NCBI RefSeq assembly: GCF_007743815.1
Contig: NZ_CP036265.1
Span: 4,285,823-4,349,822, forward strand
Length of the DNA: 64,000 bases
Direction of reading: 5' to 3'
DNA from: Alienimonas californiensis
Lineage (GTDB): Bacteria > Planctomycetota > Planctomycetia > Planctomycetales > Planctomycetaceae
Part shown: positions 1 to 64,000 of the stretch, piece after piece
Position numbering within the stretch: the stretch's first letter is position 1
How the letters are laid out: each line of letters starts with the position of its first letter
Notes under the pieces: model-generated
Databases searched by the model: none
What the model was told of the DNA's origin: nothing
The model's input: only the letters and a program-made list of their open reading frames with translations
Made by a program: the position numbers and the translations under genes

Positions 1-2
1 TT

Positions 3-311
3 GAAGAACTGATCGACGCCCTCCAGCAGGAGTTGGAAAAGCTCCAACAGGAAAAGCAGGAGGGCCAGAGTCAGCAGGGCGAACCGATGCAGCCGGGCGA
101 GGAGGCGCTGGTCGACAAGATCTCCGAGCTAAAGATGCTGCGGACGCTCCAGAAGGGCGTGAACCGCCGGACCCGTCTGCTGGGTCTGGAGGTTCCGGCC
201 CCCGGCGACCCGGCGGACGTGGACGTGGTCGCCCGGCTGCGGGAGCTGTCGAAGCGGCAATCGCGGATCGAGTCGGCCACGTACGATCTGGCGGTCGGCA
301 AAACGAACTGA
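3..311 (+). CDS. C-terminal part of a coiled-coil protein (5' end outside window)
   Basis: The reading frame is open from the window edge, so the start codon lies upstream. The visible 102 residues are very rich in Glu, Gln, Lys and Leu (for example ALQQELEKLQQEKQEG), which predicts a coiled coil. A basic stretch follows (ELKMLRTLQKGVNRRTR), then a charged helix ending at a TGA. I recognise the pattern as one recurring in planctomycete hypothetical proteins but cannot name a function. It is the first visible gene of a same-strand series running to 7390, so it may belong to the same operon as the exported and HtrA-like proteins downstream. Coding character is clear; function is unknown. Confidence 0.7.
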   Translation, partial: EELIDALQQELEKLQQEKQEGQSQQGEPMQPGEEALVDKISELKMLRTLQKGVNRRTRLLGLEVPAPGDPADVDVVARLRELSKRQSRIESATYDLAVGKTN

Positions 312-353
312 CGTCCGCCCCCTTTCGTCCCCTGTCCTGTCCCGTGAACCGCC

Positions 354-1451
354 GTGCCGATCGCCGAACTGCTGCTGGTCCTCGCCGCCGCTCAGGCCGC
401 CCCGCCGGAGATCGCCCCCTCTGAGGCGGTTCAGACGGAGGCCGCCCCAGCGCCTGACGCCTCCGCCGCGACCTACGCTCCCCCGCCGATGGGGGAGGTG
501 CGGGCGGCGGTGACGGCCTACCTTGATCGCCGGACCGCGCTTCGGGGCGAGCCGTTGCCGAACCGGGAGGAACTTCTCTCCGCCTGGGACGATCTCTCCG
601 ACGCCGCCCCGCCCGCCGAACGGCTGGACCTGCTGGCGGATACGCTGCGGGCCGCGGACCCGGCAATCGAGGATCTGCTCGCGACGCTCGATCCGCTCGG
701 CCCGCCCCCGGAGGAGCGTCCGGACGTGGACTTCGCGATTGATTCTTCGGACCCCTTCGCCCGGGATCACCTGCGACTGCTGGTCGGCCGCACCCTCGCC
801 CGCCTGGGCATGTACGACGACGCCCTCGCGGAGTTGGAGGGGCTCGATCCGGCCCAACTGGTCGACCCCGCCACGGCTCTCTATTACCGGGCGGTGAGCG
901 AACACCAACTGCTGATGCGGGAGGAGGCCCTGTCGACCCTGAGTTCGCTGCTGGAGCGCACCGCCCGCGTGCCGGAGCCGATGACGGCGCTGGCCGGGCT
1001 GATGCGGGGCGAACTGGAGGAGACGGAGCCGGAGTCGCTTCGCGAGGTCGCCGGGATGATGCGGGACGTGGAGCGCCGGCTGGACCTCGGCGACTCCGGC
1101 CCGAAGGTCCGCAAGCGGGAGGACGAGATCATCGCCCGGCTGGACGCGATCATTGAAAAGCTGCAGGCCCAGGCCGGCGGCGGGGGCGGCGGGGGCGGCG
1201 GGGGCGGCGAGGGCGGCGGCGACGCCCCCTCCCCGTCGAATCAGTCCTCCAATCCCGGCAGCGATTCCGTGCTGAAGGGCAGTCAGGCGGCCGGCGACGC
1301 GGACATGAAGCCGGCCGACGGCCCCGGCGGCTGGGGCGATCTGCCCGAGAAGGAGCAGGCCCGCGCCCGCTCGCTTCTGGACCGCGACTACCCCGGCCAC
1401 TACCGCCGCGTCGTCGAAGAATACTTCCGTAAATCTGCCGAGGAGAATTGA
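354..1451 (+). CDS. Exported hypothetical protein with poly-glycine linker
   Basis: The 365-residue protein starts at a GTG 42 bases after the previous stop. Its N-terminus (MPIAELLLVLAAAQAAPPE) looks like a short signal peptide, so export is inferred. Residues 45-255 are mostly helical and acidic and could form TPR-like helical pairs, though I see no clear consensus. Around residues 275-290 there is an almost pure glycine run made of alternating GGC and GGG codons, followed by a Ser/Asn-rich linker. The conserved-looking tail (LPEKEQARARSLLDRDY... then YRRVVEEYFRKSAEEN) resembles the tail of many planctomycete hypotheticals. Its stop overlaps the next start (TGATG), which supports co-translation. 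No enzymatic motif was seen. Confidence 0.8.
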   Translation: MPIAELLLVLAAAQAAPPEIAPSEAVQTEAAPAPDASAATYAPPPMGEVRAAVTAYLDRRTALRGEPLPNREELLSAWDDLSDAAPPAERLDLLADTLRAADPAIEDLLATLDPLGPPPEERPDVDFAIDSSDPFARDHLRLLVGRTLARLGMYDDALAELEGLDPAQLVDPATALYYRAVSEHQLLMREEALSTLSSLLERTARVPEPMTALAGLMRGELEETEPESLREVAGMMRDVERRLDLGDSGPKVRKREDEIIARLDAIIEKLQAQAGGGGGGGGGGGEGGGDAPSPSNQSSNPGSDSVLKGSQAAGDADMKPADGPGGWGDLPEKEQARARSLLDRDYPGHYRRVVEEYFRKSAEEN

Positions 1452-2671
1452 TGAGGCCGCTTCCGATCCTCGCCCCGCTGCTGGTCGCCGTGGCCCTCGC
1501 CCCGGCCGCCGCTCCGACGGCCGCCGCGGCAGTGGAGGCCGAGGTGGAGGCGGCGCTGCTGGACGGCCCGTCGGTGACCGGCGCCCTCATCGGGCTGGCT
1601 GACGAACGGCTGCGGCTGTCGACCGCCGACGGCGAACGCGAGCTGCCGTTCGCCGATCTGGCGGAACTGCGGTTCGCCCCCCCGGAGACCGCCCCGCCGG
1701 CACCGGAGTCCGCGGTGCGGCTCGTCGACGGTAGCACGCTGCCTGTCTCCACTGTCACGCTCTCTGACGGACGGCTGAACGCAGACGTACCGGGGCTGGA
1801 CGCGATGTCGCTGCCGGGGCAGTCAGTGCGGGCGATCCGCTTCCGCCCCCTCGCCGGCGCCGACGCAGAGCGGTGGGAGGAACTGGCGACCTCGAACCCG
1901 GACGGGGACCTCGTGGTGGTGCGACGCGGCGAGCGGCTGGACAAGCTCGACGGCAGCGTCGGCGGCGTGGGGGCGGAGACCGTTTCTTTCCTGCTGAACG
2001 GTTCCGAGGTGCCGCTGCCCCGGGGGCGGGCGAACTTTATCGGCATCGTCTTTGGCCGGGCGGCCGCGGAGTCCAAGCCGACCGCGGTGGTGCGGCCGCA
2101 CGTCGGCGGGGCCCTGCGGGCGTCGAAGCTTGCGCTGACGGACGACGGTTCGCTGGAGATCACGCTGACCGGCGGCGGCACGCTAACCGCCCCGCTGACC
2201 GGGGTGGCCTCGATCGATTTCGCCGCCGGCTCCGTCACCCCGCTGGCGGACCTGCCGACCCGGGCGCCCTCCGAGACCACCGCCGGCTGGGCCGACGAAC
2301 CTTGGCCCGTCGGCCGGAACCGCAATCTGGAGGGGGAACCGATCCGCATCGCCGGCCGCCCCTTCGACCGCGGCCTCACGCTGCACGCCCCGGCCGCCTT
2401 GGAGTGGCGTTTGCCGAAGGACACCGCCCGGCTGCGGGCCGTCGCGGGCATTGAGGACGCCCGCCGGGCCCTCGGCGTCGGCGAGGTCGACCTGACGATC
2501 GCCGGCGACGGCCGGGAGTTGTTCACTCGCCGCCTGACGCATACGGATGACCCGTTGGAACTGGACGTCGACGTCACCGGCGTCCGCGTTCTGACGATCA
2601 CCGTCGGCGTCGGCGACGACCCCTTCGCCGGCGATCACCTCGCCCTCGGGAACGCGCGGCTCACGCAATGA
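1451..2671 (+). CDS. Exported NPCBM/NEW2-domain protein
   Basis: The 406-residue protein starts at the ATG at 1451, which overlaps the preceding stop; a TTG one codon earlier is a less likely start. It has a signal peptide (about residues 1-28, hydrophobic then Ala-rich). A beta-rich middle follows (about 30-270) with repeated short strands such as LRLSTADGERELPFADLAEL. A C-terminal domain from about 285 to the end matches the NPCBM/NEW2 fold by its pattern IRIAGRPFDRGLTLHAPA, a strand-rich core and DDPLELDVDVTGVRVLTI. That domain is a galactose-binding-like module usually found on carbohydrate-active proteins, and glycan binding at the cell surface is inferred. No catalytic domain is visible. 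It is sandwiched in the operon and overlaps the HtrA-like gene by four bases (ATGA). Confidence 0.85.
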   Translation: MRPLPILAPLLVAVALAPAAAPTAAAAVEAEVEAALLDGPSVTGALIGLADERLRLSTADGERELPFADLAELRFAPPETAPPAPESAVRLVDGSTLPVSTVTLSDGRLNADVPGLDAMSLPGQSVRAIRFRPLAGADAERWEELATSNPDGDLVVVRRGERLDKLDGSVGGVGAETVSFLLNGSEVPLPRGRANFIGIVFGRAAAESKPTAVVRPHVGGALRASKLALTDDGSLEITLTGGGTLTAPLTGVASIDFAAGSVTPLADLPTRAPSETTAGWADEPWPVGRNRNLEGEPIRIAGRPFDRGLTLHAPAALEWRLPKDTARLRAVAGIEDARRALGVGEVDLTIAGDGRELFTRRLTHTDDPLELDVDVTGVRVLTITVGVGDDPFAGDHLALGNARLTQ

Positions 2672-4374
2672 CGATGCAGAGGAAGACAGTCCGCGGCGTG
2701 CTCGTCTTCGCGGCGCTCCTGACCTGCCTGGGGTCGCCCCTCGACGCCGCGGAGGCGCCGCTGAAGGTCGATCCGGCCGTGCTGGAGGCTCAGGCGGCCC
2801 GCGTGGCGGTGATCGACAAGGTGGCGCCCTCCGTCGTCGCCATCTTTGGCCCGGACGGCGGCGGGGGCGGCTCGGGCGTGCTGATCTCCGCTGACGGCTA
2901 CGCCGTCACAAACTTCCACGTCACCGACGGGTGCGGCGACGCGATGAAGTGCGGCCTCAACGACGGCCGCATCTACGACGCCGTGATCGTCGGCACCGAC
3001 CCGGTCGGCGACGTGGCCCTCATCAAGCTGCTGGGCCGGGACGACTTCCCGGTTGCGGAGTTCGGCGACAGCGACCTCGTCCGACCCGGCGACTGGTGTC
3101 TGGCGCTGGGCAACCCGTTCCTGCTGGCCAAGTCCGACTTCGCCCCGACCGTCACCTACGGCCTCGTCAGCGGCACGCACCGCTATCAGGAGCCGGCCGG
3201 CACCTTCCTCGAATACACCGACTGCCTGCAGATCGACGCCAGCGTGAACCCCGGCAACTCCGGCGGCCCGCTGTTCGCCGCCGACGGGCCGCAGGCCGGC
3301 AGGCTGATCGGCATCAACGGGCGAATCAGCATCAAGCGGGGCCGCGTGAACAGCGGGGCGGCCTACGCGATCAGCTCGAACCAGGTGAAGTACTTCCTTG
3401 GCCATCTCCGCAGCGGCCGGGCGCTGGATCACGGCACGCTGAACGCCACCGTCCGCACCAACTTCGACGGCGACGTGCTGTTCGACCGCGTGCTGGACGG
3501 CTCCGCGGCTCAAGTCCGCGGGATCAAGGAGGGGGACGAACTGGTCGCCTTCGCCGGGCGGCCCATTCGCAGCGTGAACCAGTTCAAAAACGTGCTGGGA
3601 GTGTATCCGGCCGGCTGGCCGCTGCCGCTGACGGTGCGGCGGGGGACCGAGACGCTGGACTTCCTCGTCCGCACCCGCGGTCTGAACCGACGGACCGACC
3701 TGTTGCAAACGGTCGCCCCCAAGCCGGGGCCGCCGCCGAACGACGTGGTCAAGCCGCTGTTGGAGAAGCGGCCCGGTTACGCGAACGCCCATTTCAACGA
3801 CGTGGAACGGGACCGCGTGCTGGCCTCCCTCGGCGACGACCTCTCCGCCGGCCCCTGGCGGATCACCGGGACGGACGTCGACGGCGTGTCGGCGGAGTTC
3901 ACCCTGGCTGACGGCGGCGTGGGTCTGAAACTGGGGGCGAACCGCTTCCTCCAATCACTGGAGCCGGACGCCGATGTGGCCGACGAACCGCCAAGCACCG
4001 GGGGGCTGCTGTTCGCCCTGCGTCAGTGGCAACTTTTGCGAAGCGGCCAGACGGAGGCGTTCGCCGACCTACATTACGTCGGGACGGAGCCGCTGGACTG
4101 GGACGGGCCGACGGTGGACGTGCTCGCCGCGGAGAACCGCGGGATGACGACGCACTTCTACGTGGCGGTCGGCGCCGACGGGAAGGGGTTCCTGCGGGGC
4201 TTCGACTCCTGGCAGGACAACCGCGGCGCCGCCGTCGAGGTGCGGTTCGACGAGGAGCGGCTGACTGGCCCGCTGCCGATTCCGTCGCGGCTGCGCGTCT
4301 TCGCCGCCGGCCAGCCGTACCGCAACTTCGAGTTCACCGCCGCGACCGTCGCCGATTCGGGAGACGCTGAATGA
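2668..4374 (+). CDS. HtrA/DegP-like trypsin-fold serine protease with PDZ domain (catalytic triad intact)
   Basis: The 568-residue protein has an N-terminal signal peptide (cleavage probably near residue 28, ALDAAEA-type site). The protease domain spans roughly 45-255 with all three catalytic residues in their usual settings: His84 in GYAVTNFHV, Asp115 in DPVGDVALIKL and Ser198 in NPGNSGGPLF. A PDZ domain follows (about 265-350, GDELVAFAGRPIRS). A C-terminal region of about 200 residues is beta-rich, acidic and not recognised; it makes the protein longer than a standard one-PDZ HtrA. It is inferred to act outside the cytoplasmic membrane in protein quality control or regulated proteolysis. 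It is the only member of the three adjacent trypsin-fold genes expected to be active. The start ATG overlaps the NPCBM gene stop. Confidence 0.92.
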   Translation: MTMQRKTVRGVLVFAALLTCLGSPLDAAEAPLKVDPAVLEAQAARVAVIDKVAPSVVAIFGPDGGGGGSGVLISADGYAVTNFHVTDGCGDAMKCGLNDGRIYDAVIVGTDPVGDVALIKLLGRDDFPVAEFGDSDLVRPGDWCLALGNPFLLAKSDFAPTVTYGLVSGTHRYQEPAGTFLEYTDCLQIDASVNPGNSGGPLFAADGPQAGRLIGINGRISIKRGRVNSGAAYAISSNQVKYFLGHLRSGRALDHGTLNATVRTNFDGDVLFDRVLDGSAAQVRGIKEGDELVAFAGRPIRSVNQFKNVLGVYPAGWPLPLTVRRGTETLDFLVRTRGLNRRTDLLQTVAPKPGPPPNDVVKPLLEKRPGYANAHFNDVERDRVLASLGDDLSAGPWRITGTDVDGVSAEFTLADGGVGLKLGANRFLQSLEPDADVADEPPSTGGLLFALRQWQLLRSGQTEAFADLHYVGTEPLDWDGPTVDVLAAENRGMTTHFYVAVGADGKGFLRGFDSWQDNRGAAVEVRFDEERLTGPLPIPSRLRVFAAGQPYRNFEFTAATVADSGDAE

Positions 4375-5450
4375 TCCTCTCCGCCGTGCTGCTGGCCCTG
4401 ATCGCCGTGCAGGAAAACCCGGCTGCGGACGCTCCGGACGCGGCGCCGGCGGCTCCGTCGTCCGCCCGCTCCGTCACCGCGGACACGCTGCCCAAGGTGG
4501 TGAAGATCTTCGGGGCCGGCGGTCTGCGGGGGCTGCCGGCCTACGGCACCGGGTTCCTCATCTCGCCCCGAGGTCATGTGGCGACGGCGTTCAATCACGT
4601 GCTGGACGCGAGCCCGAATATCCTGGTCGTGCTGGACGACGGCCGTCGGCTGACCTGCAAACTGCTCGCCGCCGACCCGGTCAGCGGCCTCGCGGTGTTG
4701 GAGCCGGAGCGGGACGACCTGGACCTGCCATACTTTGACCCGGCCGCGTTCGCCCCCGCCGAGGCCGGCGATCGGGTGCTGGCGTTTTCGAACTCCTATA
4801 AGGTCGCCGGCGGCGACGAACCGGTCGGCGTCCAGCGGGCGGTGATCGGCGCCGTGGCGGAACTGGACGCCCGCCGCGGTCGCAACGCCGCGGGCATTGC
4901 CGGCCCGGTGCTGATTCTGGACGCCCCCACTAATAACCCGGGCTCCGCGGGCGGGCCGGTTGTGGATCGGGCCGGACTGCTGGTCGGGGTGATCGGCCGC
5001 GAATTGAAGAACGATGCGACGAACGTCTTCGTCAACTACGCCCTGCCCGCTGAGGTGATCGGCGCGACGCTCACGGCGATGATGGAGGGGGAATTCGTCG
5101 CCTCCGACGTGGCCCCGCCGGTGTTCTCCGGCGGCCCGCAGCCGGCGGACCTGGGGGCGCTGCTGGTCGCGGACGTGGTCCGGCGGACCCCGGCGTACGT
5201 CGAACTGGTCGAACCCGGCTCCCCCGCCGACGCCGCCGGCCTGCGGCCCGGCGATCTGATCGTGCTGCTGGATGGGGAACTGGTTCCGTCGATCCGCCTG
5301 CTGCGGGCCCGTCTGGCGGCCGTCGAACCCGGGGAACCGGTCGACGTGGTCGTCCGCCGCGACGGCGAACTGCTCCCGCTGACGATCGCCGTGCCGGACG
5401 TGGAGGATCTCCGCGAACCGCCCGCTGAACTTTCACGCCCCCGCCGCTGA
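4371..5450 (+). CDS. HtrA-like PDZ protein, predicted inactive (catalytic Ser and Asp replaced)
   Basis: The 359-residue protein has a signal-like N-terminus, a trypsin-fold domain (about 40-235) and one PDZ domain (about 245-345, PGSPADAAGLRPGDLIVLLD). The fold signatures are kept: GTGFLISPRGHVATAFNHV, with His76 one residue further along than usual, and NNPGSAGGPVVDRAG. In the second, the position of the catalytic Ser in GNSGGP is Ala193 (GSAGGP). The segment normally holding the catalytic Asp reads DPVSGLAVL with no Asp at the expected place. Ser192 is next door but off register. I therefore call it a pseudoprotease; a binding or regulatory role with the active paralogue upstream is an inference. 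It overlaps both neighbours (ATGA and TGATG), so the three proteins are probably made together. Confidence 0.88.
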   Translation: MILSAVLLALIAVQENPAADAPDAAPAAPSSARSVTADTLPKVVKIFGAGGLRGLPAYGTGFLISPRGHVATAFNHVLDASPNILVVLDDGRRLTCKLLAADPVSGLAVLEPERDDLDLPYFDPAAFAPAEAGDRVLAFSNSYKVAGGDEPVGVQRAVIGAVAELDARRGRNAAGIAGPVLILDAPTNNPGSAGGPVVDRAGLLVGVIGRELKNDATNVFVNYALPAEVIGATLTAMMEGEFVASDVAPPVFSGGPQPADLGALLVADVVRRTPAYVELVEPGSPADAAGLRPGDLIVLLDGELVPSIRLLRARLAAVEPGEPVDVVVRRDGELLPLTIAVPDVEDLREPPAELSRPRR

Positions 5451-7390
5451 TGATCGCGTCCCCGTTGCTGGCCGTCCCGCTGTTCGCCGCGCTGGCCTGC
5501 GCCGGGCAGACGGCCAACGCCCTCGTCGCCCAGGAGGAGGCAGCGTTCAAGGCCGTCGCCGCCGCGGTCGGCCCCAGCGTGGTGCGGGTCGAAACCCTTG
5601 GCGGCGTCGACACGGCCGAGGGTCGGCTTTTGGCGAGCGGCCCCTCCACCGGCACCGTCGTGCGGCAGGACGGCCTGATCCTCACCAGCAGCGAGAACCT
5701 CGCCGGCAATCCGACCTCGATCCTGGTCCGGCTGCCCCACGGCGAACGCGTCGCCGCGGAGCGGCTGGGCGAGGACGAAGCCCGCCAACTGACCCTGTTA
5801 CGCGTCGAACTGCCCGACGACAGCGGCGTGACGGCCGCAGTTCCCGCGGAGATCGACGCCCTGCGCGTCGGCGAATGGGCGATCGCCGTCGGGCGGACCT
5901 TCTCCGCGGATGCGGTGAACGTCTCTGTGGGCGTGGTCAGCGCCAAGGACCGCATCCTCGGCCGGGCGGTGCAGACGGACGCCAAAATCAGCCCGGCGAA
6001 TTACGGCGGGCCGCTGGTGGACCTCGCCGGCCGAACGATCGGCATCCTCGCCCCGCTGTCGGCCGAGGGCGGGACCGGTGGGGTAGAATGGTACGACAGC
6101 GGCATCGGCTTCGCGGTGCCGCTGGAGGAGATGCTCCCCGTGCTCGATCGGCTCGCCGCCGGTGACACGTTGCGGCCGGGCAAGCTGGGGGTCACCTTCA
6201 AGAGTTCAAAGATGGACGCCGAACCCGTGGTCGACACGGTCCGGCCGCTCTCCCCCGCGGAGGAGGCCGGCGTGCTGCCGGGCGATCGACTGGTCATGGT
6301 CGCGGGGCGGGCCGTCTCGAGGCCCGACGAGGCGCAGCTGGCGATCGGCCCGCTCTACGCCGGGGACGAGGCCATGTTGGTCGTCGAACGCGACGGGGCG
6401 GAGGTGGAACTCAAGGCGACCCTCGTCGCCGAATTGCCCCCCTGGCGGCCGAGTGACCTCGGCGTGCTCCCCGCCGACCCCCCGGCCGCGTCCGACGAAC
6501 CGGACGCGGAGGCGCTCGCCGGGGTTCGCATCGCACATGTCTTCACCGGTTCGGCGGCCGACGGGGCGCTGGAGGTCGGGGACGTCGTGACCGCCGCCGC
6601 CGGGGAGCCGGTGGAGACGGCGGCCGACCTGCGGCGGATCGTCTCCCGCCGGGCGCCGGGCACGGAGCTTTCCCTCGAACGGGCCGAGGGCGAACCGGTC
6701 ACGGTCGCGTTGGGCGAACCGCCCGCCGCCCCGCCGGAGGAACTGCCGGAGACGATCGACCCGACCGCCGACCCGCTCCCCGCGGATCAGAGCGGCCGGC
6801 TCGATCTGGAGGTGGCGGGTTTCGAGGGGCGGGGCGGTTCGCTGCTCGTTCCGCAGCGGGCGGGGCGGGGCGGGTTTGCGCTGCTCGTCTGCCTGCCGCC
6901 GAACGGGGCGATGACGGCCGACGACCTGTTCGGACGTCTCGGCCCCGCCGCCGAGGAGCATGGCGTGATTTTGATGGTCCCGCGGCCGGAGGGGGCCAGC
7001 GGGTTCCAACCCGGCGATCTGCCGTTCCTCAAGGCGGCGGCGGAGCAGATGCGCGAGCGGTACGCCGTCGAGCCGGTGCGGACGTCGCTGTACGGCCTGG
7101 GCGATCAGGGGGCGACCGTGTGGCGGATCGCGCTGACGACCGACGGCGTCCTCCGCGGGGCCGTGACGGACGCCGCCCCTGCCCAGCTCCCGCAGAACGA
7201 ACCGGACGACGCCGTCGTTCCCCTGCTGGTCGGCGATCCGCCGGAGCAGTCCCGGACGGCGCTGCGGGACGCCGGCTACCCGTTCGCCGTGTTGGACGTC
7301 CCGGCGGAGGACCCGGACGACCCGAACGTGCTCGCCCCGGAGGCGGTCGAGGCGATCATGCGGTGGGTCACGACGCTCGATCGTATCTGA
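5450..7390 (+). CDS. HtrA-like pseudoprotease with two PDZ domains and a degenerate hydrolase-like C-terminus
   Basis: The 646-residue exported protein keeps the trypsin-fold framework (about 30-240) but has lost every catalytic residue. The His position is Glu82 (GLILTSSENL), the Asp position is Gln113 (ARQLTLLRV) and the Ser position is Tyr185 (SPANYGGPLVDLAGR). Two PDZ domains follow (about 245-330 with PAEEAGVLPGDRLVMVAG, and about 350-425 with ALEVGDVVTAAAGEPV). The last 190 residues look like an alpha/beta-hydrolase or esterase fold (LLVCLPPNG, then YGLGDQGATV where a GxSxG elbow would be), again with no obvious nucleophile. A scaffold, chaperone or substrate-presenting role is inferred. 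It is the last gene of the operon; 51 bases separate it from uppP. Confidence 0.88.
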   Translation: MIASPLLAVPLFAALACAGQTANALVAQEEAAFKAVAAAVGPSVVRVETLGGVDTAEGRLLASGPSTGTVVRQDGLILTSSENLAGNPTSILVRLPHGERVAAERLGEDEARQLTLLRVELPDDSGVTAAVPAEIDALRVGEWAIAVGRTFSADAVNVSVGVVSAKDRILGRAVQTDAKISPANYGGPLVDLAGRTIGILAPLSAEGGTGGVEWYDSGIGFAVPLEEMLPVLDRLAAGDTLRPGKLGVTFKSSKMDAEPVVDTVRPLSPAEEAGVLPGDRLVMVAGRAVSRPDEAQLAIGPLYAGDEAMLVVERDGAEVELKATLVAELPPWRPSDLGVLPADPPAASDEPDAEALAGVRIAHVFTGSAADGALEVGDVVTAAAGEPVETAADLRRIVSRRAPGTELSLERAEGEPVTVALGEPPAAPPEELPETIDPTADPLPADQSGRLDLEVAGFEGRGGSLLVPQRAGRGGFALLVCLPPNGAMTADDLFGRLGPAAEEHGVILMVPRPEGASGFQPGDLPFLKAAAEQMRERYAVEPVRTSLYGLGDQGATVWRIALTTDGVLRGAVTDAAPAQLPQNEPDDAVVPLLVGDPPEQSRTALRDAGYPFAVLDVPAEDPDDPNVLAPEAVEAIMRWVTTLDRI

Positions 7391-7441
7391 TTCGATTCTT
7401 CATCCGAATCGCGCACCGCGCCGAACGGGACGCGGCCTAGG

Positions 7442-8311
7442 GTGAACGGGTCCATTCTCGCCGAAGCTCCCGCCGTGTCCCCGCTTTCGCAGTACCTCGA
7501 AGCCGTCTCCCTGGGGGCGTTGCAGGGGGTCGCGGAGTTCCTGCCGATCTCCTCCAGCGGCCACCTGTCGCTGGCCCAGGCGGTGTTGGACGAGGCGACC
7601 GGCCGCCAGATCGACCCCGAGGGGAATCGCCTGCTGGTCATCGTGCTCCACGTGGGCACGCTGGGGTCGATCCTGTGGTCCTACCGCCGCGACCTCTGGG
7701 CGACAGCGACCGACGTGCGCTACGTCACCAGCGTCGCCGTGGCGACGGCCCCGCTGGTCGTGGTGGCCCTCACGCCGTTGAAGGACCGGGTGGAGGCGAT
7801 GTTCGCCCAACCGGCGGTCGTCGGCGTGTGCCTGCTGGTCACCGCGGGCTTGCTGTTGGCCGGACAATACCTGGCAGTCCGCCGCTCAGATCCGGCCGAC
7901 GGCGAAGAGGCGTCGCCGTCTTCCCGAGAGGTCACGTTGCCGGTCGCGGCGGTGATCGGTGCCTTTCAGACGCTCGCCCTGCTGCCGGGGATCTCCCGCA
8001 GCGGAAGCACGATCGCCGGCGGCCTGATGAGCGGGCTGAGCCGGGAGGAGGCCGTGCGGTTCAGCCTGATGATCGGCGTCCCCGCGATCGCCGGGGCCGG
8101 GCTGTTGGAGGCGAAATCGGTGCTGGACGCCGGCGTGAGCCTCAACGCCCTGCCGATCGGCCCGCTGGCCGCCGGGGCCGGCACGGCGTTCCTGGTGGGC
8201 GTGGCGGCGATCTCGCTGTTGCGGAAGGCCGTTTCCAACGATCGCCTGCACTGGTTCGCGGCGTATTGCGCGGCAGTGGGCTCCGCGACTCTCGTGTGGC
8301 AGCTGACCTAG
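7442..8311 (+). CDS. uppP: Undecaprenyl-diphosphatase UppP (BacA family)
   Basis: UppP dephosphorylates undecaprenyl pyrophosphate to the monophosphate that carries peptidoglycan and other glycans across the membrane. The 289-residue polytopic protein has both family signatures: SLGALQGVAEFLPISSSGHL (about 23-42, with the conserved Glu and His) and LLPGISRSGSTI in the second half. Length and about eight hydrophobic segments match the family. I use the GTG at 7442; a second GTG about 33 bases downstream would trim an unconserved N-terminus. The TAG stop shares the palindrome CTAG with the stop of the convergent inositol monophosphatase gene, leaving no room for a terminator between them. Confidence 0.96.
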   Translation: MNGSILAEAPAVSPLSQYLEAVSLGALQGVAEFLPISSSGHLSLAQAVLDEATGRQIDPEGNRLLVIVLHVGTLGSILWSYRRDLWATATDVRYVTSVAVATAPLVVVALTPLKDRVEAMFAQPAVVGVCLLVTAGLLLAGQYLAVRRSDPADGEEASPSSREVTLPVAAVIGAFQTLALLPGISRSGSTIAGGLMSGLSREEAVRFSLMIGVPAIAGAGLLEAKSVLDAGVSLNALPIGPLAAGAGTAFLVGVAAISLLRKAVSNDRLHWFAAYCAAVGSATLVWQLT

Positions 8312-9111
8312 GCCCGGGCCAACTCCGCCACGGTGGCCTCCGCCAGCGCCGCGTTGGAGCAGGCGAGCATGTCCGGGTCCGCGATGCGAAACGGGCCGCC
8401 GTCGATCGTTCGCATCGTGCCGCCGGCGGCTTCCACGAGCACCGCCCCCGCGGCCTGATCCCACGGCTTCAGGCTGGTGCTCCAGTACCCGTCGACCCGC
8501 CCGCAGGCGACGTAGGCGAGGTTCAGCGCCGCCGAACCGCTCCGCTGGACGGTTTCACAGCGGTTCAGCATGTGCGTGAACCGGCGGACCTCCGGGGCGT
8601 TCGCGGGGCTGTTGCGGGGGATGCTGCTCATCAGGAAAGCCCGCGGCAGATCCGTGCAGGGGGAGGTCCGCATCGGCCGGCCGTTCACGGTCGCTTCGGC
8701 CTCGCCGTCGGGCGGGAGGAGGGCGAGGAACATTTCCTCGCGGCTGGGGTCGTAGATCGCCCCGACGGCGGGGGCGGCGCCGGCGTCCGACAGCCGCTCC
8801 ACCCCGATCGAGACGGCGTAGAACGGGAAGCCGTGCACGTAGTTGCCGGTGCCGTCCAGCGGGTCGATCGTCCAGCGGTACTCGCCGCCGCGTTCCTCCC
8901 GCAGCCCCTCTTCGCCGTACAGGTCGTGGTCGGGGAAGGCATCGGTGATGGCCTTCACCACGGCGTCTTGGGCGGCGTGATCCGCGTCGGTCACGAGGTC
9001 CTGCGGGCCTTTCTCTTCCACTTCGAACCGGCCGCGGTAGCCCTGCAACACCTCCCCCGCCGCGTGGGCGGCGACGGCGGCGGTACGGGCGATGCGGGCA
9101 AGGTCGGTCAT
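8308..9111 (-). CDS. Inositol monophosphatase family protein
   Basis: The 267-residue protein belongs to the Mg-dependent sugar-phosphatase fold shared by SuhB, HisN and CysQ. Metal-binding motifs are visible: GEEG with Glu67, the hallmark WTIDPLDGTGNYVHG (Asp83, Asp86) and, near the C-terminus, WDQAAGAVLVEAAGG with the third Asp. The N-terminus has the usual helical start and the lysine/Thr-Asp-Ala-Asp segment (QDLVTDADHAAQ). It could hydrolyse inositol-1-phosphate, histidinol phosphate or a related substrate; sequence alone does not decide. It starts at the ATG at 9111, 59 bases after the hydroxyacid dehydrogenase stop, so it may be the last gene of the tyrA-purL transcript. Confidence 0.93.
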   Translation of the reverse strand: MTDLARIARTAAVAAHAAGEVLQGYRGRFEVEEKGPQDLVTDADHAAQDAVVKAITDAFPDHDLYGEEGLREERGGEYRWTIDPLDGTGNYVHGFPFYAVSIGVERLSDAGAAPAVGAIYDPSREEMFLALLPPDGEAEATVNGRPMRTSPCTDLPRAFLMSSIPRNSPANAPEVRRFTHMLNRCETVQRSGSAALNLAYVACGRVDGYWSTSLKPWDQAAGAVLVEAAGGTMRTIDGGPFRIADPDMLACSNAALAEATVAELARA

Positions 9112-9170
9112 GGAGGGCGCTGCGGTGGGAACGACGGGTGAGAGCGACGAGGAAGTGCGGCGAGGCTTGG

Positions 9171-10142
9171 TCAGCCGACGGGGTGGGGCAGCGGGTGGCC
9201 GGCGAGGCCGGCGAGCACGTTATCCGCGGCCATGATCGCCATCCCCCCGCGGGCGTGCCGCGTGGCGCTGCCGATGTGCGGGAGGACCACGCAGTTCGAG
9301 AGACCCAGCAGCGGCGAATCGGTCGGCAGCGGCTCCGGCGTGGTGACGTCGAGCCCGGCGGCGAAGATCACGTTTTCCTTCAGCGCGGCGTGCAGGGCCT
9401 CCTGATCGATCACCTCCCCGCGGGCCGTGTTCACCAGCACGGCGGTCGGCTTCATCCGGGCCAGGGCGGGGGCGTCGATCAGGTGGGCCGTCGCCTCCGT
9501 CAGCGGGCAGTGCAGGGAGACGAAATCGCTCTCGGCCAGCAGTTCGTCCAGTTCGACCCGGCGGGCGCCGAGGTCGCGGTCGGCGTCCGGCTTGGGGGAG
9601 TTCGCTGTGTAGAGCACGTTCATCCCCCACCCGCCACGGCAACGCTCCGCAAAGGCCCGGCCGATCCGGCCGAGGCCGATCACGCCGACGGTTTTGCCGA
9701 CTAGTTCCACGCCGAGGTGATCCATCGGCGCCCAGGTCTTCCAGCCGCCGTCGCGGACGCTCGCCGCAGCGGGGGTGACGCAGCGGGCCGCCGCGAGCAT
9801 CAGCAGGGCGGCGACGTCCGCGGTGGCGTCGGTGAGCACGTCCGGGGTGTTGCCGACCGCCACGCCGCGCTCCCGGCAGGCGGCGACATCAATGTTGTTG
9901 TAGCCGACGGCGTAGTTCGCCACGACCTTCAGCCCGTCGCCGGCGGTGTTGAGAACGCTCTCGTCGATCTTGTCCGAGAGCATCGTCACCAGCCCGTGAC
10001 AGCCGCGGACCTTATCGAGGAGGGTGTCGCGGCGGGGGGGAGTGGGCTTCGGCCAGACTTCCACGTCGCAATGCTCCCGTAGCCGGTCGAGGCCGACGTC
10101 GGGGATCACGCGGGAGACGAACACGCGGGGTTTGTCGGACAT
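9171..10142 (-). CDS. D-2-hydroxyacid dehydrogenase (glyoxylate/hydroxypyruvate reductase type)
   Basis: The 323-residue protein is a NAD(P)-dependent dehydrogenase of the GhrB/GyaR type. It has the Rossmann signature VGVIGLGRIGRAFAERC and the family motif VLVNTARGEVIDQEAL carrying the catalytic Arg. The paired Glu lies in GLDVTTPEPL and the catalytic His in VLPHIGSATRHAR. The N-terminal substrate domain shows VVANYAVGYNNIDVAACRERG, typical of glyoxylate reductases. It is expected to reduce glyoxylate or hydroxypyruvate in the cytoplasm. Its ATG lies three bases beyond the purL stop, so the two are probably co-transcribed, although no pathway link is obvious. Related family members use other 2-oxo acids. 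Confidence 0.93.
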   Translation of the reverse strand: MSDKPRVFVSRVIPDVGLDRLREHCDVEVWPKPTPPRRDTLLDKVRGCHGLVTMLSDKIDESVLNTAGDGLKVVANYAVGYNNIDVAACRERGVAVGNTPDVLTDATADVAALLMLAAARCVTPAAASVRDGGWKTWAPMDHLGVELVGKTVGVIGLGRIGRAFAERCRGGWGMNVLYTANSPKPDADRDLGARRVELDELLAESDFVSLHCPLTEATAHLIDAPALARMKPTAVLVNTARGEVIDQEALHAALKENVIFAAGLDVTTPEPLPTDSPLLGLSNCVVLPHIGSATRHARGGMAIMAADNVLAGLAGHPLPHPVG

Positions 10143-10145
10143 CGT

Positions 10146-13079
10146 TCAGTACCCTGCGAAAGTGGATTGCCAAGCGGCTTTGAGGTCGATGAGAGCCGCT
10201 TCGATCAGCGGACCGTCGGCCCCGCGAATCACGAGCCGATCGCCGCCGGTCACGGCGCCCAACCGGGCATGCGGAACGTCGGCGAGGTGCCGCTCGAACG
10301 CCGCGGCCTGATCGGCCGCGACTTCCATCAGGAATCGGGTGTTCGATTCGCTGAACAGGGCGGCGGCGTCCGACAGACTTTCCCCGTCGTCGGGGACATG
10401 ATCGACCGACAGTTCCGCCCCCAGCCCGCCGGCGAAGGCCATCTCCGCGGCGGCGGCGGCCAAGCCGCCCTCGCTCAGGTCGTGGCAGGCCCGCACGCAG
10501 CCCTCGGCGATGGCTTTGTGAACGGCGACGAAGACCGTGGGGGCGGTCTCCGGGGCCACCGTCGGCGGGGCGCCGCCGGTTTGGGAGAGGACCAGCCCGA
10601 GATGCGAACCGCCCAACTCGTCCTTCGTCTCGCCGACGAGGTACAGCGGGTTCCCGGCTTCCTTCAAATCCATCGTCACCGCCCGGCCGCTGTCGGGCAC
10701 CTGGCCCATCGCGGTGACCAGCAGCGTCGGCGGGATCGCGACGGTGCTTCGCTGCCCGTCCGCGTCGGTGTAGGCGAACTCGTTGTAGAGGCTGTCCTTA
10801 CCGCTCACGAACGGCGTGCCGAGGGCGACGGCGTAATCCTTCAACGCGATCGCCGACCGCACCAAGGAACCAAGCGTCTCCGGCCGCTCCGTGTTGCCCC
10901 AGCAGAAGTTGTCGAGGACGGCGATGCGGGACGGGTCGGCGCCGACGGCGACGACGTTGCGGACGGCTTCGTCCAACGCCGATTCCGCCATCCGGGCGGT
11001 ATCGAGGTCGCCCAGCCGGGGGTTGATGCCGCAGCCGACGGCCAGCCCGCGTTGCGAGCCGGGCAGGGGACGGATCACCGCGGCGTCGCCGGGGCCGTCC
11101 TCCGCCTCGCCCACCAGCGGCTTAATCACGCTGTGGGCCTGCACTTCCTGATCGTACTGCCGGACGATGAACTCCTTACTGGCGACGTTCGGGGCGGCGA
11201 GGATCGCCAGCAGTTCCGCGGTCCAGTCGCTCTTATCCGGCAGGGCCAGCGGTTCGACGGGGGCCGGGGCGTAGGTCGCCTGCCGCACGACGTGCGGGCG
11301 GCCGTCGTGCAGGAACTCCATCGCCACGTCGGCGACGAGGTTCCCCTCGTACTTCAGCACGAGCCGGCCGGTGCCGGTGAACTCGCCGAGGTCGGCCACG
11401 CCCACGCCCTCGGACTGTGCCAGGGCGACGAACTCGTCCACGTTCCCCGGCGGCACGGCGAAGACCATGCGTTCCTGGGCTTCGCTGATCCAGATTTCCA
11501 TCGGCGACAGGCCGGGGTATTTCAGCGGGGCCCGGTCGAGGTGCACCTCGGCACCGGTCTCCTCGCCCATCTCCCCGACGGCCGACGAGAACCCGCCGGC
11601 GCCGCAGTCGGTGACGGCGGAGTACAGCCCGCGGTCGCGGGCGGCCAGCAGCACGTCAGCGACCATCTTCTCGGTGACGGCGTCGCCAATCTGCACGGCG
11701 CCGCCGCTGACGGATTCGCTTTCCTCATGCAGGTCGACCGACGAAAAGGTCGCCCCGTGGATGCCGTCCCGGCCGGTCGCCCCGCCGAGGGCGACGATGC
11801 GGTCGCCCGGCGAGACCTTCTTCTCCACCTTGTCGGCGGGGATCAGGGCGACGTTGCCGCAGAAGACGAGCGGGTTGCCGAGGTAGCGGTCGTCGAAGCA
11901 GACGGCCCCGTTGACCGTGGGAATGCCCATGCGATTGCCGTAGTCCCGCACGCCGGCGACGACCCCGGCCATCACCGTCGCCGGGTGCAGCACGCCGGGG
12001 GGGAGGGTGTCGGCGGGGGTGTCCGGTGAGGCGAAGCAGAACACGTCCGTGCTGCACAGCGGCTTCGCCCCCAACCCGGTGCCCAGCGGGTCCCGGATCA
12101 CCCCGCCCAGACCGGTGTTCGCCCCGCCGTAGGGCTCGATGGCGCTGGGATGGTTGTGCGTCTCCACCTTGATGCAGACGCACTGCTCCGCGTCGCCCTC
12201 GCCCTCGAAGTGCACCACGCCTGCGTTGTCGGCGAACACGCTGCGGCACCAGTCGTCGGCGCCCAACTGCTTCCGAATCGCCACCGTGGCGGCGAAGATC
12301 GTCTCCTTCAGCATGTTGCGGAATTCGACGTTCCCCTCCGGCCCAGCGTACTGGATCGGTCCGGCGAGCGTTTTGTGGGAGCAGTGCTCGCTCCAGGTTT
12401 GGGCGACGCTCTCCAGTTCGCAGTCGGTGGGATCGCGGTCGAGCTTGGCGAAGTGGTCGCGGACGGTCCGCATCTCCGCCAGCGACAGGCTGAGCTGGCC
12501 CTCCTTCGAGAGCCGCATCAGGGCGTCGTCGTCCATCGTCCGCAGCGGGACGGTGACGCGCTGGAACTGGTACGGCTTGCCGAGGGCGAGGGTATCCAGC
12601 CGCAGCGGGCCGCGGAGCACGTGTTCGATGCTGTCGTTGGCCAGCACCCGCCGGCAGAGGCGGTCGAGCGCCGCGGCGGCCTCGCCGTTCGCTCCGTCGG
12701 TCGGGACCCAGTATTTCCGCACGCTGGCGACGTTCGTCGCCGGCACGTTTAGCCGTTCGAGCGCCCCCTTGGCGCTGCGGGCCACGTTGTCCGTCACGCC
12801 GGGCAGGTAGAGGACGTTCAGCACGCTGCCGGCGGGGTCGTCCCCGGGCCGGGTCGCGTCGCAGGCGGTGACGCGAGCCGTTTCCACGACCGGATCGGCC
12901 AGCAGCGGCACGGCGTCGCGTTCGATCTGCTCCCGGGTGAGGTCGCCCTCGATCAGGAAGGAACGGGCCGACGCCGTCGGGGCGATCGGCAGGCCCAGAC
13001 CGCGGGCCAGTTCGGCGGCCCGTTCGGCCTCCGCGTCACGGCGGCCGGCCGCCGGGCGGATCTCCACGTCCCACAACAT
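10146..13079 (-). CDS. purL: Phosphoribosylformylglycinamidine synthase, PurS-like region fused to PurL
   Basis: This enzyme catalyses the ATP-dependent conversion of FGAR to FGAM in purine synthesis, taking ammonia from a separate glutaminase (PurQ), which is not in the window. The N-terminal ~180 residues (MLWDVEIRPAAGRRDAEAER; later VLNVLYLPGVTDNVA) look like PurS-type ferredoxin-like modules, followed by about 795 residues of PurL. PurL landmarks include AQTWSEHCSHKTLAG, KVETHNHPSAIEPYGG, GGVIRDPLGTG, DCGAGGFSSAVGEMGEETG and a C-terminal CHDLSEGGLAAAAAEMAF. I chose the ATG at 13079, giving 977 residues, because it overlaps the tyrA stop (TGATG); the upstream in-frame extension is low-complexity Arg-rich sequence inside tyrA. 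It lacks a glutamine amidotransferase domain. Confidence 0.95.
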   Translation of the reverse strand: MLWDVEIRPAAGRRDAEAERAAELARGLGLPIAPTASARSFLIEGDLTREQIERDAVPLLADPVVETARVTACDATRPGDDPAGSVLNVLYLPGVTDNVARSAKGALERLNVPATNVASVRKYWVPTDGANGEAAAALDRLCRRVLANDSIEHVLRGPLRLDTLALGKPYQFQRVTVPLRTMDDDALMRLSKEGQLSLSLAEMRTVRDHFAKLDRDPTDCELESVAQTWSEHCSHKTLAGPIQYAGPEGNVEFRNMLKETIFAATVAIRKQLGADDWCRSVFADNAGVVHFEGEGDAEQCVCIKVETHNHPSAIEPYGGANTGLGGVIRDPLGTGLGAKPLCSTDVFCFASPDTPADTLPPGVLHPATVMAGVVAGVRDYGNRMGIPTVNGAVCFDDRYLGNPLVFCGNVALIPADKVEKKVSPGDRIVALGGATGRDGIHGATFSSVDLHEESESVSGGAVQIGDAVTEKMVADVLLAARDRGLYSAVTDCGAGGFSSAVGEMGEETGAEVHLDRAPLKYPGLSPMEIWISEAQERMVFAVPPGNVDEFVALAQSEGVGVADLGEFTGTGRLVLKYEGNLVADVAMEFLHDGRPHVVRQATYAPAPVEPLALPDKSDWTAELLAILAAPNVASKEFIVRQYDQEVQAHSVIKPLVGEAEDGPGDAAVIRPLPGSQRGLAVGCGINPRLGDLDTARMAESALDEAVRNVVAVGADPSRIAVLDNFCWGNTERPETLGSLVRSAIALKDYAVALGTPFVSGKDSLYNEFAYTDADGQRSTVAIPPTLLVTAMGQVPDSGRAVTMDLKEAGNPLYLVGETKDELGGSHLGLVLSQTGGAPPTVAPETAPTVFVAVHKAIAEGCVRACHDLSEGGLAAAAAEMAFAGGLGAELSVDHVPDDGESLSDAAALFSESNTRFLMEVAADQAAAFERHLADVPHARLGAVTGGDRLVIRGADGPLIEAALIDLKAAWQSTFAGY

Positions 13080-14014
13080 CAAGCGATTCCTTTGGAAGGG
13101 TCGGAGCCGGTCAGGCTGGCCCCGATGAGTTGTTGCCGCCGCTCGGCCGCGTCGGCGAGCCACGTTTCAATCTGCCCGCGATCGCGGGCGGAGAGGGCGG
13201 CGCTGAGGGCGCCCAGCCGTTCCGCGAGGCGATCGACCGCGTCGCCCACCGCCGCGGCGTTCCCGTGAAAAATATCCGCCCACAGGGCCGGGTCGCCGGC
13301 GGCGACGCGGGTCGTGTCGGCAAACCCGGTGCTGGTCAGCCGACCGTCCCCGCGGCCCGGCCGCGGGTCGGCGTCCGCGGCGAGGCAGAGGGCGGCGGCC
13401 ATCGCGTGCGGCAGGTGGGAGGTGCGGGCCAGCCGGGCGTCGTGTTCCTCCGGGGCCATCCATTCCACCCGGCTGCCCAGCGCCCGCCAAAAGCGGGAGA
13501 CGGCGGCGGCCCGGTCGTCGTCCGGTTCGCCGCAGACGACGGTCACCCGCCCGGCGAACAGGTGGGCGTCGGCGTGCTCCCAGCCGGACTTCTCCGACCC
13601 GGCCAGCGGGTGCGAACCGACGAACCGAGGCACGTCCCGCAGTTCCTCGCAGATCGGCCCCTTCACGCTGCCGGCGTCCGTGACGACCGCGGCAGCGCCC
13701 AAGTCGGCCGCGAACCGGCGGACGTCCGCGGCGATCCGGCCGACGGGGGTGCAGACGACGAGCAGGTCCACACCGGCGGCCTCCTGCGGGTCGGTCGAGC
13801 CGTCGTCGAGCAGGCCGGCGTCGCGGGCGGCGGAGAGGCGGGCGGCGTCGCGGCCGAACCCGATCACCCTGTTCGCGACGCACCGCTTCAACGCGGCCGC
13901 GGCGATCGAACCGCCGATCAGCCCGACGCCCACAACCCCCAGCGTGCCGATCAGCGGCCCGTTAGCCCCCTCCGCAGGTAGATCGTTCGGCGGCGGGGTC
14001 GCGGGTCGGCCCAT
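13079..14014 (-). CDS. tyrA: Prephenate dehydrogenase (TyrA family)
   Basis: TyrA oxidises and decarboxylates prephenate to 4-hydroxyphenylpyruvate for tyrosine synthesis. The 311-residue protein has an N-terminal Rossmann fold (LGVVGVGLIGGSIAAAALKR at about 25-44). It also has the family motifs VTDAGSVKGPI and FVGSHPLAGSEKSGWEHA, the latter holding the conserved His and Ser-Glu-Lys, and a helical C-terminal domain with RTSHLPHAMAAALCL. No chorismate mutase or ACT domain is fused. It is the first gene of a minus-strand group (tyrA, purL, hydroxyacid dehydrogenase), and its stop overlaps the purL start. The 118-base gap to the divergent gene at 14133 must hold both promoters, but no clear -35/-10 pair is visible there. 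Confidence 0.95.
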   Translation of the reverse strand: MGRPATPPPNDLPAEGANGPLIGTLGVVGVGLIGGSIAAAALKRCVANRVIGFGRDAARLSAARDAGLLDDGSTDPQEAAGVDLLVVCTPVGRIAADVRRFAADLGAAAVVTDAGSVKGPICEELRDVPRFVGSHPLAGSEKSGWEHADAHLFAGRVTVVCGEPDDDRAAAVSRFWRALGSRVEWMAPEEHDARLARTSHLPHAMAAALCLAADADPRPGRGDGRLTSTGFADTTRVAAGDPALWADIFHGNAAAVGDAVDRLAERLGALSAALSARDRGQIETWLADAAERRQQLIGASLTGSDPSKGIA

Positions 14015-14132
14015 GGACGCGGGAGTCTACGGACCCCCGGCGACCCTTCCCACCGACAACCCCCGCGGACCTCCCCGGCGCGGCCGATCGGGTCCGGGTT
14101 GAAATGCCCGCGCCGCCTGCGCTAATGCCCCG

Positions 14133-17100
14133 GTGACGAACCTGACCACGCCCGCCGAACCGCACGCCGATCCCGCCGCCGCGCCGCCGACGGCTTCGCT
14201 GACCGACGCCTGCGATCGCATCTTGGGGGCGTTGAACTTTTCGTCCGGGGGGAACGACGGCCCACTGGCGGTCGGCTTCTGCGAACTGGCCGCCGCGCTG
14301 ACGGCGGCCGGCGCCGGCTCCGTTCCGCCCTACCCGCGCGTTCTGGCGGCCCTGTCGGAGCGGTTGGACGTGCTGAGCCGGGAACGGGCCGCCTTTGCGG
14401 ACGCCTCCCAGGCGCGAACGGCGCTGGAGGGGCTGGCTGCCCTGCCGGGGGACTACCGCCGCTACCACCGCGATCTGCTGCCGGATCTGTCGGAGGCGGA
14501 TCTGTCCGCCCCGCTGTTCCTGGCCGCGGCGGCGGACGCCCTGTTGCAGGTCGGCCAGCAGGCGGACGGTTCGGCCGGCGGGGCGGGCGTCGTACGGGCG
14601 GCGGTGCTGCGGTTGAACGACTACGTCGGTCACCGCCCGATCCCGGTGCTGGAGGGCGGCGCCCGCAGCGAGGTGCATCCCCACGAACGGCACCGCCCCG
14701 TGCCGCTGTGGCGGCCGGAGGTCGGCAGCGCCCCCGGCCCGACTGCCGAACTACTCGACGCCACGCTCGGCCTGCTGCGGCAAACCCCCGCCGACATGCT
14801 GGACGAGGCGGAGTTCCACCCGGACCGCATGCGCGAGCTGGCCCTCGACCTGCGGACCTACGACGACCGCCACCCCGTCTACAAACGCACGAACTACCTG
14901 TTCGGCGAATGGGACCCGGAGAGCCACCGGGCCGGCGGCCTCTCCCGGCTGACGGATGAGAACGACGGCGACGAGGACGCCGAAGGCGGCGACTACACTC
15001 GGTTCGTGCTCCGCCGGCCGGTGCTGGGCGCGATCCAGCGTTGGGTGGAACGCGACGGCGACGGCCCGCCGGCGGAGCGGCTGTTCGACGGCTCCGCGGC
15101 CCTCGCCGGCACGGTGCTGATGGCGGCGGCGGTCTCCGGCCGGGACCCGCACGCCCACGACTCGGCGGCCTCCCTGATGACGCTGCTCCCCCGCATCGCG
15201 GCGCTGCGGGACCGCTTCTACGAGTGGCTGATCGACTCCCAGACCGGCGAACGGGCCGAACGCCTCGCCGAGGTGACGAAGCGAACCCGGCAGCCCTTCG
15301 GCCACGTCCGGCAGTACCTCAACCTCAGCCTGTCGGACCTGACGGCCCGGCAGGCACAGGGGCGGACGGTCGCCACCCAGTACGCCCGGCTCGGTCAGCC
15401 GGACGCCGCCCGGGAGGAGGCCGCCGACAACCCCAGCGCCGCCGGCCGTCTGGAGGCGGGGATTGAATGCGCCCTCGCCGAAGGCTTCGCCGCGGCGAAG
15501 GACCCCGCCGGTCGCCTGCGGGACGCCGCCGACCGCTGGGACGCCGCCGCCGGGCTGATCCGCCGCGGCGTCGACTGCGGATTGCTGCCGGACCCGTGGA
15601 CGGTCATCGGCTATCAGGGCCAGTACCCGCTGTTCCGCGCCCGGGAGGACAGTCTGCCGGACCCGCGGCTGGAAACCCTGATCGAACTGGTCGGCGAGAC
15701 GCTGCGGCTGGGCGGCGAAGTCCGGATCGAATCGGCGGCCCGGGGCGTTTCCGCGGACGATCCCGCCCCCGCCGCCGGCGAAGCGGGCGAGGCCGGCGCC
15801 GGCGTGGGCTTCGCCGCACGATTGGAGCGGTTCGCGGACTGGTGGGACCGCTTCGCCACGACCGCCGTCGACGGCCTGCCGGCGGTGCAGGGGGCCGCGG
15901 CCGTGGAGAGTGCCGCCCGTGTCGCCAGCGTGCTGGGCGAATGGCACGACGCCGGCGGGGCCGACGCGGGGCTGGGCTTCTGGGCGAAGCGGCTGGACGA
16001 ACTGGACCGCGGGGCCTCGCTGGCCCGGGCGGCCGATTTGCTGCTCCGCACCGACCAGCCTGCCGCCGCGGCGGGCCTGCTGTACTACTGGGTCGGCGAA
16101 ACGGAGAAGTTCGGCGCCGGGCCGGAGGGCAACACCGTCTTCCATCTGCTCCGCCGCAGCCTGCTCGGTCAGCTTTCCGCGGCCGGCGAGGCGGGCGTCG
16201 ACGGCGTCGCCGAACCGGCGGCGAAGTTCTTCGAGCGGCTCGAACCGAACACCGAGCACCTCGCGCTGGAACTGCCGGACGGCCAACGCGCCGCCCCCCG
16301 CAAGGGCGGCGACGCCCTGCTGATCGGCGAGGACGACGACCCGGACGGCGGCGACGAGGAAGAGGGCGACGAGTTCGCCGCCGCCTACGAGGGCGTCACC
16401 TTTCAGGACAGCACGGACGACGGCGTCGAGGGCGATCTGCTGGACGGCCCCGGCCCGCCGGCCGACCTGGACGAACTGCTGCCCGAACTGGTTCGCGGCT
16501 GGGACGTGCCGATCCGCTACCGGGAGGCGGTCGCGGCCCTCTGGCGGGACGCGATCGCCGCGGTGCCCCCGCCCCCCGCGGCCGGCCCCGACGCCCCGGC
16601 GGAGGCCGGCCCGTTCGTCGACGTGCTCCGGCACTGGACCGGCGAACTGGACCGGCTGCGGGATGAACTCACCGCCGCCGCGGCGCTGATTCACGAACGG
16701 CCGGTCGGCGCGGCGACCGGCGACGAGATCGAAAATATGCTGCGGGACGAGCGCCTGCAGATCCGGCACCGCCTCGTGCACCGGTTGATCGGGGCGGCGG
16801 CGGAACTGACGCTGACGACCCGTCTGGCCCGCGCCCGCCTCGACGACTCCGCGGAGACCCCCGCCGCGAGCGCCCTCCGCGACGACGAAGACGACAGTGA
16901 CGGCGACGGCGACGGCGACGGGGCGTCCGGCAACGCGGAACCCGGCGCCGACGAGTTCGACGTCACGGCTCACCGCCTGCTGGCCGCGGTGCAGCGGCGG
17001 GATCGGGCCGCCGCCCGCCGCACCTTCGCCGCCTTCGCCGCCAAACTGCGGCGGCGGCGCCTGCTGTACGTGCCGCCGGACCGCGGCGGGGACCCCGTCG

Positions 17101-18356
17101 TCGCCGCCCGCAGCCGTGCCGACTGGCGCCTGCTGGATCACCTCGCCGTCGAACTGCCGCGGTTGGGGCTGATCTCTCAGACGCACCGCCTACTCGCCGC
17201 GGTGCTGCACGCCGAACGCGGCAGCCGGATCGGCGGGCCGGTGGTGACGGAGTTCGATCGCCTGTTCCGCCGGGCCCTCAGTGCCGCGACCGCCGCCGCG
17301 GTGCGGGCGACGGCCCCGCCGGATCGCCTCGCCGCCCCGAACTTCGCCCGCATCCCCCCCGATCCGCGGGAGAGCGGCCGCCGCAGCCTCTACGAAAGCC
17401 CGATCGAGAGCCGCGTCCGTACCTTCTCCCGTCTGCTGCGGCCGTTCCGGACCCTCTGGATCGGGCACAGCCGCACCCTGCGGCTCAGCGTCGCCGAGAA
17501 CCTCCGCGACCCCGGCCTGCGCCGGGACCTCAAGGACTTCATCGCCAAGTACGGCGGCGAACTACTGCACGCCCGCAACCTCACGCTGGGGCACGTGCGG
17601 ATGGTGCTGCACACCGGCGTGGACCAGTACCTCGACGCGCTGGTCCGCAACCCGGATCCGCTCAAACCGAATACGTTGGTGAACGATCTGCTGGATCGCC
17701 GGATCGAGCGCCCCCAGGCAGAGAAGCTGCTCGCCCTGATCCTGCAGATCGTGGTGGAAAAGGTCGATCGCTGGATCGAATACAACTCTCTGACGACCCG
17801 CAGCGACTACGGCGAGCGGTTCTACTGCCTGCTGGACTTCCTGCGGGTGGAGGTCGATTACGACCGGGACGAATGGCATCGCGTGCCGCGGGCGGTGATC
17901 TTTCGGGCGCTGGCCCGCACCGGCGAACTGGACTTGGCGGACCGCTGGCTCCGCATGATGCGCCGCGACACCCGGCAGCGGGCGGAGATGCACCTCGTCC
18001 GGCTCGCCGACCGGGAGGAGCACTACGGCGTCCGCCTGCCGGGGGTGCGGGACAAGCTGGAGGAACGCCTCGTCGGCCCGCTGATCCGCGAACGGCTGTA
18101 CGCCCTCGTCAAACCCAGCCTGAAGGGCGGCCACGGCCGGCCCGCCCGGGCCTGGTTCGCGGAGTTGCGCGGCGAGGTCGACCGCCTGCGGGAACGCAGC
18201 CGCCCCAGCGGCCCGGAGCCGCCGGAGTGGCTGGACGGCCTGGAAGACGAAGTCAGCCGCCAACTGCGAGCGACCGCCGACCCGGTCCGCCTCCCCCCGG
18301 CGCCGCTGGCCTACGGCGATCTCGTCGGCCAACTGCGGCGCCTGAACCGCAAGTGA
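14133..18356 (+). CDS. Large uncharacterised cytoplasmic protein (1407 residues)
   Basis: I do not recognise this protein. It starts at a GTG in the divergent gap after tyrA. There is no signal peptide or membrane segment. Composition is Ala-, Leu-, Asp- and Arg-rich and largely helical. Two strongly acidic linkers stand out: residues about 730-770 (GEDDDPDGGDEEEGDEF) and about 915-935 (a run of Asp-Gly repeats), which split the protein into three blocks. The last ~320 residues look best conserved in character: fewer indel-like low-complexity stretches and aromatic positions such as RPFRTLWIGHSRTLRLSVAE, DQYLDALVRNPDPLKPNTL and DYGERFYCLLDFLRVEVDYD. A helical-repeat scaffold is possible. No nucleotide-binding loop or metal motif was found. 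Confidence 0.85.
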   Translation: MTNLTTPAEPHADPAAAPPTASLTDACDRILGALNFSSGGNDGPLAVGFCELAAALTAAGAGSVPPYPRVLAALSERLDVLSRERAAFADASQARTALEGLAALPGDYRRYHRDLLPDLSEADLSAPLFLAAAADALLQVGQQADGSAGGAGVVRAAVLRLNDYVGHRPIPVLEGGARSEVHPHERHRPVPLWRPEVGSAPGPTAELLDATLGLLRQTPADMLDEAEFHPDRMRELALDLRTYDDRHPVYKRTNYLFGEWDPESHRAGGLSRLTDENDGDEDAEGGDYTRFVLRRPVLGAIQRWVERDGDGPPAERLFDGSAALAGTVLMAAAVSGRDPHAHDSAASLMTLLPRIAALRDRFYEWLIDSQTGERAERLAEVTKRTRQPFGHVRQYLNLSLSDLTARQAQGRTVATQYARLGQPDAAREEAADNPSAAGRLEAGIECALAEGFAAAKDPAGRLRDAADRWDAAAGLIRRGVDCGLLPDPWTVIGYQGQYPLFRAREDSLPDPRLETLIELVGETLRLGGEVRIESAARGVSADDPAPAAGEAGEAGAGVGFAARLERFADWWDRFATTAVDGLPAVQGAAAVESAARVASVLGEWHDAGGADAGLGFWAKRLDELDRGASLARAADLLLRTDQPAAAAGLLYYWVGETEKFGAGPEGNTVFHLLRRSLLGQLSAAGEAGVDGVAEPAAKFFERLEPNTEHLALELPDGQRAAPRKGGDALLIGEDDDPDGGDEEEGDEFAAAYEGVTFQDSTDDGVEGDLLDGPGPPADLDELLPELVRGWDVPIRYREAVAALWRDAIAAVPPPPAAGPDAPAEAGPFVDVLRHWTGELDRLRDELTAAAALIHERPVGAATGDEIENMLRDERLQIRHRLVHRLIGAAAELTLTTRLARARLDDSAETPAASALRDDEDDSDGDGDGDGASGNAEPGADEFDVTAHRLLAAVQRRDRAAARRTFAAFAAKLRRRRLLYVPPDRGGDPVVAARSRADWRLLDHLAVELPRLGLISQTHRLLAAVLHAERGSRIGGPVVTEFDRLFRRALSAATAAAVRATAPPDRLAAPNFARIPPDPRESGRRSLYESPIESRVRTFSRLLRPFRTLWIGHSRTLRLSVAENLRDPGLRRDLKDFIAKYGGELLHARNLTLGHVRMVLHTGVDQYLDALVRNPDPLKPNTLVNDLLDRRIERPQAEKLLALILQIVVEKVDRWIEYNSLTTRSDYGERFYCLLDFLRVEVDYDRDEWHRVPRAVIFRALARTGELDLADRWLRMMRRDTRQRAEMHLVRLADREEHYGVRLPGVRDKLEERLVGPLIRERLYALVKPSLKGGHGRPARAWFAELRGEVDRLRERSRPSGPEPPEWLDGLEDEVSRQLRATADPVRLPPAPLAYGDLVGQLRRLNRK

Positions 18357-18358
18357 CA

Positions 18359-18435
18359 GGCGAGCGAAGGGGCGTCAGCCCCCCGTGTATTTGAAAGCGT
18401 GCGAACACACGGGGGGCTCACGCCCCCCGCTCGCC
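18359..18435. repeat. Long imperfect inverted repeat between convergent genes
   Basis: The left arm at 18359-18388 and right arm at 18407-18435 are near-perfect reverse complements (one single-base gap and a few mismatches) around an 18-base AT-richer loop. The core of each arm is a C/G-rich block (GGGGCGTCAGCCCCCC on the left) next to a GTGT/ACAC end. It begins two bases after the stop of the 1407-residue gene and ends 20 bases before the stop of the convergent membrane-protein gene, so it could end transcription from both sides. There is no T-run, so a classical intrinsic terminator is not shown. Similar GGGGCGTGAGCCCC elements are, to my knowledge, common in planctomycete intergenic regions. 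Confidence 0.85.
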
Positions 18436-18455
18436 ATCGCAGAGCTTCGACTCGT

Positions 18456-19661
18456 TTAGAACGGCACCGGGGTGAATAGCCCCGGTTGCCGCAGGGCGGC
18501 GGCGGGGCCGGCGGCGCTGACGAGCGGCGTGAGGAACAGCATCCCCGCGTACGCCAGCGAAACCGCCCAGCCGAGCAGTAGCCAGCCCCCCGTCCACCAC
18601 CGACGCCGCGGGGCGGCGATCGCCTCGACGCCCCGCCGGGTCCAGCCGGCCAGCAGCCGACTCGGCAGCACGCCGACGATGCAGGCGGGCGTGAGCAGCC
18701 AGCGGGCGTCCGCGGGGACCTCGACCACCGCCAACGAATACAGCGGCAACGAGCCGACGATCACCGCGAGCAGCACGCCGACCCACCGGGCCGGCCGGGT
18801 TCGCCACGTCCGCCAGGCGGCCCGCGGGTTCAAGCCGGCCCGCAGGCTCCGCCAGAATCCGTCCTGCCGGGCCGCGGCGAGATTCGCCTGAGCCGCGGGG
18901 ATCAGCGGGAGAACCCCCGCCAACCAGATCGCCCCGAGGGTGCGCACCAGCGCCCGCCCTGCCCCGTCGCCCTGGATCGCCAGCAACACGCTCGGCAACA
19001 GGGCCCACGCCGCCGCGACGATCAGCCCCTGCGCCCCCAGCAGAAGCGCCCGCAGCGGCACCAACTCGACCCAGAGCCAGCCGCACCGGGCGCCGAGCCG
19101 GTCCAGCGCCTCCCCGGGGGACCGGAACACCCGCAGCAGATTGCGGAGCGGTCGGAACCACCCCGTTCTCCCCCCGGCGAGGAGCCACAGCCCGAGGTGC
19201 ACCGCCAGCCCCGCGGCCAGCGCCCAAGTCGCCGCCTGCCATCCCCCGGCCGCGGTGGAGCCGGGGGCGATGACCGCCGCGTCCGATGCCAGCCCCGCGA
19301 CGAATCGCAGCGGCTGGAGGACGAGCCAGATCGCCGCCGCCGTGCCCGCCAGCGCCGCCGCCGCCCGCAGCAGACGGCCGAGCGGCGGGCTGGAGGTTCG
19401 CCCCGCTTCGCCTTCACTCTTCGCCCGGCCGCCGTTCGCGGCCCGGCCCTCCGCCTCCAACATCCACCCCAACGCCAGCAGCGGCCCGCCGGGGACCGCG
19501 GCGACGGCGGCCAGCAGGGCGCCGAAGCTCAGCGTGCCGACCGTCGCCCGCACCGCCACGACGACCCAGCCCACGACGCGGCGGAGGCGGCCCGGCGGAT
19601 TCTCGCCGAACGCGTGACCCGCCGGCGCCGCGGCAATCGGCGGGGCGAGTGCGACGGGCAT
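18456..19661 (-). CDS. Polytopic membrane protein of unknown function
   Basis: The 401-residue protein has about seven to nine hydrophobic segments. Examples are VGWVVVAVRATVGTLSFGAL near the N-terminus, a segment around LIVAAAWALLPSVLLAIQG, WVGVLLAVIVGSLPLYSLAV and WLLLGWAVSLAYAGMLF near the C-terminus. An Arg/Lys-rich loop (GGRAKSEGEAGR, about residues 75-90) is probably cytoplasmic. The pattern PGGPLLALGWMLEAEGR after the first membrane segments recurs in planctomycete membrane proteins of unknown function, as far as I recall. No transporter signature or catalytic motif was seen. It is transcribed divergently from the DUF1549 gene at 19800 and converges on the 1407-residue gene across an inverted repeat. 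Confidence 0.8.
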   Translation of the reverse strand: MPVALAPPIAAAPAGHAFGENPPGRLRRVVGWVVVAVRATVGTLSFGALLAAVAAVPGGPLLALGWMLEAEGRAANGGRAKSEGEAGRTSSPPLGRLLRAAAALAGTAAAIWLVLQPLRFVAGLASDAAVIAPGSTAAGGWQAATWALAAGLAVHLGLWLLAGGRTGWFRPLRNLLRVFRSPGEALDRLGARCGWLWVELVPLRALLLGAQGLIVAAAWALLPSVLLAIQGDGAGRALVRTLGAIWLAGVLPLIPAAQANLAAARQDGFWRSLRAGLNPRAAWRTWRTRPARWVGVLLAVIVGSLPLYSLAVVEVPADARWLLTPACIVGVLPSRLLAGWTRRGVEAIAAPRRRWWTGGWLLLGWAVSLAYAGMLFLTPLVSAAGPAAALRQPGLFTPVPF

Positions 19662-19799
19662 GGATTACCGACGGGGCGTGAAAAGGGGGACGCCGGACGA
19701 TACCTGGCAAAGAACCTCGGCGTTGCAGCGAATCCCGCGGAAACTTCGAGAGTTCCGAACGGGTATCCTTGTTTGACCGCCCCGTTTCGCCCCGCCCCC

Positions 19800-21443
19800 G
19801 TGTCGTTCGCCCGCCCCTCCCGCCGCTGGCTCGCTCTTGCCGCCGTGGGGGCGGTCTGTGCGGCGACCTTCGCCGCCGCGGCCCGCGACGTCTCGCCGGG
19901 ACCGCCGCCGCTGAGAGACGCTCCAGACCCCGCCGCGATCGACGGCTTCTTTCACGAACGGTGGACTGAAGAGGATGTCGAACCGGCCCCGGCCGCGGAG
20001 GAGCTGCTCGTCCTGCGGCGGCTCTCGCTGGCGTTGCACGGCACGATTCCCTCGCTGGAAGAGGTCCGCGCTTTCGAGGCGGACGCCCGCCCGGATCGGC
20101 TGACGCGCTGGACCGACCGCCTGCTCGCCGATCGCCGGTTCGCGGAGTACTGGGCTGAACGCCTCGCCCGGGCGCTGGTGGGGGTGCACGAGGGGAATCT
20201 CGTGCTGTTTCGCCGCGACCGCTTCAAGGCGTGGCTGGCGGACCGCCTGCACCGGGACGCCCCGTGGGACGAGACGGTCCGCCGCATGATCGCCGGCGAC
20301 GGCATATGGACCGCCAGGCCGGAGGTGAACTTCGTCACCGCCGAGGTGGAGAACGATCGGCTGGACCGCGAAGCCCTCGCCGGCCGCACGGTGCGGGCGT
20401 TCCTGGGGCAGCGGATCGACTGCGCCCAGTGCCACGACCACCCCTTTGCGGAGTGGTCGCAGGGCGACTTCGAGGGGCTCGCCGCGTTCTACGGCCGCAC
20501 GGCCTACGGTCTCACCGGCGTGCGGGAGCGGACGCGGGAGAAGGGCGGGCCGAAGGAGTTCGCCGTGCAGGACCGCGAAACGCTGGAGGACCGCGTCGTC
20601 GCCCCCGCCGTGCCCTTCGCCCCGGAGCGGTTGCCGGCGGACTACGAGGCTGATTCGACCGACCGCCGGCGGGCCCTGGCGGCGTGGGTCACGCACCCGG
20701 ACAACCGCCGCTTCGGCCGGGCGACTGCGAACCGGGCCTGGGGCCTGCTGTTCGGCCGGGCCTGGAAGGAGCCGGTGGACGATCTGCCGGACCCGGAACC
20801 GCTGGAACCGGGCGAAGCCGGCGACCTGCTGGACCGGCTCGCCGCGTCCTTCGCCGGACCGGGGGAGTACCGGCTGAAACGACTCATCCGCACGATCGCG
20901 GCGTCACGGGCGTTCCGGCTCTCGTCGTCGGCGCCGGGGACGGAGGAAGCGGAGTACGAGCGCCTCGCCCGGGCCGGGGCCGTCTTCCCGCTGACCCGGC
21001 TGCGGCCGGAGCAGATGATCGGGGCGATGACGCAGGCCGGCAGCGTGAGGACCCTCGACGCCGACAGCCCGCTGTTCGTGCGGGCGATCCGGTTCTTCCG
21101 CACCGTCGACTTCGTCCGCAACTACGGCGATCTCGGCGAGGAAGAACTGATTCGCGAACCCGGCACGGTGCCACAGGCCCTGTTGCGCATGAACGGCCGC
21201 CTGCCGCGGGAGATCGCGAGCGCCCAGCCGCTCGGGGCGACGGCCCGGCTGAGCTGGTTCGCCGGCCCGCCGCCCCGGCAGGTCGAGGCGGCGTTCCTCT
21301 GCACGCTCACCCGTCGGCCGACCGAGGCGGAGACCGCCGCCCTCGCCGCCTACTACGAGCCGGGCGAAGGCAAAGCGAAGGCTCCGATCGAGGACGTCTA
21401 CTGGACCCTATTCAACGCGCCGGAGTTCTCATGGAATCACTGA
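19800..21443 (+). CDS. DUF1549/DUF1553 domain protein (planctomycete PSD1 type, no cytochrome domain)
   Basis: The chosen GTG start gives 547 residues beginning with a signal-like segment (RRWLALAAVGAVCAATFAAA). The frame is open much further upstream but that part reads through the divergent gene. The DUF1549 region follows (about 45-265), with the hallmark QRIDCAQCHDHPFAEWSQGD, a CxxCH-like haem-type motif near residue 212. The DUF1553 region (about 285-545) contains TANRAWGLLFGRAW. Such proteins are very abundant in planctomycetes, are nearly always paired with a DUF1501 gene and are thought to be exported; their biochemical role is not settled. Family members often carry an extra N-terminal cytochrome module, absent here. 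The DUF1501 gene starts 13 bases before this stop. Confidence 0.9.
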   Translation: MSFARPSRRWLALAAVGAVCAATFAAAARDVSPGPPPLRDAPDPAAIDGFFHERWTEEDVEPAPAAEELLVLRRLSLALHGTIPSLEEVRAFEADARPDRLTRWTDRLLADRRFAEYWAERLARALVGVHEGNLVLFRRDRFKAWLADRLHRDAPWDETVRRMIAGDGIWTARPEVNFVTAEVENDRLDREALAGRTVRAFLGQRIDCAQCHDHPFAEWSQGDFEGLAAFYGRTAYGLTGVRERTREKGGPKEFAVQDRETLEDRVVAPAVPFAPERLPADYEADSTDRRRALAAWVTHPDNRRFGRATANRAWGLLFGRAWKEPVDDLPDPEPLEPGEAGDLLDRLAASFAGPGEYRLKRLIRTIAASRAFRLSSSAPGTEEAEYERLARAGAVFPLTRLRPEQMIGAMTQAGSVRTLDADSPLFVRAIRFFRTVDFVRNYGDLGEEELIREPGTVPQALLRMNGRLPREIASAQPLGATARLSWFAGPPPRQVEAAFLCTLTRRPTEAETAALAAYYEPGEGKAKAPIEDVYWTLFNAPEFSWNH

Positions 21444-22717
21444 TCGCTCCGCCGCCCTTCAGGTTGAGCCGCTTCTCGCCGGGCCGGCGTTCCGTGCTGG
21501 CCGCGGCGGCGTCGTTGGGGCTCTCCTTCGCCCTGCCGCCGCTGACCGGCCGGGCCGCCGAGCGGCGGGGGGCGGAGCGGGCGAAGAGCCTGTTGATCCT
21601 GTGGATGCAGGGGGGGATGAGCCAGTTGGAGACGTTCGACCCGCACCCGGGCACGGCGATCGGCGGGCCGACGAAGGCCGTGAAGACCTCGCTGCCGGGC
21701 GTGCAGTTCGCCGACCTGCTGCCCCGCACCGCGGAGCGGGCGGACCGGCTGAACGTCGTGCGGTCGCTCACCAGCGCCGAGGGCGACCACGAACGGGCGA
21801 CCTACTTCCTCAAGACCGGCTACCGCCCGGACCCGACGGTGCAGCACCCCTCCGCGGGGGCGGTCGCCGCCTACGCGTCCCCGCCGGAGGGGCTGGAGAT
21901 CCCGGCTCACGTGGCCCTCAACCCGGCCCAGTGGGCGCCGCGGGGCGGCTACCTCGGGGCTCGGTTCGACGCCTTCCAGGTGCACGACCCCGGCAGGCCG
22001 CCGGCGAATCTGCGGGACTGGGCCGCCCCCGCACGGCGGGAGCGGCGTCTGGCCGGGTTGGACGCGCTCTCTCGCTCCTTCGCCGCCGGCCGGCCGGGCC
22101 AGTTGGCCCGCAGCCGACACGACGAGGCGACCGAGGAGGCGCTGGCGATGATGGACTCCCCGCAGGTCGGCGCCTTCGAGATCGACGAGGAGTCCGCCGC
22201 CCTGCGGGCCGCCTACGGCGACACCCGCTTCGGCCGCGGCTGCCTCGTCGCCCGCCGGCTGATCGAGACCGGCGTACGAGCGGTGGAGGTCACGCTGAAC
22301 GGCTTCGACACCCACGCCGACAATTTCGGCGGCATGGCCACGCAGGCGGAGAGCCTCGACCCGGCCCTCGCCGCCCTGCTGGACGACCTGACAGCCCGCG
22401 ACCTGCTGCAAAGCACGGTCGTGCTGGTGATGACGGAGTTCGGCCGGACCCCGCGGATCAACCCGCTCGACGGCCGCGACCACTGGCCGAAGGGCTTTTC
22501 CTGCCTCGTCGGCGGCGGCGGGCTGGCCTCCGGCCGGGTGATCGGCGCCACGGACCCGGCGGGGGAGAAGGAGCCGACCGATCCGGTCCGCGTGCAGGAT
22601 CTATTCGCCACCGTTTTCGACACGCTCGGGATCGACCCGGAGGAGGAGGAGATGACGCCGATCGGCCGTCCGCTGAAGCGGGCGGAGGGCGCTCCGCTGG
22701 CGGCCCTGCGGGTCTGA
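21431..22717 (+). CDS. DUF1501 protein with Tat signal
   Basis: The 428-residue protein starts at the ATG overlapping the DUF1549 gene. Its N-terminus has a twin-arginine signal (SPGRRSVLAAAASLGLSFAL, Arg19-Arg20), indicating export of a folded protein. The DUF1501 fold, related to the sulfatase/alkaline-phosphatase superfamily, is shown by LLILWMQGGMSQLETFDPHP, then GGYLGARFDAF, then VEVTLNGFDTHADNFGGMA and VVLVMTEFGRTPRIN, with DGRDHWPKGFSCLVGGGG near the C-terminus. The Asp/His residues in these motifs would bind a metal. The substrate is unknown. The pairing with a DUF1549 protein is the standard planctomycete arrangement. Confidence 0.93.
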   Translation: MESLIAPPPFRLSRFSPGRRSVLAAAASLGLSFALPPLTGRAAERRGAERAKSLLILWMQGGMSQLETFDPHPGTAIGGPTKAVKTSLPGVQFADLLPRTAERADRLNVVRSLTSAEGDHERATYFLKTGYRPDPTVQHPSAGAVAAYASPPEGLEIPAHVALNPAQWAPRGGYLGARFDAFQVHDPGRPPANLRDWAAPARRERRLAGLDALSRSFAAGRPGQLARSRHDEATEEALAMMDSPQVGAFEIDEESAALRAAYGDTRFGRGCLVARRLIETGVRAVEVTLNGFDTHADNFGGMATQAESLDPALAALLDDLTARDLLQSTVVLVMTEFGRTPRINPLDGRDHWPKGFSCLVGGGGLASGRVIGATDPAGEKEPTDPVRVQDLFATVFDTLGIDPEEEEMTPIGRPLKRAEGAPLAALRV

Positions 22718-22843
22718 TCGCGTCGCGCGCGGCGGGTTGCGGCCGCGAGGCGGCATGGACCGAACGGGGCGCCGGCTGCTAGGACCCGCGCTGCCGCCCG
22801 GAGCCCCGGGCGTGGCGATCGCCCCCGGGTTCGAGGCGTCTGC

Positions 22844-24112
22844 GTGCTGAAACTCCTGACCTCCCCCGCGACCGTCGCGGCGGCGTTGACCGCCCTGTTC
22901 CTCGTCGCCTGCGGCGACGGCGGGCCGCTGGCGCATCCGCTGATCACCCGCTACGCGCTCGGCCACCCGCTGGCGGTGGCGACCGTCGGGCTGTTCTTCG
23001 CGGGCGCCGCGGCCGTGCTGATGCGGGCGGTCGGCCATCGGGCGGAACGCCGGGCCGTCGCCGCGTTGGCCATCTGCCGATTCCCGACCACCGCCGACGC
23101 CCTCGCCTGGGCCGGCGAATCCCGCCTCGCCGCCCCGTCCCGCGTCCGCGGACTGCTGACCGATCCGCCCCCCGCCGACCGGGCGGAGACGCGGCTCGGC
23201 GCCCTCCACGAATCCGCCGCGGACCGCCTGCACGACGGCTATGGCCTCGTCCGCACGATCACCTGGGCGGTGCCGATCCTCGGCTTCCTCGGCACGGTCG
23301 TCGGCATCACGCTGGCAATCGCCGGCATTGATCCGGACGGCCTCGGCGAATCGCTGGGCGAGGTGACGGGCGGCTTGGCGGTGGCGTTCGACACCACGGC
23401 CCTGGCTCTCGCCCTGTCGCTGGTGTTGGTCTTCGGCACCCATGCGGTGCAGGGGGCGGAGCTGTCGAACCTGGAACGACTGCGAGACGTCGCGTTCCGC
23501 GCGCTGTTGCCGCTCTGCCCGGCGGCGGAGGAGGACCCCGTGCGGGCCGCCGCCGCCGACGTGGCGGAACTGATGCGCCGCCGGGCCGGCGATCTCGCCG
23601 AGGTGCACGCCGCCGCCTGGCGGGGCAGCTTGGAAGAGATGCGGTCGGCGTGGGCGGAGACGCTGACCGAAAGCCGAGCCGCCTTCGCCGCGGGCATCCG
23701 GGCCGAGACCGCCGCGGCCGCGGAGGCCGCCGAACGCCGCCAACAGGCCGCCGGCCAGGAGTTCCTCTCCGCCGTGCGCGCCGCGACGGACGCCATGACC
23801 GGGGCCGTCTCCCGCTGGAGCGACGGCTTCGAGGAGGCCGCCGCCGCGGACGTGGATCGCTCCGACCGGCTCCGCGATCTGGCGGACTCCCTCGCCGCGA
23901 TCGCCGAGCGGACCGAGGCGCATTCGATGATCGCCGGCCGGATCGACGCCGGCTTGGCGACCGTCAACGAGGCCGGCCACTTTGAGGAAGCGGTGCACTC
24001 GCTGACCGCCGCCGCCCACCTGCTGACGATGCGCCTCGGTGGCGTGCCGGGGCAGTCGGCTCCGCAGCCGACGAGCGCGCACGTCGTGCCCTCCCAGAGG
24101 CGCGCCGCCTGA
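22844..24112 (+). CDS. MotA/TolQ/ExbB-type proton channel protein
   Basis: The 422-residue protein starts at a GTG. It has a first membrane segment near residues 8-24, a second near 42-60, then a cytoplasmic stretch. The family core follows: ITWAVPILGFLGTVVGITLA (about 140-160) and LGEVTGGLAVAFDTTALALA with its continuation (about 170-205). The spacing and the Gly-Leu-Leu/Phe-Gly-Thr-Val motif match ExbB/TolQ. The C-terminal ~210 residues form a long, Ala/Glu-rich coiled coil much bigger than in ExbB. In this family the channel works with ExbD-like proteins to turn proton motive force into work on the envelope; the next two genes encode such partners. The gene ends in a GGCGCGCCGCCT motif seen at two other gene 3' ends here. 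Confidence 0.88.
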   Translation: MLKLLTSPATVAAALTALFLVACGDGGPLAHPLITRYALGHPLAVATVGLFFAGAAAVLMRAVGHRAERRAVAALAICRFPTTADALAWAGESRLAAPSRVRGLLTDPPPADRAETRLGALHESAADRLHDGYGLVRTITWAVPILGFLGTVVGITLAIAGIDPDGLGESLGEVTGGLAVAFDTTALALALSLVLVFGTHAVQGAELSNLERLRDVAFRALLPLCPAAEEDPVRAAAADVAELMRRRAGDLAEVHAAAWRGSLEEMRSAWAETLTESRAAFAAGIRAETAAAAEAAERRQQAAGQEFLSAVRAATDAMTGAVSRWSDGFEEAAAADVDRSDRLRDLADSLAAIAERTEAHSMIAGRIDAGLATVNEAGHFEEAVHSLTAAAHLLTMRLGGVPGQSAPQPTSAHVVPSQRRAA

Positions 24113-24128
24113 GGGCGGCGGCGAAAGC
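24099..24128 (+). repeat. Partial copy of a 32-nt motif at gene 3' end
   Basis: GGCGCGCCGCCT at the end of the ExbB-like gene is followed by a diverged continuation (GAGGGCGGCGGCGAA). It matches the 5' half of the 32-nt motif found at 31651 and 41353. The copy covers the last codons (Arg-Arg-Ala-Ala, stop), as does the copy at 41353. The match in the second half is weak, so chance in GC-rich sequence is possible. Confidence 0.35.
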
Positions 24129-24136
24129 TCTGACCC

Positions 24137-26200
24137 GTGCGACGCGCCAGCGGTCCGAACGTCAGTCTCTTTCCGTTCCTGACGGTGCTCCTGTGCGCCA
24201 GCGGGACGTTGATCGTGTTGTTGATCGCGCTCTCCCAGCACGTCCGCGACACGCCCCCCGCCCCCACTGCCGCGGCCGAACCGCCGGAGCCCGCTGCGCC
24301 GGTCGTCACGGTGACGGAGCCGCCGCCGGAACCGTTGCTCGCTCCGGTTCCCGCCCCGCCGCCGGAGCCGATCCTACCAAAGCTTCCTCCCGGACCGCCG
24401 CGGGTCGTGCGACTGCCGTACGAGGGTCCGGACCCGGGCGAACCGCTGCGGCGCCGCTTGGCGAGCGCCCGGACCGCAGCGGCGGAGCTGACGGCTCGGC
24501 TCGACGCGGCGACGCTGCGGCGTCGGGATGCGGAAGCGAAGATTGAAGCGGCCCGGTTCGCCGCCGCCGAGGCGGCGGCCGCCGTCGCCTCCGCCGGCGC
24601 CCGGCTGGCGTCGTTGGAACAGGTTCGGGACAGCGGCGCCGCGGCCGCGGCCCGGGCGACCGCGGAGGTGGCGGAGTTTCAATCTGCCGTCGCCGCCGCA
24701 AAGGAAGACGACTCCCCCCGCGCCCTGCTGCCGGTTGTCCGCACGCCGGACGGCGTGACCGCGGACCGGCCGATCTTGGTGGAATGCATCGCCGCCGGGG
24801 CGCGGTTGCGGCCCTACGGCGTCACGGTGCCGGTGGGCGCGGCGGGACCGGCGCCGACCGGCGTGGCGCCCGTGGTGGCCGGCGTGCAGGCCGCGTCCGC
24901 GGCGACCGGGGAGAGCTACGTCCTGCTGATCGTGCGGCCGGACGGCCTGCCGGCCTTCTATCAGGTCGCCGGCGCGCTGACCGCGGCGGGGATTCGGTTC
25001 GGCTATGAACTGCTCGACGAGGATGCGGAGATCGCCTGGGGCGAAGCGACGCCGGAGACTTCCGGAACGGTCGCGGTCGCGGTGCGGGACGCGCTGCAAC
25101 GCCTGCCGGCTCCGCTACCGGGCGAGGACGACCCGCGGTTCGTCGGCGCCGGCTTCCCGGGCGCGAGCGGACCGGCGGGTCAGGGCGGCGGCGGTTCCCC
25201 GCCCGGCCTCCCCGGCCCCGGTCTGCCCGGCGTCGCCGGGGCCGGCCGGCCCGGTCCGCCCGGCGGCGCGCCGCTCAGCGGGGCGCCGGACGATCCCTTC
25301 GCCGGGGGCCGGGCGGGGGCCGCTGCGGCCGGTCGTCCGGACCTCTCGAAGGCCTTCCCCGCGGGCTCGCCGGCGGATCGCTTGAATATCATCGGCTCGA
25401 CGCCCGCCGTCGCCGCCCAGCCGTTCAACCCGGCGGGTGGACGATTCCCCGCGGCCGCCGGCGGTTCCGGCGGCGTCACGCCTCCCGGCGGCGCCGCGAT
25501 CGGCGCCGCCGCTCCCCCGCCGGTTCCCGCCGGCGCTGACGGCGTGGCCCCGGGCGAGGGCGTTGCGGGAATGAACGCTCCCCCCGCTGACGCCCGTCCC
25601 GCTGGCGCCCGTCCCGCCGGCGCAAGTCCCGGGGGCGCCAGTCCCGAGGGCACTGCCTCCACAGATTCGCCCGCGGAGGCGGCGATGCAGGCGCTCGCCG
25701 CTCCGGCCACGGGCGCCGAGACGGCCGACGGCGGCGCGTCCGGCGGTTCGTCCAGCGCCTCGGCGGGCGGTTCGTCCAGCAGTTCAGCGGGCGGAGCGTC
25801 CGGCAGCGGCGGGGCGGCGGGCGGAGCCAGCGGCGGGGCGGCGGGCGGCGAGCCCTCCGAGGGCTCGAAGAGCCGCTCCTTCGGCGAACGCGGCGGGACG
25901 CCGGAGCGGGACACCCGCATCCGCTTTAACGTGCGGACGCCCGCCACGCTGGCCGCCTCTCACCTCTGGATCAACGGGCACTGGGCGCCGCTGCCGGACG
26001 ACAACGACAGGCTGATCGCCACCCTGAAACAGGAGTTCGATCGCCGTCTCGCCGATCGCGGCGAACCGCCGACCGGGTTCCGCTGGAGCCCGGAACTGCG
26101 TCTGAGCGTCCGCCCCGAAGGCCGCGGACAGGTGGAGCGATTCATCGAAGCCGCGGAGCGGGCCGGGGCGACCGTAAAAATTGAAGGCGGAACGCGATGA
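24137..26200 (+). CDS. Membrane-anchored ExbD-like protein lacking the membrane Asp, with long Gly/Pro/Ala linker
   Basis: The 687-residue protein starts at a GTG 24 bases after the ExbB-like gene. One N-terminal membrane segment (residues about 9-33, NVSLFPFLTVLLCASGTLIV) has the ExbD layout, but Thr16 sits where ExbD proteins have their functional Asp. Then come a Pro-rich linker (36-85), an Ala-rich coiled coil (about 95-190) and a periplasmic-type domain (about 195-330) with ESYVLLIVRPDGLPAFYQVA. About 260 residues of Gly/Pro/Ala/Ser low complexity follow, with collagen-like GPP and GLP triplets and Gly-Gly-Ser-Ser runs. A C-terminal domain (about 594-687) completes it. The long linker could span the periplasm. 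Function is inferred from position between ExbB-like and ExbD-like genes. Confidence 0.82.
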   Translation: MRRASGPNVSLFPFLTVLLCASGTLIVLLIALSQHVRDTPPAPTAAAEPPEPAAPVVTVTEPPPEPLLAPVPAPPPEPILPKLPPGPPRVVRLPYEGPDPGEPLRRRLASARTAAAELTARLDAATLRRRDAEAKIEAARFAAAEAAAAVASAGARLASLEQVRDSGAAAAARATAEVAEFQSAVAAAKEDDSPRALLPVVRTPDGVTADRPILVECIAAGARLRPYGVTVPVGAAGPAPTGVAPVVAGVQAASAATGESYVLLIVRPDGLPAFYQVAGALTAAGIRFGYELLDEDAEIAWGEATPETSGTVAVAVRDALQRLPAPLPGEDDPRFVGAGFPGASGPAGQGGGGSPPGLPGPGLPGVAGAGRPGPPGGAPLSGAPDDPFAGGRAGAAAAGRPDLSKAFPAGSPADRLNIIGSTPAVAAQPFNPAGGRFPAAAGGSGGVTPPGGAAIGAAAPPPVPAGADGVAPGEGVAGMNAPPADARPAGARPAGASPGGASPEGTASTDSPAEAAMQALAAPATGAETADGGASGGSSSASAGGSSSSSAGGASGSGGAAGGASGGAAGGEPSEGSKSRSFGERGGTPERDTRIRFNVRTPATLAASHLWINGHWAPLPDDNDRLIATLKQEFDRRLADRGEPPTGFRWSPELRLSVRPEGRGQVERFIEAAERAGATVKIEGGTR

Positions 26201-27351
26201 GTCGGCGCCGGCACGAAGACATGGACGCCGGAAGCGACAGCTTCCTGGACGTCCTCGCGAATCTGGTGGGCATCCTCGTGGTGCTGGTGGTGATGACCGC
26301 CCTGCAGGCCGCCGCCCGCCCGGCGGCGTCGATCGCGGAGGCGGACGCCCCGGCGCCGGAGAGTGCGGCGCCGGAGATGGCCCTCGAACCGATCGTCTCG
26401 GAGCCGGTCGCTTTGGAGCCGCCCGCCATGGTCCGGGTTCCCCTGATCGCCCCGAAGCCGAACGTTGTGTTTGAGCCGACGCCCCCGCCGGTCGTGCCGG
26501 CGTCGCTGGAGCGGGACGTCGCCGCCGCGGAGGCCACTCTAGCAGTGCTCCGCCGACGGGTGGACGAGTCGGCGGCGGCTCACCTGATGGCGGCGGAGAC
26601 GGCGGAGCGGGAACGCCAGCGGGCGGCGGCCGCCGCGGCGGAATTGCAGCGCCGCCGGGCCGCGATGTCCCAGATTCAGGCAGACGCCGCCGCCGCCGCC
26701 CGGGCCGCCGAGGCCGCCCGGCTGGACCGCGATCTCTGGGCCGCCAAGGCCGCGGCGGCGGGCGACAAGCCGCCCGAGCGCTTCGAGCATTCCGCCCTGC
26801 CGGTCGGACGGCGGGTCACCGGGGACGAACTGCACTTCCGCCTCGTCGGCGATCCAAACGACCCGAAGGGAGGCCTGGTGCGGCCGGTGCCGATCGACGA
26901 CCTCACCGCCAAGCTGGAGCAGGACATCCAGCGGCGCCGCAATCAAATCATGGACCGCGGCGGCTACGACGGGACCGTCGGGCCGATGTCCGGCTACGTG
27001 ATGAACTACCGGATCGAACGCGAAACGGACGACGTACTCGACCGGGTGCGGTCCGCCTCGCCCGGGATCGTGCGGTTCCGACTGGCCGGCTGGACGCTGG
27101 CGGACGCCGGGGACGATCCCTCGGCGACGCTCGACGCGGCGCTGGCCGAGGGGTCGGACTTCCGCTTCCTGCTGGCGACCGCCGGACCGGGGGCGACGGC
27201 GACGTTCTGGGTGGCGCCGGAGGCGTTCGCCGCCTTCCGGGCTCTGCGAGCAGAAGCCCGCGCCGCCGGCCTGTACGTCGCCGCCCGGCCGCTGCCGAAC
27301 GGCGTCCCCATCAGCGGCAGCCCGGACGGCAGCCGCTCCGTCGCCCAGTGA
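26197..27351 (+). CDS. ExbD-like membrane-anchored protein with the conserved membrane Asp
   Basis: The 384-residue protein overlaps the previous gene by four bases (ATGA). A single N-terminal membrane segment, SFLDVLANLVGILVVLVVMT, carries Asp18 at the place where ExbD/TolR proteins have the aspartate needed for proton-driven work. It continues with a Pro/Ala-rich linker (40-105), an Ala/Arg coiled coil (about 108-185) and a C-terminal periplasmic domain (about 200-375). The latter contains FRLVGDPNDPKGGLVRPVPI and, near the end, FRFLLATAGPGATATFWVAP, which parallels the VLLIVRPDG segment of the preceding protein. The two are thus probably diverged paralogues forming one complex with the ExbB-like channel. 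What the complex drives is not visible. Confidence 0.84.
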   Translation: MSRRRHEDMDAGSDSFLDVLANLVGILVVLVVMTALQAAARPAASIAEADAPAPESAAPEMALEPIVSEPVALEPPAMVRVPLIAPKPNVVFEPTPPPVVPASLERDVAAAEATLAVLRRRVDESAAAHLMAAETAERERQRAAAAAAELQRRRAAMSQIQADAAAAARAAEAARLDRDLWAAKAAAAGDKPPERFEHSALPVGRRVTGDELHFRLVGDPNDPKGGLVRPVPIDDLTAKLEQDIQRRRNQIMDRGGYDGTVGPMSGYVMNYRIERETDDVLDRVRSASPGIVRFRLAGWTLADAGDDPSATLDAALAEGSDFRFLLATAGPGATATFWVAPEAFAAFRALRAEARAAGLYVAARPLPNGVPISGSPDGSRSVAQ

Positions 27352-27373
27352 GCGCACCGAGCACCGCCCCGGC

Positions 27374-29191
27374 TCAGTCGTCCGGCAGCACGTCGGACAG
27401 GTCCGGGGTCAGCAACGGCTCGACGGCTTCGACGGTCACGTAGTAGGCGCCGCGGGTGACGTCGCCCTCCGTAAAGGTCGCGCTCAGTTTGGCCGGCCCT
27501 TCGGGGAGCGTCAGGATGATCACCGGCGGGCTGCTGAACGACCCGGTCCGGGCGCCGCGGGATTGGGAGGTCTTCGCCTCGACGGAGACGGAAACGCTGC
27601 CCTGCCAGGCGCCGTCCTCCTCGGCGGCGGCCGGGCGATCGCGGAGCGTGAACCGATACCGGCCGGCCTGCGGCGCCTCGACGGCCCACCAGCCGGTGGA
27701 GACCGGGTCCTTGCGGATCGCCGCCTGGCTCCAGGGCACCGGGCGGTTGTCCGGTTCGTGCCAGTCGTGGGCGCACAGCTCCACCGGGCCGGGGCCGAGG
27801 TCGATCCGCACCAGGTCCTCGGCGAACGGATCGTCGAAGGCCGGTTCGAGACTCGCCCACCACTGTTCGTAGGCTTGGCGCAGTTCCTCGACGATTTCCG
27901 GATGGTCGGCCGCCACGTCGCTCTTCTGCCCGGGATCGGCCTCGATGTCGTACAGCTCGTCCCGGTTCACCAGGCGCCAGCGGTCGGTCATGACCGCCGA
28001 TTTGCGCCACTTCTCCGGCACCTCGATCCGCTGGGAATGCACGGTCAGCGTGCGGTCCGGCCAGTTCGCCTCCTCCGCATCGCGGAGCAGGGGGGTGAGG
28101 TCGCGGCCGTCCAGCGCCTCGCCCCCGGCGACAGGCACGCCGCAGAGGGACAGCACGGTGGGGAGCACGTCGACATGGGCCGTGAGCCGATCGACGTCCC
28201 GAGCCTCGGCGAATCCGCCGGCGGGCCAGTGCAGGAAGAAGGGCACGCGGTGGCCGCCGTCGTATTCGCTGCCCTTGGCGGCCCGCATGCCGGCGTTGAA
28301 GCCGCCGTTCTGATGGCCGGCGGCAGTGCCGTTGTCGGTGGTGAAGACGAAGATCGTGTTCTCCGTCAGGCCCAGTTCGTCCAGGCGTGCGCGGAAGTCG
28401 CCCAGGCGGGCGTCGATGTTGGCGATCATGCCGTAGAAGTTCGCCTGGTCACCCTTCACCCCCGCGTCCCGATAGGGCTGGGACCACTCCTCCGGCACCC
28501 GGTAGGGGCCGTGCGGGGCGTTGGTGGCGAGGGTGAGGAAGAACGGCCGCCCGGTCTTGGCCGGGTCGTTGCGGTCGACGAAGTCTTCCGCGGCGTCAAA
28601 CCACTCGTCGGTGCAGTATTTCTCGGTCGAGCGCAGCTCCTCCGTGCCCTCGGGGTTCGATTCGGAGCGGGAGAACCAGGTGTAGGTGTCGCCGAAGTAG
28701 TCGTTCCCCCAGTAGTCCGGGGCCTGGCCGACGCCGCCGCCGCCGTGCGTGTAGGCAAAGTCGTAGCCCTGATCGCGGGCCCGCAGCGGAGCGTTGTCGC
28801 CGAGGTGCCACTTGCCGATCATCCCGGTGCGGTAGCCGGCGTCGCGGAGGCGTTCGGCGAGGGTGACCTCCTCCGGGGCCATCATCGACCGGCCCTGAAT
28901 CGTGTGCCAGACGCCGGTTTTCGTGCTGTAGCGGCCGGTGTAGAGGGCGGCCCGGGTGGGGGAGCAGGTCGGGTCGACGTGATAGTCCGTCAGCCGGACC
29001 GATTCGCCGTGCAGCCGGTCGAGGTGCGGCGTCTTGAGGACCGCGTTGCCGTGGCAGGAGAGGTCGCCGTAGCCTTGATCGTCCGTGAGGATCAGCACGA
29101 CGTTGGGTCGCTCCGCGGCGGAGGCCGTTCGGGGGAGCGACCCACCAATCGCCAATCCGGCGAGGAGCAGTGCGAGCGTGGGACGGATCAT
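27374..29191 (-). CDS. Secreted sulfatase
   Basis: The 605-residue protein starts at the ATG at 29191, with a signal peptide (LALLLAGLAIGGSLPRTASA). The sulfatase core begins at once (RPNVVLILTDDQGYGDLSCH, metal-binding Asp pair 37-38). The active-site motif CSPTR at 76-80 fits C-x-P-x-R, so Cys76 should be converted to formylglycine by a maturation enzyme not in this window. Further family motifs are GMIGKWHLGD, a Thr/Asp-rich FVFTTDNGTAAGHQNGG and GKKWR-like C-terminal elements. The last ~170 residues add a beta-rich extension (ELCAHDWHEPDNRPVPW onward) that may bind glycans. Such enzymes desulfate sulfated polysaccharides and are numerous in marine planctomycetes. The start overlaps the leucine-rich-repeat gene stop (ATGA). 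Confidence 0.94.
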   Translation of the reverse strand: MIRPTLALLLAGLAIGGSLPRTASAAERPNVVLILTDDQGYGDLSCHGNAVLKTPHLDRLHGESVRLTDYHVDPTCSPTRAALYTGRYSTKTGVWHTIQGRSMMAPEEVTLAERLRDAGYRTGMIGKWHLGDNAPLRARDQGYDFAYTHGGGGVGQAPDYWGNDYFGDTYTWFSRSESNPEGTEELRSTEKYCTDEWFDAAEDFVDRNDPAKTGRPFFLTLATNAPHGPYRVPEEWSQPYRDAGVKGDQANFYGMIANIDARLGDFRARLDELGLTENTIFVFTTDNGTAAGHQNGGFNAGMRAAKGSEYDGGHRVPFFLHWPAGGFAEARDVDRLTAHVDVLPTVLSLCGVPVAGGEALDGRDLTPLLRDAEEANWPDRTLTVHSQRIEVPEKWRKSAVMTDRWRLVNRDELYDIEADPGQKSDVAADHPEIVEELRQAYEQWWASLEPAFDDPFAEDLVRIDLGPGPVELCAHDWHEPDNRPVPWSQAAIRKDPVSTGWWAVEAPQAGRYRFTLRDRPAAAEEDGAWQGSVSVSVEAKTSQSRGARTGSFSSPPVIILTLPEGPAKLSATFTEGDVTRGAYYVTVEAVEPLLTPDLSDVLPDD

Positions 29192-29820
29192 TCCTGGTCC
29201 TCCTCGGGGGCGGTTTCGGGGGCGGGCTTCGGCGCGTTTAGCGGTGTCCGCGGGGCGGGGGGGAGGTCGACGCCGACGATCTGTACCTCCGGCAGGTCCT
29301 TCATCAGGGCCAGCGCGCCGGCGGTCGTGACGGCGGTGTCCCACACGTACAGGGACCGCAGCGCCACCAGGCCCCGCAGGTTCTTCAGGCCGGCGTCGGT
29401 CACCTTCGTCCCGTACAGGTTCAGGTACTCCAGTCGCTCCAGCGTGCCGACGGGAACGAGGGCGGCGTCGCCGATCTTCGTGCCTTCCAGATGCAGTTTG
29501 CGGAGGTTCGTCAGGAGGGTCAGCTTGCGGCTCAGGCCGTCGTCGAACGGGGTGCCGCGGAGGTTCAGCTCGTGCAGCCGGTCGGCCAGGGGCACGAGGG
29601 CGTCGAGGTGCTTCGCCGTCAGTTCCACGTCGCCGAGGTGAAAGGAGACGTCCAGTCGGGCGTCGTTCTGGGCGCGCTGCACGACCTGCCCGCCGAGGGC
29701 CTCCACGGCGGCGATCGCGGCCCGGTCGGCGTCGGAGAGCGGCGGGACCTGCGGCGGTTCCCCGGAGCTCGGTTCCTGAAACGCGAGCAGGACGGCGGCG
29801 AACAGGACGGCGGTCGGCAT
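29188..29820 (-). CDS. Exported leucine-rich-repeat protein
   Basis: The 210-residue protein has a short signal peptide (MPTAVLFAAVLLAFQEP). About five 24-residue leucine-rich repeats of the bacterial/GALA-like type then run from about 65 to 185. Examples are LHELNLRGTPFDDGLSRKLT, NLRKLHLEGTKIGDAALVPV and LEYLNLYGTKVTDAGLKNLR. The C-terminus is a Pro/Glu-rich tail. It probably binds another protein or a glycan outside the cytoplasm. It precedes and overlaps the sulfatase gene by four bases, so the two are co-translated, which suggests but does not prove a joint function. The divergent gap to mlaE is 105 bases. Confidence 0.88.
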   Translation of the reverse strand: MPTAVLFAAVLLAFQEPSSGEPPQVPPLSDADRAAIAAVEALGGQVVQRAQNDARLDVSFHLGDVELTAKHLDALVPLADRLHELNLRGTPFDDGLSRKLTLLTNLRKLHLEGTKIGDAALVPVGTLERLEYLNLYGTKVTDAGLKNLRGLVALRSLYVWDTAVTTAGALALMKDLPEVQIVGVDLPPAPRTPLNAPKPAPETAPEEDQE

Positions 29821-29925
29821 GCGGGTTCCCTTCGGGATCGGGGCGGCACAACGGTAACGCCCGATCGGAGACGGCGACAACGGACGCGGGTTCGCCGCCG
29901 CGTCGGGATCTGCTAGACCCGAGTC

Positions 29926-30807
29926 GTGTCCGTCGGAACGCCCGCCGCCGCCCCGCCCGCCCCGCCCGCCCAGCGCGCCGCTCCCCCCCGGCCGCTGACC
30001 GAGCCGGTGCGGGTTCTCGGGGCCGTGCTGCTGAGTTTCGTCCGCGACGTCGGCGACCTGACGCTGTTTGCCGCGGCCGCGCTGCGGTCCGTGCTGCGGA
30101 CGCGGCCGTCCAAACGCATTCTGCTGCCCTGCCTGTACGAAATCGGCGTTCGCAGCATCCCCGTCGTGCTGATCACGGGCGGGTTCATCGGCATGGTGCT
30201 GGCCGTGCAGAGCTACGACCAGCTCCACATGATGCACCTCGAAAACCGCCTCGGGGCGGTGGTGAACGTCTCGCTGGTGAAGGAACTCGGTCCCGTGCTG
30301 GCCGCGGTAATGCTCGCCGGCCGGGTGGGCAGCCGGACCGCCGCCGAGCTGGGCACGATGCGGGTCACGGAACAGATCGACGCCGTCAAAGCGCTCGGCG
30401 CCGACCCGATCGGGCACCTCGTCGTGCCGCGGGTCGCCGCCTGCGTGCTGCTGATCCCGCTCCTGACCGTGCTGGCGGACGCCTGCGGGATGTTCGGCGG
30501 GTGGTTGTTCAGCGTGAAGCTGCTGGGCATCTCCGACTTTCATTACTGGCACCACACACTGAGCTTCATCACCGCCTACGACTTCGCCAGCGGTCTGCTG
30601 AAGAGCCTCGCCTTCGGGGCGTCGATCGGCGTGATCGCCTGCCACCGCGGCTTTCACTGCGGCGCCGGGGCGGAGGGCGTCGGGGCCGCGGCGACGGAGA
30701 GCTTCGTGCTGTCCTTCATGGCGATCCTCTGCCTGGACTTCCTGCTGGGGGTCGTGCTCGGCCGGCTGTACTGGATCCTGTGGCCGGCTCCCATGACGCT
30801 GATGTGA
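29926..30807 (+). CDS. mlaE: MlaE-family ABC transporter permease (lipid transport)
   Basis: MlaE is the membrane subunit of the MCE/Mla lipid transporter that moves phospholipids between the membranes. The 293-residue protein starts at a GTG, has a Pro/Ala-rich N-terminal 25 residues, then the permease domain (about 60-290). Hallmarks are [36 protein letters not shown], the conserved [20 protein letters not shown] and [19 protein letters not shown]. Five to six membrane segments fit the family. The ATPase gene follows after 13 bases. The MCE substrate-binding subunit is not adjacent but sits about 6 kb away on the other strand (37932-39023). Confidence 0.95.
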
Positions 30808-30820
30808 CGGGAGTTTCTCG

Positions 30821-31639
30821 ATGACGGCTCCCAAACTCGAACTGCGCACCGCCTGCAAGCGGTTCGGCTCGAACGTGATCGTCCATCGGCTGAACCTGTC
30901 GGTCGCGGTGGGCGAGACGCTCTGCCTGATCGGCGAGAGCGGGTGCGGCAAGAGCGTCTCGATGAAGCTCGCCGCGGCCCTGCTGCCGCCCACATCCGGC
31001 GGGGTCCTGTGGGACGGCGACCCGGTCCACGCCCTGCCGCCGGAGGAGTTCCGGCGGCGGCGGATGAAGTTCGGCTATCTGTTCCAGGGGGCGGCGCTGT
31101 TCGACAGCATGACCGTCTTCGAGAACGTCGCCTTCGGCCCCCGCCAGCTGCACGCCGCCGAGGGGCGGATGCTGGAGGAGCTGGTCGCCGCCCGCATCCG
31201 CGAGGTCGGCCTGCCGGAGCACGTCACCCACCGAAAACCGGCCGGGCTCTCCGGCGGCCAGCGGAAACGGGTCGGGCTGGCCCGGGCGCTGGCGCTGGAC
31301 CCGGACGTGATGCTGTACGACGAACCGACCACCGGCCTCGATCCGGTGATGAGCGACGTGATCAACGAGCTGATCCTCCGCGTCGCCGCCTCCCGCGACG
31401 GGGACGCGCGGCCGGATCGGCCGCCGGTGACGTCGATCGTCGTCACCCACGACATGCACACGGTCCGCCGGGTGGCGGACCGTGTGGTGATGCTGCGGCC
31501 GGCGCCGGCGCTGGGGCCGCTCGATTCGCAGGTGCTGTTCGACGGCACGGTGGAGGACCTGTTCGCCAGCGACGACCCCGCCGTCGGCCCGTTCGTGCGG
31601 GGCGAGGCGGGGGCGAAGCTGGCCGAACTGGCGGCGTGA
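30821..31639 (+). CDS. mlaF: MlaF-family ABC transporter ATPase
   Basis: The 272-residue ATPase powers the MlaE permease. All nucleotide-binding motifs are present: Walker A GESGCGKS (38-45), Q-loop YLFQGAALFDSMTV, signature LSGGQRKR (about 143-150), Walker B VMLYDEPTTGLDP and the switch His in IVVTHDMHTVRRVADRV. The Phe-Asp-Ser-Met after the Q-loop is characteristic of the Mla/Ttg2/MCE ATPases. The C-terminal tail (VEDLFASDDPAVGPFVRG) also fits MlaF. It lies 13 bases after mlaE, so they form one transcription unit. Confidence 0.96.
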   Translation: MTAPKLELRTACKRFGSNVIVHRLNLSVAVGETLCLIGESGCGKSVSMKLAAALLPPTSGGVLWDGDPVHALPPEEFRRRRMKFGYLFQGAALFDSMTVFENVAFGPRQLHAAEGRMLEELVAARIREVGLPEHVTHRKPAGLSGGQRKRVGLARALALDPDVMLYDEPTTGLDPVMSDVINELILRVAASRDGDARPDRPPVTSIVVTHDMHTVRRVADRVVMLRPAPALGPLDSQVLFDGTVEDLFASDDPAVGPFVRGEAGAKLAELAA

Positions 31640-31650
31640 CCGCTCCCGGG

Positions 31651-31682
31651 GGCGCGCCGCCTCTCGGCGACGGCGAACCGGG
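31651..31682. repeat. 32-nt dispersed motif, copy A
   Basis: This 32-base sequence starts GGCGCGCCGCCT and ends GCGAACCGGG. It matches the copy at 41353-41384 at 29 of 32 positions. It lies in the 48-base gap between the convergent mlaF and hflC genes. The GCCG...CGGC centre can form a small stem. A role in transcription termination or as a repeated mobile-type sequence is a guess. Confidence 0.6.
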
Positions 31683-31687
31683 GGCGA

Positions 31688-32779
31688 TCACTCTTCGGCC
31701 GGAGCGTCCGCGACGGCGGAGCCGGTGTCGGGCGCCGCGTCGGCCGGTTCGAGTTCCTTCAGCATGCCCAGCAATTCGCTGTCAGTGGTGAGGATCAGCC
31801 GCGTGTCGCCCTTCAGGGCTTCGCGGTACAGATCCAGCTTCTTCTGGAAAGAATAGAAGTCACCGGTCTCCGTGATCGCGGCGGCGAACTCGCGGATGTT
31901 GCGGGCGTCCACCTGCCCGCGGATCTCCTTGCTCTGGCGTTCGCCGTCGCCCTCGATCCGCTCCACCTCCGCGTTGGTTTTGTTGAGGATCTCCTGCTTG
32001 CGACGCTCGCCGGCGGTGCGGAAGGCGATCGCGTAGCTTTCCAATTCGGTGCGGAAGCGGGCGAAGGAGGCCTGCCGGACCGCGGGGACGAACTCGATGT
32101 TGCTGATCCCGACGTCGACGATCTCCACGCCGAGGTCGTCGCCCTCCTCCCTCGCCAGATTCTCCCGCAGGCGCTGGCGGATCGTGGCGATGATCTTCTC
32201 CCGGCCCAGCGAAATATCCATCACGTCGCCCAGGGCGGCGCCGCCTTCCTCGCCGGGAACCACGGCGCCGGAGGCCCCGGGCTCGGCGGGGGTCTGCACG
32301 CCGAAGTTGTAGGTCAGCTCCCGGTTGGAGCTGCGGACCACCTCCGCCAGGGCGACGCTGGTGACGACGTCGCGGATCTCGCTTTTCACCCGAGCCCGCA
32401 CGATGCGTTCCTCGGCGGCCTCGACGGTCCGCAGGTTCTGCACGAAGCCGAGGGGGTCGGTGATCTTCCAGACCGCGAAGGCGGAGACGTCGATCTTCAG
32501 CCCGTCGGCGGTCGGCAGGTCCTCCAGCTTGTCGCCGGGGCCGGTGCGGTAGAACTGCAACGTCGACGGCAGCCGCCGCACTTCCTGAATGAACGGCGTT
32601 TTCCAGTACAGACCGGGTTCGGTCCGACTGACGATCGGTTCGCCGAACTCGACCACCACGGCGACCTCCCGTTCGTCCACCGTGTACAGGGATGACAGGA
32701 GCGTGATCCCGACGACCGCCGCGACGACGACCGCCGCCGTGAGGACGACGGGACCTAACAGAGACGATTGACGGCTCAT
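31688..32779 (-). CDS. hflC: SPFH-domain protein HflC
   Basis: HflC forms, with HflK, a large membrane assembly that encloses and modulates the FtsH protease. The 363-residue protein has one N-terminal membrane segment (VVLTAAVVVAAVVGITLLS, about 12-31). The SPFH/band-7 domain follows (about 33-200), with VDEREVAVVVEFGEPIVSRT, GLYWKTPFIQEVRRLPSTL and a DGLKIDVSAFAVWKITDPL segment. A long helical arm continues (FRTELESYAIAFRTAGERRK and KTNAEVERIEGDGERQSKE). It overlaps hflK by four bases (ATGA), the normal hflK-hflC order. FtsH itself is not in the window. An Ala/Gly-rich insertion near residue 165 is unusual but minor. Confidence 0.94.
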   Translation of the reverse strand: MSRQSSLLGPVVLTAAVVVAAVVGITLLSSLYTVDEREVAVVVEFGEPIVSRTEPGLYWKTPFIQEVRRLPSTLQFYRTGPGDKLEDLPTADGLKIDVSAFAVWKITDPLGFVQNLRTVEAAEERIVRARVKSEIRDVVTSVALAEVVRSSNRELTYNFGVQTPAEPGASGAVVPGEEGGAALGDVMDISLGREKIIATIRQRLRENLAREEGDDLGVEIVDVGISNIEFVPAVRQASFARFRTELESYAIAFRTAGERRKQEILNKTNAEVERIEGDGERQSKEIRGQVDARNIREFAAAITETGDFYSFQKKLDLYREALKGDTRLILTTDSELLGMLKELEPADAAPDTGSAVADAPAEE

Positions 32780-33768
32780 CGGTTGGCCTCCGGGTTGATC
32801 GGCAGGAGCGGGAGCAAACGCTCCAGGTCCGCGTCGAGGATGGTTTTGCCGGAGACGCCCGCGAGGACCTCCTGCATGGCTTCGAGATACAGCCGCTGCC
32901 GGGTGACGTCCGGGGCGGCCCGGTAGGCTTCATACTTGAGGCGAAGGGCGGCGATCTCGCCGTCCACCTCGGCCTGCTGACGGTCCGCGTACCCCTGGGC
33001 TTCCTGGATGAGGCGGTCCCGCTCGGCTTCGCTCTCGTTCAGCAGCTGGGCCCGCGACTTCTCCGCTTCGCTCTCCAGCCGTTCCTGGTCCTGGTCGGCG
33101 GCGACCACGTCGTCGAAGGCCTGTTTCACCTCCGCCGGCGCCGTCACCCGCTGGAGTTGCAGGGCCTTGATCGTCACGCCGCAGTCGTACTGGTCCAGCA
33201 TGGCCTGCGTCGCCTGCCGGGCCTCGGCGGCGATCTCGCCGCGCTTGGAGGTCAGGACCTCGTCGATGCTGTAGTCGCCCACCAGCCGGTTCATCACGCT
33301 GCGGGAGGCCGTCGCGATAATTCGACTGAACGCCTCCGCATCGCCGGCCCGGTCGAAGGCGAACAGATACTTCTCCGGGTCGAGCACCTGCCATTGCACG
33401 GTCCACTCGACGTTGGCGGCGTATAGCTCGCCGGTCAGCATCAGCGCTTCTTCGCCCGGGGCGCCCTGGCGGTCGGCGCCCAGCGTTTCCTGCGGCAACC
33501 GCAGGCTGTGCACCTCGACGGAGACCGTCTCCACCTTGTCCGCGAACGGCACGCGGAAGTGCAGGCCGGGCTCAGCGATCTGCTGAAACTCCCCGAACCG
33601 CAGCACCACGGCCCGTTCGCTCGGCTCGACGGTGTACACGCACTGCACCGCGGCGAGTAGGACGAACAGAGCGACCAGGGCAGCGATCGTCGGTTTGACG
33701 AACCGGGCGAGGTCGATTTCGTCGGGCGGTTGTCGCCGCTGTGGACGGCCGAACGGGTCGGTGGGCAT
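32776..33768 (-). CDS. hflK: SPFH-domain protein HflK
   Basis: The 330-residue partner of HflC has a short Pro/Arg-rich cytoplasmic start, one membrane segment (about 27-47, PTIAALVALFVLLAAVQCVY) and the band-7 domain. Band-7 landmarks are VEPSERAVVLRFGEFQQIAE, GLHFRVPFADKVETVSVEV and EWTVQWQVLDPEKYLFAFDR. A helical arm follows (QYDCGVTIKALQLQRVTAPA and EVKQAFDDVVAADQDQERLE), matching HflK in content and position. It should sit in the cytoplasmic membrane with the domain outside. Its ATG at 33768 is 77 bases from the stop of the upstream pseudouridine synthase gene. It is shorter than E. coli HflK, lacking the Gly-rich N-terminal extension. Confidence 0.94.
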   Translation of the reverse strand: MPTDPFGRPQRRQPPDEIDLARFVKPTIAALVALFVLLAAVQCVYTVEPSERAVVLRFGEFQQIAEPGLHFRVPFADKVETVSVEVHSLRLPQETLGADRQGAPGEEALMLTGELYAANVEWTVQWQVLDPEKYLFAFDRAGDAEAFSRIIATASRSVMNRLVGDYSIDEVLTSKRGEIAAEARQATQAMLDQYDCGVTIKALQLQRVTAPAEVKQAFDDVVAADQDQERLESEAEKSRAQLLNESEAERDRLIQEAQGYADRQQAEVDGEIAALRLKYEAYRAAPDVTRQRLYLEAMQEVLAGVSGKTILDADLERLLPLLPINPEANR

Positions 33769-33845
33769 CGCGGGGGAATCAGGGGGGACGGAAGGGCGAA
33801 CGACGGGCCAACGCGACGCGCGGCCGGTCGGTTCAGAAATTCATC

Positions 33846-34769
33846 CTAGGTCATGGGGAGCGACCCGACCGGCGCTGACCGGCGGCGCTCGGCGAGGAGG
33901 GCGGTGAAATCCGTCGGCGGGCACCGCACCGTCAGCGGCGTGCCGAGGATCGGGTGGCGGAACGACAGCTCCGCCGCGTGCAGGGCGTGCCGGCGGGCCG
34001 GGTTCGGGCACTCGCCCGGCGGCCACTTCAAACCCCCGTCCGCGGCGTAGAAGGCGTCGCCGATCACCGGATGGCCCAGCGCCGCCAGATGCACGCGGAT
34101 CTGGTGGTTGCGGCCGGTGTAGAGGGCGCATCGCACCAGCGTGGCGTCGCCGAGTCGCAGCAGGACCCGCCAGTCGGTGCGGGCGGGCTTGGGGGCGAGG
34201 GCGTCGGGGCCGCAGGTCATCAGGGCGGAGTTCCGCCGCTTGCCGATCGGCCGATCGCAGCGGCCGGCGTCGGGCCTCAAATCGCCCTCCACCAGGGCGA
34301 GGTACGCCTTGCCGGTCTCGCGGTTCTCGAACTGCAAACAGACGCCGGCGTGGGCGTCGGCGGTCTTGCAGGTCAGCAGCACGCCGGTGGTGGCGCCGTC
34401 CAAACGGTGCACGATCCCCGGGCTGAGCAACCCTCGCGGCGCCTGCCGATCGAGGTGGGCCTGAATGCGGTTCATCAGCGTGCCGCCGGTGGTCGCGCCG
34501 GTGGGATGGCAGATCACGCCGGCCGGTTTACGCACCGCGAGCAGCCACGGGTCTTCGTAGAGCACGTCCAGCGGTTCGTCCTCGGCCTCCTCCGCCCAGT
34601 CCGGCGGGTCGGCGAGGCGGACCAGCAGCGTGTCGCCCTCCGTCACCCTTCGCCGCGGACCGACGGGCGTGCCGTCGTCCAACGTCACCCCGCCGGTTGT
34701 CGCCGTCCGCGACAGCCGGGCGGGGGAGTGATTCCGAAAATGCTTGTGCAGAAAGGTGTCGACCCGCAC
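33846..34769 (-). CDS. RluA-family RNA pseudouridine synthase
   Basis: The enzyme converts specific uridines in rRNA or tRNA to pseudouridine. The 307-residue protein has an N-terminal S4 RNA-binding domain (about 1-50, RVDTFLHKHFRNHSPARLSR) and then the catalytic domain with PGIVHRLDGATTGVLLTCKT. In the latter, Asp124 is the catalytic residue in the HRLD motif. Other family landmarks are LAVRKPAGVICHPT, KAYLALVEG and the C-terminal TGRNHQIRVHLAALGHPVIG. The start is uncertain: I take the GTG at 34769, but the frame is open about 50 bases further upstream without a good start codon (that stretch would read IALTVTGAAHG). Which uridine it modifies cannot be told. Confidence 0.92.
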   Translation of the reverse strand: MRVDTFLHKHFRNHSPARLSRTATTGGVTLDDGTPVGPRRRVTEGDTLLVRLADPPDWAEEAEDEPLDVLYEDPWLLAVRKPAGVICHPTGATTGGTLMNRIQAHLDRQAPRGLLSPGIVHRLDGATTGVLLTCKTADAHAGVCLQFENRETGKAYLALVEGDLRPDAGRCDRPIGKRRNSALMTCGPDALAPKPARTDWRVLLRLGDATLVRCALYTGRNHQIRVHLAALGHPVIGDAFYAADGGLKWPPGECPNPARRHALHAAELSFRHPILGTPLTVRCPPTDFTALLAERRRSAPVGSLPMT

Positions 34770-34812
34770 GCCGTGGGCGGCGCCGGTGACGGTCAGAGCG
34801 ATGGGCGGCGGG

Positions 34813-35205
34813 CTATTCGAGATAGCTGACGATCAACAGCGACCAGGGAAAACCGATCACGCCCAGCAGGGCCGCCCAGACGAACGAGGCGACGAGCCGA
34901 AACGGCCATCGGCAGGGCCACGTCGCCAGCGGGTAGACCCCGGCCGCAACGGCGATCGCTGCGAAGCCGAATAGGGCGGGGAGGATCACCTCCTCGCTCG
35001 CATCCGAGGACTGGATGGCCAGAAACCACAACGCCAACGCCGGTGTATAGATCCAGAACGGCAGCATCAGGGTGAGGATCACCCGCCCGACCGGCTCCAG
35101 CCAGCGGGACCGCGGCGGGATCGGGCCAAAGACGAAGTAGCCCCGCACCCGCCGGGCCGCGAACCTGCGGCGAGGGGGCGGCTCGGGCAGGTCGTCGACC
35201 GTCAT
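34813..35205 (-). CDS. Small membrane protein of unknown function
   Basis: The 130-residue protein has a Pro/Arg-rich N-terminus (PEPPPRRRFAARRVRGYFVF), then three or four hydrophobic segments: VILTLMLPFWIYTPALALWF, a stretch around VILPALFGFAAIAVAAGVYP and LVASFVWAALLGVIGFPWSL. No motif is recognised. It overlaps the upstream gene (start at 35205 versus that gene's stop at 35202), so they are co-translated. The coding call rests on the gene overlap, the coherent membrane-protein pattern and its position in a same-strand series. Confidence 0.75.
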   Translation of the reverse strand: MTVDDLPEPPPRRRFAARRVRGYFVFGPIPPRSRWLEPVGRVILTLMLPFWIYTPALALWFLAIQSSDASEEVILPALFGFAAIAVAAGVYPLATWPCRWPFRLVASFVWAALLGVIGFPWSLLIVSYLE

Positions 35206-35954
35206 GCGCCCGGGTCGGCCGCGGCGATGCGTTCCAGCTCGTCCCGGGGCGGGGCGAAGGCGGCCCAGACGTCGCCGGCCCGGGTGGGGGCACCGGCGTC
35301 CAGCAGTTCCAGCGCCCGGCGAGCGTCCGCGGCGGCCCGCTCCTCATCGCCCTTGGCAAAACGCACCAACGCCCGACCGCCGAGGTCGGCCGGGTCCGGG
35401 ACCTTCGCTTCGTCCTCCGTCAGTTCTTCCGCGTTGAGCGCCTGCGGGGGCGGGCTCTCGGCGAGGACCTGATCGAACAACCGCTCCGCCTCGGCGAGTT
35501 CCCCGTTGCGGCGCTTCAGCTCCGCCAGCCAGCCGACCGCCGCCGGCCGGGCGATCCCGGTCTCGACGCTGTCGGCGAAGGAACGCTCCGCCAGTTCCCA
35601 TTCCGCCGCCTCCTGCTTCTGCAGGGCGACGACGGCGTCGTCGTCGGCGGCGATCTCCGGATCGTCCATCCCCTGACGAAGCTGGACGATCCGCTCCAGC
35701 GCCCCGAGGCCGTCGGTGAAGCCGAGCGTCGCCCGGTTCTGCACCCGCGGGTCCGCCCGCACGAGCTTCACCGCGAAGAAGGCCGCGGTGATCAGCAGCG
35801 AACCGATCACCACGCCCATCACGATCCATTTCCCGGGCACGCCGGCGGGCTTCGGCGGGCCGGGGGCGTCGTCGGTCTCGACGACGTTGACGTCGGTCAG
35901 GCCGTCGCGGGCCGACGCGGACGGGGAGAGCGGGTCGTCGGCGCGGTCAGTCAT
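35202..35954 (-). CDS. Membrane-anchored TPR-like protein
   Basis: The 250-residue protein has a Ser/Asp/Pro-rich cytoplasmic N-terminus (about 1-42), one membrane segment (KWIVMGVVIGSLLITAAFFA, about 43-63) and an outer helical region. That region has at least one TPR-like helical pair: AVGWLAELKRRNGELAEAER with LFDQVLAESPP, then ALVRFAKGDEERAAADARRA. It probably mediates protein contacts at the membrane. It overlaps trmL upstream by eight bases and the small membrane protein downstream by four. No further function can be assigned. Confidence 0.78.
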   Translation of the reverse strand: MTDRADDPLSPSASARDGLTDVNVVETDDAPGPPKPAGVPGKWIVMGVVIGSLLITAAFFAVKLVRADPRVQNRATLGFTDGLGALERIVQLRQGMDDPEIAADDDAVVALQKQEAAEWELAERSFADSVETGIARPAAVGWLAELKRRNGELAEAERLFDQVLAESPPPQALNAEELTEDEAKVPDPADLGGRALVRFAKGDEERAAADARRALELLDAGAPTRAGDVWAAFAPPRDELERIAAADPGA

Positions 35955-36447
35955 GGGAGGATGATACGGCGTCCGGCGACGACGGCAGCCCGCCGGTCTG
36001 CCGCACGGCCTCGTAGACCGCGGCGGTCACCGTGCTGGCGAGGTTCAGGCTCCTCACCTCCGGCCGCATCGGCAGGGTGAGGTTCCGGGCGGGATCGCGG
36101 GTCATCAGGTCTTCCGGCAGTCCGGACGACTCGCTGCCGAACAGCAGGGTGTCGCCGGGGGCGAACTCCGCGTCCCACACCGGGCGGGTCGCATGCTTGG
36201 TGAAGGCCCAGATCGTGCCGCCCGGCTGTTTGCGGCGGTACTCGGCCCAGTCGTCGACGGCCTCCCAGTCCAGCAGCGGCCAGTAATCCATGCCGGCCCG
36301 GCGGAGGTGTTTCTCGTCGAGGCGGAACCCCAGCGGCCGGACGAGCCACAGCTTCGCCCCCACCGCAAGACAGGTGCGGCCGACGTTCCCGGTGTTGGGC
36401 GGGATCTCCGGGCGGTGCAGGACGACGTGGAAGGTGGGAGCGGTCAT
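35947..36447 (-). CDS. trmL: tRNA (cytidine/uridine-34 2'-O)-methyltransferase TrmL
   Basis: TrmL methylates the wobble ribose of leucine tRNAs using S-adenosylmethionine. The 166-residue length is typical of this small SPOUT enzyme. The three knot motifs are present: FHVVLHRPEIPPNTGNVGRT (about 5-24), FGSESSGLPEDL (near 105) and RSLNLASTVTAAVYEAVRQ (near 135-153), which builds the trefoil knot and cofactor site. I chose the ATG at 36447 (MTAPTFHVVL) because upstream sequence in frame is Arg-rich and unlike the family. The C-terminal 15 residues overlap the start of the next gene by eight bases. Confidence 0.94.
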   Translation of the reverse strand: MTAPTFHVVLHRPEIPPNTGNVGRTCLAVGAKLWLVRPLGFRLDEKHLRRAGMDYWPLLDWEAVDDWAEYRRKQPGGTIWAFTKHATRPVWDAEFAPGDTLLFGSESSGLPEDLMTRDPARNLTLPMRPEVRSLNLASTVTAAVYEAVRQTGGLPSSPDAVSSSHD

Positions 36448-36475
36448 CGGCGGCAGGGCGTGAGCGTGCCGGAGA

Positions 36476-37894
36476 CTACAGGCAGACCGCCGCCGGGTCT
36501 TCCGCGGCGGGCGGGTTCGGCGCGCTCGCCGGTTCGCCGGCCTCCTCACGCTCCGAAGCGAAGGCCCCGCGGACGACCCAGGCGGCGAACAGCCCGGCGA
36601 GCAGGTTCCCCGCCACGATGCCCCACAGGAAGCCGACCCACCCGTGCAGTTGCGCCCCGAGCCACGCCAGCGGCACGGTCAGGAAGAACAGCCGGACGGA
36701 GATCACCAACACGCTGCGGCTGGGCCGCTTCAGGGCGTTGTAGACCCCGCTGACCAGCGCCGTCGTCGCGAAGCCGGCGTACCCGGCGGGGACGATCGCG
36801 AAGTACTGGGCGGCCTCGACCAAGGCGTCCGCGGCGTCGGGGCCCTCGTTGACGAATGCCGCGGCGAGGGGGCGGCGGAGCAGAAACAGCACGCCCCACG
36901 CCGCCAGCCCGTACAGCAGGGCGAACCGCAGCACGAGCGTGGCCGCGGTGCGGACCCGGTCGCACTGGCCGGCGCCCCAGTTCTGCCCGACGAAGACGGA
37001 GTTCACCGCCCCCACCGCCATCACCCCGACCAGCGCCAGGGCCTCCACCCGTCCGCCGACGCCGAACGCCGCCACCGCCGCGGTGCCGAAGCCCGCCGCC
37101 AGCCGGGTGAGGATCGCCCCGCTGAGCGGCACCAGCAGGTTCGTCCCGATGGCCGGCAGACCGATGATCAGCACTTCCGCCCAACTCTCCCGCCAGCCCC
37201 CGCCGATCGCCGCGGCCCAACTCAGCAGCCCGCGGCGGCGGAGCAGATAGAGGGACGCGAACAGCGTGACGGACCAGCTCGCCACCGTGGCCAGCGCCGC
37301 CCCGGGCAGTTCGAGTCGGGGGAACGGGCCGAGGCCGAAGATCAGGCAGGGGTCCAGCACGGCGTTGATCGCCCCGGCGATCAGCATCACGACCGTGGGG
37401 CTCACGGTGTCTCCCACCCCCCGCAGCGCCCCGTTGCCGACCAGCGGCACGACCAGCAGCAGGATTCCGCTCAGCCAGACCTGCATATACGGCGTAGCAA
37501 GCTCCCGCAGGTCCTCCCGCGCCCCCATCGCCCGTAGTGCCGGGTCCAGCAGGGCGAAGCCGGCGACCACCATCCCCGCGACCACCAGCAATGCCAGCCC
37601 CAGACTGTGCGTGCCCAGCCGGCAGGCGCCGCCGTCGTCCCGTCCCACCGCCCGGGCCACGGCGGTGCTGGTTCCCACCGACAACCCCATCGCCGCCCCG
37701 GTCACGAGGAACGTGAGGGGAAACGTGAACGCGACCGCGGCGAGTTCCTCCTCGCCCAACTGCCCGATGAAGTAGGCGTCCACCAGGCTGAACGTCAGCA
37801 CCGCCACGATGCCCACCAGCATCGGCCCGGCCAACCGGGCGAGCACCGGGACGATCGGGCCGGAGAGGATCTCGTCGCGGGTCGGGCGGGGCAT
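36476..37894 (-). CDS. MATE-family efflux transporter
   Basis: The 472-residue protein has twelve predicted membrane segments in the two-bundle MATE arrangement. Recognisable parts are PVLARLAGPMLVGIVAVLTF at the start, SLVDAYFIGQLGEEELAAVA after the first helix, GLSVGTSTAVARAVGRDDGG, and the repeat-two counterpart LVPLSGAILTRLAAGFGTAA with NSVFVGQNWGAGQCDRV. MATE proteins export cationic drugs or metabolites in exchange for sodium or protons; the substrate here is unknown. The C-terminal 35 residues are Glu/Pro/Ala-rich and cytoplasmic. It starts at the ATG at 37894, 37 bases after the mlaD-type gene stop, with a hairpin between them. Confidence 0.93.
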   Translation of the reverse strand: MPRPTRDEILSGPIVPVLARLAGPMLVGIVAVLTFSLVDAYFIGQLGEEELAAVAFTFPLTFLVTGAAMGLSVGTSTAVARAVGRDDGGACRLGTHSLGLALLVVAGMVVAGFALLDPALRAMGAREDLRELATPYMQVWLSGILLLVVPLVGNGALRGVGDTVSPTVVMLIAGAINAVLDPCLIFGLGPFPRLELPGAALATVASWSVTLFASLYLLRRRGLLSWAAAIGGGWRESWAEVLIIGLPAIGTNLLVPLSGAILTRLAAGFGTAAVAAFGVGGRVEALALVGVMAVGAVNSVFVGQNWGAGQCDRVRTAATLVLRFALLYGLAAWGVLFLLRRPLAAAFVNEGPDAADALVEAAQYFAIVPAGYAGFATTALVSGVYNALKRPSRSVLVISVRLFFLTVPLAWLGAQLHGWVGFLWGIVAGNLLAGLFAAWVVRGAFASEREEAGEPASAPNPPAAEDPAAVCL

Positions 37895-37904
37895 GGACGA
37901 TGTT

Positions 37905-37929
37905 AGCCGTCCTCTTCAAGAGGACGGCT
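37905..37929 (-). terminator. Perfect 12-bp hairpin after the MCE gene
   Basis: The arms (AGCCGTCCTCTT and its complement) are perfect 12-mers separated by one base, so the practical loop is about five to seven bases. It starts three bases beyond the TAG stop of the MCE gene in the minus direction. No long T-run follows, so it is a stem that may stabilise the 3' end or slow polymerase rather than a textbook terminator. It may also separate the MCE gene from the MATE gene. Confidence 0.6.
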
Positions 37930-37931
37930 CA

Positions 37932-39023
37932 CTACCGCACCGTCTTCTCCCCGTCACTGCCGCGCAGGGCTCCGCGGACGCCGATGAGTTCCGGGTTCCG
38001 GGCGATCTTGTCGCTGAACACCCGCAGGTCCCGCAGCACCGGACCGAGGTTCGCCAGCAGGAGGTTGAGGTTCTCGGCGCTGGCGTCGAGGTTGCGATAC
38101 AGCGAAGGGTCGGACGCCAGCTGCGCGAGGCTGCCGTCCTTCTTCTTGAGCATCGTGGAAAGATCGGCGAGGTCGCCGGAGACCTGCTCGAAGTTCGCCA
38201 GCGTGACGTCCAGGCGGGTGGCGACCGAAACGCCCTTCTCGGCCAGCGGGCGGGTGAAGCCCTCGACGTTCGCCAGCGTGGCGTCCGCCCGGTTCACGGC
38301 GGAGCGGGTGGCGACGATCGTCTGCCGCGTCTCCTCGACCAGCGGGGGCAGGGCGGCCATCGTGCGGTTCAGGTTCTGCTGCAGGGCCGGGTCGCCCATC
38401 AGCTTGGAGGCGCTGTCCGCGGTCTGCCGCAGGGACCGCATCGACAGCGCCGTTTCTTCCAGCGCCACGGCGGCCCGGGCGAGGGCGATGTTCAACTCCT
38501 CCCGGTTGTCCCCCAAGACTCCGTTGACGTTGCGGCCGACTTCCGACCATTGGGCCGCGGTGGCGTCGAACCCGGCGAGGGTGCGGTCCAGCCGCCCGCC
38601 GAGGTCCGCGACGAGCTTCATCGGATCGACCGGAGAGACGCCTTCCAGTCGGGCGCCGGGCTCGATCCAGCCGGGGCCGGAGCCGGGGACGAACTCGATG
38701 CTGCTGTCGCCCAACAGGCTGCGGGAGAGGTGCGGGGCGGCGTCCTTGCGGAGGCGGTACTGCGGTTCGATGGAAAGAGCGACCAGCACGCCGCCGTGCT
38801 GGTCGTCGAAGATCACCGCGGCGACTTCGCCGATGACGATGCCGTTTTTGGAGACTGGCGTGCCCGGGTAAACGCCGGGGGCGTGATCGAAGTGCACCGC
38901 CAGCGGGTAGCGGTCCTCCAGCAGGGTGGCGAGGTCGCCGAACTTCACCGCCATCACCGCGGCGAGGCAGAAGGCGACGATCGCCAGCAGCCCGACGCGG
39001 AACTGCATTTGCTGTTCGGACAT
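37932..39023 (-). CDS. mlaD: MCE/MlaD-family lipid transport protein
   Basis: MlaD-type proteins are anchored in the inner membrane and form the ring that passes lipids from MlaE across the periplasm. The 363-residue protein has an N-terminal membrane anchor (MQFRVGLLAIVAFCLAAVMA) and one MCE domain (about 38-125). Characteristic parts are FDHAPGVYPGTPVSKNGIVI, GVLVALSIEPQYRLRKDAAP and LLGDSSIEFVPG. The long helical C-terminus (130-345, LNRTMAALPPLVEETRQTIV and similar) is what MCE proteins use to form a tube. I chose the ATG at 39023 (MSEQQMQFRV); the open frame upstream is antisense to the MMPL gene. It is separated from mlaE/mlaF, which is unusual. Confidence 0.93.
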   Translation of the reverse strand: MSEQQMQFRVGLLAIVAFCLAAVMAVKFGDLATLLEDRYPLAVHFDHAPGVYPGTPVSKNGIVIGEVAAVIFDDQHGGVLVALSIEPQYRLRKDAAPHLSRSLLGDSSIEFVPGSGPGWIEPGARLEGVSPVDPMKLVADLGGRLDRTLAGFDATAAQWSEVGRNVNGVLGDNREELNIALARAAVALEETALSMRSLRQTADSASKLMGDPALQQNLNRTMAALPPLVEETRQTIVATRSAVNRADATLANVEGFTRPLAEKGVSVATRLDVTLANFEQVSGDLADLSTMLKKKDGSLAQLASDPSLYRNLDASAENLNLLLANLGPVLRDLRVFSDKIARNPELIGVRGALRGSDGEKTVR

Positions 39024-39185
39024 GCGATCGCCGGGCGGAGGGAACGGGGGACGGTCGCGTCCTAGTTCATCACCGCGCCCCGGGGTACCCCGGCCGCCCC
39101 CTTCGGGCGCCCCGCGCCGGTCGATCTTGCGGACCCTCCGCGTCCGACTGTCCGCGGCGGGCGGTTCCGGCCGATCTGAAACTTC

Positions 39186-41366
39186 GTGACGGATCACGCC
39201 GCCCGCCGCTGCGCCCTCGTTCTGCTCCTTGCGGCGGGGGCCTGCCTGCCGCTGTTCGCGTCGCTGGCGGCAGACCTGCCGGTGAACAACGATCCGGAAA
39301 CGTGGCTGCCGGCGGACGGCCCGAACCGCACCGCCTACGACGCCTTCCGCCGCACGTTCGGCTCCGAAGAAGCGATTCTCGCGGCGTTCCCCGCGGACAC
39401 CTCCCCCGCGACCGTCGCCGCGCTGCGGGTGCGCATCGAGTCGTCGCCCCGGATCCAGCACGCCTGTTCCCCCGCGTCGATCGGGGCGGTGATGCGGGAG
39501 ATGAACGTGCCGGAGGCGGAGATCGACGCCCGCCTGACCGGCCTGCTGCGGGGAGCGGACGGCGAATGGGCCGCCGTCGCCGGGACGCTCTCCGCCGCCG
39601 GGGCCGCCGATCGGCCGGCCGCGGTGCGGGACGTGCGCCGGGCCGTCGCCGCCTCCGGGCTCGCGGCGGTGGCGAAGGTCGCCGGCGTGCCGGTGGTCGT
39701 GACGGAACTGGACCGCCTCAGCCGTCCCGATGCGGTGGCGCCCTATCTGGCGGGGATGTTCGCCCTCGGCCTGGCCGTGCTGCGGTGGGTCTGCGGCCGC
39801 TGGGGGCTGGCGGCGCTGCTGGGCGGGACGGTCGTCTGGGCGACGCTCGGCACGCTGGCCGGCGTGCGCCTGGCGGGGGGCGAGATGAATCTGATTCTCG
39901 CGGCGCTGCCGGCGCTGGTGCTGGTGTTCGCCCTGACCGCGAGCGTGCACCTGCTGCACTACCACGCCGCCGCCCCGGGGCAGGGCGCGGCGAAGGCGCT
40001 GGCCGCGGTACGGGCCGCCGCCAGACCGACGGCCTGGGCGACCGCGACGACCGCCGCCGGCCTGCTCAGCCTCGGCCTCAGCGAGGTCCGGCCGGTCGCC
40101 TGGTTCGGTCCCGCGGGCGCGCTGGGCGCCCTGCTGGCGGCCTTCGGCGGATTGGTTCTTACCCCCGCCGCGGTCATGCTCTGCGGCGGACTCGGTTCCG
40201 GGGCGCAATTGGTCCATCACCGCTGGGACTGGGCCGGGTGGACGGTCCGGTGGCGGGGCGCCGTGCTGGCGGTCTCCGCGGCGGCGGTCGCGGCCTGTTC
40301 GCTCGGTCTGCCGCGGCTCTCCGCGAAGGTGGACGCCGCCGACCTGCTCCCGTCCAAGGCCGCCGTGGCCCAGGATCACCGCTTCGTGCGGGACGAGATC
40401 ACGCCGGCGGAGTCGCTGGAAATCGTGGTTCGCCCGGCTCCGGAGGCGGCCTTCGGCGAGACCCTGGCCACGGTGCGGCGGATCGCGGCCGACCTGAACG
40501 AACGGCCCTCCGTGCGGCACGTCGCCAGCGCCGCATTGTTTCTGGGCGAAGTCGACGGCTTCGCGGCGGCGGGGCGGATGTCCGCGGCCCGCTCGTTGCC
40601 GGAGGCCGCCGCCTTCGTCACCGCCGACGGCTCCGCCTGGCGGCTGAGCGTGCGGGCCGACTGCCCGCCCGGCCGCCGGGCCTCGGTGGTGAACGACCTG
40701 CGGTCCGTCTGCCTGCGGCACGTGCCGATTGACCAAGTGACCGTGACAGGCCTCGCCCCGCTGCTGGAGGCCGCGGAGGTGGCGATCTACGACGGCTTCC
40801 GCGACAGCCTCGTGGCCGCCACGCTGCTGATCGCCCTGGCGGTGCTGTTTGCCGTCGGCGACTGGCGGGTCTGGCTGACGGCCGGCGTGGCGAACCTCGT
40901 CCCGCTGGCGGCGGTGTTCGGCCTGCTGGGCTGGGCCGGGCGGGCCGTGGACGTCGGCATGATGATGACCGCCTCCGTCGCCCTCGGTTTAGCGGTGGAC
41001 GGCACCTTCCACCTGCTGGTCCGTCACCGGGCGGAAGTGACGCGGGCCGGCGCCGACGCCTGCGGCGCCCGCTGCGCCGCCGCCGCGGCCCACGCGGCGG
41101 GGCCGGCCGTGATGCAGGCGGCGGCGATCGCCGGGGCCGGCGTGCTGGCCCTGACCGCCTCCCCGTTCCCCCCGACCGCCCGCTTCGGCTGGCTCACCGC
41201 GGCCCTGCTGGCCGCGGCAATCCTGGCGGACCTGCTGATCCTGCCCGCCCTGTTGGCGTACCTGCCGGTGCGAACCGGAACCGGCGCCGAATCTGCGGCG
41301 ATCATCCGATTCCCCGCCCGCCCGCCGGTCCCGGCGAGTGCGGACGAAGCGCGGCGCGCCGCCTAG
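39186..41366 (+). CDS. MMPL/RND-type lipid exporter
   Basis: The 726-residue protein starts at a GTG 162 bases from the divergent mlaD-type gene. It has the RND/MMPL plan: first membrane helix at 10-30, a large outer loop (about 35-190), a bundle of five or more helices (about 190-330), a second loop (340-530) and a second bundle (530-710). The family element VDVGMMMTASVALGLAVDGT in the second bundle, with its Asp residues, is typical of proton-driven RND pumps. Such proteins often move hydrophobic lipids (hopanoids, glycolipids). The divergent arrangement with an MCE protein fits lipid traffic, but the substrate is an inference. No partner membrane-fusion protein is nearby. The stop lies inside copy B of the 32-nt motif. 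Confidence 0.88.
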   Translation: MTDHAARRCALVLLLAAGACLPLFASLAADLPVNNDPETWLPADGPNRTAYDAFRRTFGSEEAILAAFPADTSPATVAALRVRIESSPRIQHACSPASIGAVMREMNVPEAEIDARLTGLLRGADGEWAAVAGTLSAAGAADRPAAVRDVRRAVAASGLAAVAKVAGVPVVVTELDRLSRPDAVAPYLAGMFALGLAVLRWVCGRWGLAALLGGTVVWATLGTLAGVRLAGGEMNLILAALPALVLVFALTASVHLLHYHAAAPGQGAAKALAAVRAAARPTAWATATTAAGLLSLGLSEVRPVAWFGPAGALGALLAAFGGLVLTPAAVMLCGGLGSGAQLVHHRWDWAGWTVRWRGAVLAVSAAAVAACSLGLPRLSAKVDAADLLPSKAAVAQDHRFVRDEITPAESLEIVVRPAPEAAFGETLATVRRIAADLNERPSVRHVASAALFLGEVDGFAAAGRMSAARSLPEAAAFVTADGSAWRLSVRADCPPGRRASVVNDLRSVCLRHVPIDQVTVTGLAPLLEAAEVAIYDGFRDSLVAATLLIALAVLFAVGDWRVWLTAGVANLVPLAAVFGLLGWAGRAVDVGMMMTASVALGLAVDGTFHLLVRHRAEVTRAGADACGARCAAAAAHAAGPAVMQAAAIAGAGVLALTASPFPPTARFGWLTAALLAAAILADLLILPALLAYLPVRTGTGAESAAIIRFPARPPVPASADEARRAA

Positions 41367-41384
41367 CGGCGACCGCGAACCGGG
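41353..41384. repeat. 32-nt dispersed motif, copy B
   Basis: This copy matches copy A at 31651-31682 at 29 of 32 positions. It overlaps the last codons and TAG stop of the MMPL gene and fills most of the 22-base gap to the convergent nadA stop. GCCGC-CTA-GCGGC inside it can form a five-base-pair stem. Both full copies lie between convergent genes, which suggests a 3'-end function or preferred insertion point. Confidence 0.6.
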
Positions 41385-41388
41385 ACGT

Positions 41389-42414
41389 TCACTGCAACAG
41401 GCTGCGGGTCAGCACTTCCTTCGCCTTGTCGAAGTAGTCCTGCCACTGGATCTCCGGCTTGCCGTCGCGGAGGCAGTCGCGGGTCTTTTGCAGCGTGTTG
41501 CGGGCCATGTGCGGGCAGCGATTGCAGGCGCAGGTCTCGCCGCTGTCGGTCATGATGCCCGGCACGGGGATGAACGTGTGCTGCGGGGCGGCCTTCTCCA
41601 GCGGGTGGATCATCGCCGCCTCGGTGGCGACGAGGAAGGTGCGCGGCTCCGCGACGCTCATCACGTATCGCTTCAGCTTCTCCGTGCCGCCGATGAAGTC
41701 GCTCTCGGCGAGGATGTTCTCCGGGCACTCGGGGTGAGCGATCACCTCGCTGCCGGGGTTGTTCTTCTTGGCCCGCCGCATATCGGTCAGGCTGAAAATC
41801 TCGTGCACCATGCACGAGCCCGGCCAGAGGATCATCTCCCGCCCCGTCACCTCGACGAGATAACGGCCCAGGTGCCGGTCTGGGACGAACAGGATCTCCT
41901 TGTCGGCCGGGACGCGCTCGATGATCTCCCGGGCGTTGCCGCTGGTGACGATCCAGTCGCACAGGCTCTTCACCGCGGCGCTGGTGTTGATGTAGGCGAC
42001 AGTGACGAAGTCCCGCCCCTCAGCCCGCAACTCCTCCTGCCGGGCCTTCAGAGCCGGGTAGGTGCAGCTTTCGGCGAGCGAGCAGCCGGCGAGCAGGTCC
42101 GGCAACAGCACCCGCTTTTCCGGGTTCAGAATCTTTGCGCTCTCCGCCATGAAGTGCACCCCGCAGAACACGATCGTGCCGGTGGTCACCTTGGTGGCGT
42201 CGCGGGCCAGTTGCAGGCTGTCGCCGCAGAAGTCGGCCACGTCCTGGATCTCGCCGTCGACGTAGTAGTGGGCGAGGATCGTGGCGTCCTTCTCCTTTTT
42301 CAGACGATCGATCTCGTCCATCAGGTCCAGCGGATCTTCCTCGGTGCGTTCGTCCGCCTCGAACGACCGCGGATCCATCACGGGCAGGGGCGGCAGGAGG
42401 GTGGCGGTGGGCAT
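41389..42414 (-). CDS. nadA: Quinolinate synthase NadA
   Basis: NadA condenses iminoaspartate with dihydroxyacetone phosphate to quinolinate, the start of NAD synthesis, using an oxygen-sensitive [4Fe-4S] cluster. The 341-residue protein shows the three-repeat fold: [40 protein letters not shown] and [15 protein letters not shown] (Cys111, likely cluster ligand). The other ligands are expected in [11 protein letters not shown] and in the C-terminal [17 protein letters not shown] chose the ATG at 42414 ([10 protein letters not shown]); the frame is open far upstream only because it is antisense to the cytochrome gene. nadB and nadC are not in the window. The gene converges on the MMPL gene. 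Confidence 0.96.
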
Positions 42415-42525
42415 CGGGACGGACCTGAAGGAAGACGCGATAAGGATGCGGCATTGTACCGGAACACAGCCGCGGGGACCGGCGGGTCTACAATCGACGG
42501 CCCCGTTCCCCCGAACGATCCTGCC

Positions 42526-43887
42526 GTGTTTCCGGTTCATCTCGCCCTGCTGGTTTTCGCCGCCGGCCCGGCCGACGGTGCCGCCGTCCTGCCCGAACCC
42601 GCCGGCGACCCGGTGCGGGGGTACGAAGTGCTGCGGTCCAAGCCGTTGCTCCCGCCGGACTTCGACCGCGAGACCCTGCTGCGGCTGGGCCTCACCTGGG
42701 CGCCGGAGGAGCGGGCGAAAGCGAAGGCCGCCGGCGAGGCGGAGCGGATCGCGATGGCCTTCTCCCGCTACGGCCTCGTCGCCCCCCCGCCGAACGACCC
42801 GATCGGCGGGGAGGTGCTGAACTACGTGGAGACGCCCGACGGCTGGGTGATGAACTGCTTCGCCTGTCACGGCGGGAAAGTCGCCGGGCGGACGATCCCC
42901 GGTTTGCCGAACTCCCACTACGGACTGGAAACGCTCACGGAGGAGGTCCGTACGGTCAAGCTGCTGACCGGCAAACCGCTGGGCCACCAGGATCTCGGCC
43001 AGATGAAGATTCCCGCCGGCAGCTCCCACGGGACGACGAACGCCGTGGTGTTCGGCATCGTGCTGGACGCTTTCCGCGAACCGGACATGAGCGTCAACAC
43101 CGGCCGCCACCCCGGCCCGTTGCTCCATCACGACATGGACGCCCCCCCGTGGTGGCACCTCAAGAAAAAGTCCCGGCTGTATATCGACGGCTTCAGCCCG
43201 AAGAACCACCGGGTCCTGATGCAGTTCATGCTGCTTCCCTCCGCCGGCCGCGAGACCGTGCTGAGTTGGGAGGACGACTTCCGCGACGTGCTGGCCTACA
43301 TCGAAAGCGTCGAGGCTCCGCCGTACCCCTACGAGATCGACGAGAAACTCGCCGCGACCGGCCGTGGGGTTTTCGAGCGAAACTGCACGGAGTGCCACGG
43401 CATGTACGCCGACGACCCGGCCGCAGAGACGTACCCGGAACTGACCGTCCCGATCGAGATCGTCGGCACCGACCGCCGCCGGCTGGACGCCCTCACCGTC
43501 CCGCACCGCCGGCACCTCGGCACCACTTGGATGAGCCGCTACGGCGAGGACCCGGTGGTGGAGGACCCCGGCGGCTACGTCGCCCCGCCGCTGGACGGCG
43601 TGTGGGCGACCGCCCCCTACTTCCACAACGGCAGCGTGCCGACGCTCGCCGGGGTGCTCTCGCCGGACGAACGCCCCACCCTCTGGCGCCGCAGCGAAGA
43701 CGGCTACGACACGCAGCGGGTCGGACTGGAATACGAGGAGGTGAGCGAAGTTCCCGACCGCGACGCCCGGTTCGTCTTCGACACCCGCCGGGCCGACCTC
43801 GGCAAAACGAACGCCGGCCACCCCTTCGCCGCGGAACTGACGGCGAACGAGAAGCGGGCGCTGCTGGAGTACCTGAAGACGCTGTAG
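42526..43887 (+). CDS. Exported di-haem cytochrome c (RoxA/peroxidase-like)
   Basis: The 453-residue protein starts at a GTG and has a short signal peptide. There are two haem c sites: CFACH at 111-115 and CTECH at 287-291. Each lies in a cytochrome-c-like domain. The segment [21 protein letters not shown]-like (about 350-370) is typical of di-haem oxygenases and peroxidases of the RoxA/MauG type, where a Met or His ligand follows. It is therefore probably a periplasmic redox enzyme or electron carrier. An N-terminal spacer with WVMN just before the first haem site is characteristic of planctomycete homologues as I recall. The TAG stop lies inside the left arm of the inverted repeat at 43884. 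Confidence 0.88.
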
Positions 43888-43977
43888 GGTCCGCTCTGCG
43901 GACTGTACTTCTCAACGGGTGGACCGTTCTCATCGAGTCACAACGCGGAGATGCACGGTCCGCAGAGCGGACCCTAC
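43884..43977. repeat. REP-like inverted repeat carrying both stop codons of a convergent gene pair
   Basis: A perfect 20-base inverted repeat has arms at 43884-43903 (GTAGGGTCCGCTCTGCGGAC) and 43958-43977, with a 54-base spacer. Each arm is itself a small hairpin (GTCCGC, 3-base loop, GCGGAC), as in paired REP elements. The spacer holds another stem (AACGG-gtgga-CCGTT). The TAG stop of the cytochrome gene (43885-43887) and, on the other strand, the TAG stop of the glmM-like gene (43974-43976) are both in the arms. It may terminate or protect both transcripts. Confidence 0.85.
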
Positions 43978-45341
43978 GCGGCGGCCCGTTCGCAAATCGC
44001 CGTCGCCTCGGTCGCCAGAGCCTCCGACACCGCCCCCGTCGGGGCTTCCGCGATCACCCGCGCGATTGGCTCCGTGTTGCTGGCCCGAACCTGCACCCAC
44101 CGGTCGGCCCAGTCCAGCCGCAGGCCGTCGCCCCACTTCGCCTCAGCGTCGGGGTAGGCCTCCGCCAGCGCGGTGCAGGCGGCGTTCACCCGGTCGGGGG
44201 AGGGCACGATGAACTTGTTCTTCACGATCGCATACCGCGGCAGCGAATCCGCCCACTGCCCGACGCTGCCGCCTCGCTTCGCCAACCCGTCGAGGACGTA
44301 GGCGATCGAGACCAGCGAGTCCCGCACCGGCCCGACGTTCGGCTCGATCACCCCGCCGTTGCCCTCGCCGCCGAGGGCCGCCCCGACGCGGTTCATCTCT
44401 CCGACGACGTTCGCCTCGCCGACCGCCGAGCGGTGGAACGCGCAGCCGTGCTTCGCGGCCACGTCTGCGTTCACCCGGCTCGTCGACCCGTTCACCACCA
44501 GCGGCCCCTTGCGGGTGTAGAGGACGTGATCGGCACAGAGGGCCAGCGTCAGTTCCTCGCCGATGTAGCGGCCGGTCTCGTCGACGATCGCCAGCCGGTC
44601 GGCGTCCGGGTCCTGGGCGAACCCGACGTCGGCCCCGGCCTCCCGCACCGCGGTGCAAAGGCCGGTGAGGTTCGCCTCGGTCGGTTCGGGGGTGTGCTCG
44701 AACAGCCCGTCGGGCGTCTCGCCGAGGACCGTCACCTCGCAGCCCAGTTCCTCCCGCAAAAAGCCCGGCGTCGCCGCGGCCCCGCTGCCGCGGTTGCAGT
44801 CCAGCACGACCTTGAACCGCTGCGCCCGGATCGCGTCCCGGTCGATCAGGTCGAGCACCCGCCGAAGGTGCGGGCCGTGCGGGTCGGCGAGGGGCTCGAC
44901 GGAGCCGACGCCCTCCCACCCCGCGGCGGCGAAGTCGCCCGACTCCAGCAGCCGGACCAGCGCCTCGCCCTGCGTGAGGTTCAGCACCCCGCCGGAGGGG
45001 GAGAACGGCTTGAGCCCGTTCCATTCGAGGGGGTTGTGCGAGGCGGTGATCTGCAACCCCGCCGCCGCCCCGTGATGCTGTACGAGCACGCCGCAGGTGG
45101 GCGTCATCGCCACGCCGCCGTCCAGCACCCGGCAGCCCGCCGCCAGCAGCCCGCCGAGGACGCAGTGCCGGACCATCGGCCCGGTCGGCCGCCCGTCGCG
45201 GGTGAGCACCACGAGGCCGGGGTTCCCCTTCTCCCGCAGCGCCAGCGTGCCGACGGCTTGCCCGAAGCGAGTCAAAAAATCCGGGTCGAGCCCGTCCCCC
45301 ACGACGCCGCGGAGACCGGAGACGGAAAGGATGCGGGGCAC
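43974..45341 (-). CDS. glmM: Alpha-D-phosphohexomutase, probably phosphoglucosamine mutase
   Basis: The 455-residue protein belongs to the phosphohexomutase superfamily. The phosphoserine loop is LQITASHNPLEWNGLK with Ser101. The metal loop is FAQDPDADRLAIVDE (Asp244, 246, 248), the sugar-binding loop GEGNGGVIEPNVG and the phosphate-binding loop VQVRASNTEPIARVI. GlmM converts glucosamine-6-phosphate to glucosamine-1-phosphate for UDP-GlcNAc; the sugar loop GEGNGG is compatible with this but closely related phosphomannomutases cannot be excluded. It follows the plsC-like gene by 36 bases on the same strand, and its stop lies in the right arm of the inverted repeat. Envelope precursor supply is the likely theme of the pair. 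Confidence 0.88.
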   Translation of the reverse strand: MPRILSVSGLRGVVGDGLDPDFLTRFGQAVGTLALREKGNPGLVVLTRDGRPTGPMVRHCVLGGLLAAGCRVLDGGVAMTPTCGVLVQHHGAAAGLQITASHNPLEWNGLKPFSPSGGVLNLTQGEALVRLLESGDFAAAGWEGVGSVEPLADPHGPHLRRVLDLIDRDAIRAQRFKVVLDCNRGSGAAATPGFLREELGCEVTVLGETPDGLFEHTPEPTEANLTGLCTAVREAGADVGFAQDPDADRLAIVDETGRYIGEELTLALCADHVLYTRKGPLVVNGSTSRVNADVAAKHGCAFHRSAVGEANVVGEMNRVGAALGGEGNGGVIEPNVGPVRDSLVSIAYVLDGLAKRGGSVGQWADSLPRYAIVKNKFIVPSPDRVNAACTALAEAYPDAEAKWGDGLRLDWADRWVQVRASNTEPIARVIAEAPTGAVSEALATEATAICERAAA

Positions 45342-45377
45342 GCCGGGAGATCTCGAACGGGAGGACGGGGCCGGGGT

Positions 45378-46121
45378 TTAGCCCGGTTCGGCGGTCGCGT
45401 CCACGTCCGACGGTTCCTCCCCGGTCTCACGCCACCGCACCGCCGCCGCGTGGGCCGCCGCGATGCGTTCCGAGACGAGCACCACGATCTCCGCCGCCCC
45501 CCCGGCGGCGTTGAGGCGCTCCGGCGGGATCGGCGCCCCGAACACCACCCGCACCCGCCCCGGCCCCGGGATCGGCAGCTTGCGGGACCGGGGCAGACAC
45601 TCGAACGCCCCGGCGATGCCCACCGGATAGACCGGCCGTCCGCTGCGCCGGGCCAGCGTGACGAACCCCGGTTTCAGCGGCCCCAGCGACCCGTCCGCGG
45701 TGCGGGTGCCCTCGGGGAACAGTCCGACGAGTTCGCCCCGTTCGATCGCGGCGAGCGCCGCCCGCATGACGGCGGTCGCCGGTGCGTCCCGGGCGATCGG
45801 CAGCGTTTTCATCGCCCGCAGATAACGGCCGAAGCCGGGCAGGCGAAACAGGCTGTCCCGGGCGAGAAACGTGATCGACCGCTCCAGCGGCAAACCGAGC
45901 ACAATCGGATCGAGAAAGCTTTGGTGGTTCGCCAACAGCAGCCCCCCGCCTTCGCCACGGAGACGTTCCGTCCCCGCGGCCCGCACGCCCAGATACGGTT
46001 GGGCGGAACAGGACAGAACTGCTCGGCTCACCCCCCAGGCAAAACCCTGCGGCGGCGATCCGCCCGGCGTCTTGCGGTCCGGAGGGGGGACCGGCGGTTC
46101 GTGGGGCGAGGGACGGTTCAC
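45378..46121 (-). CDS. 1-acyl-sn-glycerol-3-phosphate acyltransferase family protein (PlsC-like)
   Basis: The enzyme family adds the second acyl chain in phospholipid synthesis. With the GTG start at 46121 the protein has 247 residues. The catalytic HX4D motif is NHQSFLD (His66, Asp71), followed by the glycerol-phosphate-binding LFPEGTRTADG (135-140 region) and PVYPVGIAGAFECLPRSRKL. The hydrophobic segment before the motif is short. The frame is open to 46211, but that longer version would run into the presumed promoter of the tRNA gene; the choice of 46121 is a judgement. Some family members act on other acceptors such as ornithine lipids. Confidence 0.88.
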   Translation of the reverse strand: MNRPSPHEPPVPPPDRKTPGGSPPQGFAWGVSRAVLSCSAQPYLGVRAAGTERLRGEGGGLLLANHQSFLDPIVLGLPLERSITFLARDSLFRLPGFGRYLRAMKTLPIARDAPATAVMRAALAAIERGELVGLFPEGTRTADGSLGPLKPGFVTLARRSGRPVYPVGIAGAFECLPRSRKLPIPGPGRVRVVFGAPIPPERLNAAGGAAEIVVLVSERIAAAHAAAVRWRETGEEPSDVDATAEPG

Positions 46122-46184
46122 GCGAGCAGGATGCCACGGATCGTCGCCCGACACGAATGCGGCGAACTCCGCGAACCGGATGCG

Positions 46185-46212
46185 TTGCCCCCGTGTCCGA
46201 AGACGGTACACT
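46185..46212 (+). promoter_or_regulatory. Possible sigma-70-type promoter of the tRNA-Lys gene
   Basis: TTGCCC (46185-46190) and TACACT (46207-46212) are separated by 16 bases and lie 35 bases before the tRNA. Each matches four of six consensus bases. It is the best pair in this gap but unproven, since planctomycete promoters are poorly conserved. Confidence 0.35.
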
Positions 46213-46246
46213 ACCCGCCCCCACCGTTCGCGGCGGGGAAAGAGTC

Positions 46247-46319
<73 letters not shown>

Positions 46320-46650
46320 CTGCGGTGGAGGCTGGGAGCGGCCGGGGACGGTTCGTGCTGCTCCAGTCGGTCCGGCGTTCGGCGAGTTGTCCGGCCGGCT
46401 TGGTGCTGGCAGAAGATTTGCGTCGGATTCTGCGTCGCCTCTACGCAGTTCGACCGTTTCAAATCGGACGAGACCCGCGGTTCAGCTCTTCCTGTCTTCG
46501 TTGTGCTGGAACTGATAGGCGACAGGATACCCGGGCCGACAGTTTGGCGGGATTTGTTCACCCGCGGTCGCATCGGTAGGGTTGAATGGGTCTGCGGGCG
46601 GGCTCCGTTGACGGCTCGCTCGGTTTCAACCTCTCTCGCAGCGTCTCCAG
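46320..46650. other. Non-coding gap, 331 bases
   Basis: Between tRNA-Lys and the G8-domain gene the sequence is visibly less GC-rich than the genes. Short frames on both strands do not look like protein and one crosses the tRNA on the opposite strand. It presumably holds the tRNA 3' end and the G8 gene promoter; TTGACG at 46608-46613 is a -35-like box without a good -10. I see no conserved RNA structure. Confidence 0.6.
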
Positions 46651-49155
46651 ATGGTCCGCCCTCTCGCCCTGCCGGCGTTCGTTTTGGTCGGTCTGCTCGG
46701 CTCGGCCGGATCCGGTGCGGCGATGGCTGCGGAGCGGGAGGCGGAACGTTCCGGGACGTGGTCCGAGCCGAAGACCTGGGGCGGCGGGGTCCTGCCCCGC
46801 GAGGGCGACGACGTGTCGATCGGCGAGGGAATCGTGGTGGCGATCGATCTGGAGCGGAGCCCCGTGCTGGGCACGCTGAAAGTGGACGGCGCCCTCGCGT
46901 TCCCGGAGGGGATGTCTGCGGAACTGCGGCTCCGCGGCAATCTGCTGCTGTACGGTCGGCTGTCGATGCGGCCGGAGTCCGCGGAGCTGCGGCACACGCT
47001 GACCTTCGTGGAGGTCGACGAAGGGGCCTTCGTCGGGGGCGGGATGAAGCCGTTGGCGAGCGACGTCGGCCTGTGGGCGAGGGGCGGCGGCGTGCTGGAC
47101 GCCGTCGGCGCCGAGAAGACGCCCTGGACCCGCCTCCGCGGCGGCGCCGAGGCCGGGGCGACCCAAATTCAGGTGGAGGACGCCGCGGGGTGGCGGGTCG
47201 GCGATCGCCTCGTGCTCACGCCGACGCAGTCCCCAGCGGTCGGTAAGGAGTGCTGGACCGGCTACGACGATGTGCGTATCCAGCGGGTCGACGGCGAAAC
47301 CGTCACGCTCAGCGAACCGCTGACGCACGCGCACCCGCGTGTGAACGACGAGTGGACGGCCGAAGTCCTGAACCTCACCCGCAACGTCGTGCTGCAGGGG
47401 ACGGAGGCGGGCCGGGCGCACGCGTTGTTCATGACGGACGCTCCGCAGGCGATTCGCAACGTCGCCTTTCGTCACATGGGCCCGCGGACGCCGCCGGACG
47501 GCAACGGGATCACCCACAGCGTGCTCGGCCGCTACCCCGTGCACTTCCACCACTGCGGCGACAGCTCGCGGGGCTCGCTGGTGGAGAACGTCGTGGTCCA
47601 TGAGTGCGGCAACCGGGCCTTCGTGCCGCACGCCAGCCACGGCGTCACGCTGCGAGGCTGCGTGAGCCACGACACTTGGGAGGACGCCTACTGGTGGGAC
47701 CCGGGCGAGGGGCACGAATCCCACGACAGCCGCTGGGAGCGCTGCGTCGCCTCGTTCGTTCGGTCCGACCCGGACTTTCGCGGCTATCGCCTGACCGGCT
47801 TCAACCTGCGGCACGGCGAGCGGAACGCGATTGCGGACTGCGTCGCCGTCGGCGTCCGGGGCAACAACGACGCCAGCGGCTTCCTCTGGCCGGAGCAGTT
47901 CGGCGACGTGTGGGAGTTCACCAACTGCGTCGCCCACAACAACAAGCAGGACGGGCTGTTCGTCTGGCAGAACAACGCGGAACGGCACCGCGTCGGCCCG
48001 TTCGTCTCCTATCACAACGCCGACAACGGCTTGGAGCACGGCGCCTACAGCAACTCCTACGAGTATCGAGACGCGATCCTCTACGGGAACGGTCGGGCGG
48101 GGGTGCAGGTGCACGCCGTCTCCGGCAGCGGCAAGCAGCTCCGGTTCGAGCGCCTGCGGATCGAGGGGGCGGGCGTTACCCGCTACGGGATGGAGTTCGT
48201 GAAGCACCAACCCCCGCCGGGGCAGCCGACGTGGGTGGAGGAAGTGGCCGTCGCCGACGTGACGGACGCCGCCGTCGCCTTCACCTACGACGGTCCGGTC
48301 GAACAGGCGAAGCGGGACTGGGTCGACTTCCTGCACTGCCGGTTCGAGGGCGACGTCCCGCAGTTCCGCCTGAACGAGAACCTGCACCCGGACACGCTCA
48401 TCACGGTCGAACCGGCGGACGGCCCCGCGTTCCAGCTGCACCGGCCGAACGGCGACCTCGGCGAGCCGGTCGAGCGGTGGAACGCGCGGCGCACGGCCTT
48501 ACCGACGGCCGACAGGCCGTCGCCCCCCGCCGCGACGCCGGCGCCTTCGATCACGGACGCTTTTGACGAGCCGGCTGCGAACGGCTGGGGCGAGAGGTGG
48601 ACGGTCGTGGAACTCGGCGGCGTGAGGCCGCGGGTCTACCGGGAAGACGGCCGGGCGCTGGTGCGATCCGCGGGGGAGGGCGGGGTCGTCCTGCTCTCGC
48701 CCACGCCGCAGGCGATCACGGACGTGGATCAGTCTGTCACCTTTCAGATCAGCATGAACGTGCCGAAGGTCGGTCTGATCGCCCGTTGGAACGGCGACGC
48801 CGACAGTTGCTGCGGCGTGCGGGTCGGAACCGGCGACACCCGGACGCTGGAAGCGTTCCGCCGCATCGCCGGGGCGACGCGGACCGTCAAACGGGCGGCC
48901 AACCCCGTCGTCGTGCAGTCCAAAACTGATTATCGCCTGCGGATGGTCGCCCGGGAGCGGGACCACGGCGTCGTCCTGCAGGCCAAGCTGTGGCCGGCGG
49001 ACGAGGCGGAGCCGGCCGAATGGACGCTGGAGACCGACACGATCCACAACCGCGAGCTTCGCGGCGCCGCCGGGCAGTTCGGGGTGCTGGTCGAGCAGGG
49101 CGGCAGCTCCGGCCGCGTCGTCCGCTGCGACGACTACGTCGCCGGGGCCCCGTGA
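46651..49155 (+). CDS. Secreted G8-domain right-handed beta-helix protein (CEMIP/TMEM2-like)
   Basis: The 834-residue protein has a signal peptide (LALPAFVLVGLLGSAGSGAA). A G8 domain follows (about 28-150, RSGTWSEPKTWGGGVLPREG and GTLKVDGALAFPEG). A right-handed parallel beta-helix comes next (about 160-580), with His/Asn-rich rungs such as GRYPVHFHHCGDSSRG, VVVHECGNRAFVPHASHGVT and FTNCVAHNNKQDGLFVWQNN. The ~230-residue C-terminal beta-sandwich resembles LamG/3-keto-disaccharide-hydrolase folds. In animals the G8 plus beta-helix arrangement occurs in CEMIP and TMEM2, linked to hyaluronan breakdown; glycan binding or cleavage is inferred here. It is probably transcribed alone. No sortase or other anchor is visible. 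Confidence 0.88.
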   Translation: MVRPLALPAFVLVGLLGSAGSGAAMAAEREAERSGTWSEPKTWGGGVLPREGDDVSIGEGIVVAIDLERSPVLGTLKVDGALAFPEGMSAELRLRGNLLLYGRLSMRPESAELRHTLTFVEVDEGAFVGGGMKPLASDVGLWARGGGVLDAVGAEKTPWTRLRGGAEAGATQIQVEDAAGWRVGDRLVLTPTQSPAVGKECWTGYDDVRIQRVDGETVTLSEPLTHAHPRVNDEWTAEVLNLTRNVVLQGTEAGRAHALFMTDAPQAIRNVAFRHMGPRTPPDGNGITHSVLGRYPVHFHHCGDSSRGSLVENVVVHECGNRAFVPHASHGVTLRGCVSHDTWEDAYWWDPGEGHESHDSRWERCVASFVRSDPDFRGYRLTGFNLRHGERNAIADCVAVGVRGNNDASGFLWPEQFGDVWEFTNCVAHNNKQDGLFVWQNNAERHRVGPFVSYHNADNGLEHGAYSNSYEYRDAILYGNGRAGVQVHAVSGSGKQLRFERLRIEGAGVTRYGMEFVKHQPPPGQPTWVEEVAVADVTDAAVAFTYDGPVEQAKRDWVDFLHCRFEGDVPQFRLNENLHPDTLITVEPADGPAFQLHRPNGDLGEPVERWNARRTALPTADRPSPPAATPAPSITDAFDEPAANGWGERWTVVELGGVRPRVYREDGRALVRSAGEGGVVLLSPTPQAITDVDQSVTFQISMNVPKVGLIARWNGDADSCCGVRVGTGDTRTLEAFRRIAGATRTVKRAANPVVVQSKTDYRLRMVARERDHGVVLQAKLWPADEAEPAEWTLETDTIHNRELRGAAGQFGVLVEQGGSSGRVVRCDDYVAGAP

Positions 49156-49189
49156 GCGGCTCCTGGCCTCAACCGCAACGACCGCCGCG

Positions 49190-49272
49190 TCAGGCAGCGT
49201 GACGGAACGGCAGGAGGATCGGCTCCGCGTCGCTCGAGCGGGTGCCGGTCGGGCGGATCAGCCCGTTCTTCT
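49190..49272 (-). pseudogene. Duplicated 3' tail of the heptosyltransferase-like gene
   Basis: About 82 bases here match the last 27 codons plus stop of the gene at 50492-51658 (copy at 50492-50574) with only five or six differences. In the matching frame it reads NGLIRPTGTRSSDAEPILLP and on to the same FRHAA end and TGA. Of the four differences inside the aligned codons, three are third-position synonymous and one is Ser to Thr. Upstream of the match the similarity stops and no gene body is visible, so I call it a gene remnant. The remaining 49273-49541 region shows nothing else convincing. Confidence 0.7.
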
Positions 49273-49541
49273 CTGTCCATGGGGACCGGAAGCGGGACGC
49301 CGAAGTTGCGTTCCCCGTCGAGACGGACGCGTTCCGGAGCGGGCGCCGGAGTTCGCGCCGGCGCGGAAGCGGCGGGCCGACGGGCGGGAGCCCGACACGG
49401 CGCCGTCGCCACCGGCGGTCCCCGGTCGGCGGATGCTGCTGCTCGCCCGTGGCGGGTTCGAATCACCTGGGCGAGGGTTCCGCGGCGGCCGATCGTCGAC
49501 CGCCGCGTTCCCGCCACTAGCCTCCCGATTGCATTTGAGTG

Positions 49542-50066
49542 ATGATTGTCGACCCGGCCCGCACCCCCAGCCCCCGCAACGCCCCCGGTCCTCGCAACGC
49601 CCCGGACAGCCCCGGGCTGTGGTACGGCTTTATCAGCGATCACCCCGACGCCAAGCCGTGGTGCCTGGCGCTATTCGATTTCAATCCGGACGGATGCCTG
49701 GTCGACAGCATGGGGGAGCAGTTGGAGGAGGCCTGTTCGTACCGCCCCGTGGTTCGCTGGCACGGCCCGCACCCGGTCCCCCCGTTCGACGGGATGGGCG
49801 GCGAGACGATCCGCGTAAAAATCGCCGTGGCGGTGGACATGAACGGCGAGTGGTCCGCCCACGGGGGAACGCGACTGCTGAACGGGGCCGCCGCGGCGAT
49901 CGCGGCCACCGAGGTCGGCGGCCCGTCCACCGTCTGCTTCGTTGAGGCGGACGCGCCGCTCCCGACCGCCCCGGCGGGCGTGGTGGGCGCGGTTACCGCC
50001 GCGGGCAACTCCGGGGGCAACTCCGCACACGGCGCACTGACCTACACTCTCCCCAGCCCCAGGTGA
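49542..50066 (+). CDS. Small hypothetical protein
   Basis: The protein has 174 residues from the ATG at 49542 (a GTG one codon earlier is also possible). The first 25 residues are Pro/Asn-rich. The rest reads as a compact alpha/beta protein: GLWYGFISDHPDAKPWCLAL, then FDFNPDGCLVDSMGEQLEEA, then GETIRVKIAVAVDMNGEWSA. There is no signal peptide or membrane segment. I recognise no family. Coding is supported by the aromatic and acidic residue balance, which unlike the neighbouring shadow frames is not dominated by Arg/Pro. It is preceded by a gene-poor stretch with the duplicated tail and followed by another gene-poor stretch, so this may be a region of recent rearrangement. Confidence 0.6.
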   Translation: MIVDPARTPSPRNAPGPRNAPDSPGLWYGFISDHPDAKPWCLALFDFNPDGCLVDSMGEQLEEACSYRPVVRWHGPHPVPPFDGMGGETIRVKIAVAVDMNGEWSAHGGTRLLNGAAAAIAATEVGGPSTVCFVEADAPLPTAPAGVVGAVTAAGNSGGNSAHGALTYTLPSPR

Positions 50067-50491
50067 GGAAACGCCGTCGATCGCTCCCGCGAGCGGCGGG
50101 GGCGACGGGCGCTGCGGCGCCGATCCGGGTCGACCTGGGCCTACTCATCGAGAGGCCGGGCGACGCCGGGTCGGTGGCCGAAGCGCCATCTCCCGCGATC
50201 CCGCCAGAGCGCTGCCGACAGCGGAACCAGTCAGTCCAGGAGGCCGTCCCGGATGGGCTGGTTCTGAACCCAGAGAAACGACTCGACGGAGGCGCCGGCG
50301 ACAGGCAGACCGAGAATGCACGCGAGAGAGGCGCCCCGGAACGTGCTGCGGCCTTCATCCACTTCGCAGCAGAACGCGGACACCAAAGCGGCCGGAGCGC
50401 CGGTGCCCAGCAGGGGCGTGACCCAAGGAGGCTCGAGTCAGAACCCGTCATCGCCGTACCCGCTCAGCCGGAGGACGAACCAGTCGCCCGT
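50067..50491. other. Gene-poor stretch of 425 bases with decayed-looking coding fragment
   Basis: No full gene is supported. In the minus-strand frame of the heptosyltransferase gene, just beyond its stop, there is a short peptide (TGDWFVLRLSGYGDDGF, stop). It is followed by a 68-codon open stretch containing CEVDEGRSTFRGASLACILG and VESFLWVQNQPIRDGLLD. The composition is more protein-like than the other frames, suggesting a remnant of a lost gene or a very small gene (see the entry at 50231). Confidence 0.5.
50231..50383 (-). CDS. Possible 50-residue protein or gene remnant
   Basis: A GTG-started frame of 50 residues (start VSAFCCEVDEGRSTFRGASL, end FLWVQNQPIRDGLLD) lies downstream of the heptosyltransferase-like gene and in its frame. 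It contains a hydrophobic stretch (LACILGLPVAGASVESFLWV) that could be a membrane segment. It has balanced composition, unlike the Arg-rich frames on the same bases. No ribosome-binding site or homology is known to me, and it may be the tail of a broken gene. Low confidence. Confidence 0.25.
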   Translation of the reverse strand: MSAFCCEVDEGRSTFRGASLACILGLPVAGASVESFLWVQNQPIRDGLLD

Positions 50492-51658
50492 TCAGGCGGC
50501 GTGGCGGAACGGCAGGAGGATCGGCTCCGCGTCGCTCGAGCGGGAGCCGGTCGGGCGGATCAGGCCGTTCTTTCGCAGGCAGCGGACCGTCGCCTCCCAC
50601 ACCGCGGCGACCTGCACGTCTTCCAGGCAGGCGCACTTGTCGGCGCCGGCATAGGGGCACTGCTTCTTGTAGCTGCCGGCGCAGGCGACGCTGGTTTGCA
50701 GCACTTCGTGCCGCGGTCCCGGCGGGCCGCTGCGGACCGGGTCGGTGCAGGTGAAGATGCCCACCACCGGCGTGCCGACCGCGGCCGCCAGGTGCATCGG
50801 GCCGGTGTCGTTCGAGACCGCCAGATCGCAGCCGGCCAGTACGGCGGCGAGTTGCCGCAACGTCGTACCGCCGGCGAGGTTGATCGCTCCGCAGCCGGGG
50901 GCGAGCCGCAGGAGCGTCCGCATCACCTCGCCGCAGAGTTCGATCTCGTCCGGCGCTCCCACGACCACCGGCACCGCGCCGGTCTTGCGAAACGCCGTCA
51001 CGGCCAGCCGGGCGAACTTCTCCGGCGGCCAGCGCTTCGTGACCCACTTGGCGCCGGGCACGAGAGCCATCTTCAAACGGTCCGCCGGCAGCACGCTGGC
51101 GGCGAAGGCGGCGTCCGAGCGGGAGACCGCGATGGGGGTGGCGCGATCCTGTTCGCCCAGCCCCAACTCCTCCGCCACCCGCCAGTAGCGGGCGTGGGCG
51201 GGCATGTTCCGGCCGCTGTCCGGAATCGTGCGGTGCACCGCCAGCGAAGCCCCCTCCCGGGCGGTTTCCAGCCCGATCCGTACCGGCGCCCCGGTCGCCG
51301 CGGTCATCAGACCGGTCCGGGCCAGCCCTTGCAGATCGAAGACGAGGTCGAAGCGGGCGGCCCGCAGTTCGCCCAGCAGACGCCGCCAGGCCCGCCAGCC
51401 GCCGCGACGCTCGAAGCGGATCACTCGATCCACCAGCGGGTGCGGGTGGACCAGGTCCGACAGCCCGGAGGCGATGACCCAGGTGATTTCTGCCCGCGGA
51501 AAGCGACGGCGGAGCACGCGCAGCAGGGGCATCGCCTGCACGACGTCCCCCAGCGCGCTGGGTTTGATTACGCAGACCCGCGCGGCGGCGACGCGGGCGA
51601 GACGGGACACGGTCGGACTCGGGGCAGGGGGCGCGGGGGGCGAAGCGGGGTCGGTCAT
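50492..51658 (-). CDS. Glycosyltransferase family 9 (heptosyltransferase-like)
   Basis: The 388-residue protein resembles the ADP-heptose:LPS heptosyltransferases (WaaF/WaaC). It shows ARVCVIKPSALGDVVQAMPL near the N-terminus (the conserved Asp in GDVV), FDLVFDLQGLARTGLMTAAT, LVPGAKWVTKRWPPEKFARL and the nucleotide-sugar-binding CDLAVSNDTGPMHLAAAVGT. The last also matches the family signature with Asp and His. A Cys-rich C-terminal extension (ACAGSYKKQCPYAGADKCAC) could bind a metal. It would transfer a sugar to lipid A core or another envelope glycan; the acceptor is unknown. It starts 10 bases after the DUF11 gene stop. Its last 82 bases are duplicated at 49190. Confidence 0.92.
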   Translation of the reverse strand: MTDPASPPAPPAPSPTVSRLARVAAARVCVIKPSALGDVVQAMPLLRVLRRRFPRAEITWVIASGLSDLVHPHPLVDRVIRFERRGGWRAWRRLLGELRAARFDLVFDLQGLARTGLMTAATGAPVRIGLETAREGASLAVHRTIPDSGRNMPAHARYWRVAEELGLGEQDRATPIAVSRSDAAFAASVLPADRLKMALVPGAKWVTKRWPPEKFARLAVTAFRKTGAVPVVVGAPDEIELCGEVMRTLLRLAPGCGAINLAGGTTLRQLAAVLAGCDLAVSNDTGPMHLAAAVGTPVVGIFTCTDPVRSGPPGPRHEVLQTSVACAGSYKKQCPYAGADKCACLEDVQVAAVWEATVRCLRKNGLIRPTGSRSSDAEPILLPFRHAA

Positions 51659-51668
51659 TCGGCGACGG

Positions 51669-53657
51669 TCACTCGGCGTCGGCGTACACGCGAACCGGCT
51701 CGGAGCGTCGGGCGGGTTCCGGCAGGTGGTCGGCGTTGACGATCAGTTCGATCGCCCCCTCGCCCGCCGCGGCGCCCTCGACCAGCACCTCGGCGGTGAC
51801 GGTCGCTCCGGGAGCCAGCGGTTCGGTCGGCGTCAGGCGGATGCCGTGATCGGTGGCCTCGGCCTCCAAACCCTGCCCATCGTACAGGAGGGCCCGCATC
51901 GAGGCAGGCAGGTTCATGTCGGCGAACAGCCCGCTGGCGGCGTCGGTGCCGGTGTTTTTGAGGGTGACCAGCACGGCGACCCGCTCCCCGATCGCCAGCG
52001 GCCCGTTCAGGCCTTCAATTCGCGGGGCTACGGCGGTGTAACCGCGAACTTCCGTCGCCGCGACCAGCTCCGCCTCGGTGCGGCCGCCGGTCTGCAGGGA
52101 GACGACGCTGTCCAACTGCCCCGCGGCCTCCGCCTCCAAGGTCACGCCCAGCGTGGTGGAGCGACCGGGCGGCAGCGCCGGCACGTCCCAGGAGACGGTG
52201 CGGGCGGCGGCGTCAAACCGGCCGCCGGCGGTCGCGGAGGCGAACTTCAGTCCGCTCGGAACCGTTTCGACCACCTGCACGGGGGGAGCCGGGGCCTGCG
52301 AAACGTTCGTCACGACGTTCTTGTACTCCCCGGTCCGGCCGAGGAACCGGGTGCGGGGGCCGCTGCGGGTGAGCGTCAGCTGACGGCGGTCGACCTGCAC
52401 CGCCGCGACGGTCGACGCGGGGGCGGCGCCGGCGCCGGTCAGTTCGCACTGAAAATCGACCGGGCCGGGGGCGTCCGCGGCGACGGTCAGGGAGACCTCC
52501 CGCGTCTGCCCGGCCTTGAGCAGGCCGACGTCGTAGACCAGATCGCGTTCCCCGCTGACGTGGGTGACGCCCGCGGGCAGCACGGTCCGCACGGCGGCGG
52601 CGGGGGCGTCGGCGGTGCCGACGTTCGACACCGTGATCCGCAGATCGAACGGCCGCCCGGCCCGCACCGGGCCGGCGGGGCCGGCGGAGAGCGCCAGCCG
52701 CGGGGCCAGCACGGCTGTGCGGGCGGCGGCGGTCAGATCGCAACGCACCGCCGTCACGCTGCCGACCGTGCCGGCGACGTTGGGAACGACCTTCACGTTC
52801 AGCGCCCGCTCGCCGCCGGGCGGCAGATCGCCCAGCGTCCAGCGGAGCGTCTGACCGAGCAGGTCCGCCTGCGGGTCGGTGCCCTCCAGCGTGACGCCGG
52901 CGGGGACGGGCTCCTCCACGGAGACCGCCCGGGCCACGGCGTCGCCGACGTTCTTGACGACGATCGTGTAGACGAACGACTCGCCCGGCTTGGCCTCCGG
53001 CGGGGCCTCTTTCTGCACGCGCAACTGCACCGCCGCGTCGGCGGGTCGGCGATCGTCGAACTCCAGCAGGTTCGACTGCGACTGGCTCGAACGGGGAACC
53101 GGCGAGGGCGTCGCGGCGGCCGGTTCGGATTCGGCGGGGAACGCGTCGGCCGGCGGGGGCGAGGCCGGCGCGGCGGCCGGCGGGTCCGCCCAAGAATCGA
53201 AATCGAAGTCGACCGCCGCCGGGGCGGGGCGGGGATCGCGGGCCGGTTCGGCGGCGGGGGGCTCCGGCGTCACCTCAATGCGACGGGCGGGCGTCGCGGC
53301 GGCGGGCGCCGCCGGTTCGCCCCGCAGCGGGGCGCCGCCGACGGCCGCGGGCGGGTTGGCCCACAACTCGTTGCCGAAGGCCGCATCGGCCGCGGTTGGG
53401 GGGGCGGGAGGTTGAGCGGGGGGCGGGGAGGCCGGGGCGTCCTCGAACCAACCGGGATCGAGGGTCGCGGCCTCCGGGCTGCCGCCGAGGTCCTCGCCGA
53501 AATCGTCCGTGCCGTCCGCGAACGGGTCCGCGGCCGGTTGCAGGACGGCGGCGGCCGCGAGGGAGCCTTCGACCGCGGCGTTCGCCTGGAACAGGGCGAA
53601 CGCCCCGCCCACCAGCGCCGTGGTCATGCCGCCCGCTTTGAGAAGTGCCGCGCCCAT
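51669..53657 (-). CDS. Exported protein with DUF11-type repeats
   Basis: The 662-residue protein has a hydrophobic N-terminus (AGGMTTALVGGAFALFQANA). A 190-residue Pro/Ala/Asp-rich linker follows, then four Ig-like DUF11/CARDB-type repeats (about 200-310, 315-420, 425-540, 545-655). Repeat signatures are PGESFVYTIVVKNVGDAVAR, AGRPFDLRITVSNVGTADAP and IGERVAVLVTLKNTGTDAAS, each followed by a VPAGVTL-like segment. Such repeats occur in planctomycete and other envelope proteins and are structural or adhesive in role. No enzyme domain is present. It is co-directional with the diadenylate cyclase gene upstream and the heptosyltransferase-like gene downstream (10-base gap). Confidence 0.88.
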   Translation of the reverse strand: MGAALLKAGGMTTALVGGAFALFQANAAVEGSLAAAAVLQPAADPFADGTDDFGEDLGGSPEAATLDPGWFEDAPASPPPAQPPAPPTAADAAFGNELWANPPAAVGGAPLRGEPAAPAAATPARRIEVTPEPPAAEPARDPRPAPAAVDFDFDSWADPPAAAPASPPPADAFPAESEPAAATPSPVPRSSQSQSNLLEFDDRRPADAAVQLRVQKEAPPEAKPGESFVYTIVVKNVGDAVARAVSVEEPVPAGVTLEGTDPQADLLGQTLRWTLGDLPPGGERALNVKVVPNVAGTVGSVTAVRCDLTAAARTAVLAPRLALSAGPAGPVRAGRPFDLRITVSNVGTADAPAAAVRTVLPAGVTHVSGERDLVYDVGLLKAGQTREVSLTVAADAPGPVDFQCELTGAGAAPASTVAAVQVDRRQLTLTRSGPRTRFLGRTGEYKNVVTNVSQAPAPPVQVVETVPSGLKFASATAGGRFDAAARTVSWDVPALPPGRSTTLGVTLEAEAAGQLDSVVSLQTGGRTEAELVAATEVRGYTAVAPRIEGLNGPLAIGERVAVLVTLKNTGTDAASGLFADMNLPASMRALLYDGQGLEAEATDHGIRLTPTEPLAPGATVTAEVLVEGAAAGEGAIELIVNADHLPEPARRSEPVRVYADAE

Positions 53658-53777
53658 GTCGTCGTGCCTGCCGGCCGGACCGAGGAAAAATGCTCCGCGC
53701 CCGCAATAGCATCACCGCGGCGAACAGGGGAACCCGGCTTTCGGCGGCGGGTTTCCGGCGGCGGGTCGGGCCGGCGG

Positions 53778-54704
53778 CTAATCCGAGGGCGGCTCGGTGT
53801 GCAGTTCGCTCCACCGCAGGCCGCGTTCCACGGGTTCGATCCGCAGCACGACCCGGCCGTTCTGGAACACGCGGACCGTGCCGGTCGATTCGCTGACGGC
53901 GACGAGGATCGCGTCCGTCACCTTGGACATCGCCGCCGCCGCCCAGTGCCGGGCGCCGAGGCCCTTGGAGAGCGTCAGCCCCTCCGCGGGGGCGTTGAGG
54001 TTCCGGCCGGCCCCGTGCATCAGGCCGTCACTGCCGACCACGAAGGCCCCGTCCATCTGGGCGATCTCCTTGATCGACTCCTGCACGCGGGGGTTGCGGA
54101 TCAGGCGGTCCTTCCGCGAATAGCCGCGGAACGGGTCGTGGACCTGCTCGTGGCTCAGTGCCATGACCCGCTCATGATCGCCGACGGCGAACAGGGCGCC
54201 CACCTTCTTCCCCTCGCGGCCCTCGTGGCCGATCTCCACGGCCAGGTCGACGACCTGCCGCAGCGTTTCCAGCGGGACCTGCGTATCCAGCCGCCGCAGG
54301 TCGCGGGAGGTGAGCCGGGAGAGGTGATCGGCCAGGCTGACCACCGACAGCGAATCGACGCCGTGCTTTTCGAACAGCGAATACAGGCAGACGACGGTGT
54401 CCCCGCTGGCGAGGAGGTCGTCGGCGATCGCTTCCAGCAGCGCCTGGGAAAGCTGCGTCTGCCGGGTCTGCGGCTCGTGCTGGAGGGCCACCACCGGCAA
54501 CTCTACGGCCCGGGCGGCGTTCTGCACCACGGGGCGATCCGAGGCGACGATCAGCCGGGTCCGCTTGAGCAGGTCGGTCCACGCCGCAAAGTCCGGCGGC
54601 ACGTCCAGCAGCGCCAGCACGGGAGCCCCGCCGGCGTCCAACGCCGCCCGCTTCGCCGCCGTCAACAGGCTCAGATCGCGGTCCTGCGAGGAGACGGGGG
54701 GCAT
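53778..54704 (-). CDS. Diadenylate cyclase (DisA_N/DAC domain) with pyruvate-kinase-like N-terminus
   Basis: DAC-domain enzymes join two ATP into c-di-AMP. The 308-residue protein has an N-terminal domain (about 22-130) that resembles the pyruvate-kinase C-terminal fold, then a linker. The C-terminal DAC domain (about 165-285) has the motifs QMDGAFVVGSDG (DGA at 218-220) and GLGARHWAAAAMSKVTDAIL. In the second motif the usual Arg-His-Arg reads Arg252-His253-Trp254, a deviation. It matches the arrangement of the archaeal-type DacZ more than DisA or membrane-bound CdaA. No membrane segment is present. It sits in a minus-strand series with envelope genes, consistent with c-di-AMP control of the wall and osmolytes, but regulation is not shown. 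Confidence 0.9.
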   Translation of the reverse strand: MPPVSSQDRDLSLLTAAKRAALDAGGAPVLALLDVPPDFAAWTDLLKRTRLIVASDRPVVQNAARAVELPVVALQHEPQTRQTQLSQALLEAIADDLLASGDTVVCLYSLFEKHGVDSLSVVSLADHLSRLTSRDLRRLDTQVPLETLRQVVDLAVEIGHEGREGKKVGALFAVGDHERVMALSHEQVHDPFRGYSRKDRLIRNPRVQESIKEIAQMDGAFVVGSDGLMHGAGRNLNAPAEGLTLSKGLGARHWAAAAMSKVTDAILVAVSESTGTVRVFQNGRVVLRIEPVERGLRWSELHTEPPSD

Positions 54705-54800
54705 CGAGCGGGGGGACGGGCGTCGCGGCGGGCGGAGCCCCAGTCTACGGTCCGCTCCGCCCGCTGCAAGCGGCGTGCCGACGGAGCGTTTCGCCCACGA

Positions 54801-55721
54801 TTATCGGATTTCAGCGGTATCGGACGAGGCCGTCTTCGCGGGGACGAGCGTCTCCGTCGGGCCGCTTTCGATCAGCTTCTGATAGTGGAGGCTCTTCAAT
54901 TTCAGCAGGCTGCCCGGCCCGCGGAAGCCGACGATCTCCGCGTCCACCTCGGCCCGCAGCGTCAGGATTCGCCCGGTCTCGATGTCGAACTCCAGCAGGC
55001 CGGCGGGGCACTTCATCGCCAGTTGTTCCTCGAAGGACGGCTCCGTCGGGGGGGGCAGCGGGGTGATCTTCACCACGATCGTGGCGACGCCGTTCTCGAC
55101 TTTGGTCAGCGTGGAGCGACGCCGCAGGGTCCAGGGCTTGGCGAGTTTGCCCTCCTGCACGCGCACTTTCAGCGTCTGCACCCAGGACTGGCCCACCGCG
55201 ACCCGCTCTTCCGGCAGGCGGGGGAATAGGTCTTTGTAGACGTCGGCCGCCTCCTCCGGGGCGAGATTCTCCATGCCCGGCAGCAGGCTGACGGCATGCG
55301 TTACCTGACCCAGGTCGGAAACGGTCAACTCGCCCAGCGGGGCTTTGGCGACCGCATCAACCTGCTCGTAGCCCCCCACGACCGGCTCGTCCTTCTCGCT
55401 GTCGTAGGAGGTGGGCGGCTGGGCGTCGAACTGGGCGGAGAGCTTCACTTTTTCGCTGTGCACCCGCAGCACGCCCGCGGTTCCCTCGGCGGCGTCGGCG
55501 GGCAGGGGCAGCACGTCCATCCGCTGAACGGTCTTGCCGGCATTTTGAACGAGCTGCGGGGCGCCCTGCGAGACGCTGTCGATGGTGACGGTCGTCACGA
55601 TCTCGTGCCGCAGACTCGTTTCCGGCTCAAACTTGTAGCGGAGCAGGTACTCCGGCCCGGCGGCGCCGGCCGGGTCCGCGAGCGGGGCGAGGGAAAGGGC
55701 GGCGAGCAGCAGCGGGGTCAC
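54801..55721 (-). CDS. Exported beta-rich hypothetical protein (possible DUF6263 type)
   Basis: The 306-residue protein starts at a GTG after which a signal peptide is clear (LLLAALSLAPLADPAGAAG). The mature part is beta-strand-rich: LLRYKFEPETSLRHEIVTTV, TIDSVSQGAPQLVQNAGKTV, GKLAKPWTLRRRSTLTKVEN and GLLEFDIETGRILTLRAEVD. The repeated Lys/Asp/Val alternation and the SVSQG/FDIETG pattern recall a planctomycete family annotated as DUF6263, but I am not certain. There is no anchor and no catalytic motif. It lies between nadK and the cyclase gene, on the same strand, and may share their transcript although the hairpin at 55806 could separate it from nadK. Confidence 0.78.
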   Translation of the reverse strand: MTPLLLAALSLAPLADPAGAAGPEYLLRYKFEPETSLRHEIVTTVTIDSVSQGAPQLVQNAGKTVQRMDVLPLPADAAEGTAGVLRVHSEKVKLSAQFDAQPPTSYDSEKDEPVVGGYEQVDAVAKAPLGELTVSDLGQVTHAVSLLPGMENLAPEEAADVYKDLFPRLPEERVAVGQSWVQTLKVRVQEGKLAKPWTLRRRSTLTKVENGVATIVVKITPLPPPTEPSFEEQLAMKCPAGLLEFDIETGRILTLRAEVDAEIVGFRGPGSLLKLKSLHYQKLIESGPTETLVPAKTASSDTAEIR

Positions 55722-55805
55722 GGCGGGAAGCTCCGGGCGCGAGGGAATGCGTGCCGCGGGGCGTAGCAGTTCCTGAAATGAGGGGGAAGGCGAAGGCGAC
55801 AGAGC

Positions 55806-55857
55806 GAAGGCGGCAGGCGCCGCCCGACGACCCGGCGCCGCCCGGTCTGCCGCCTTC
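55806..55857 (-). terminator. Possible terminator downstream of nadK
   Basis: GAAGGCGGCAG at 55806-55816 pairs with CTGCCGCCTTC at 55847-55857 (11 base pairs). The region between contains two direct GGCGCCGCCCG copies that may extend the stem. On the minus strand it starts 24 bases after the nadK stop, followed by a moderately T/C-rich stretch rather than a clean T-run. Confidence 0.45.
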
Positions 55858-55880
55858 AACCTGCCCGCTTCAACCGATTT

Positions 55881-56765
55881 CTACCGCCGATAACGCGGTT
55901 GGCCGCCCCAGCCGAGCTTGTTGTGCAGGGCGGCGTAGAAGTTCGCGCCGGGCAGTTTGACCAGCGGGCAGGCGACCTCCGCGGCGGACAGCTCCAGCAC
56001 GTCGCCGCAGGACATGGGCAACCGGGTGCGGCCGTCCACGGTGGCGGTCGCCCCGTCGCAGTCGTTCTCCAAGGCGAGGGTGTAGACGGCGTCCGCCACG
56101 TCCACCAGCGGGCGCACCGTGAGGGTGTGCGGGCAGATGGGGGTGACCACGAAGGCCCGCAGGTCCTGCCGCAGAATCGGGCCGCCGGCCGACAGGTTAT
56201 GGGCCGTGCTGCCGACAGGGGTGCTGACGATCAGCCCGTCGCCGTTGTAGGTAGTGACGGGCACCCCGCCAATCTCCAGCCGCACCTCGATCATGTGCAG
56301 CGTGCGGCTGCTGACGGCCAGCTCGTTCAGGCCGAGGAACCCCTCCTCCCCGCCGGCTCCGGTTTCGTCGCGGACATATTCGCCGTTGCGGCGGAGCCGC
56401 ACGCGGAACATCAGGTGCTCGCGGATCTCGTAGGCCCGGTGCGCCAGTTCGTCGAACCGCTCGAAGAACTCCTGCGGCGACAGATCGGCGAGGAACCCCA
56501 GCCGGCCGAGGTTCACCCCGAGCAACGGCACCTGCCCCGTTCCGAACATGTGCGAGGCCCGCAGCATCGCCCCGTCCCCGCCCAGCACCACGGCGAGTTC
56601 CGTGCCCTCCGGGGCGGCGGGGAGATCCTCGTCGAGGGCGGCGGCGAGCAGTTCGACGTCCGTGCGGCCTTCCAGAAACGTCCGCACCTCCCGCCACGCG
56701 GTCTGGACGCGGTCGCTGCCGTCGCGGGCCAGAACGACCAGCCGGAGAGGGTCGGCGTGGGGCAC
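55881..56765 (-). CDS. nadK: NAD kinase
   Basis: NAD kinase phosphorylates NAD to NADP and is essential. The 294-residue protein shows the family core: VVLGGDGAMLRASHMF (GGDG at 62-65), LLGVNLGRLGFLADLSPQEF, NELAVSSR-type Asn-Glu motif in LGLNELAVSSRTLHM, and GDGLIVSTPVGSTAHNLSAG with PICPHTLTVRPLV in the beta-rich C-terminal domain. Length and motif order are normal. It is transcribed divergently from the AcpH-like gene (75-base gap) and heads the minus-strand series ending at 50492. Confidence 0.96.
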   Translation of the reverse strand: MPHADPLRLVVLARDGSDRVQTAWREVRTFLEGRTDVELLAAALDEDLPAAPEGTELAVVLGGDGAMLRASHMFGTGQVPLLGVNLGRLGFLADLSPQEFFERFDELAHRAYEIREHLMFRVRLRRNGEYVRDETGAGGEEGFLGLNELAVSSRTLHMIEVRLEIGGVPVTTYNGDGLIVSTPVGSTAHNLSAGGPILRQDLRAFVVTPICPHTLTVRPLVDVADAVYTLALENDCDGATATVDGRTRLPMSCGDVLELSAAEVACPLVKLPGANFYAALHNKLGWGGQPRYRR

Positions 56766-56840
56766 GGGCCGGGGGCGAAGGACGGGGGGGACGACGGAAA
56801 CGGCCGCGGATTGTGGACCGCGGGGGGCGAGCCCTCAACA

Positions 56841-57575
56841 ATGCTTCGTCGAAAAGGCCATGTCGCCACCCCCCGTCGGACAGTCGTTCTGAATTTTCTC
56901 GCCCACGCCCTGCCCCTGCTCGGGGAGGGGGATACTCTCCAGCCGTTGCGGGTCGTCGGGGCGGGCGCCCCGGACCTGCTCAGCGTCGCCGATCGCAAGG
57001 TGCGGTTGCGGGAACGCCTGCTGCTCCCCGGCGACGACCCCCGCCTGAGCGCCTTCTGCGAGGGCGTCCGCCGCCATCTGCACGACGACGGCTGGTTCCA
57101 CGCCACGCGGGGCTTTGCGGAAGTGACCGCTCACTTGGGCGTGACGCTGCGGGAGACGTTCGGCCCAGGCGACGGCTTCCGCAGCGGGTTCCTCGGCCAC
57201 ATCGGCACGGAGATGCTGCTGGACGACGTACTCCGAGAACGAGTCCCGGGCTGCCTGTCCCGATACTACGAGGCGGTGAACGCCGTCGATCCGGAGGAGG
57301 TGGAGGCCTTCGTTAATCGCCTGCATCCGCAGGGGACGGATCGGCTGGCGAAGCTCGTCCGCGGGTTCCGCGACAGCCGGTTCCTTGAGGATTACGCCGA
57401 CCCGGCCCGGCTGCTGTTCCGCATGAATCAGGTCTGCAAACGGGTCGGCCTGACCCCGCTGCCGGAGGCCGCGACGGCCGTGCTGGCGGAGGCCCGCACC
57501 CTGGTCGACCGCCGGCGGTTCGATCTGCTCCCCCCGGACCGTTACGCTTGGCCGCCAGAGACGTTCGGTCGCTGA
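56841..57575 (+). CDS. AcpH/ACP-phosphodiesterase-like conserved protein
   Basis: The 244-residue protein starts at ATG (MLRRKGHVATPRR) and then shows the NFLAHALPLLGEGD motif characteristic of the ACP phosphodiesterase (DUF479) group. It continues with VGAGAPDLLSVADRKVRLRE, the His/Asp cluster RRHLHDDGWFHATRGFAEV and GFLGHIGTEMLLDDVL. The spaced His and Asp residues could bind a metal, as in this HD-like fold. It is longer than E. coli AcpH (about 190 residues), so the substrate may not be the phosphopantetheine of ACP. I recall closely similar proteins in other planctomycetes as conserved hypotheticals. Confidence 0.75.
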   Translation: MLRRKGHVATPRRTVVLNFLAHALPLLGEGDTLQPLRVVGAGAPDLLSVADRKVRLRERLLLPGDDPRLSAFCEGVRRHLHDDGWFHATRGFAEVTAHLGVTLRETFGPGDGFRSGFLGHIGTEMLLDDVLRERVPGCLSRYYEAVNAVDPEEVEAFVNRLHPQGTDRLAKLVRGFRDSRFLEDYADPARLLFRMNQVCKRVGLTPLPEAATAVLAEARTLVDRRRFDLLPPDRYAWPPETFGR

Positions 57576-57641
57576 CGCAGTCGTGAGACGATTGTCGGTA
57601 ACGAACGCCCGCCCGCCGCTCCCCGTCGCTCGCACTTCCTG

Positions 57642-58481
57642 ATGAAATACGGCCTGAACCTGCTCCTCTGGACGCCGGAGGTGACCGCCGACCACGCCCC
57701 GCTGCTGGCGGACATCAAACGGTGGGGCTACGACGGTGCCGAACTGCCGATGTTCTCCGGTGACGAGGCGGCCGGGAAGGCCCTCGGCAAGCTGTGCGAC
57801 GACGCGGGCCTCGCCCGGACCGCGGTGACAGTCTGCACGCCGGAGAACAACCCGATTTCGCCGGACGCGACCGTCCGGGCCGCGGCGACGGACCACCTGA
57901 AAAAGATCCTCGACTGCTGCGCCGCTGCCGGGGCGGAGACGCTGTGCGGTCCGGTCCACTCGGCCCTCGGCCAGTTCAGCGAGGCGTCGCGGACGGAGGA
58001 GGAGTGGAAGCGGGCGGTCGACGTGCTGTCCGTCGTCGCGGATCACGCCGAGGACGTCGGCGTCACCATCGCCGTCGAAGCGATCAACCGGTTCGAGTGT
58101 TACTTCGTCAACTCGCAGCAGGAGGTCGCCGACTTCGCCGCCGCGATCGACAAGCCGGCCCTCGGCTGCATGTACGACACCTTCCACGCGAACATCGAGG
58201 AGAAGGACCCCGCCGCGGCCCTGCGGCACGCCGCCAGCCAACTGCGACACGTCCATATCTCCGAGAACGACCGCAGCACCCCGGGCGAGGGGCAAATCCG
58301 TTGGGAGGAGACGTTCGCCGGGCTCAAGGAGATCGGCTACGACGGCTGGCTGGTCATCGAGGCCTTCGGCCTGGCGTTACCGCAGTTGGCGGCCGCCACC
58401 CGCATCTGGCGGCGGATGTTCCCGTCGGAGGAGCACCTGGCCGTCAACGGCCTCGCCTTCATGAAGAAGCATTCTTCCTAA
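57642..58481 (+). CDS. Sugar 3-epimerase-like TIM-barrel protein (D-tagatose/D-psicose 3-epimerase family)
   Basis: The 279-residue TIM barrel resembles D-tagatose/D-psicose 3-epimerases. Expected metal ligands are Glu146 (TIAVEAINRFE), Asp179 (GCMYDTFH), His205 (RHVHISEND) and Glu240 (WLVIEAFG). Their spacing (33, 26, 35 residues) equals that of the known ligands Glu152, Asp185, His211 and Glu246 of Pseudomonas cichorii tagatose 3-epimerase, as I recall them. The catalytic site is therefore intact. The true substrate in this organism could be another ketose or its derivative. It follows the AcpH-like gene after 66 bases and precedes a hairpin, so it may be a single gene or the second gene of a pair. 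Confidence 0.88.
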   Translation: MKYGLNLLLWTPEVTADHAPLLADIKRWGYDGAELPMFSGDEAAGKALGKLCDDAGLARTAVTVCTPENNPISPDATVRAAATDHLKKILDCCAAAGAETLCGPVHSALGQFSEASRTEEEWKRAVDVLSVVADHAEDVGVTIAVEAINRFECYFVNSQQEVADFAAAIDKPALGCMYDTFHANIEEKDPAAALRHAASQLRHVHISENDRSTPGEGQIRWEETFAGLKEIGYDGWLVIEAFGLALPQLAAATRIWRRMFPSEEHLAVNGLAFMKKHSS

Positions 58482-58498
58482 TAATTCGCCGTACGTTT

Positions 58499-58529
58499 GC
58501 CTCCCGGACGCTTCACGCGTCCGGGAGGC
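58499..58529. terminator. Perfect 13-bp hairpin between the epimerase and coproheme decarboxylase genes
   Basis: GCCTCCCGGACGC pairs perfectly with GCGTCCGGGAGGC around the five-base loop TTCAC. It lies 18 bases after the epimerase stop and 24 bases before the next start. No T-run follows on the plus strand (the next run is of A), so it is a strong stem of uncertain function: terminator-like or a repeat-family hairpin. Confidence 0.65.
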
Positions 58530-58553
58530 TCCTGATCATCAAAAAAAGCGCCC

Positions 58554-59366
58554 ATGTCCGGCCGTCCCCCCGCCCGTGAACTGCCCCCGCCGACGATCCG
58601 CACCAAGGACGGCTGGCACTGCCTGCACGCCTACTTTCAGGTGCAACCCGGTCGGCACGAGATCGACCGCGATCGTCTGCTCGCCGCGCTGAACCCGGAG
58701 GCGGAGCACGCCCCCCAGCGGCTGCAAACCTACGCCGTCACCGGCCATCGGGCGGATCTGGGCGTGATGACGATGGACCCGGACCCGCTGCGGCTGGACG
58801 CCGTATTGCAGGAGGTCCGGGCCGCCGCCGGTCAGGCTCTGCGGCCAAGTTATTCGTTCGTCTCGATCAGCGAGGTCAGCGAATACGTGCCCAGTGTGGA
58901 GCAGTTCGCCGAGCGGCTGAAGCGCGAGGGCATGGGCGAGGACAGCCCCGGCTACGCCGCCCGCGTCGCCGGGTACGAAAAGCGTCTACCGGCGATGAAC
59001 GTGCAGCGGCTCACGCCGGAGTTCCCGGAGATGCCGGTGCACTGCTTCTACCCGATGAACAAGATTCGCGACCCGCACGCCAACTGGTACACGCTGCCGT
59101 TCTCGCGCCGCAGCGAACTGATGGCGGAGCACGCAACCAGCGGCATCAAGTTCGCCGGCCGGGTTTCTCAGCTCATCACCGCCAGCACCGGCTTCGACGA
59201 CTGGGAGTGGGGCGTGACGCTGTGGGCCCGCTCGCCGGAGGACGTCAAGGAGATCGTCTACACGATGCGATTCGACGCCGCGAGCGCCAACTACGCTGAG
59301 TTCGGCCCGTTCTACGTCGGCTACGTCCTGCCGGCCGAGGAGTGCCTGAAGCACGTGCGGCTGTGA
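58554..59366 (+). CDS. chdC: Coproheme decarboxylase (ChdC/HemQ, chlorite-dismutase family)
   Basis: ChdC decarboxylates coproheme III to haem b in the coproporphyrin-dependent route. The 270-residue protein fits the family, with CFYPMNKIRDPHANWYTLPF (Tyr179, at the position of the catalytic Tyr), MAEHATSGIKFAGRVSQLIT (His193, likely proximal ligand) and STGFDDWEWGVTLWARSPED. An RFDAASANYAEFGPFYVGYV segment completes the second ferredoxin-like half. No chlorite-dismutase distal Arg signature is evident. It sits alone, after the hairpin at 58499. The other coproporphyrin-pathway genes (hemH/hemY type) are not in the window. Confidence 0.94.
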   Translation: MSGRPPARELPPPTIRTKDGWHCLHAYFQVQPGRHEIDRDRLLAALNPEAEHAPQRLQTYAVTGHRADLGVMTMDPDPLRLDAVLQEVRAAAGQALRPSYSFVSISEVSEYVPSVEQFAERLKREGMGEDSPGYAARVAGYEKRLPAMNVQRLTPEFPEMPVHCFYPMNKIRDPHANWYTLPFSRRSELMAEHATSGIKFAGRVSQLITASTGFDDWEWGVTLWARSPEDVKEIVYTMRFDAASANYAEFGPFYVGYVLPAEECLKHVRL

Positions 59367-59405
59367 CTGATCTCTTTACCGACTGTGCTGACAGCATCTC
59401 GTACT

Positions 59406-59482
59406 AACCCGAAGCGTCAGCGAGGGCGTCGGCCGCAAGCCGGCGTGCTGCGCCCGCCGGGCCCTCGCTGACGCTTCGGGTT
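59406..59482. repeat. Perfect 22-bp inverted repeat between convergent genes
   Basis: Arms at 59406-59427 and 59461-59482 begin AACCCGAAGCGTCAGCG and are perfect reverse complements, extended by further wobble pairs outside. The 33-base loop contains a small stem (CGGC-cgcaa-GCCG). It lies between the ends of chdC and the DUF1571 gene. The AGCGTCAGCGAGG-type core is, to my knowledge, frequent in planctomycete intergenic DNA. It could serve both genes as a 3' end structure. Confidence 0.85.
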
Positions 59483-59521
59483 GGTGTGTCTGTTCAATTC
59501 CAGCCCGAGGCGAAACCCCGA

Positions 59522-60448
59522 CTACTTGATTTGAAAGCCGGTCAGCTCGGCGAGGTCGTCCAGCGGGGCGGCGTCGCCGAAGCGGTTGAAGTCGACGTTG
59601 GTGTAGACGTACCGGCCGGTCAGCGTGCGTTCGTCCAGTTGGTCGAGGGGCACGTCGGCGGCGGGCCAACCGTAGGTCTCCAGCCGGACGGGCAGGTTCC
59701 ACTCCCGATCGATCAGAACGACGGAGCGGCGAAACTCGCCGCCGGACTCCGGCGAGGCGTATTCCAGTTCGTTCCGCCAGGCGGGACGACCGTCGTGCTC
59801 GTCGCCGTCGCTCAGGGTGCAGGTGACGTCGCGGCCGGCGGCGATCTCCTTGAGGCGATAGCGCAGCAGCGTGGCGGCGAGTTCGCCCATCCCCAGCTTC
59901 GACACCGGGTGCCGGGCCTCCCGCATGGCCAGCGAGCCCTCCGGGTCGAGTCGCAGCGTGCCCGTCAGCCGGCCTTTCCAGCCGCCCGGGTTCACCAGCA
60001 TCTCGCCGTCGTTGCGGCCGGCCTCGTACAGCAGCGTGCGGCCCCGCTGGCCGGCGACCCAGGCGAGATGCACGCCGAAAGGCTCGTGCCGCAGGGTCAT
60101 GTCCATCGCCTGCCCTTCCAGCAGTACGCCGTCGACGACTTCGCGCTTCTCGAAGGTGGCGGCGTAGGCGGGCACCGCGTCCAGCCGTTCCAACCCGTCC
60201 CGCAGCAGTTCAATGCTGCGGAGCAGCGCCCGCATCGAGGGGTCGCTGTTGCCGGTGAACAGCCGCGGGTTGGCGTCGACCGAGGCGACCCGCAGCAGTT
60301 CCGCGGTGGTCTCCGGCGCCGCGGCGGTCGCCGGAGCCGACGGTCCGTTATTCGGGGCCGCGGGCGCCTCCGGCAGGGCGCCGTCGACGAACATCCAGGC
60401 CCCACAGATCAGCAGGGAGGAACCGAGCACGGGCAGGGGGCGAAGCAT
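59522..60448 (-). CDS. DUF1571 family exported protein
   Basis: The 308-residue protein starts at the ATG at 60448, with a hydrophobic N-terminus (LPVLGSSLLICGAWMFV) acting as anchor or signal and a Pro/Ala linker. The DUF1571 domain (about 85-300) is recognised by ATFEKREVVDGVLLEGQAMD, then RHEPFGVHLAWVAGQRGRTL and DVTCTLSDGDEHDGRP. The domain is lipoprotein-carrier-like (LolA/outer-membrane protein binding) in architecture, and related planctomycete proteins are numerous; function is unknown. It is co-directional with the YdjY protein gene upstream (149-base gap). Its convergent neighbour is chdC across the inverted repeat. Confidence 0.87.
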   Translation of the reverse strand: MLRPLPVLGSSLLICGAWMFVDGALPEAPAAPNNGPSAPATAAAPETTAELLRVASVDANPRLFTGNSDPSMRALLRSIELLRDGLERLDAVPAYAATFEKREVVDGVLLEGQAMDMTLRHEPFGVHLAWVAGQRGRTLLYEAGRNDGEMLVNPGGWKGRLTGTLRLDPEGSLAMREARHPVSKLGMGELAATLLRYRLKEIAAGRDVTCTLSDGDEHDGRPAWRNELEYASPESGGEFRRSVVLIDREWNLPVRLETYGWPAADVPLDQLDERTLTGRYVYTNVDFNRFGDAAPLDDLAELTGFQIK

Positions 60449-60597
60449 CGACGGCTCGGACAGGGGCGCGGGCGAGCGGGCCGCGACCGGACGACGCAGA
60501 CCGTCGGACAGCATCGACGCAGCCGGCACCGCGGTCCACAACGGACGGCCCGCGCCGTTTCACCCTGAATATCCTTCGGACCGGAGAAGCCGGACAA

Positions 60598-61617
60598 TCA
60601 GTCCTCAGCCGCCGGGTCGCCCCCCGGGACGGGGGCGTCCGACGCCGCGGCGGCGTCCGGAGACGCGGCGGGCGTCCCCGCGGCACCGAGTGCGGACTGC
60701 CGCTCGAAAGTGATCAGCACCGGAGTGCCGATCGGCGGGATGCGTTCGGTCGCGGCTTCGTACAGCACGTTCTCGCCCTCGGCGCTGCTGCGTTCGGCGA
60801 TGTCGATCGTGGCCGCGGGGAAGTTCGCCACGCAGACCACCTCGCCGCCCTCCGCGGCGTAGGTGCGGACCGTCTCGGTCACTTCGCCCTCGGCGTTGTA
60901 GGCGACCGGCTTGTCGTACAGGAAGCTGCCGGCAAATACGAAGTCCGCCGTCAGCGGGCGGGGCTGGCTCTCCTCGTAGAAGGAGCGGATGTGCTCCTGG
61001 TACACGCCGTCCTTCGAGAGGGCGAGGGCCCGGTCGCGTTCCTCCTCGCTCATCCGGCCGTACCACAGCAGGTCGGTGTTCGGGGCGTCGTAGCGGAGTT
61101 CGAGGTCCTCCGGTAGCGACATCCCCGCCGGCAGGGCGGCGAGATCACGTTCGTACCACTTGTCCGTGCTCGTCCGCACCCAGTCCCGGGCGGCGGCCTG
61201 GCGGGCCACGCCCTTCTCGTCGGTCCAATGCAGGGTGAGGGCCAGCTTCGCCCCTTTGGGAGGGGCGAAGTGCGGATCGAACGTCACCGGCTCGCCCGGC
61301 TGCAGGCCCGCCGCCACCAGCGCAGCGTGCAGCGTGCGGGCGTCGCCCTCGTACTTGAGGATCGACTCGTGCTCCTTGGTTTGCGGCAGGCAGACGAGCA
61401 TTTCCAGCGGCCCGTTCCGCAGACAGATCTCCGCCTTCACCACGGCCCGCTTCCGCGCTTTGTCCAGCAGCACCGTGCCGGCCTCGTTCAGCGGGACCGT
61501 GCCCTTCAGCAACTCCGCGGCGGAGGGAACCGACGCCGGGGCCGGCGGGGGCGGAATCGTCGGTTCCGCGGCGGGAGCCGACTGGGCGAGCAGGGCGGCG
61601 AGCAGCAGCGTGGGCAT
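60598..61617 (-). CDS. Exported YdjY-domain protein
   Basis: The 339-residue protein has a signal peptide (MPTLLLAALLAQSAPAAEP) and a Pro-rich linker. The YdjY domain follows (about 45-160), with KRAVVKAEICLRNGPLEMLV, CLPQTKEHESILKYEGDART and FAPPKGAKLALTLHWTDEKG. The second half (about 160-310) repeats a similar beta-rich design (FVFAGSFLYDKPVAYNAEGE). The domain is of unknown function and common in planctomycetes. The C-terminus is Ala/Asp/Pro-rich. It starts at the ATG at 61617 and is 40 bases downstream of the alpha/beta-hydrolase gene. Confidence 0.85.
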   Translation of the reverse strand: MPTLLLAALLAQSAPAAEPTIPPPPAPASVPSAAELLKGTVPLNEAGTVLLDKARKRAVVKAEICLRNGPLEMLVCLPQTKEHESILKYEGDARTLHAALVAAGLQPGEPVTFDPHFAPPKGAKLALTLHWTDEKGVARQAAARDWVRTSTDKWYERDLAALPAGMSLPEDLELRYDAPNTDLLWYGRMSEEERDRALALSKDGVYQEHIRSFYEESQPRPLTADFVFAGSFLYDKPVAYNAEGEVTETVRTYAAEGGEVVCVANFPAATIDIAERSSAEGENVLYEAATERIPPIGTPVLITFERQSALGAAGTPAASPDAAAASDAPVPGGDPAAED

Positions 61618-61657
61618 CAGGTTTCCCGGGCGATTCAGACGTGGGGCGACCCGCAGT

Positions 61658-62500
61658 CTACCCGATCGCCCGCGGGGAGAGTCGCTCCAACCAGGCGGTC
61701 GCCTCGTCGAAGATCGCCGCCCGGTCCGGCTCGAACTCCAGCGTGTGCCGGGCCGCGGGGTAGGTGCGGACCGTCGCGTCCGGCGACCCGCAGCGCCCCA
61801 GCAGGCGGCGGGTGGCGGGGTTGTCCACGATCTCGTCCTGCCCGGCGAGCAGGGTGAGAACCGGCACGGACAGGCGTTCGATCGCCGCGTCCGCCCGGAG
61901 ATCCAGCTCGAGGGAGGCCGTCGTGAATCGCAGGGTGACGGCGTCCAGCGCCAGCGGGTCGCGCTCGATAAACCGCACGAAGGCCTCGTCGCGGGTGAAC
62001 AGCCGCGGGTCCTCCAACGGAATGCGCACCGGCGTCCGTCCGCGGCCGAGCGCCGCCGCCGCCCGTGCTAGGTGCCCCCGCAGGGCTCCCACCCGCACCT
62101 GCGCCCGCAGACCGGGCGCGAGGAGCATCAGGGCGTCGCAGCGTCCCGGCTCCGCCGCGAGCGTCGCCGCGACTTTGCCGCCCCAACTGATCCCGCACAG
62201 GACGGTGGGCGTGCGGGGGTCGGTCCGACGGGCCGCGTGGAGTACGTGCCGCATGTCCGCCAGCAGGCGGTCCGGGTGCCGCACGTCGCCCCGCGGTCCG
62301 CCGTTCGCCCCGCTACCGCGACGGTCCGCGAACCAGACGCGCCAGCCTGCTTCCGCCCACCGCCGGCAACTCCAGCCGTACCAGCCCGAATGGCTGCGGA
62401 CGCCGGGGCAGAGCACGATCGCCCCGCGGGTCGGCCCGGGCGGGTCGTACCGGCGGCAGAACAGCGGGACGCCGTCCGAAGTCTGGAGGCGCAGTGCCAC
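61658..62500 (-). CDS. Alpha/beta-hydrolase (monoacylglycerol-lipase/esterase type)
   Basis: With the GTG at 62500 the protein has 280 residues. The nucleophile elbow is TVLCGISWGGKVAATLA (Ser105 in GISWG). The catalytic Asp is expected in GQDEIVDNPATRRLL and the His in PAARHTLEFEPDRAA. The N-terminal strand and oxyanion region read RGAIVLCPGVRSHSGWYGWS. It resembles monoacylglycerol lipases and related serine hydrolases; the substrate is unknown. The start is uncertain because the frame stays open upstream to about 63343, antisense to the glycosyltransferase gene. No signal peptide is visible, so it is probably cytoplasmic. Confidence 0.86.
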   Translation of the reverse strand: MALRLQTSDGVPLFCRRYDPPGPTRGAIVLCPGVRSHSGWYGWSCRRWAEAGWRVWFADRRGSGANGGPRGDVRHPDRLLADMRHVLHAARRTDPRTPTVLCGISWGGKVAATLAAEPGRCDALMLLAPGLRAQVRVGALRGHLARAAAALGRGRTPVRIPLEDPRLFTRDEAFVRFIERDPLALDAVTLRFTTASLELDLRADAAIERLSVPVLTLLAGQDEIVDNPATRRLLGRCGSPDATVRTYPAARHTLEFEPDRAAIFDEATAWLERLSPRAIG

Positions 62501-62686
62501 GGCGTCGGCCAGCGCCGTGCGAGAGGCGCGGACCGCGGGCGTGTCGTGCGGCCACGGGTCAGTGGCGCTGGAAGGTGGGTCGGCCGACAGCGGGGGACGG
62601 CGGGTTCGGGGCGGGGGGACGATTCGGCTATTCTTTCCCAACCTAGTTCTCAAAGACGGCGCCCGCCGCGAGGAATCGACCGCACC

Positions 62687-63808
62687 GTGCCACGCGTCCT
62701 GTCCGTCATCGCCACCCTCGACGGCAGCGGCGCCGAGAAGCAGTTCGCCCTGCTCAACGCCGGGCTGAAGGCCCGCGGTTGGGACGTGCAGGCCGTCGCC
62801 CTCACCCGCGGCGGACCGTACCGGGCGACGCTGGAGGAGGCCGACGTCCCGGTCACGGTGTTGAACAAGTCGCTGAAGTTCGACCCGTTCTGCCTGAACC
62901 GCCTGCGACGGCTCGTCGCCCGCTGGAAGCCGGACCTCATTCACAGCTGGATGTTCACCGCGAACGCCTACGCCCGGATGGCGAGCGGCGGGCGGCCGGT
63001 GATCGTCGGCGAGCGCTGCGTCGACCGGTGGAAGGGCGGCTGGCAGCACGCCGTCGATCGTCGGCTGCTGGGCCGCACGACCAAGATCGTGGGGAACAGT
63101 CAGGCCGTCGTCGATTACGTCGCCGCCTGCGGCGCCCCGGCGAACCGCCTGACCGTCATCCCCAACGGCGTGGAGCCGCTGGATCCGGACCCGGGATACC
63201 GGGCGGCGCTGCTCCGTTCGCTCGACCTGCCCGAGGACGCGCAGCCGGTGGTGTCCGTCGGCCGGCTCGCCCCGCAGAAGCGGCCGGAAGATCTGGTCTG
63301 GGCGTTCCAGTTGCTCCATCAGGCAAACCCGCACGCGGTGCACCTGATCGTCGGGGACGGCCCATTACGCGCCCGCTGCGAGCGACAGGCGACGTACTTC
63401 GAGCACATGCACCGCTGCCGGTTCCTCGGCCACCGAACGGACGCCCGGCAGATCCTCGCCAACGCCGACGCCCTCTGGCTCGCCAGCGAATACGAGGGGC
63501 AATCCAACGCGGTGATGGAGGCCATGAGCGCCGGCGTCGTGCCGATCGTGACGGACATCCCCTCGAACCGCGAACTGGTGACGGACGCGGAGACGGGCTT
63601 TCTGGTGGGCGTCAACGACTCGCTGGGCCTCTGCCAATGGGCGGACCGCGTGTTGAGCGACGAGGTCCTGCGAGAACGAATTGGCGGTGCCGCCCGGCAG
63701 CGGATGCGGACGGAGTTCTCGATCGAAAAGATGATCGACCGCTACGAGTCACTGTACCGCGAAACGCTGGGCGCCCCGGAGACGCCGAGCGGAACGGCGG
63801 TCGCCTGA
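62687..63808 (+). CDS. Glycosyltransferase family 4
   Basis: The 373-residue protein starts at a GTG (PRVLSVIATLDGSGAEKQFA). It shows the GT4 fold: N-terminal acceptor domain with PDLIHSWMFTANAYARMASG, linker VIPNGVEPLDPDPGYRAALL, then VVSVGRLAPQKRPEDLVWAF. The nucleotide-sugar-binding E-x7-E region is ASEYEGQSNAVMEAMSAGVV, with the conserved Glu residues. It is likely retaining and uses a nucleotide sugar such as UDP-GlcNAc or GDP-mannose, presumably in exopolysaccharide or LPS synthesis. Its stop overlaps the asnB start (TGATG), so the two are co-translated; this pairing with an asparagine-synthetase-type amidotransferase is common in polysaccharide gene clusters. Confidence 0.93.
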   Translation: MPRVLSVIATLDGSGAEKQFALLNAGLKARGWDVQAVALTRGGPYRATLEEADVPVTVLNKSLKFDPFCLNRLRRLVARWKPDLIHSWMFTANAYARMASGGRPVIVGERCVDRWKGGWQHAVDRRLLGRTTKIVGNSQAVVDYVAACGAPANRLTVIPNGVEPLDPDPGYRAALLRSLDLPEDAQPVVSVGRLAPQKRPEDLVWAFQLLHQANPHAVHLIVGDGPLRARCERQATYFEHMHRCRFLGHRTDARQILANADALWLASEYEGQSNAVMEAMSAGVVPIVTDIPSNRELVTDAETGFLVGVNDSLGLCQWADRVLSDEVLRERIGGAARQRMRTEFSIEKMIDRYESLYRETLGAPETPSGTAVA

Positions 63809-64000
63809 TGTGCGGCTTCGTCGGGGCGATCTGGGAAGCGGGGGCGACGCCGGTCTCGGAAGGCGAACTGAGGGCGATGACGGACGCTCTCGCCCATCGC
63901 GGCCCCGACGACGCCGACGTGTGGCTCGGCGCCACGCCCTCCGGCGGCGGCGTGGCGCTGGGGCATCGACGGCTCTCCATCCTCGACCCCACCCCCTGCG
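63808..64000 (+). CDS. asnB: Asparagine synthetase B-type glutamine amidotransferase, N-terminal part (3' end outside window)
   Basis: The gene begins at the ATG overlapping the preceding stop. The visible 64 codons are the glutaminase domain. They start MCGFVGAIWEAGA with the catalytic Cys2 exposed after Met removal, then DALAHRGPDDADVWLG and GHRRLSILDPTPC, typical of the class II amidotransferase domain of AsnB. The synthetase domain would lie beyond the window. In glycan gene clusters such proteins often amidate uronic acids rather than make asparagine, so the product is uncertain. It is truncated only by the window edge. Confidence 0.92.
   Translation, partial: MCGFVGAIWEAGATPVSEGELRAMTDALAHRGPDDADVWLGATPSGGGVALGHRRLSILDPTPC

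Follow-up and report, generated by a model that had tools for sequence, protein, structure and literature searches.

Why would a planctomycete keep, beside an HtrA-like serine protease with a complete catalytic triad, two further HtrA-like proteins in which the triad is lost? The question is posed by three consecutive genes, A, B, and C, in a window of 64,000 nucleotides from Alienimonas californiensis (the whole stretch of DNA analysed, positions 4285823-4349822 of contig C1 in a single-contig genome of 5.475 Mb). A sequence-only reading had taken them for three ORFs encoding a trypsin fold plus PDZ and had postulated that one protease acts jointly with two non-catalytic partners. The ORF coordinates of that reading are exact (Table 1), and Pfam places Trypsin_2 in all three products (8e-28 in A, 4e-19 in B, and 2e-18 in C); B and C score over the cut-off for PDZ, and the match in A is marginal. 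A trypsin fold followed by PDZ is supported by Pfam in all three, along with fold matches in A and C and sequence matches in B. Upstream, X overlaps A by 4 bp, and no confident Pfam family was found for Y. A promoter scan of the locus found no promoter and was uninformative. The BacA-type gene that lies 3' of C in the window is also found 3' of C in several relatives (loci L039, L041, L046, L048, L058, L059, L060, and L074).

Table 1. Genes and domains of the cluster (positions are those of the window unless locus L038 is named)
Feature	Position	Strand	Remarks
W	L038 7699-10266		855 aa; entirely 5' of the window
Z, 3' end	1-311	+	whole protein 623 aa, low-complexity/coiled; start 1560 bp 5' of the window (L038 10263-12134)
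Y, conserved cluster member	354-1451	+	weak EccA1-N match, below cut-off
X, NPCBM-domain protein	1448-2671	+	Pfam; conserved, directly 5' of A
A, HtrA-like serine protease	2668-4374	+	568 aa; ORF call
A, C-terminal domain	3850-4374	+	residues ~397-561
B, predicted HtrA pseudoprotease + PDZ	4371-5450	+	359 aa; ORF call
C, predicted HtrA pseudoprotease + two PDZ + esterase-like domain	5450-7390	+	646 aa; ORF call
C, esterase-like domain	6770-7390	+	residues ~440-646
BacA (undecaprenyl-diphosphatase-type)	7442-8311		3' of C

Gene A encodes the intact member. Its triad had been assigned to His84, Asp115, and Ser198, and the triad columns agree; the residues lie in HVTD, GDVAL, and NPGNSGGP contexts, and His-Asp-Ser is present in 63/63 scorable orthologues from the class of the window's genome. 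The AlphaFold model (pLDDT 90.5) matches DegP/DegQ, and the protein consists of an N-terminal signal-like helix, the protease domain, one PDZ, and a beta-rich C-terminal domain. Judged by triad and fold, A would count as a catalytic member of the HtrA/S1C family. The additional domains of A and C were sought by profile, since the fold matches listed for the full models are HtrA structures only. The C-terminal domain of A is conserved and mostly beta; no Pfam family was found for it, and the profile search gave nothing firm. Weak LolB/DUF4292 similarity of the C-terminus in some orthologues makes this domain possibly LolB-like.

In B, the triad columns hold His76, Gly106 for Asp, and Ala193 for Ser. 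An intact triad is present in B at 0/63 class loci, and the nucleophile position is Ala in 44 of these and Gly in 13. The sequence-only reading had given B as having Ala for Ser and no Asp. Both hold in the window, and the loss of Ser is general, but the loss of Asp is specific to the genus; outside Alienimonas, B mostly retains His or Tyr plus Asp or Glu. One genome (G280) carries two trios (L098 and L107), one of which has Val at the nucleophile position of C, and in the second trio B has Ser but neither His nor Asp.

The triad columns of C hold Glu82, Gln113, and Tyr185. The Glu, Gln, and Tyr noticed earlier are thus present, and the Tyr is general, replacing Ser in 76 of 77 C proteins from class loci, but the Glu and Gln are peculiar to the genus, the general pattern being Phe/Met/Tyr. 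None of the 77 has an intact triad, and none has Gly at the oxyanion position. The His and Asp positions vary across orthologues, and Arg168, Gln175, Asp177, and Asp216 are invariant in the protease domain. The AlphaFold model of C (pLDDT 91.4) also matches DegP/DegQ. An alignment with proteases of known structure had been proposed as a check, and it restores the triad in neither protein: not in B, by sequence alignment with DegP/DegQ, nor in C, by alignments with DegP and by the AlphaFold model matched to DegP/DegQ. Judged by these residues, B and C belong to the HtrA fold family without its defining triad and are hence classed as pseudoproteases. At its C-terminal end, C has an alpha/beta-hydrolase domain of esterase-like type (profile match to 3wyd at 1e-16), in which the nucleophile is Ser in only 4 of 31 sequences. 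By this residue, the domain is a second, predicted dead enzyme within C, with its nucleophile lost; it is mostly absent from the C proteins of other classes. An invariant Trp is seen near the C-terminus of this domain.

These assignments are not peculiar to one genome. Relatives had been proposed as the place to look for the gene order. The order W-Z-Y-X-A-B-C recurs across 76 class loci with the trio at the end of the cluster, and A, B, and C are adjacent in 62 of them (26/40 in the window's own family and 36/36 in other families). In the remaining 14 of the 40 own-family loci, C lies apart from A-B. The trio order was found in 14 of 16 further loci from other classes of Planctomycetota, the remaining two being cut by contig edges, so that the order is present both class-wide and elsewhere in the phylum. 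The triad pattern is unchanged in the other classes and at 80 loci of named genome records; Blastopirellula marina DSM 3645 (L201) is one of the named planctomycetes with the trio. As a control, 15/15 ordinary planctomycete HtrAs, five of them from the window's genome, are intact. The recurrence of the same triad states across class and phylum, together with the intact controls, indicates more than chance.

Co-occurrence gives a similar picture. Of the 199 class genomes, 148 carry A, 150 carry B, and 148 carry C. The complete set is present in 147 and none of it in 49; of the three partial genomes, one has A and B without C, one B and C without A, and one B alone. X, with its NPCBM domain, is too generic and was left out of these statistics. 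In genomes G004 and G090, the three genes lie at three separate sites and all three are retained. The gene overlaps, from which joint function had been argued, are present in the window (4 bp, ATGA, between A and B; 1 bp, TGATG, between B and C) but occur in only 20/62 loci for A-B and 13/62 for B-C, with median gaps of ~43 and ~35 bp. Because the overlaps are not conserved, the argument built on them was rejected. A role in defence was also considered and dropped, given the absence of a convincing PADLOC match (the matches are marginal and confined to the trypsin-like region in A and B) and the near-universal single-copy distribution. The top matches listed in a plasmid search are ordinary DegQ-type proteases only. 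Of the 49 genomes without the trio, 45 belong to one family (f2), all sampled members of which lack A, B, and C. This family is a natural absence that could show the purpose of the trio.

A tree of 94 protease domains places A, B, and C each on one side of a branch (support 100/99, 100/99, and 100/100, respectively), with the ordinary HtrAs as a separate group. A rearranged trio, in the order dead, dead, active, is found in three other families (loci L150-L153; L151 8290-11860, L152 10486-14280). The W-Z-Y-X neighbours were not detected at these loci, and at L150 there is one dead copy at the contig start. In the tree, the active member of the rearranged trio groups with A (99/86) and the middle one with C (100/98), and the first groups less firmly with B (95/78). 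The middle copy has His replaced by Phe and keeps Asp; in L151 it keeps Ser also. From these groupings, one active and two dead lineages appear to be older than the divergence of these planctomycete groups. B and C were probably inactivated by different routes, as B retains His and Asp/Glu in many lineages and the His of C has become Phe. The split between dead and intact domains in the tree was not taken to mean a single inactivation: the losses differ, and degenerate columns could attract each other.

Two further results bear on what the inactive members do. Between the two Alienimonas genomes, dN/dS of the protease domains is ~0.06 for A, ~0.09 for B, and ~0.14 for C; these values point to strong purifying selection on the dead domains. 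In addition, A and B form a single ORF in two genomes of different families, both draft assemblies. One fusion (L142) has 1290 codons, with A at 422-742 and B at 983-1288; the other (L147) has 985 codons, with A at 45-357 and B at 669-984. By inspection, no signal-like segment precedes B in either fusion, which speaks against a sequencing error that merged two separately exported proteins. Gene fusion is standard sequence evidence of direct association, and the A-B fusions thus speak for B, at least, being in direct contact with A; no fusion involving C was seen.

The cluster has a wider neighbourhood. A MoxR-DUF58-BatA-vWA block lies 5' of it on the same strand in 17 of 20 loci sampled. In one representative, Pfam identifies MoxR (AAA_3, 3e-63), DUF58 (5e-48), a BatA/vWA membrane protein (2e-18), and then another vWA. 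In the window's genome, the closest BatA-type gene is ~28 kb off and on the opposite strand. The block has the same MoxR ATPase, DUF58, BatA, and vWA genes as the MoxR-DUF58-Bat 'aerotolerance' clusters, and in most genomes sampled it is directly 5' of W-Z-Y-X-A-B-C. In the sections of the Leptospira bat study (PMC3557215) used here, no HtrA trio is described with the bat cluster. In many families (loci L125-L134), a squalene-cyclase-repeat protein (c9) and a long conserved protein (c11) are encoded 5' of MoxR, which suggests a larger conserved cluster still.

How does the trio compare with known systems? Like DegP, DegQ, and DegS (MEROPS S1C), its members have the fold and the domain order, and A has the full triad with the GNSGG loop; C has PDZ1-PDZ2, as does DegP. 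The differences are that B and C have no triad, that A and C are extended by further C-terminal domains, and that the scores against the Do family (TIGR02037) are far under the cut-off of 416 (191, 99, and 170 bits for A, B, and C). The Arabidopsis thylakoid-lumen proteases Deg5 and Deg8 (PMC3640471) are likewise HtrA paralogues, two in one compartment and one of them without PDZ; unlike the trio, each has a described catalytic triad, and there is no dead partner. The closest known precedent is MamE/MamO of magnetosomes, of which the trio, judged by sequence scores, is not a member. The magnetosome island that encodes the active HtrA MamE also encodes MamO, an HtrA-like pseudoprotease; MamE-dependent proteolysis needs MamO but not the triad of MamO (PMC4794232, PLoS Biol 2016). 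MamO is without the oxyanion-hole Gly193, and a change there blocks the active conformation; furthermore, its protease domain binds transition metals, a second and separate activity (PMC4794232). This pairing of active and inactive HtrAs arose three times independently in magnetotactic bacteria (PMC4794232). The trio loci resemble MamE/MamO in encoding active and inactive HtrAs together, and C resembles MamO in having no oxyanion Gly. However, the trio has three partners rather than two, and its inactive members form lineages of their own, distinct from that of A and of long standing within Planctomycetota. The best NCBIfam scores are 108 bits for MamE and 52 for MamO, against a cut-off of 800, and no Pfam match to the TauE-like C-terminal transporter domain of MamO was found in B or C. 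One paper in the planctomycete literature notes many PDZ proteins in planctomycetes. No published description of the trio was found in the open-access literature searched, and the main text of the Planctopirus limnophila essential-gene paper (PMC10632474) mentions neither HtrA, DegP, nor MoxR.

Taken together, the residues, conservation, co-occurrence, A-B fusion, selection, and gene order favour a joint machine. The joint function proposed at the outset came through both of the checks that could have refuted it (triad and gene order) and is upheld on better grounds than the overlaps, namely the fusions, the near-perfect co-occurrence, and the purifying selection. The preferred explanation, with a probability of roughly 0.6, is an HtrA assembly of the envelope, with A as the cutting member and B and C as non-catalytic partners, that acts as a whole with MoxR/Bat. 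Counting against it are the lack of any fusion with C, the own-family loci in which C stands apart from A-B, the distant BatA-type gene of the window's genome, the unconserved overlaps, and the draft state of both fusion assemblies. A would be the only catalytic subunit of this specialised assembly, and B, itself non-catalytic, a dedicated partner in direct contact with A; C would be a second non-catalytic partner, with its two PDZ and the inactivated esterase-like domain as binding surfaces. B and C would probably enter mixed trimers or larger oligomers of the HtrA type together with A, or would dock on these, and would decide when and what A cuts, much as MamE-dependent proteolysis needs MamO. 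Export to the envelope is predicted from the signal-like N-termini, called by eye and from AlphaFold helices. C may join the complex as well, and the partners would be expected to activate A rather than restrain it; toward substrates, they may act by presenting or by restraining them. The trio may also be coupled to MoxR/Bat, acting alongside the MoxR-DUF58-BatA-vWA and W-Z-Y-X proteins encoded next to it. A bolder version, that this is a heteromeric HtrA machine characteristic of the phylum, in which one subunit is catalytic and two are obligate pseudoproteases, with an inactivated esterase-like arm, and that it is the envelope-side output of MoxR/Bat, is doubtful. If it were true, ATP-dependent MoxR/vWA remodelling in the cell would control proteolysis outside the inner membrane.

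Other explanations keep A as the protease and assign B and C differently. They could be trypsin-fold/PDZ binders repurposed as holdases, ligand or metal binders, or scaffolds, working in the pathway of A without forming a complex with it. The retention of C in several lineages where it is detached from A-B, the extra domain on C, and the metal binding of the MamO protease domain (PMC4794232) would all fit; however, the fusions argue for contact, for B at least, and the trio order is ancient, so this is held to be unlikely. Quite unlikely is a model in which B and C act as brakes: as inactive subunits, they would dilute or cap A, which would stay latent until their PDZ domains receive a signal. 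Mixed oligomers fit such a brake equally well, and DegS, a PDZ-regulated relative, is among the sequence matches; activation and restraint look alike in sequence, however, and the sole studied precedent, MamO, promotes proteolysis (PMC4794232). It is very improbable that B or C is a non-standard enzyme, whether through a catalytic Tyr in C or residual esterase activity. The near-constant Tyr, the four invariant residues, and the homology of the esterase-like domain to active esterases might suggest one, but the oxyanion Gly is absent throughout, the His and Asp positions vary, and the esterase nucleophile is seldom Ser. Finally, lost catalytic residues could mark B and C as functionless, decaying duplicates or an artefact, a view effectively refuted by purifying selection, phylum-wide retention, co-occurrence, and fixed substitutions.

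The clearest pairing of active and inactive HtrAs that was found described is that of magnetosomes; in the planctomycete trio, the pairing is ancient, general in the phylum, and with two inactive partners. In addition, A and B are naturally fused in places, and the trio is tightly linked to MoxR/Bat, an envelope system whose function is still unproven. It thus offers a paired sequence set for studying how pseudoproteases control proteases, as well as a genetic handle on the role of the MoxR/Bat cluster in planctomycetes. In the collection searched, the closest named relative is Alienimonas chondri, whose C is 73% identical. A public record titled Candidatus Kuenenia stuttgartiensis (L225) contains a C gene typical of the class relatives and is possibly a mislabelled bin.

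Follow-up and report, generated by a model that had tools for sequence, protein, structure and literature searches.

A planctomycete ExbB-like ring protein encoded with two paralogous ExbD-like proteins, only one of which carries the membrane aspartate

Background

In models of 5:2 ion-driven motors, two identical shaft aspartates alternate, and in E. coli ExbD the membrane aspartate lies within the sequence PFIDV. An ion path formed by Ser/Thr residues of the ring and an aspartate of the shaft is established for MotAB, ExbBD and ZorAB (PMC9389320, PMC11890865). In the 5:2 complex ZorA-ZorB of Zorya (PDB 8VVN, 8VVI), ZorB is the only shaft protein and its aspartate is conserved, as described in PMC11890865. 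AglRQS of Myxococcus gliding is built from one ring protein and two different shaft proteins, AglQ and AglS, both of which are reported to have a conserved aspartate, and PMC9389320 states that it is unknown whether they pair as hetero- or homodimers.

A conserved trio of one ring protein and two shaft proteins, one of which is devoid of the proton-carrying acid, is a natural test of how an ion-driven motor works. A family that mostly has one shaft aspartate, and sometimes two, would let one ask whether both are needed, and it would also address the step size, the number of ions per turn and whether ring residues share the job. No paper describing such a half-charged planctomycete trio was found among open-licence papers searched by title and the start of the abstract.

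Results

Gene organization and distribution

The window analyzed is a stretch of 64,000 nucleotides from Alienimonas californiensis (contig NZ_CP036265.1, positions 4,285,823 to 4,349,822), whose genome of 5.48 Mb consists of one contig. Positions 22844-27351 of the window contain three genes on the forward strand in the order B, D1 and D2. B (22844..24112, +; 422 aa, GTG start) encodes a ring protein of the MotA/TolQ/ExbB family with a long C-terminal helical tail, D1 (24137..26200, +; 687 aa, GTG start) encodes an ExbD-like protein without a membrane aspartate, recognized by its profile-profile match to D2, and D2 (26197..27351, +; 384 aa, ATG start) encodes an ExbD-like protein with this aspartate. 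The start of D2 overlaps the stop of D1 as ATGA.

Nearly all relatives with named records are planctomycetes. Relatives of B were found in 59/59 related genomes, some of them being ordinary ExbB paralogues, and the D1 profile matched in 57/59, part of these matches being weak. B, D1 and D2 are adjacent in most loci, and most genomes of the window's family have the trio, so its absence from related genomes, a possibility raised by the initial annotation, was not what we observed. When 294 genomes of the phylum were searched, all D2 matches at E < 1e-40 fell within the window's own class. Among 40 loci chosen by similarity to B, two (L068 and L070) have B with neither D1 nor D2 alongside.

The ring protein

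B passes the Pfam MotA_ExbB model (PF01618) with 42.9 bits against a cut-off of 22.9. When the B family profile was compared with solved structures, the best matches were ZorA of Zorya type I and type II (E 1.9e-9 and 5.9e-8). The PADLOC ZorA2 model gave E 1.9e-6 for B, and the score of B against the NCBIfam ZorA model was 16.8 bits, which is below the cut-off of 100. The conserved Ser/Thr residues of TM2 and TM3 are present in B as T151, within GFLGTV, and as T184/T185, all of which are invariant (A3). The threonine pair is part of the TM3 segment Asp183-Thr184-Thr185 (AFDTT; 23390..23398, +, codons read), in which D183 is conserved in at least 90% (A3). In the B-chosen loci, this column was Asp in 36/40, Gly in two and Asn in two, and in ZorA it is Leu or Trp according to the profile alignment.

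The two ExbD-like proteins

D1 and D2 did not reach the cut-off of any Pfam or NCBIfam family. At E up to 1, neither D1 nor D2 matched any of the Pfam ExbD models, PF02472 included, or any ZorB model. A scan of the whole genome with PF02472 gave eight places, none of which is within the trio. D1 and D2 are paralogues of each other, as the profile-profile comparison gave a probability of 98.0% and E 2.4e-13 over 300 columns.

The AlphaFold2 models of D1 and D2 (overall pLDDT 66 and 82, respectively) have matching predicted layouts. D1 has a predicted transmembrane helix at residues 13-38 (24173..24250, +) and a predicted long helix or coiled coil at residues 102-189 (24440..24703, +; pLDDT about 90), and D2 has a predicted transmembrane helix at residues 14-40 (26236..26316, +), which carries the motif SDSFLDxxANxVGIL with its invariant columns, and a predicted long helix or coiled coil at residues 102-188 (26500..26760, +; pLDDT about 95). 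D2 is thus a protein with a single membrane helix carrying an aspartate, as in ExbD and TolR. In D1, the coil is followed by a first periplasmic domain (residues 213-321; 24773..25099, +), for which ExbD (8pek, Z 7.7) and TolR (5by4, Z 7.6) ranked at the top of the VIA-align fold comparison, with unrelated folds reaching up to 7.2. D1 continues with a low-complexity and probably disordered tether (residues 332-589; 25130..25903, +; pLDDT mostly < 50) and, in the model, a second folded domain (residues 595-683; 25919..26185, +), for which ExbD (8p9r, Z 6.2) ranked amid several alpha/beta folds; D1 also contains a Pro-rich segment. The alpha/beta domain at the C-terminus of D2 (residues 205-384; 26809..27348, +) had no clear structural match. 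Foldseek at E 0.001 yielded nothing for the D1 or the D2 model, and because the best VIA-align Z for D2 was 5.6, the fold of this domain was left unnamed. Of the features noticed in the initial annotation, the long coiled coil is a prediction of the models rather than an observation, and the low-complexity part of D1 is the segment modeled with low confidence.

Asymmetry of the membrane residue

The profile-profile alignment places FLDV of D2 on FLTV/FLAV of D1, so that Asp18 of D2 (codon GAC, 26248..26250, +; SDSFLDVLANLVGIL) and Thr16 of D1 (codon ACG, 24182..24184, +; SLFPFLTVLLCASGTL) share a column. This agrees with the initial reading of the two segments as equivalent, and the conserved helix faces correspond as well (S15-D18-N22-G25 in D2 and P13-A/T16-C20-G23 in D1). 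In the 40 neighborhoods picked by similarity to B, the D2 residue was Asp in 30/30, and the D1 residue was non-acidic in 38/38 readable cases (35 Ala and 3 Thr). The distinction between one ExbD-like subunit with the membrane aspartate and one without it is therefore real and conserved across these loci. Of the two residues whose conservation had been proposed for examination, the aspartate is conserved and the threonine is not, since it is neutrality rather than Thr that is kept in D1. Thr as the functional residue of D1 was accordingly rejected, Ala being the usual residue.

In a wider set, removal of 14 duplicate rows left 108 D1 rows, 13 of which had no readable motif; one of these 13, L065, has Thr within FPVLT, which the search pattern overlooked. 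The 95 readable non-redundant loci had Ala (82), Thr (4) or Asp (9), and thus 86/95 had no membrane acid in D1. The corresponding D2 figure, Asp in 107/107, is biased because loci L071-L150 were gathered with D2 patterns including DSFLD, and the 30/30 from the B-chosen set is the unbiased figure; three of the 110 D2 rows were unread, namely L149 (DSILD) and L104 and L126, in which the N-terminus is absent. An acid at equal depth in D1 of the window, which would have spoken against the asymmetry, was looked for and was absent, and the membrane helix of this protein contains no acid. A misalignment concealing an aspartate was rejected, as the helix core of D1 has no Asp or Glu in the loci of the non-Asp type, and as some lineages do have Asp in the aligned column. 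Neutrality is specific to D1 because the canonical ExbD proteins of the window genome keep the aspartate in 6/6 cases with a readable membrane motif, which form three tandem pairs; this count omits two further PF02472 hits whose motif was unreadable.

Two side observations concern these proteins. Residue 14 of D2 (26236-26238) is a second, nearly invariant aspartate located one helical turn before Asp18 (DxxxD), and it is also found in the paralogous trios described below; it may only cap the helix. In the window genome, a canonical ExbB gene is accompanied by a tandem pair of ExbD genes near each of 1.29, 2.85 and 3.89 Mb (L208-L213), every one of these ExbD proteins having Asp, and planctomycetes may commonly have hetero-ExbD sets.

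Co-variation of the D1 and D2 spans

The span was defined from anchor to anchor, as the count of residues separating the membrane residue from the first domain motif. It is 195 in both D1 and D2 of the window, and over 85 loci the two spans were correlated with r 0.88, or 0.84 when one very long outlier was left out. Phylogenetic contrasts of the spans gave r 0.81, and 0.60 without the largest tenth, with 55 contrasts of the same sign and 19 of opposite sign. The control comparisons gave lower values: rho was 0.22 for the D1 span and the C-terminal length of D2, 0.30 for the D2 span and the rest of D1, and 0.18 for the B tail and the D2 span. The length of the Pro-free run, which had been considered as a measure of a matched coil, was uncorrelated between D1 and D2 and was set aside in favor of the anchor-to-anchor span.

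Residues of the ring and the shaft

When the D1 residue and the B TM3 residue were paired in the 108 non-redundant loci, the combinations were Ala-Asp (70), Thr-Asp (4), Asp-Asn (8), Ala-Gly (3), Asp-Asp (1) and Ala-Asn (1), the remaining 21 lacking one residue or both. B proteins of the Asn type form one clade (12 rows; node value 100), and the D1 rows assigned to them have Asp in 8/9, the ninth, L100, having Ala. L100 and L101 were paired with a B located elsewhere in the same genome and not adjacent. On the D1 tree, the combination of D1 with Asp and B of the Asn type is seen in four positions: L074/75/76/79/83 (97), which are nested next to the Ala-bearing L094/L105; L145, which groups with L062/L064 (a set with 100); L117, beside L111 (95); and L101. 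The independent-pairs test had four pairs, of which 2-3 were in favor of the association and almost none against, and this number is too small for significance. B is not a strict compensator of D1 because both neutral-neutral and acid-acid pairs exist: a neutral D1 is accompanied by a non-acidic B as Ala/Gly in L062, L064, L129 and L253, as Ala/Asn in L100 and L242, and as Ser/Asn in four loci of the second trio described below, and both D1 and B have an acid in L149 and L225.

Paralogous trios and a family without B

Two further trios of planctomycetes, named trio-2 and trio-3 here, share with the trio of the window the B-D1-D2 order and paralogous shaft pairs. Trio-2 (L216-L223, L226-L232, L235 and L245-L250) extends to further families of the phylum (f46 and f54). 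Unlike the trio of the window, it has Ser in D1 (20/20 readable), and its ring protein has a zinc-ribbon-like N-terminus (CPxCGxxLKV); its D2 has Asp in 17/17 readable cases, its B residue is Asp in 13 and Asn in 4 of the 17 loci in which B and D1 were both read, and its D1 and D2 spans are also correlated (r 0.83, n=10). The more distant trio-3 differs from the trio of the window in having Asp in D1 where readable (L225, L234 and L237); it also has Asp in D2 where readable (L233 and L234), and L225 and L234 have Glu and Ile, respectively, as the B residue. The asymmetry, which had been noticed in a single case, thus recurs in a second paralogous trio, but it is not universal, as other lineages have Asp in both subunits. 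Because D1 of the distant trio-3 has Asp as well, the presence of Asp in both shaft subunits is, judged from these sequences, probably the older state and the loss in D1 derived.

In the seven genomes of family f2 (L189-L195), the periplasmic parts similar to those of D1 and D2 are kept, the motif aspartate is gone from both proteins, and no B of the trio family was found in the fetched stretch. This is as expected if the aspartate of D2 serves B. The D1 membrane helix of f2 retains a Glu near its start in 7/7.

Discussion

Several features are new here: the matched layout of D1 and D2 and the co-variation of their spans, the TM3 aspartate of B and the Asn-type clade mostly accompanied by Asp in D1, the second (Ser/Asp) and third (Asp/Asp) trios, and the B-less family in which the aspartate was lost from both proteins. 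The trio resembles several known systems without coinciding with any of them. The B profile best matches ZorA, through TM2, TM3 and the long helical cytoplasmic tail, but Zorya has one shaft protein where the trio has two different ones, its ZorA has Leu or Trp where B has Asp, and it is a scattered defence island, whereas the trio is part of most genomes of the window's family. B shares the Pfam family of the ring proteins ExbB and TolQ, and the first domain of D1 ranks the periplasmic domains of ExbD and TolR first, by the narrow difference from unrelated folds given above; in contrast to ExbD and TolR, D1 and D2 are both outside the Pfam ExbD model and have much longer predicted coiled coils, and D1 has no aspartate. 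AglRQS likewise has one ring protein and two different shaft proteins, but with Asp in both, whereas D1 is without Asp in the window and in most of the readable loci. At the level of sequence, the trio makes a case for a shaft that is heterodimeric, a point that PMC9389320 does not decide for AglQ/AglS.

We lean, by a little, towards the trio encoding a motor related to the 5:2 ion-driven motors, with a single ion-carrying carboxylate in its shaft. Five B subunits would surround a D1-D2 heterodimer (5:1:1), Asp18 of D2 would be the sole ion-carrying carboxylate of the shaft, and D1, whose residue is small and neutral (Ala or Thr, and Ser in the sister trio), would take the other shaft position. 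The conserved TM3 aspartate of B beside the threonine pair may provide the carboxylate missing from D1. Ions passing between B and D2 would make the ring rotate or rock relative to the matched D1-D2 coiled coil. This coil, with a predicted length of 87-88 residues (about 13 nm), would offer folded heads to the cell wall or the outer membrane, the second head of D1 being on a long flexible tether. The pairing of D1 with D2 side by side in the shaft is supported indirectly by their paralogy, their modeled layout and the co-variation of their spans; this co-variation could also be explained by two homodimers fitted to one envelope. Any direction, step size or load ascribed to such a motor would be a matter of inference.

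Alternatively, D2 homodimers might form the shaft as in ExbB5-ExbD2, with D1 docked outside the ring as a transducer similar to TonB or TolA that carries force outward. TonB-type partners without Asp are known, and the Pro-rich segment, long tether and second folded domain of D1 would suit this role. We nevertheless consider it unlikely, as the membrane helix of D1 is homologous to that of D2 at the shaft positions, Asp returns in the D1 column in some lineages and is present in D1 of trio-3, and the matched spans are expected of a shaft subunit rather than of an outside helix. It is still less probable that B is shared between two alternative complexes, active D2 homodimers and ion-dead D1 homodimers with a regulatory or structural role. 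The matched spans would then need an extra reason, such as a common envelope distance, and a D1 homodimer would be without a shaft acid in 86/95 readable loci; there is a single B in the one operon, which is compatible with sharing, and for AglQ/AglS this question is likewise left undecided in PMC9389320.

The persistence of the D1 and D2 periplasmic parts in f2, where B and the motif aspartate are missing, could suggest that the complex has ceased to be an ion motor and that D1 and D2 are mainly struts spanning the envelope. Where B remains, however, the aspartate of D2 (30/30) and the GT and TT motifs of B are invariant, which implies selection on the ion path, and of the explanations weighed here we give this one the least credence. 

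An extension of the hetero-shaft motor, in which the second carboxylate would be in the ring (B Asp183) and not in D1, is consistent with the repeated association of the Asn-type ring with Asp in D1, but we hold it only tentatively and regard it as rather doubtful. If true, it would amount to natural charge bookkeeping between the ring and the shaft of a 5:2 motor.

A search for conserved neighbors in 110 loci found no recurrent neighbor that accounts for function. The leading upstream neighbor, divergent in 34 loci, was X, a 1407-aa protein without a Pfam match, which in the window (14133-18356, +) is on the same strand as the trio with other genes in between. X was rejected as an obligate fourth component, because among the 52/59 related genomes that carry it are those of family f3 without a convincing D1. 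Clusters of X, D1 and D2 in which the ring gene is not adjacent were seen in L086, L097, L100, L103 and L106, and in G034, which is the same record as L100, the sole B-family match found sits elsewhere and is of the Asn type. Immediately upstream of the trio in the window are DUF1549/DUF1553 and DUF1501 genes (19782-22717, +), and a minority of the relatives have similar genes close to the trio.
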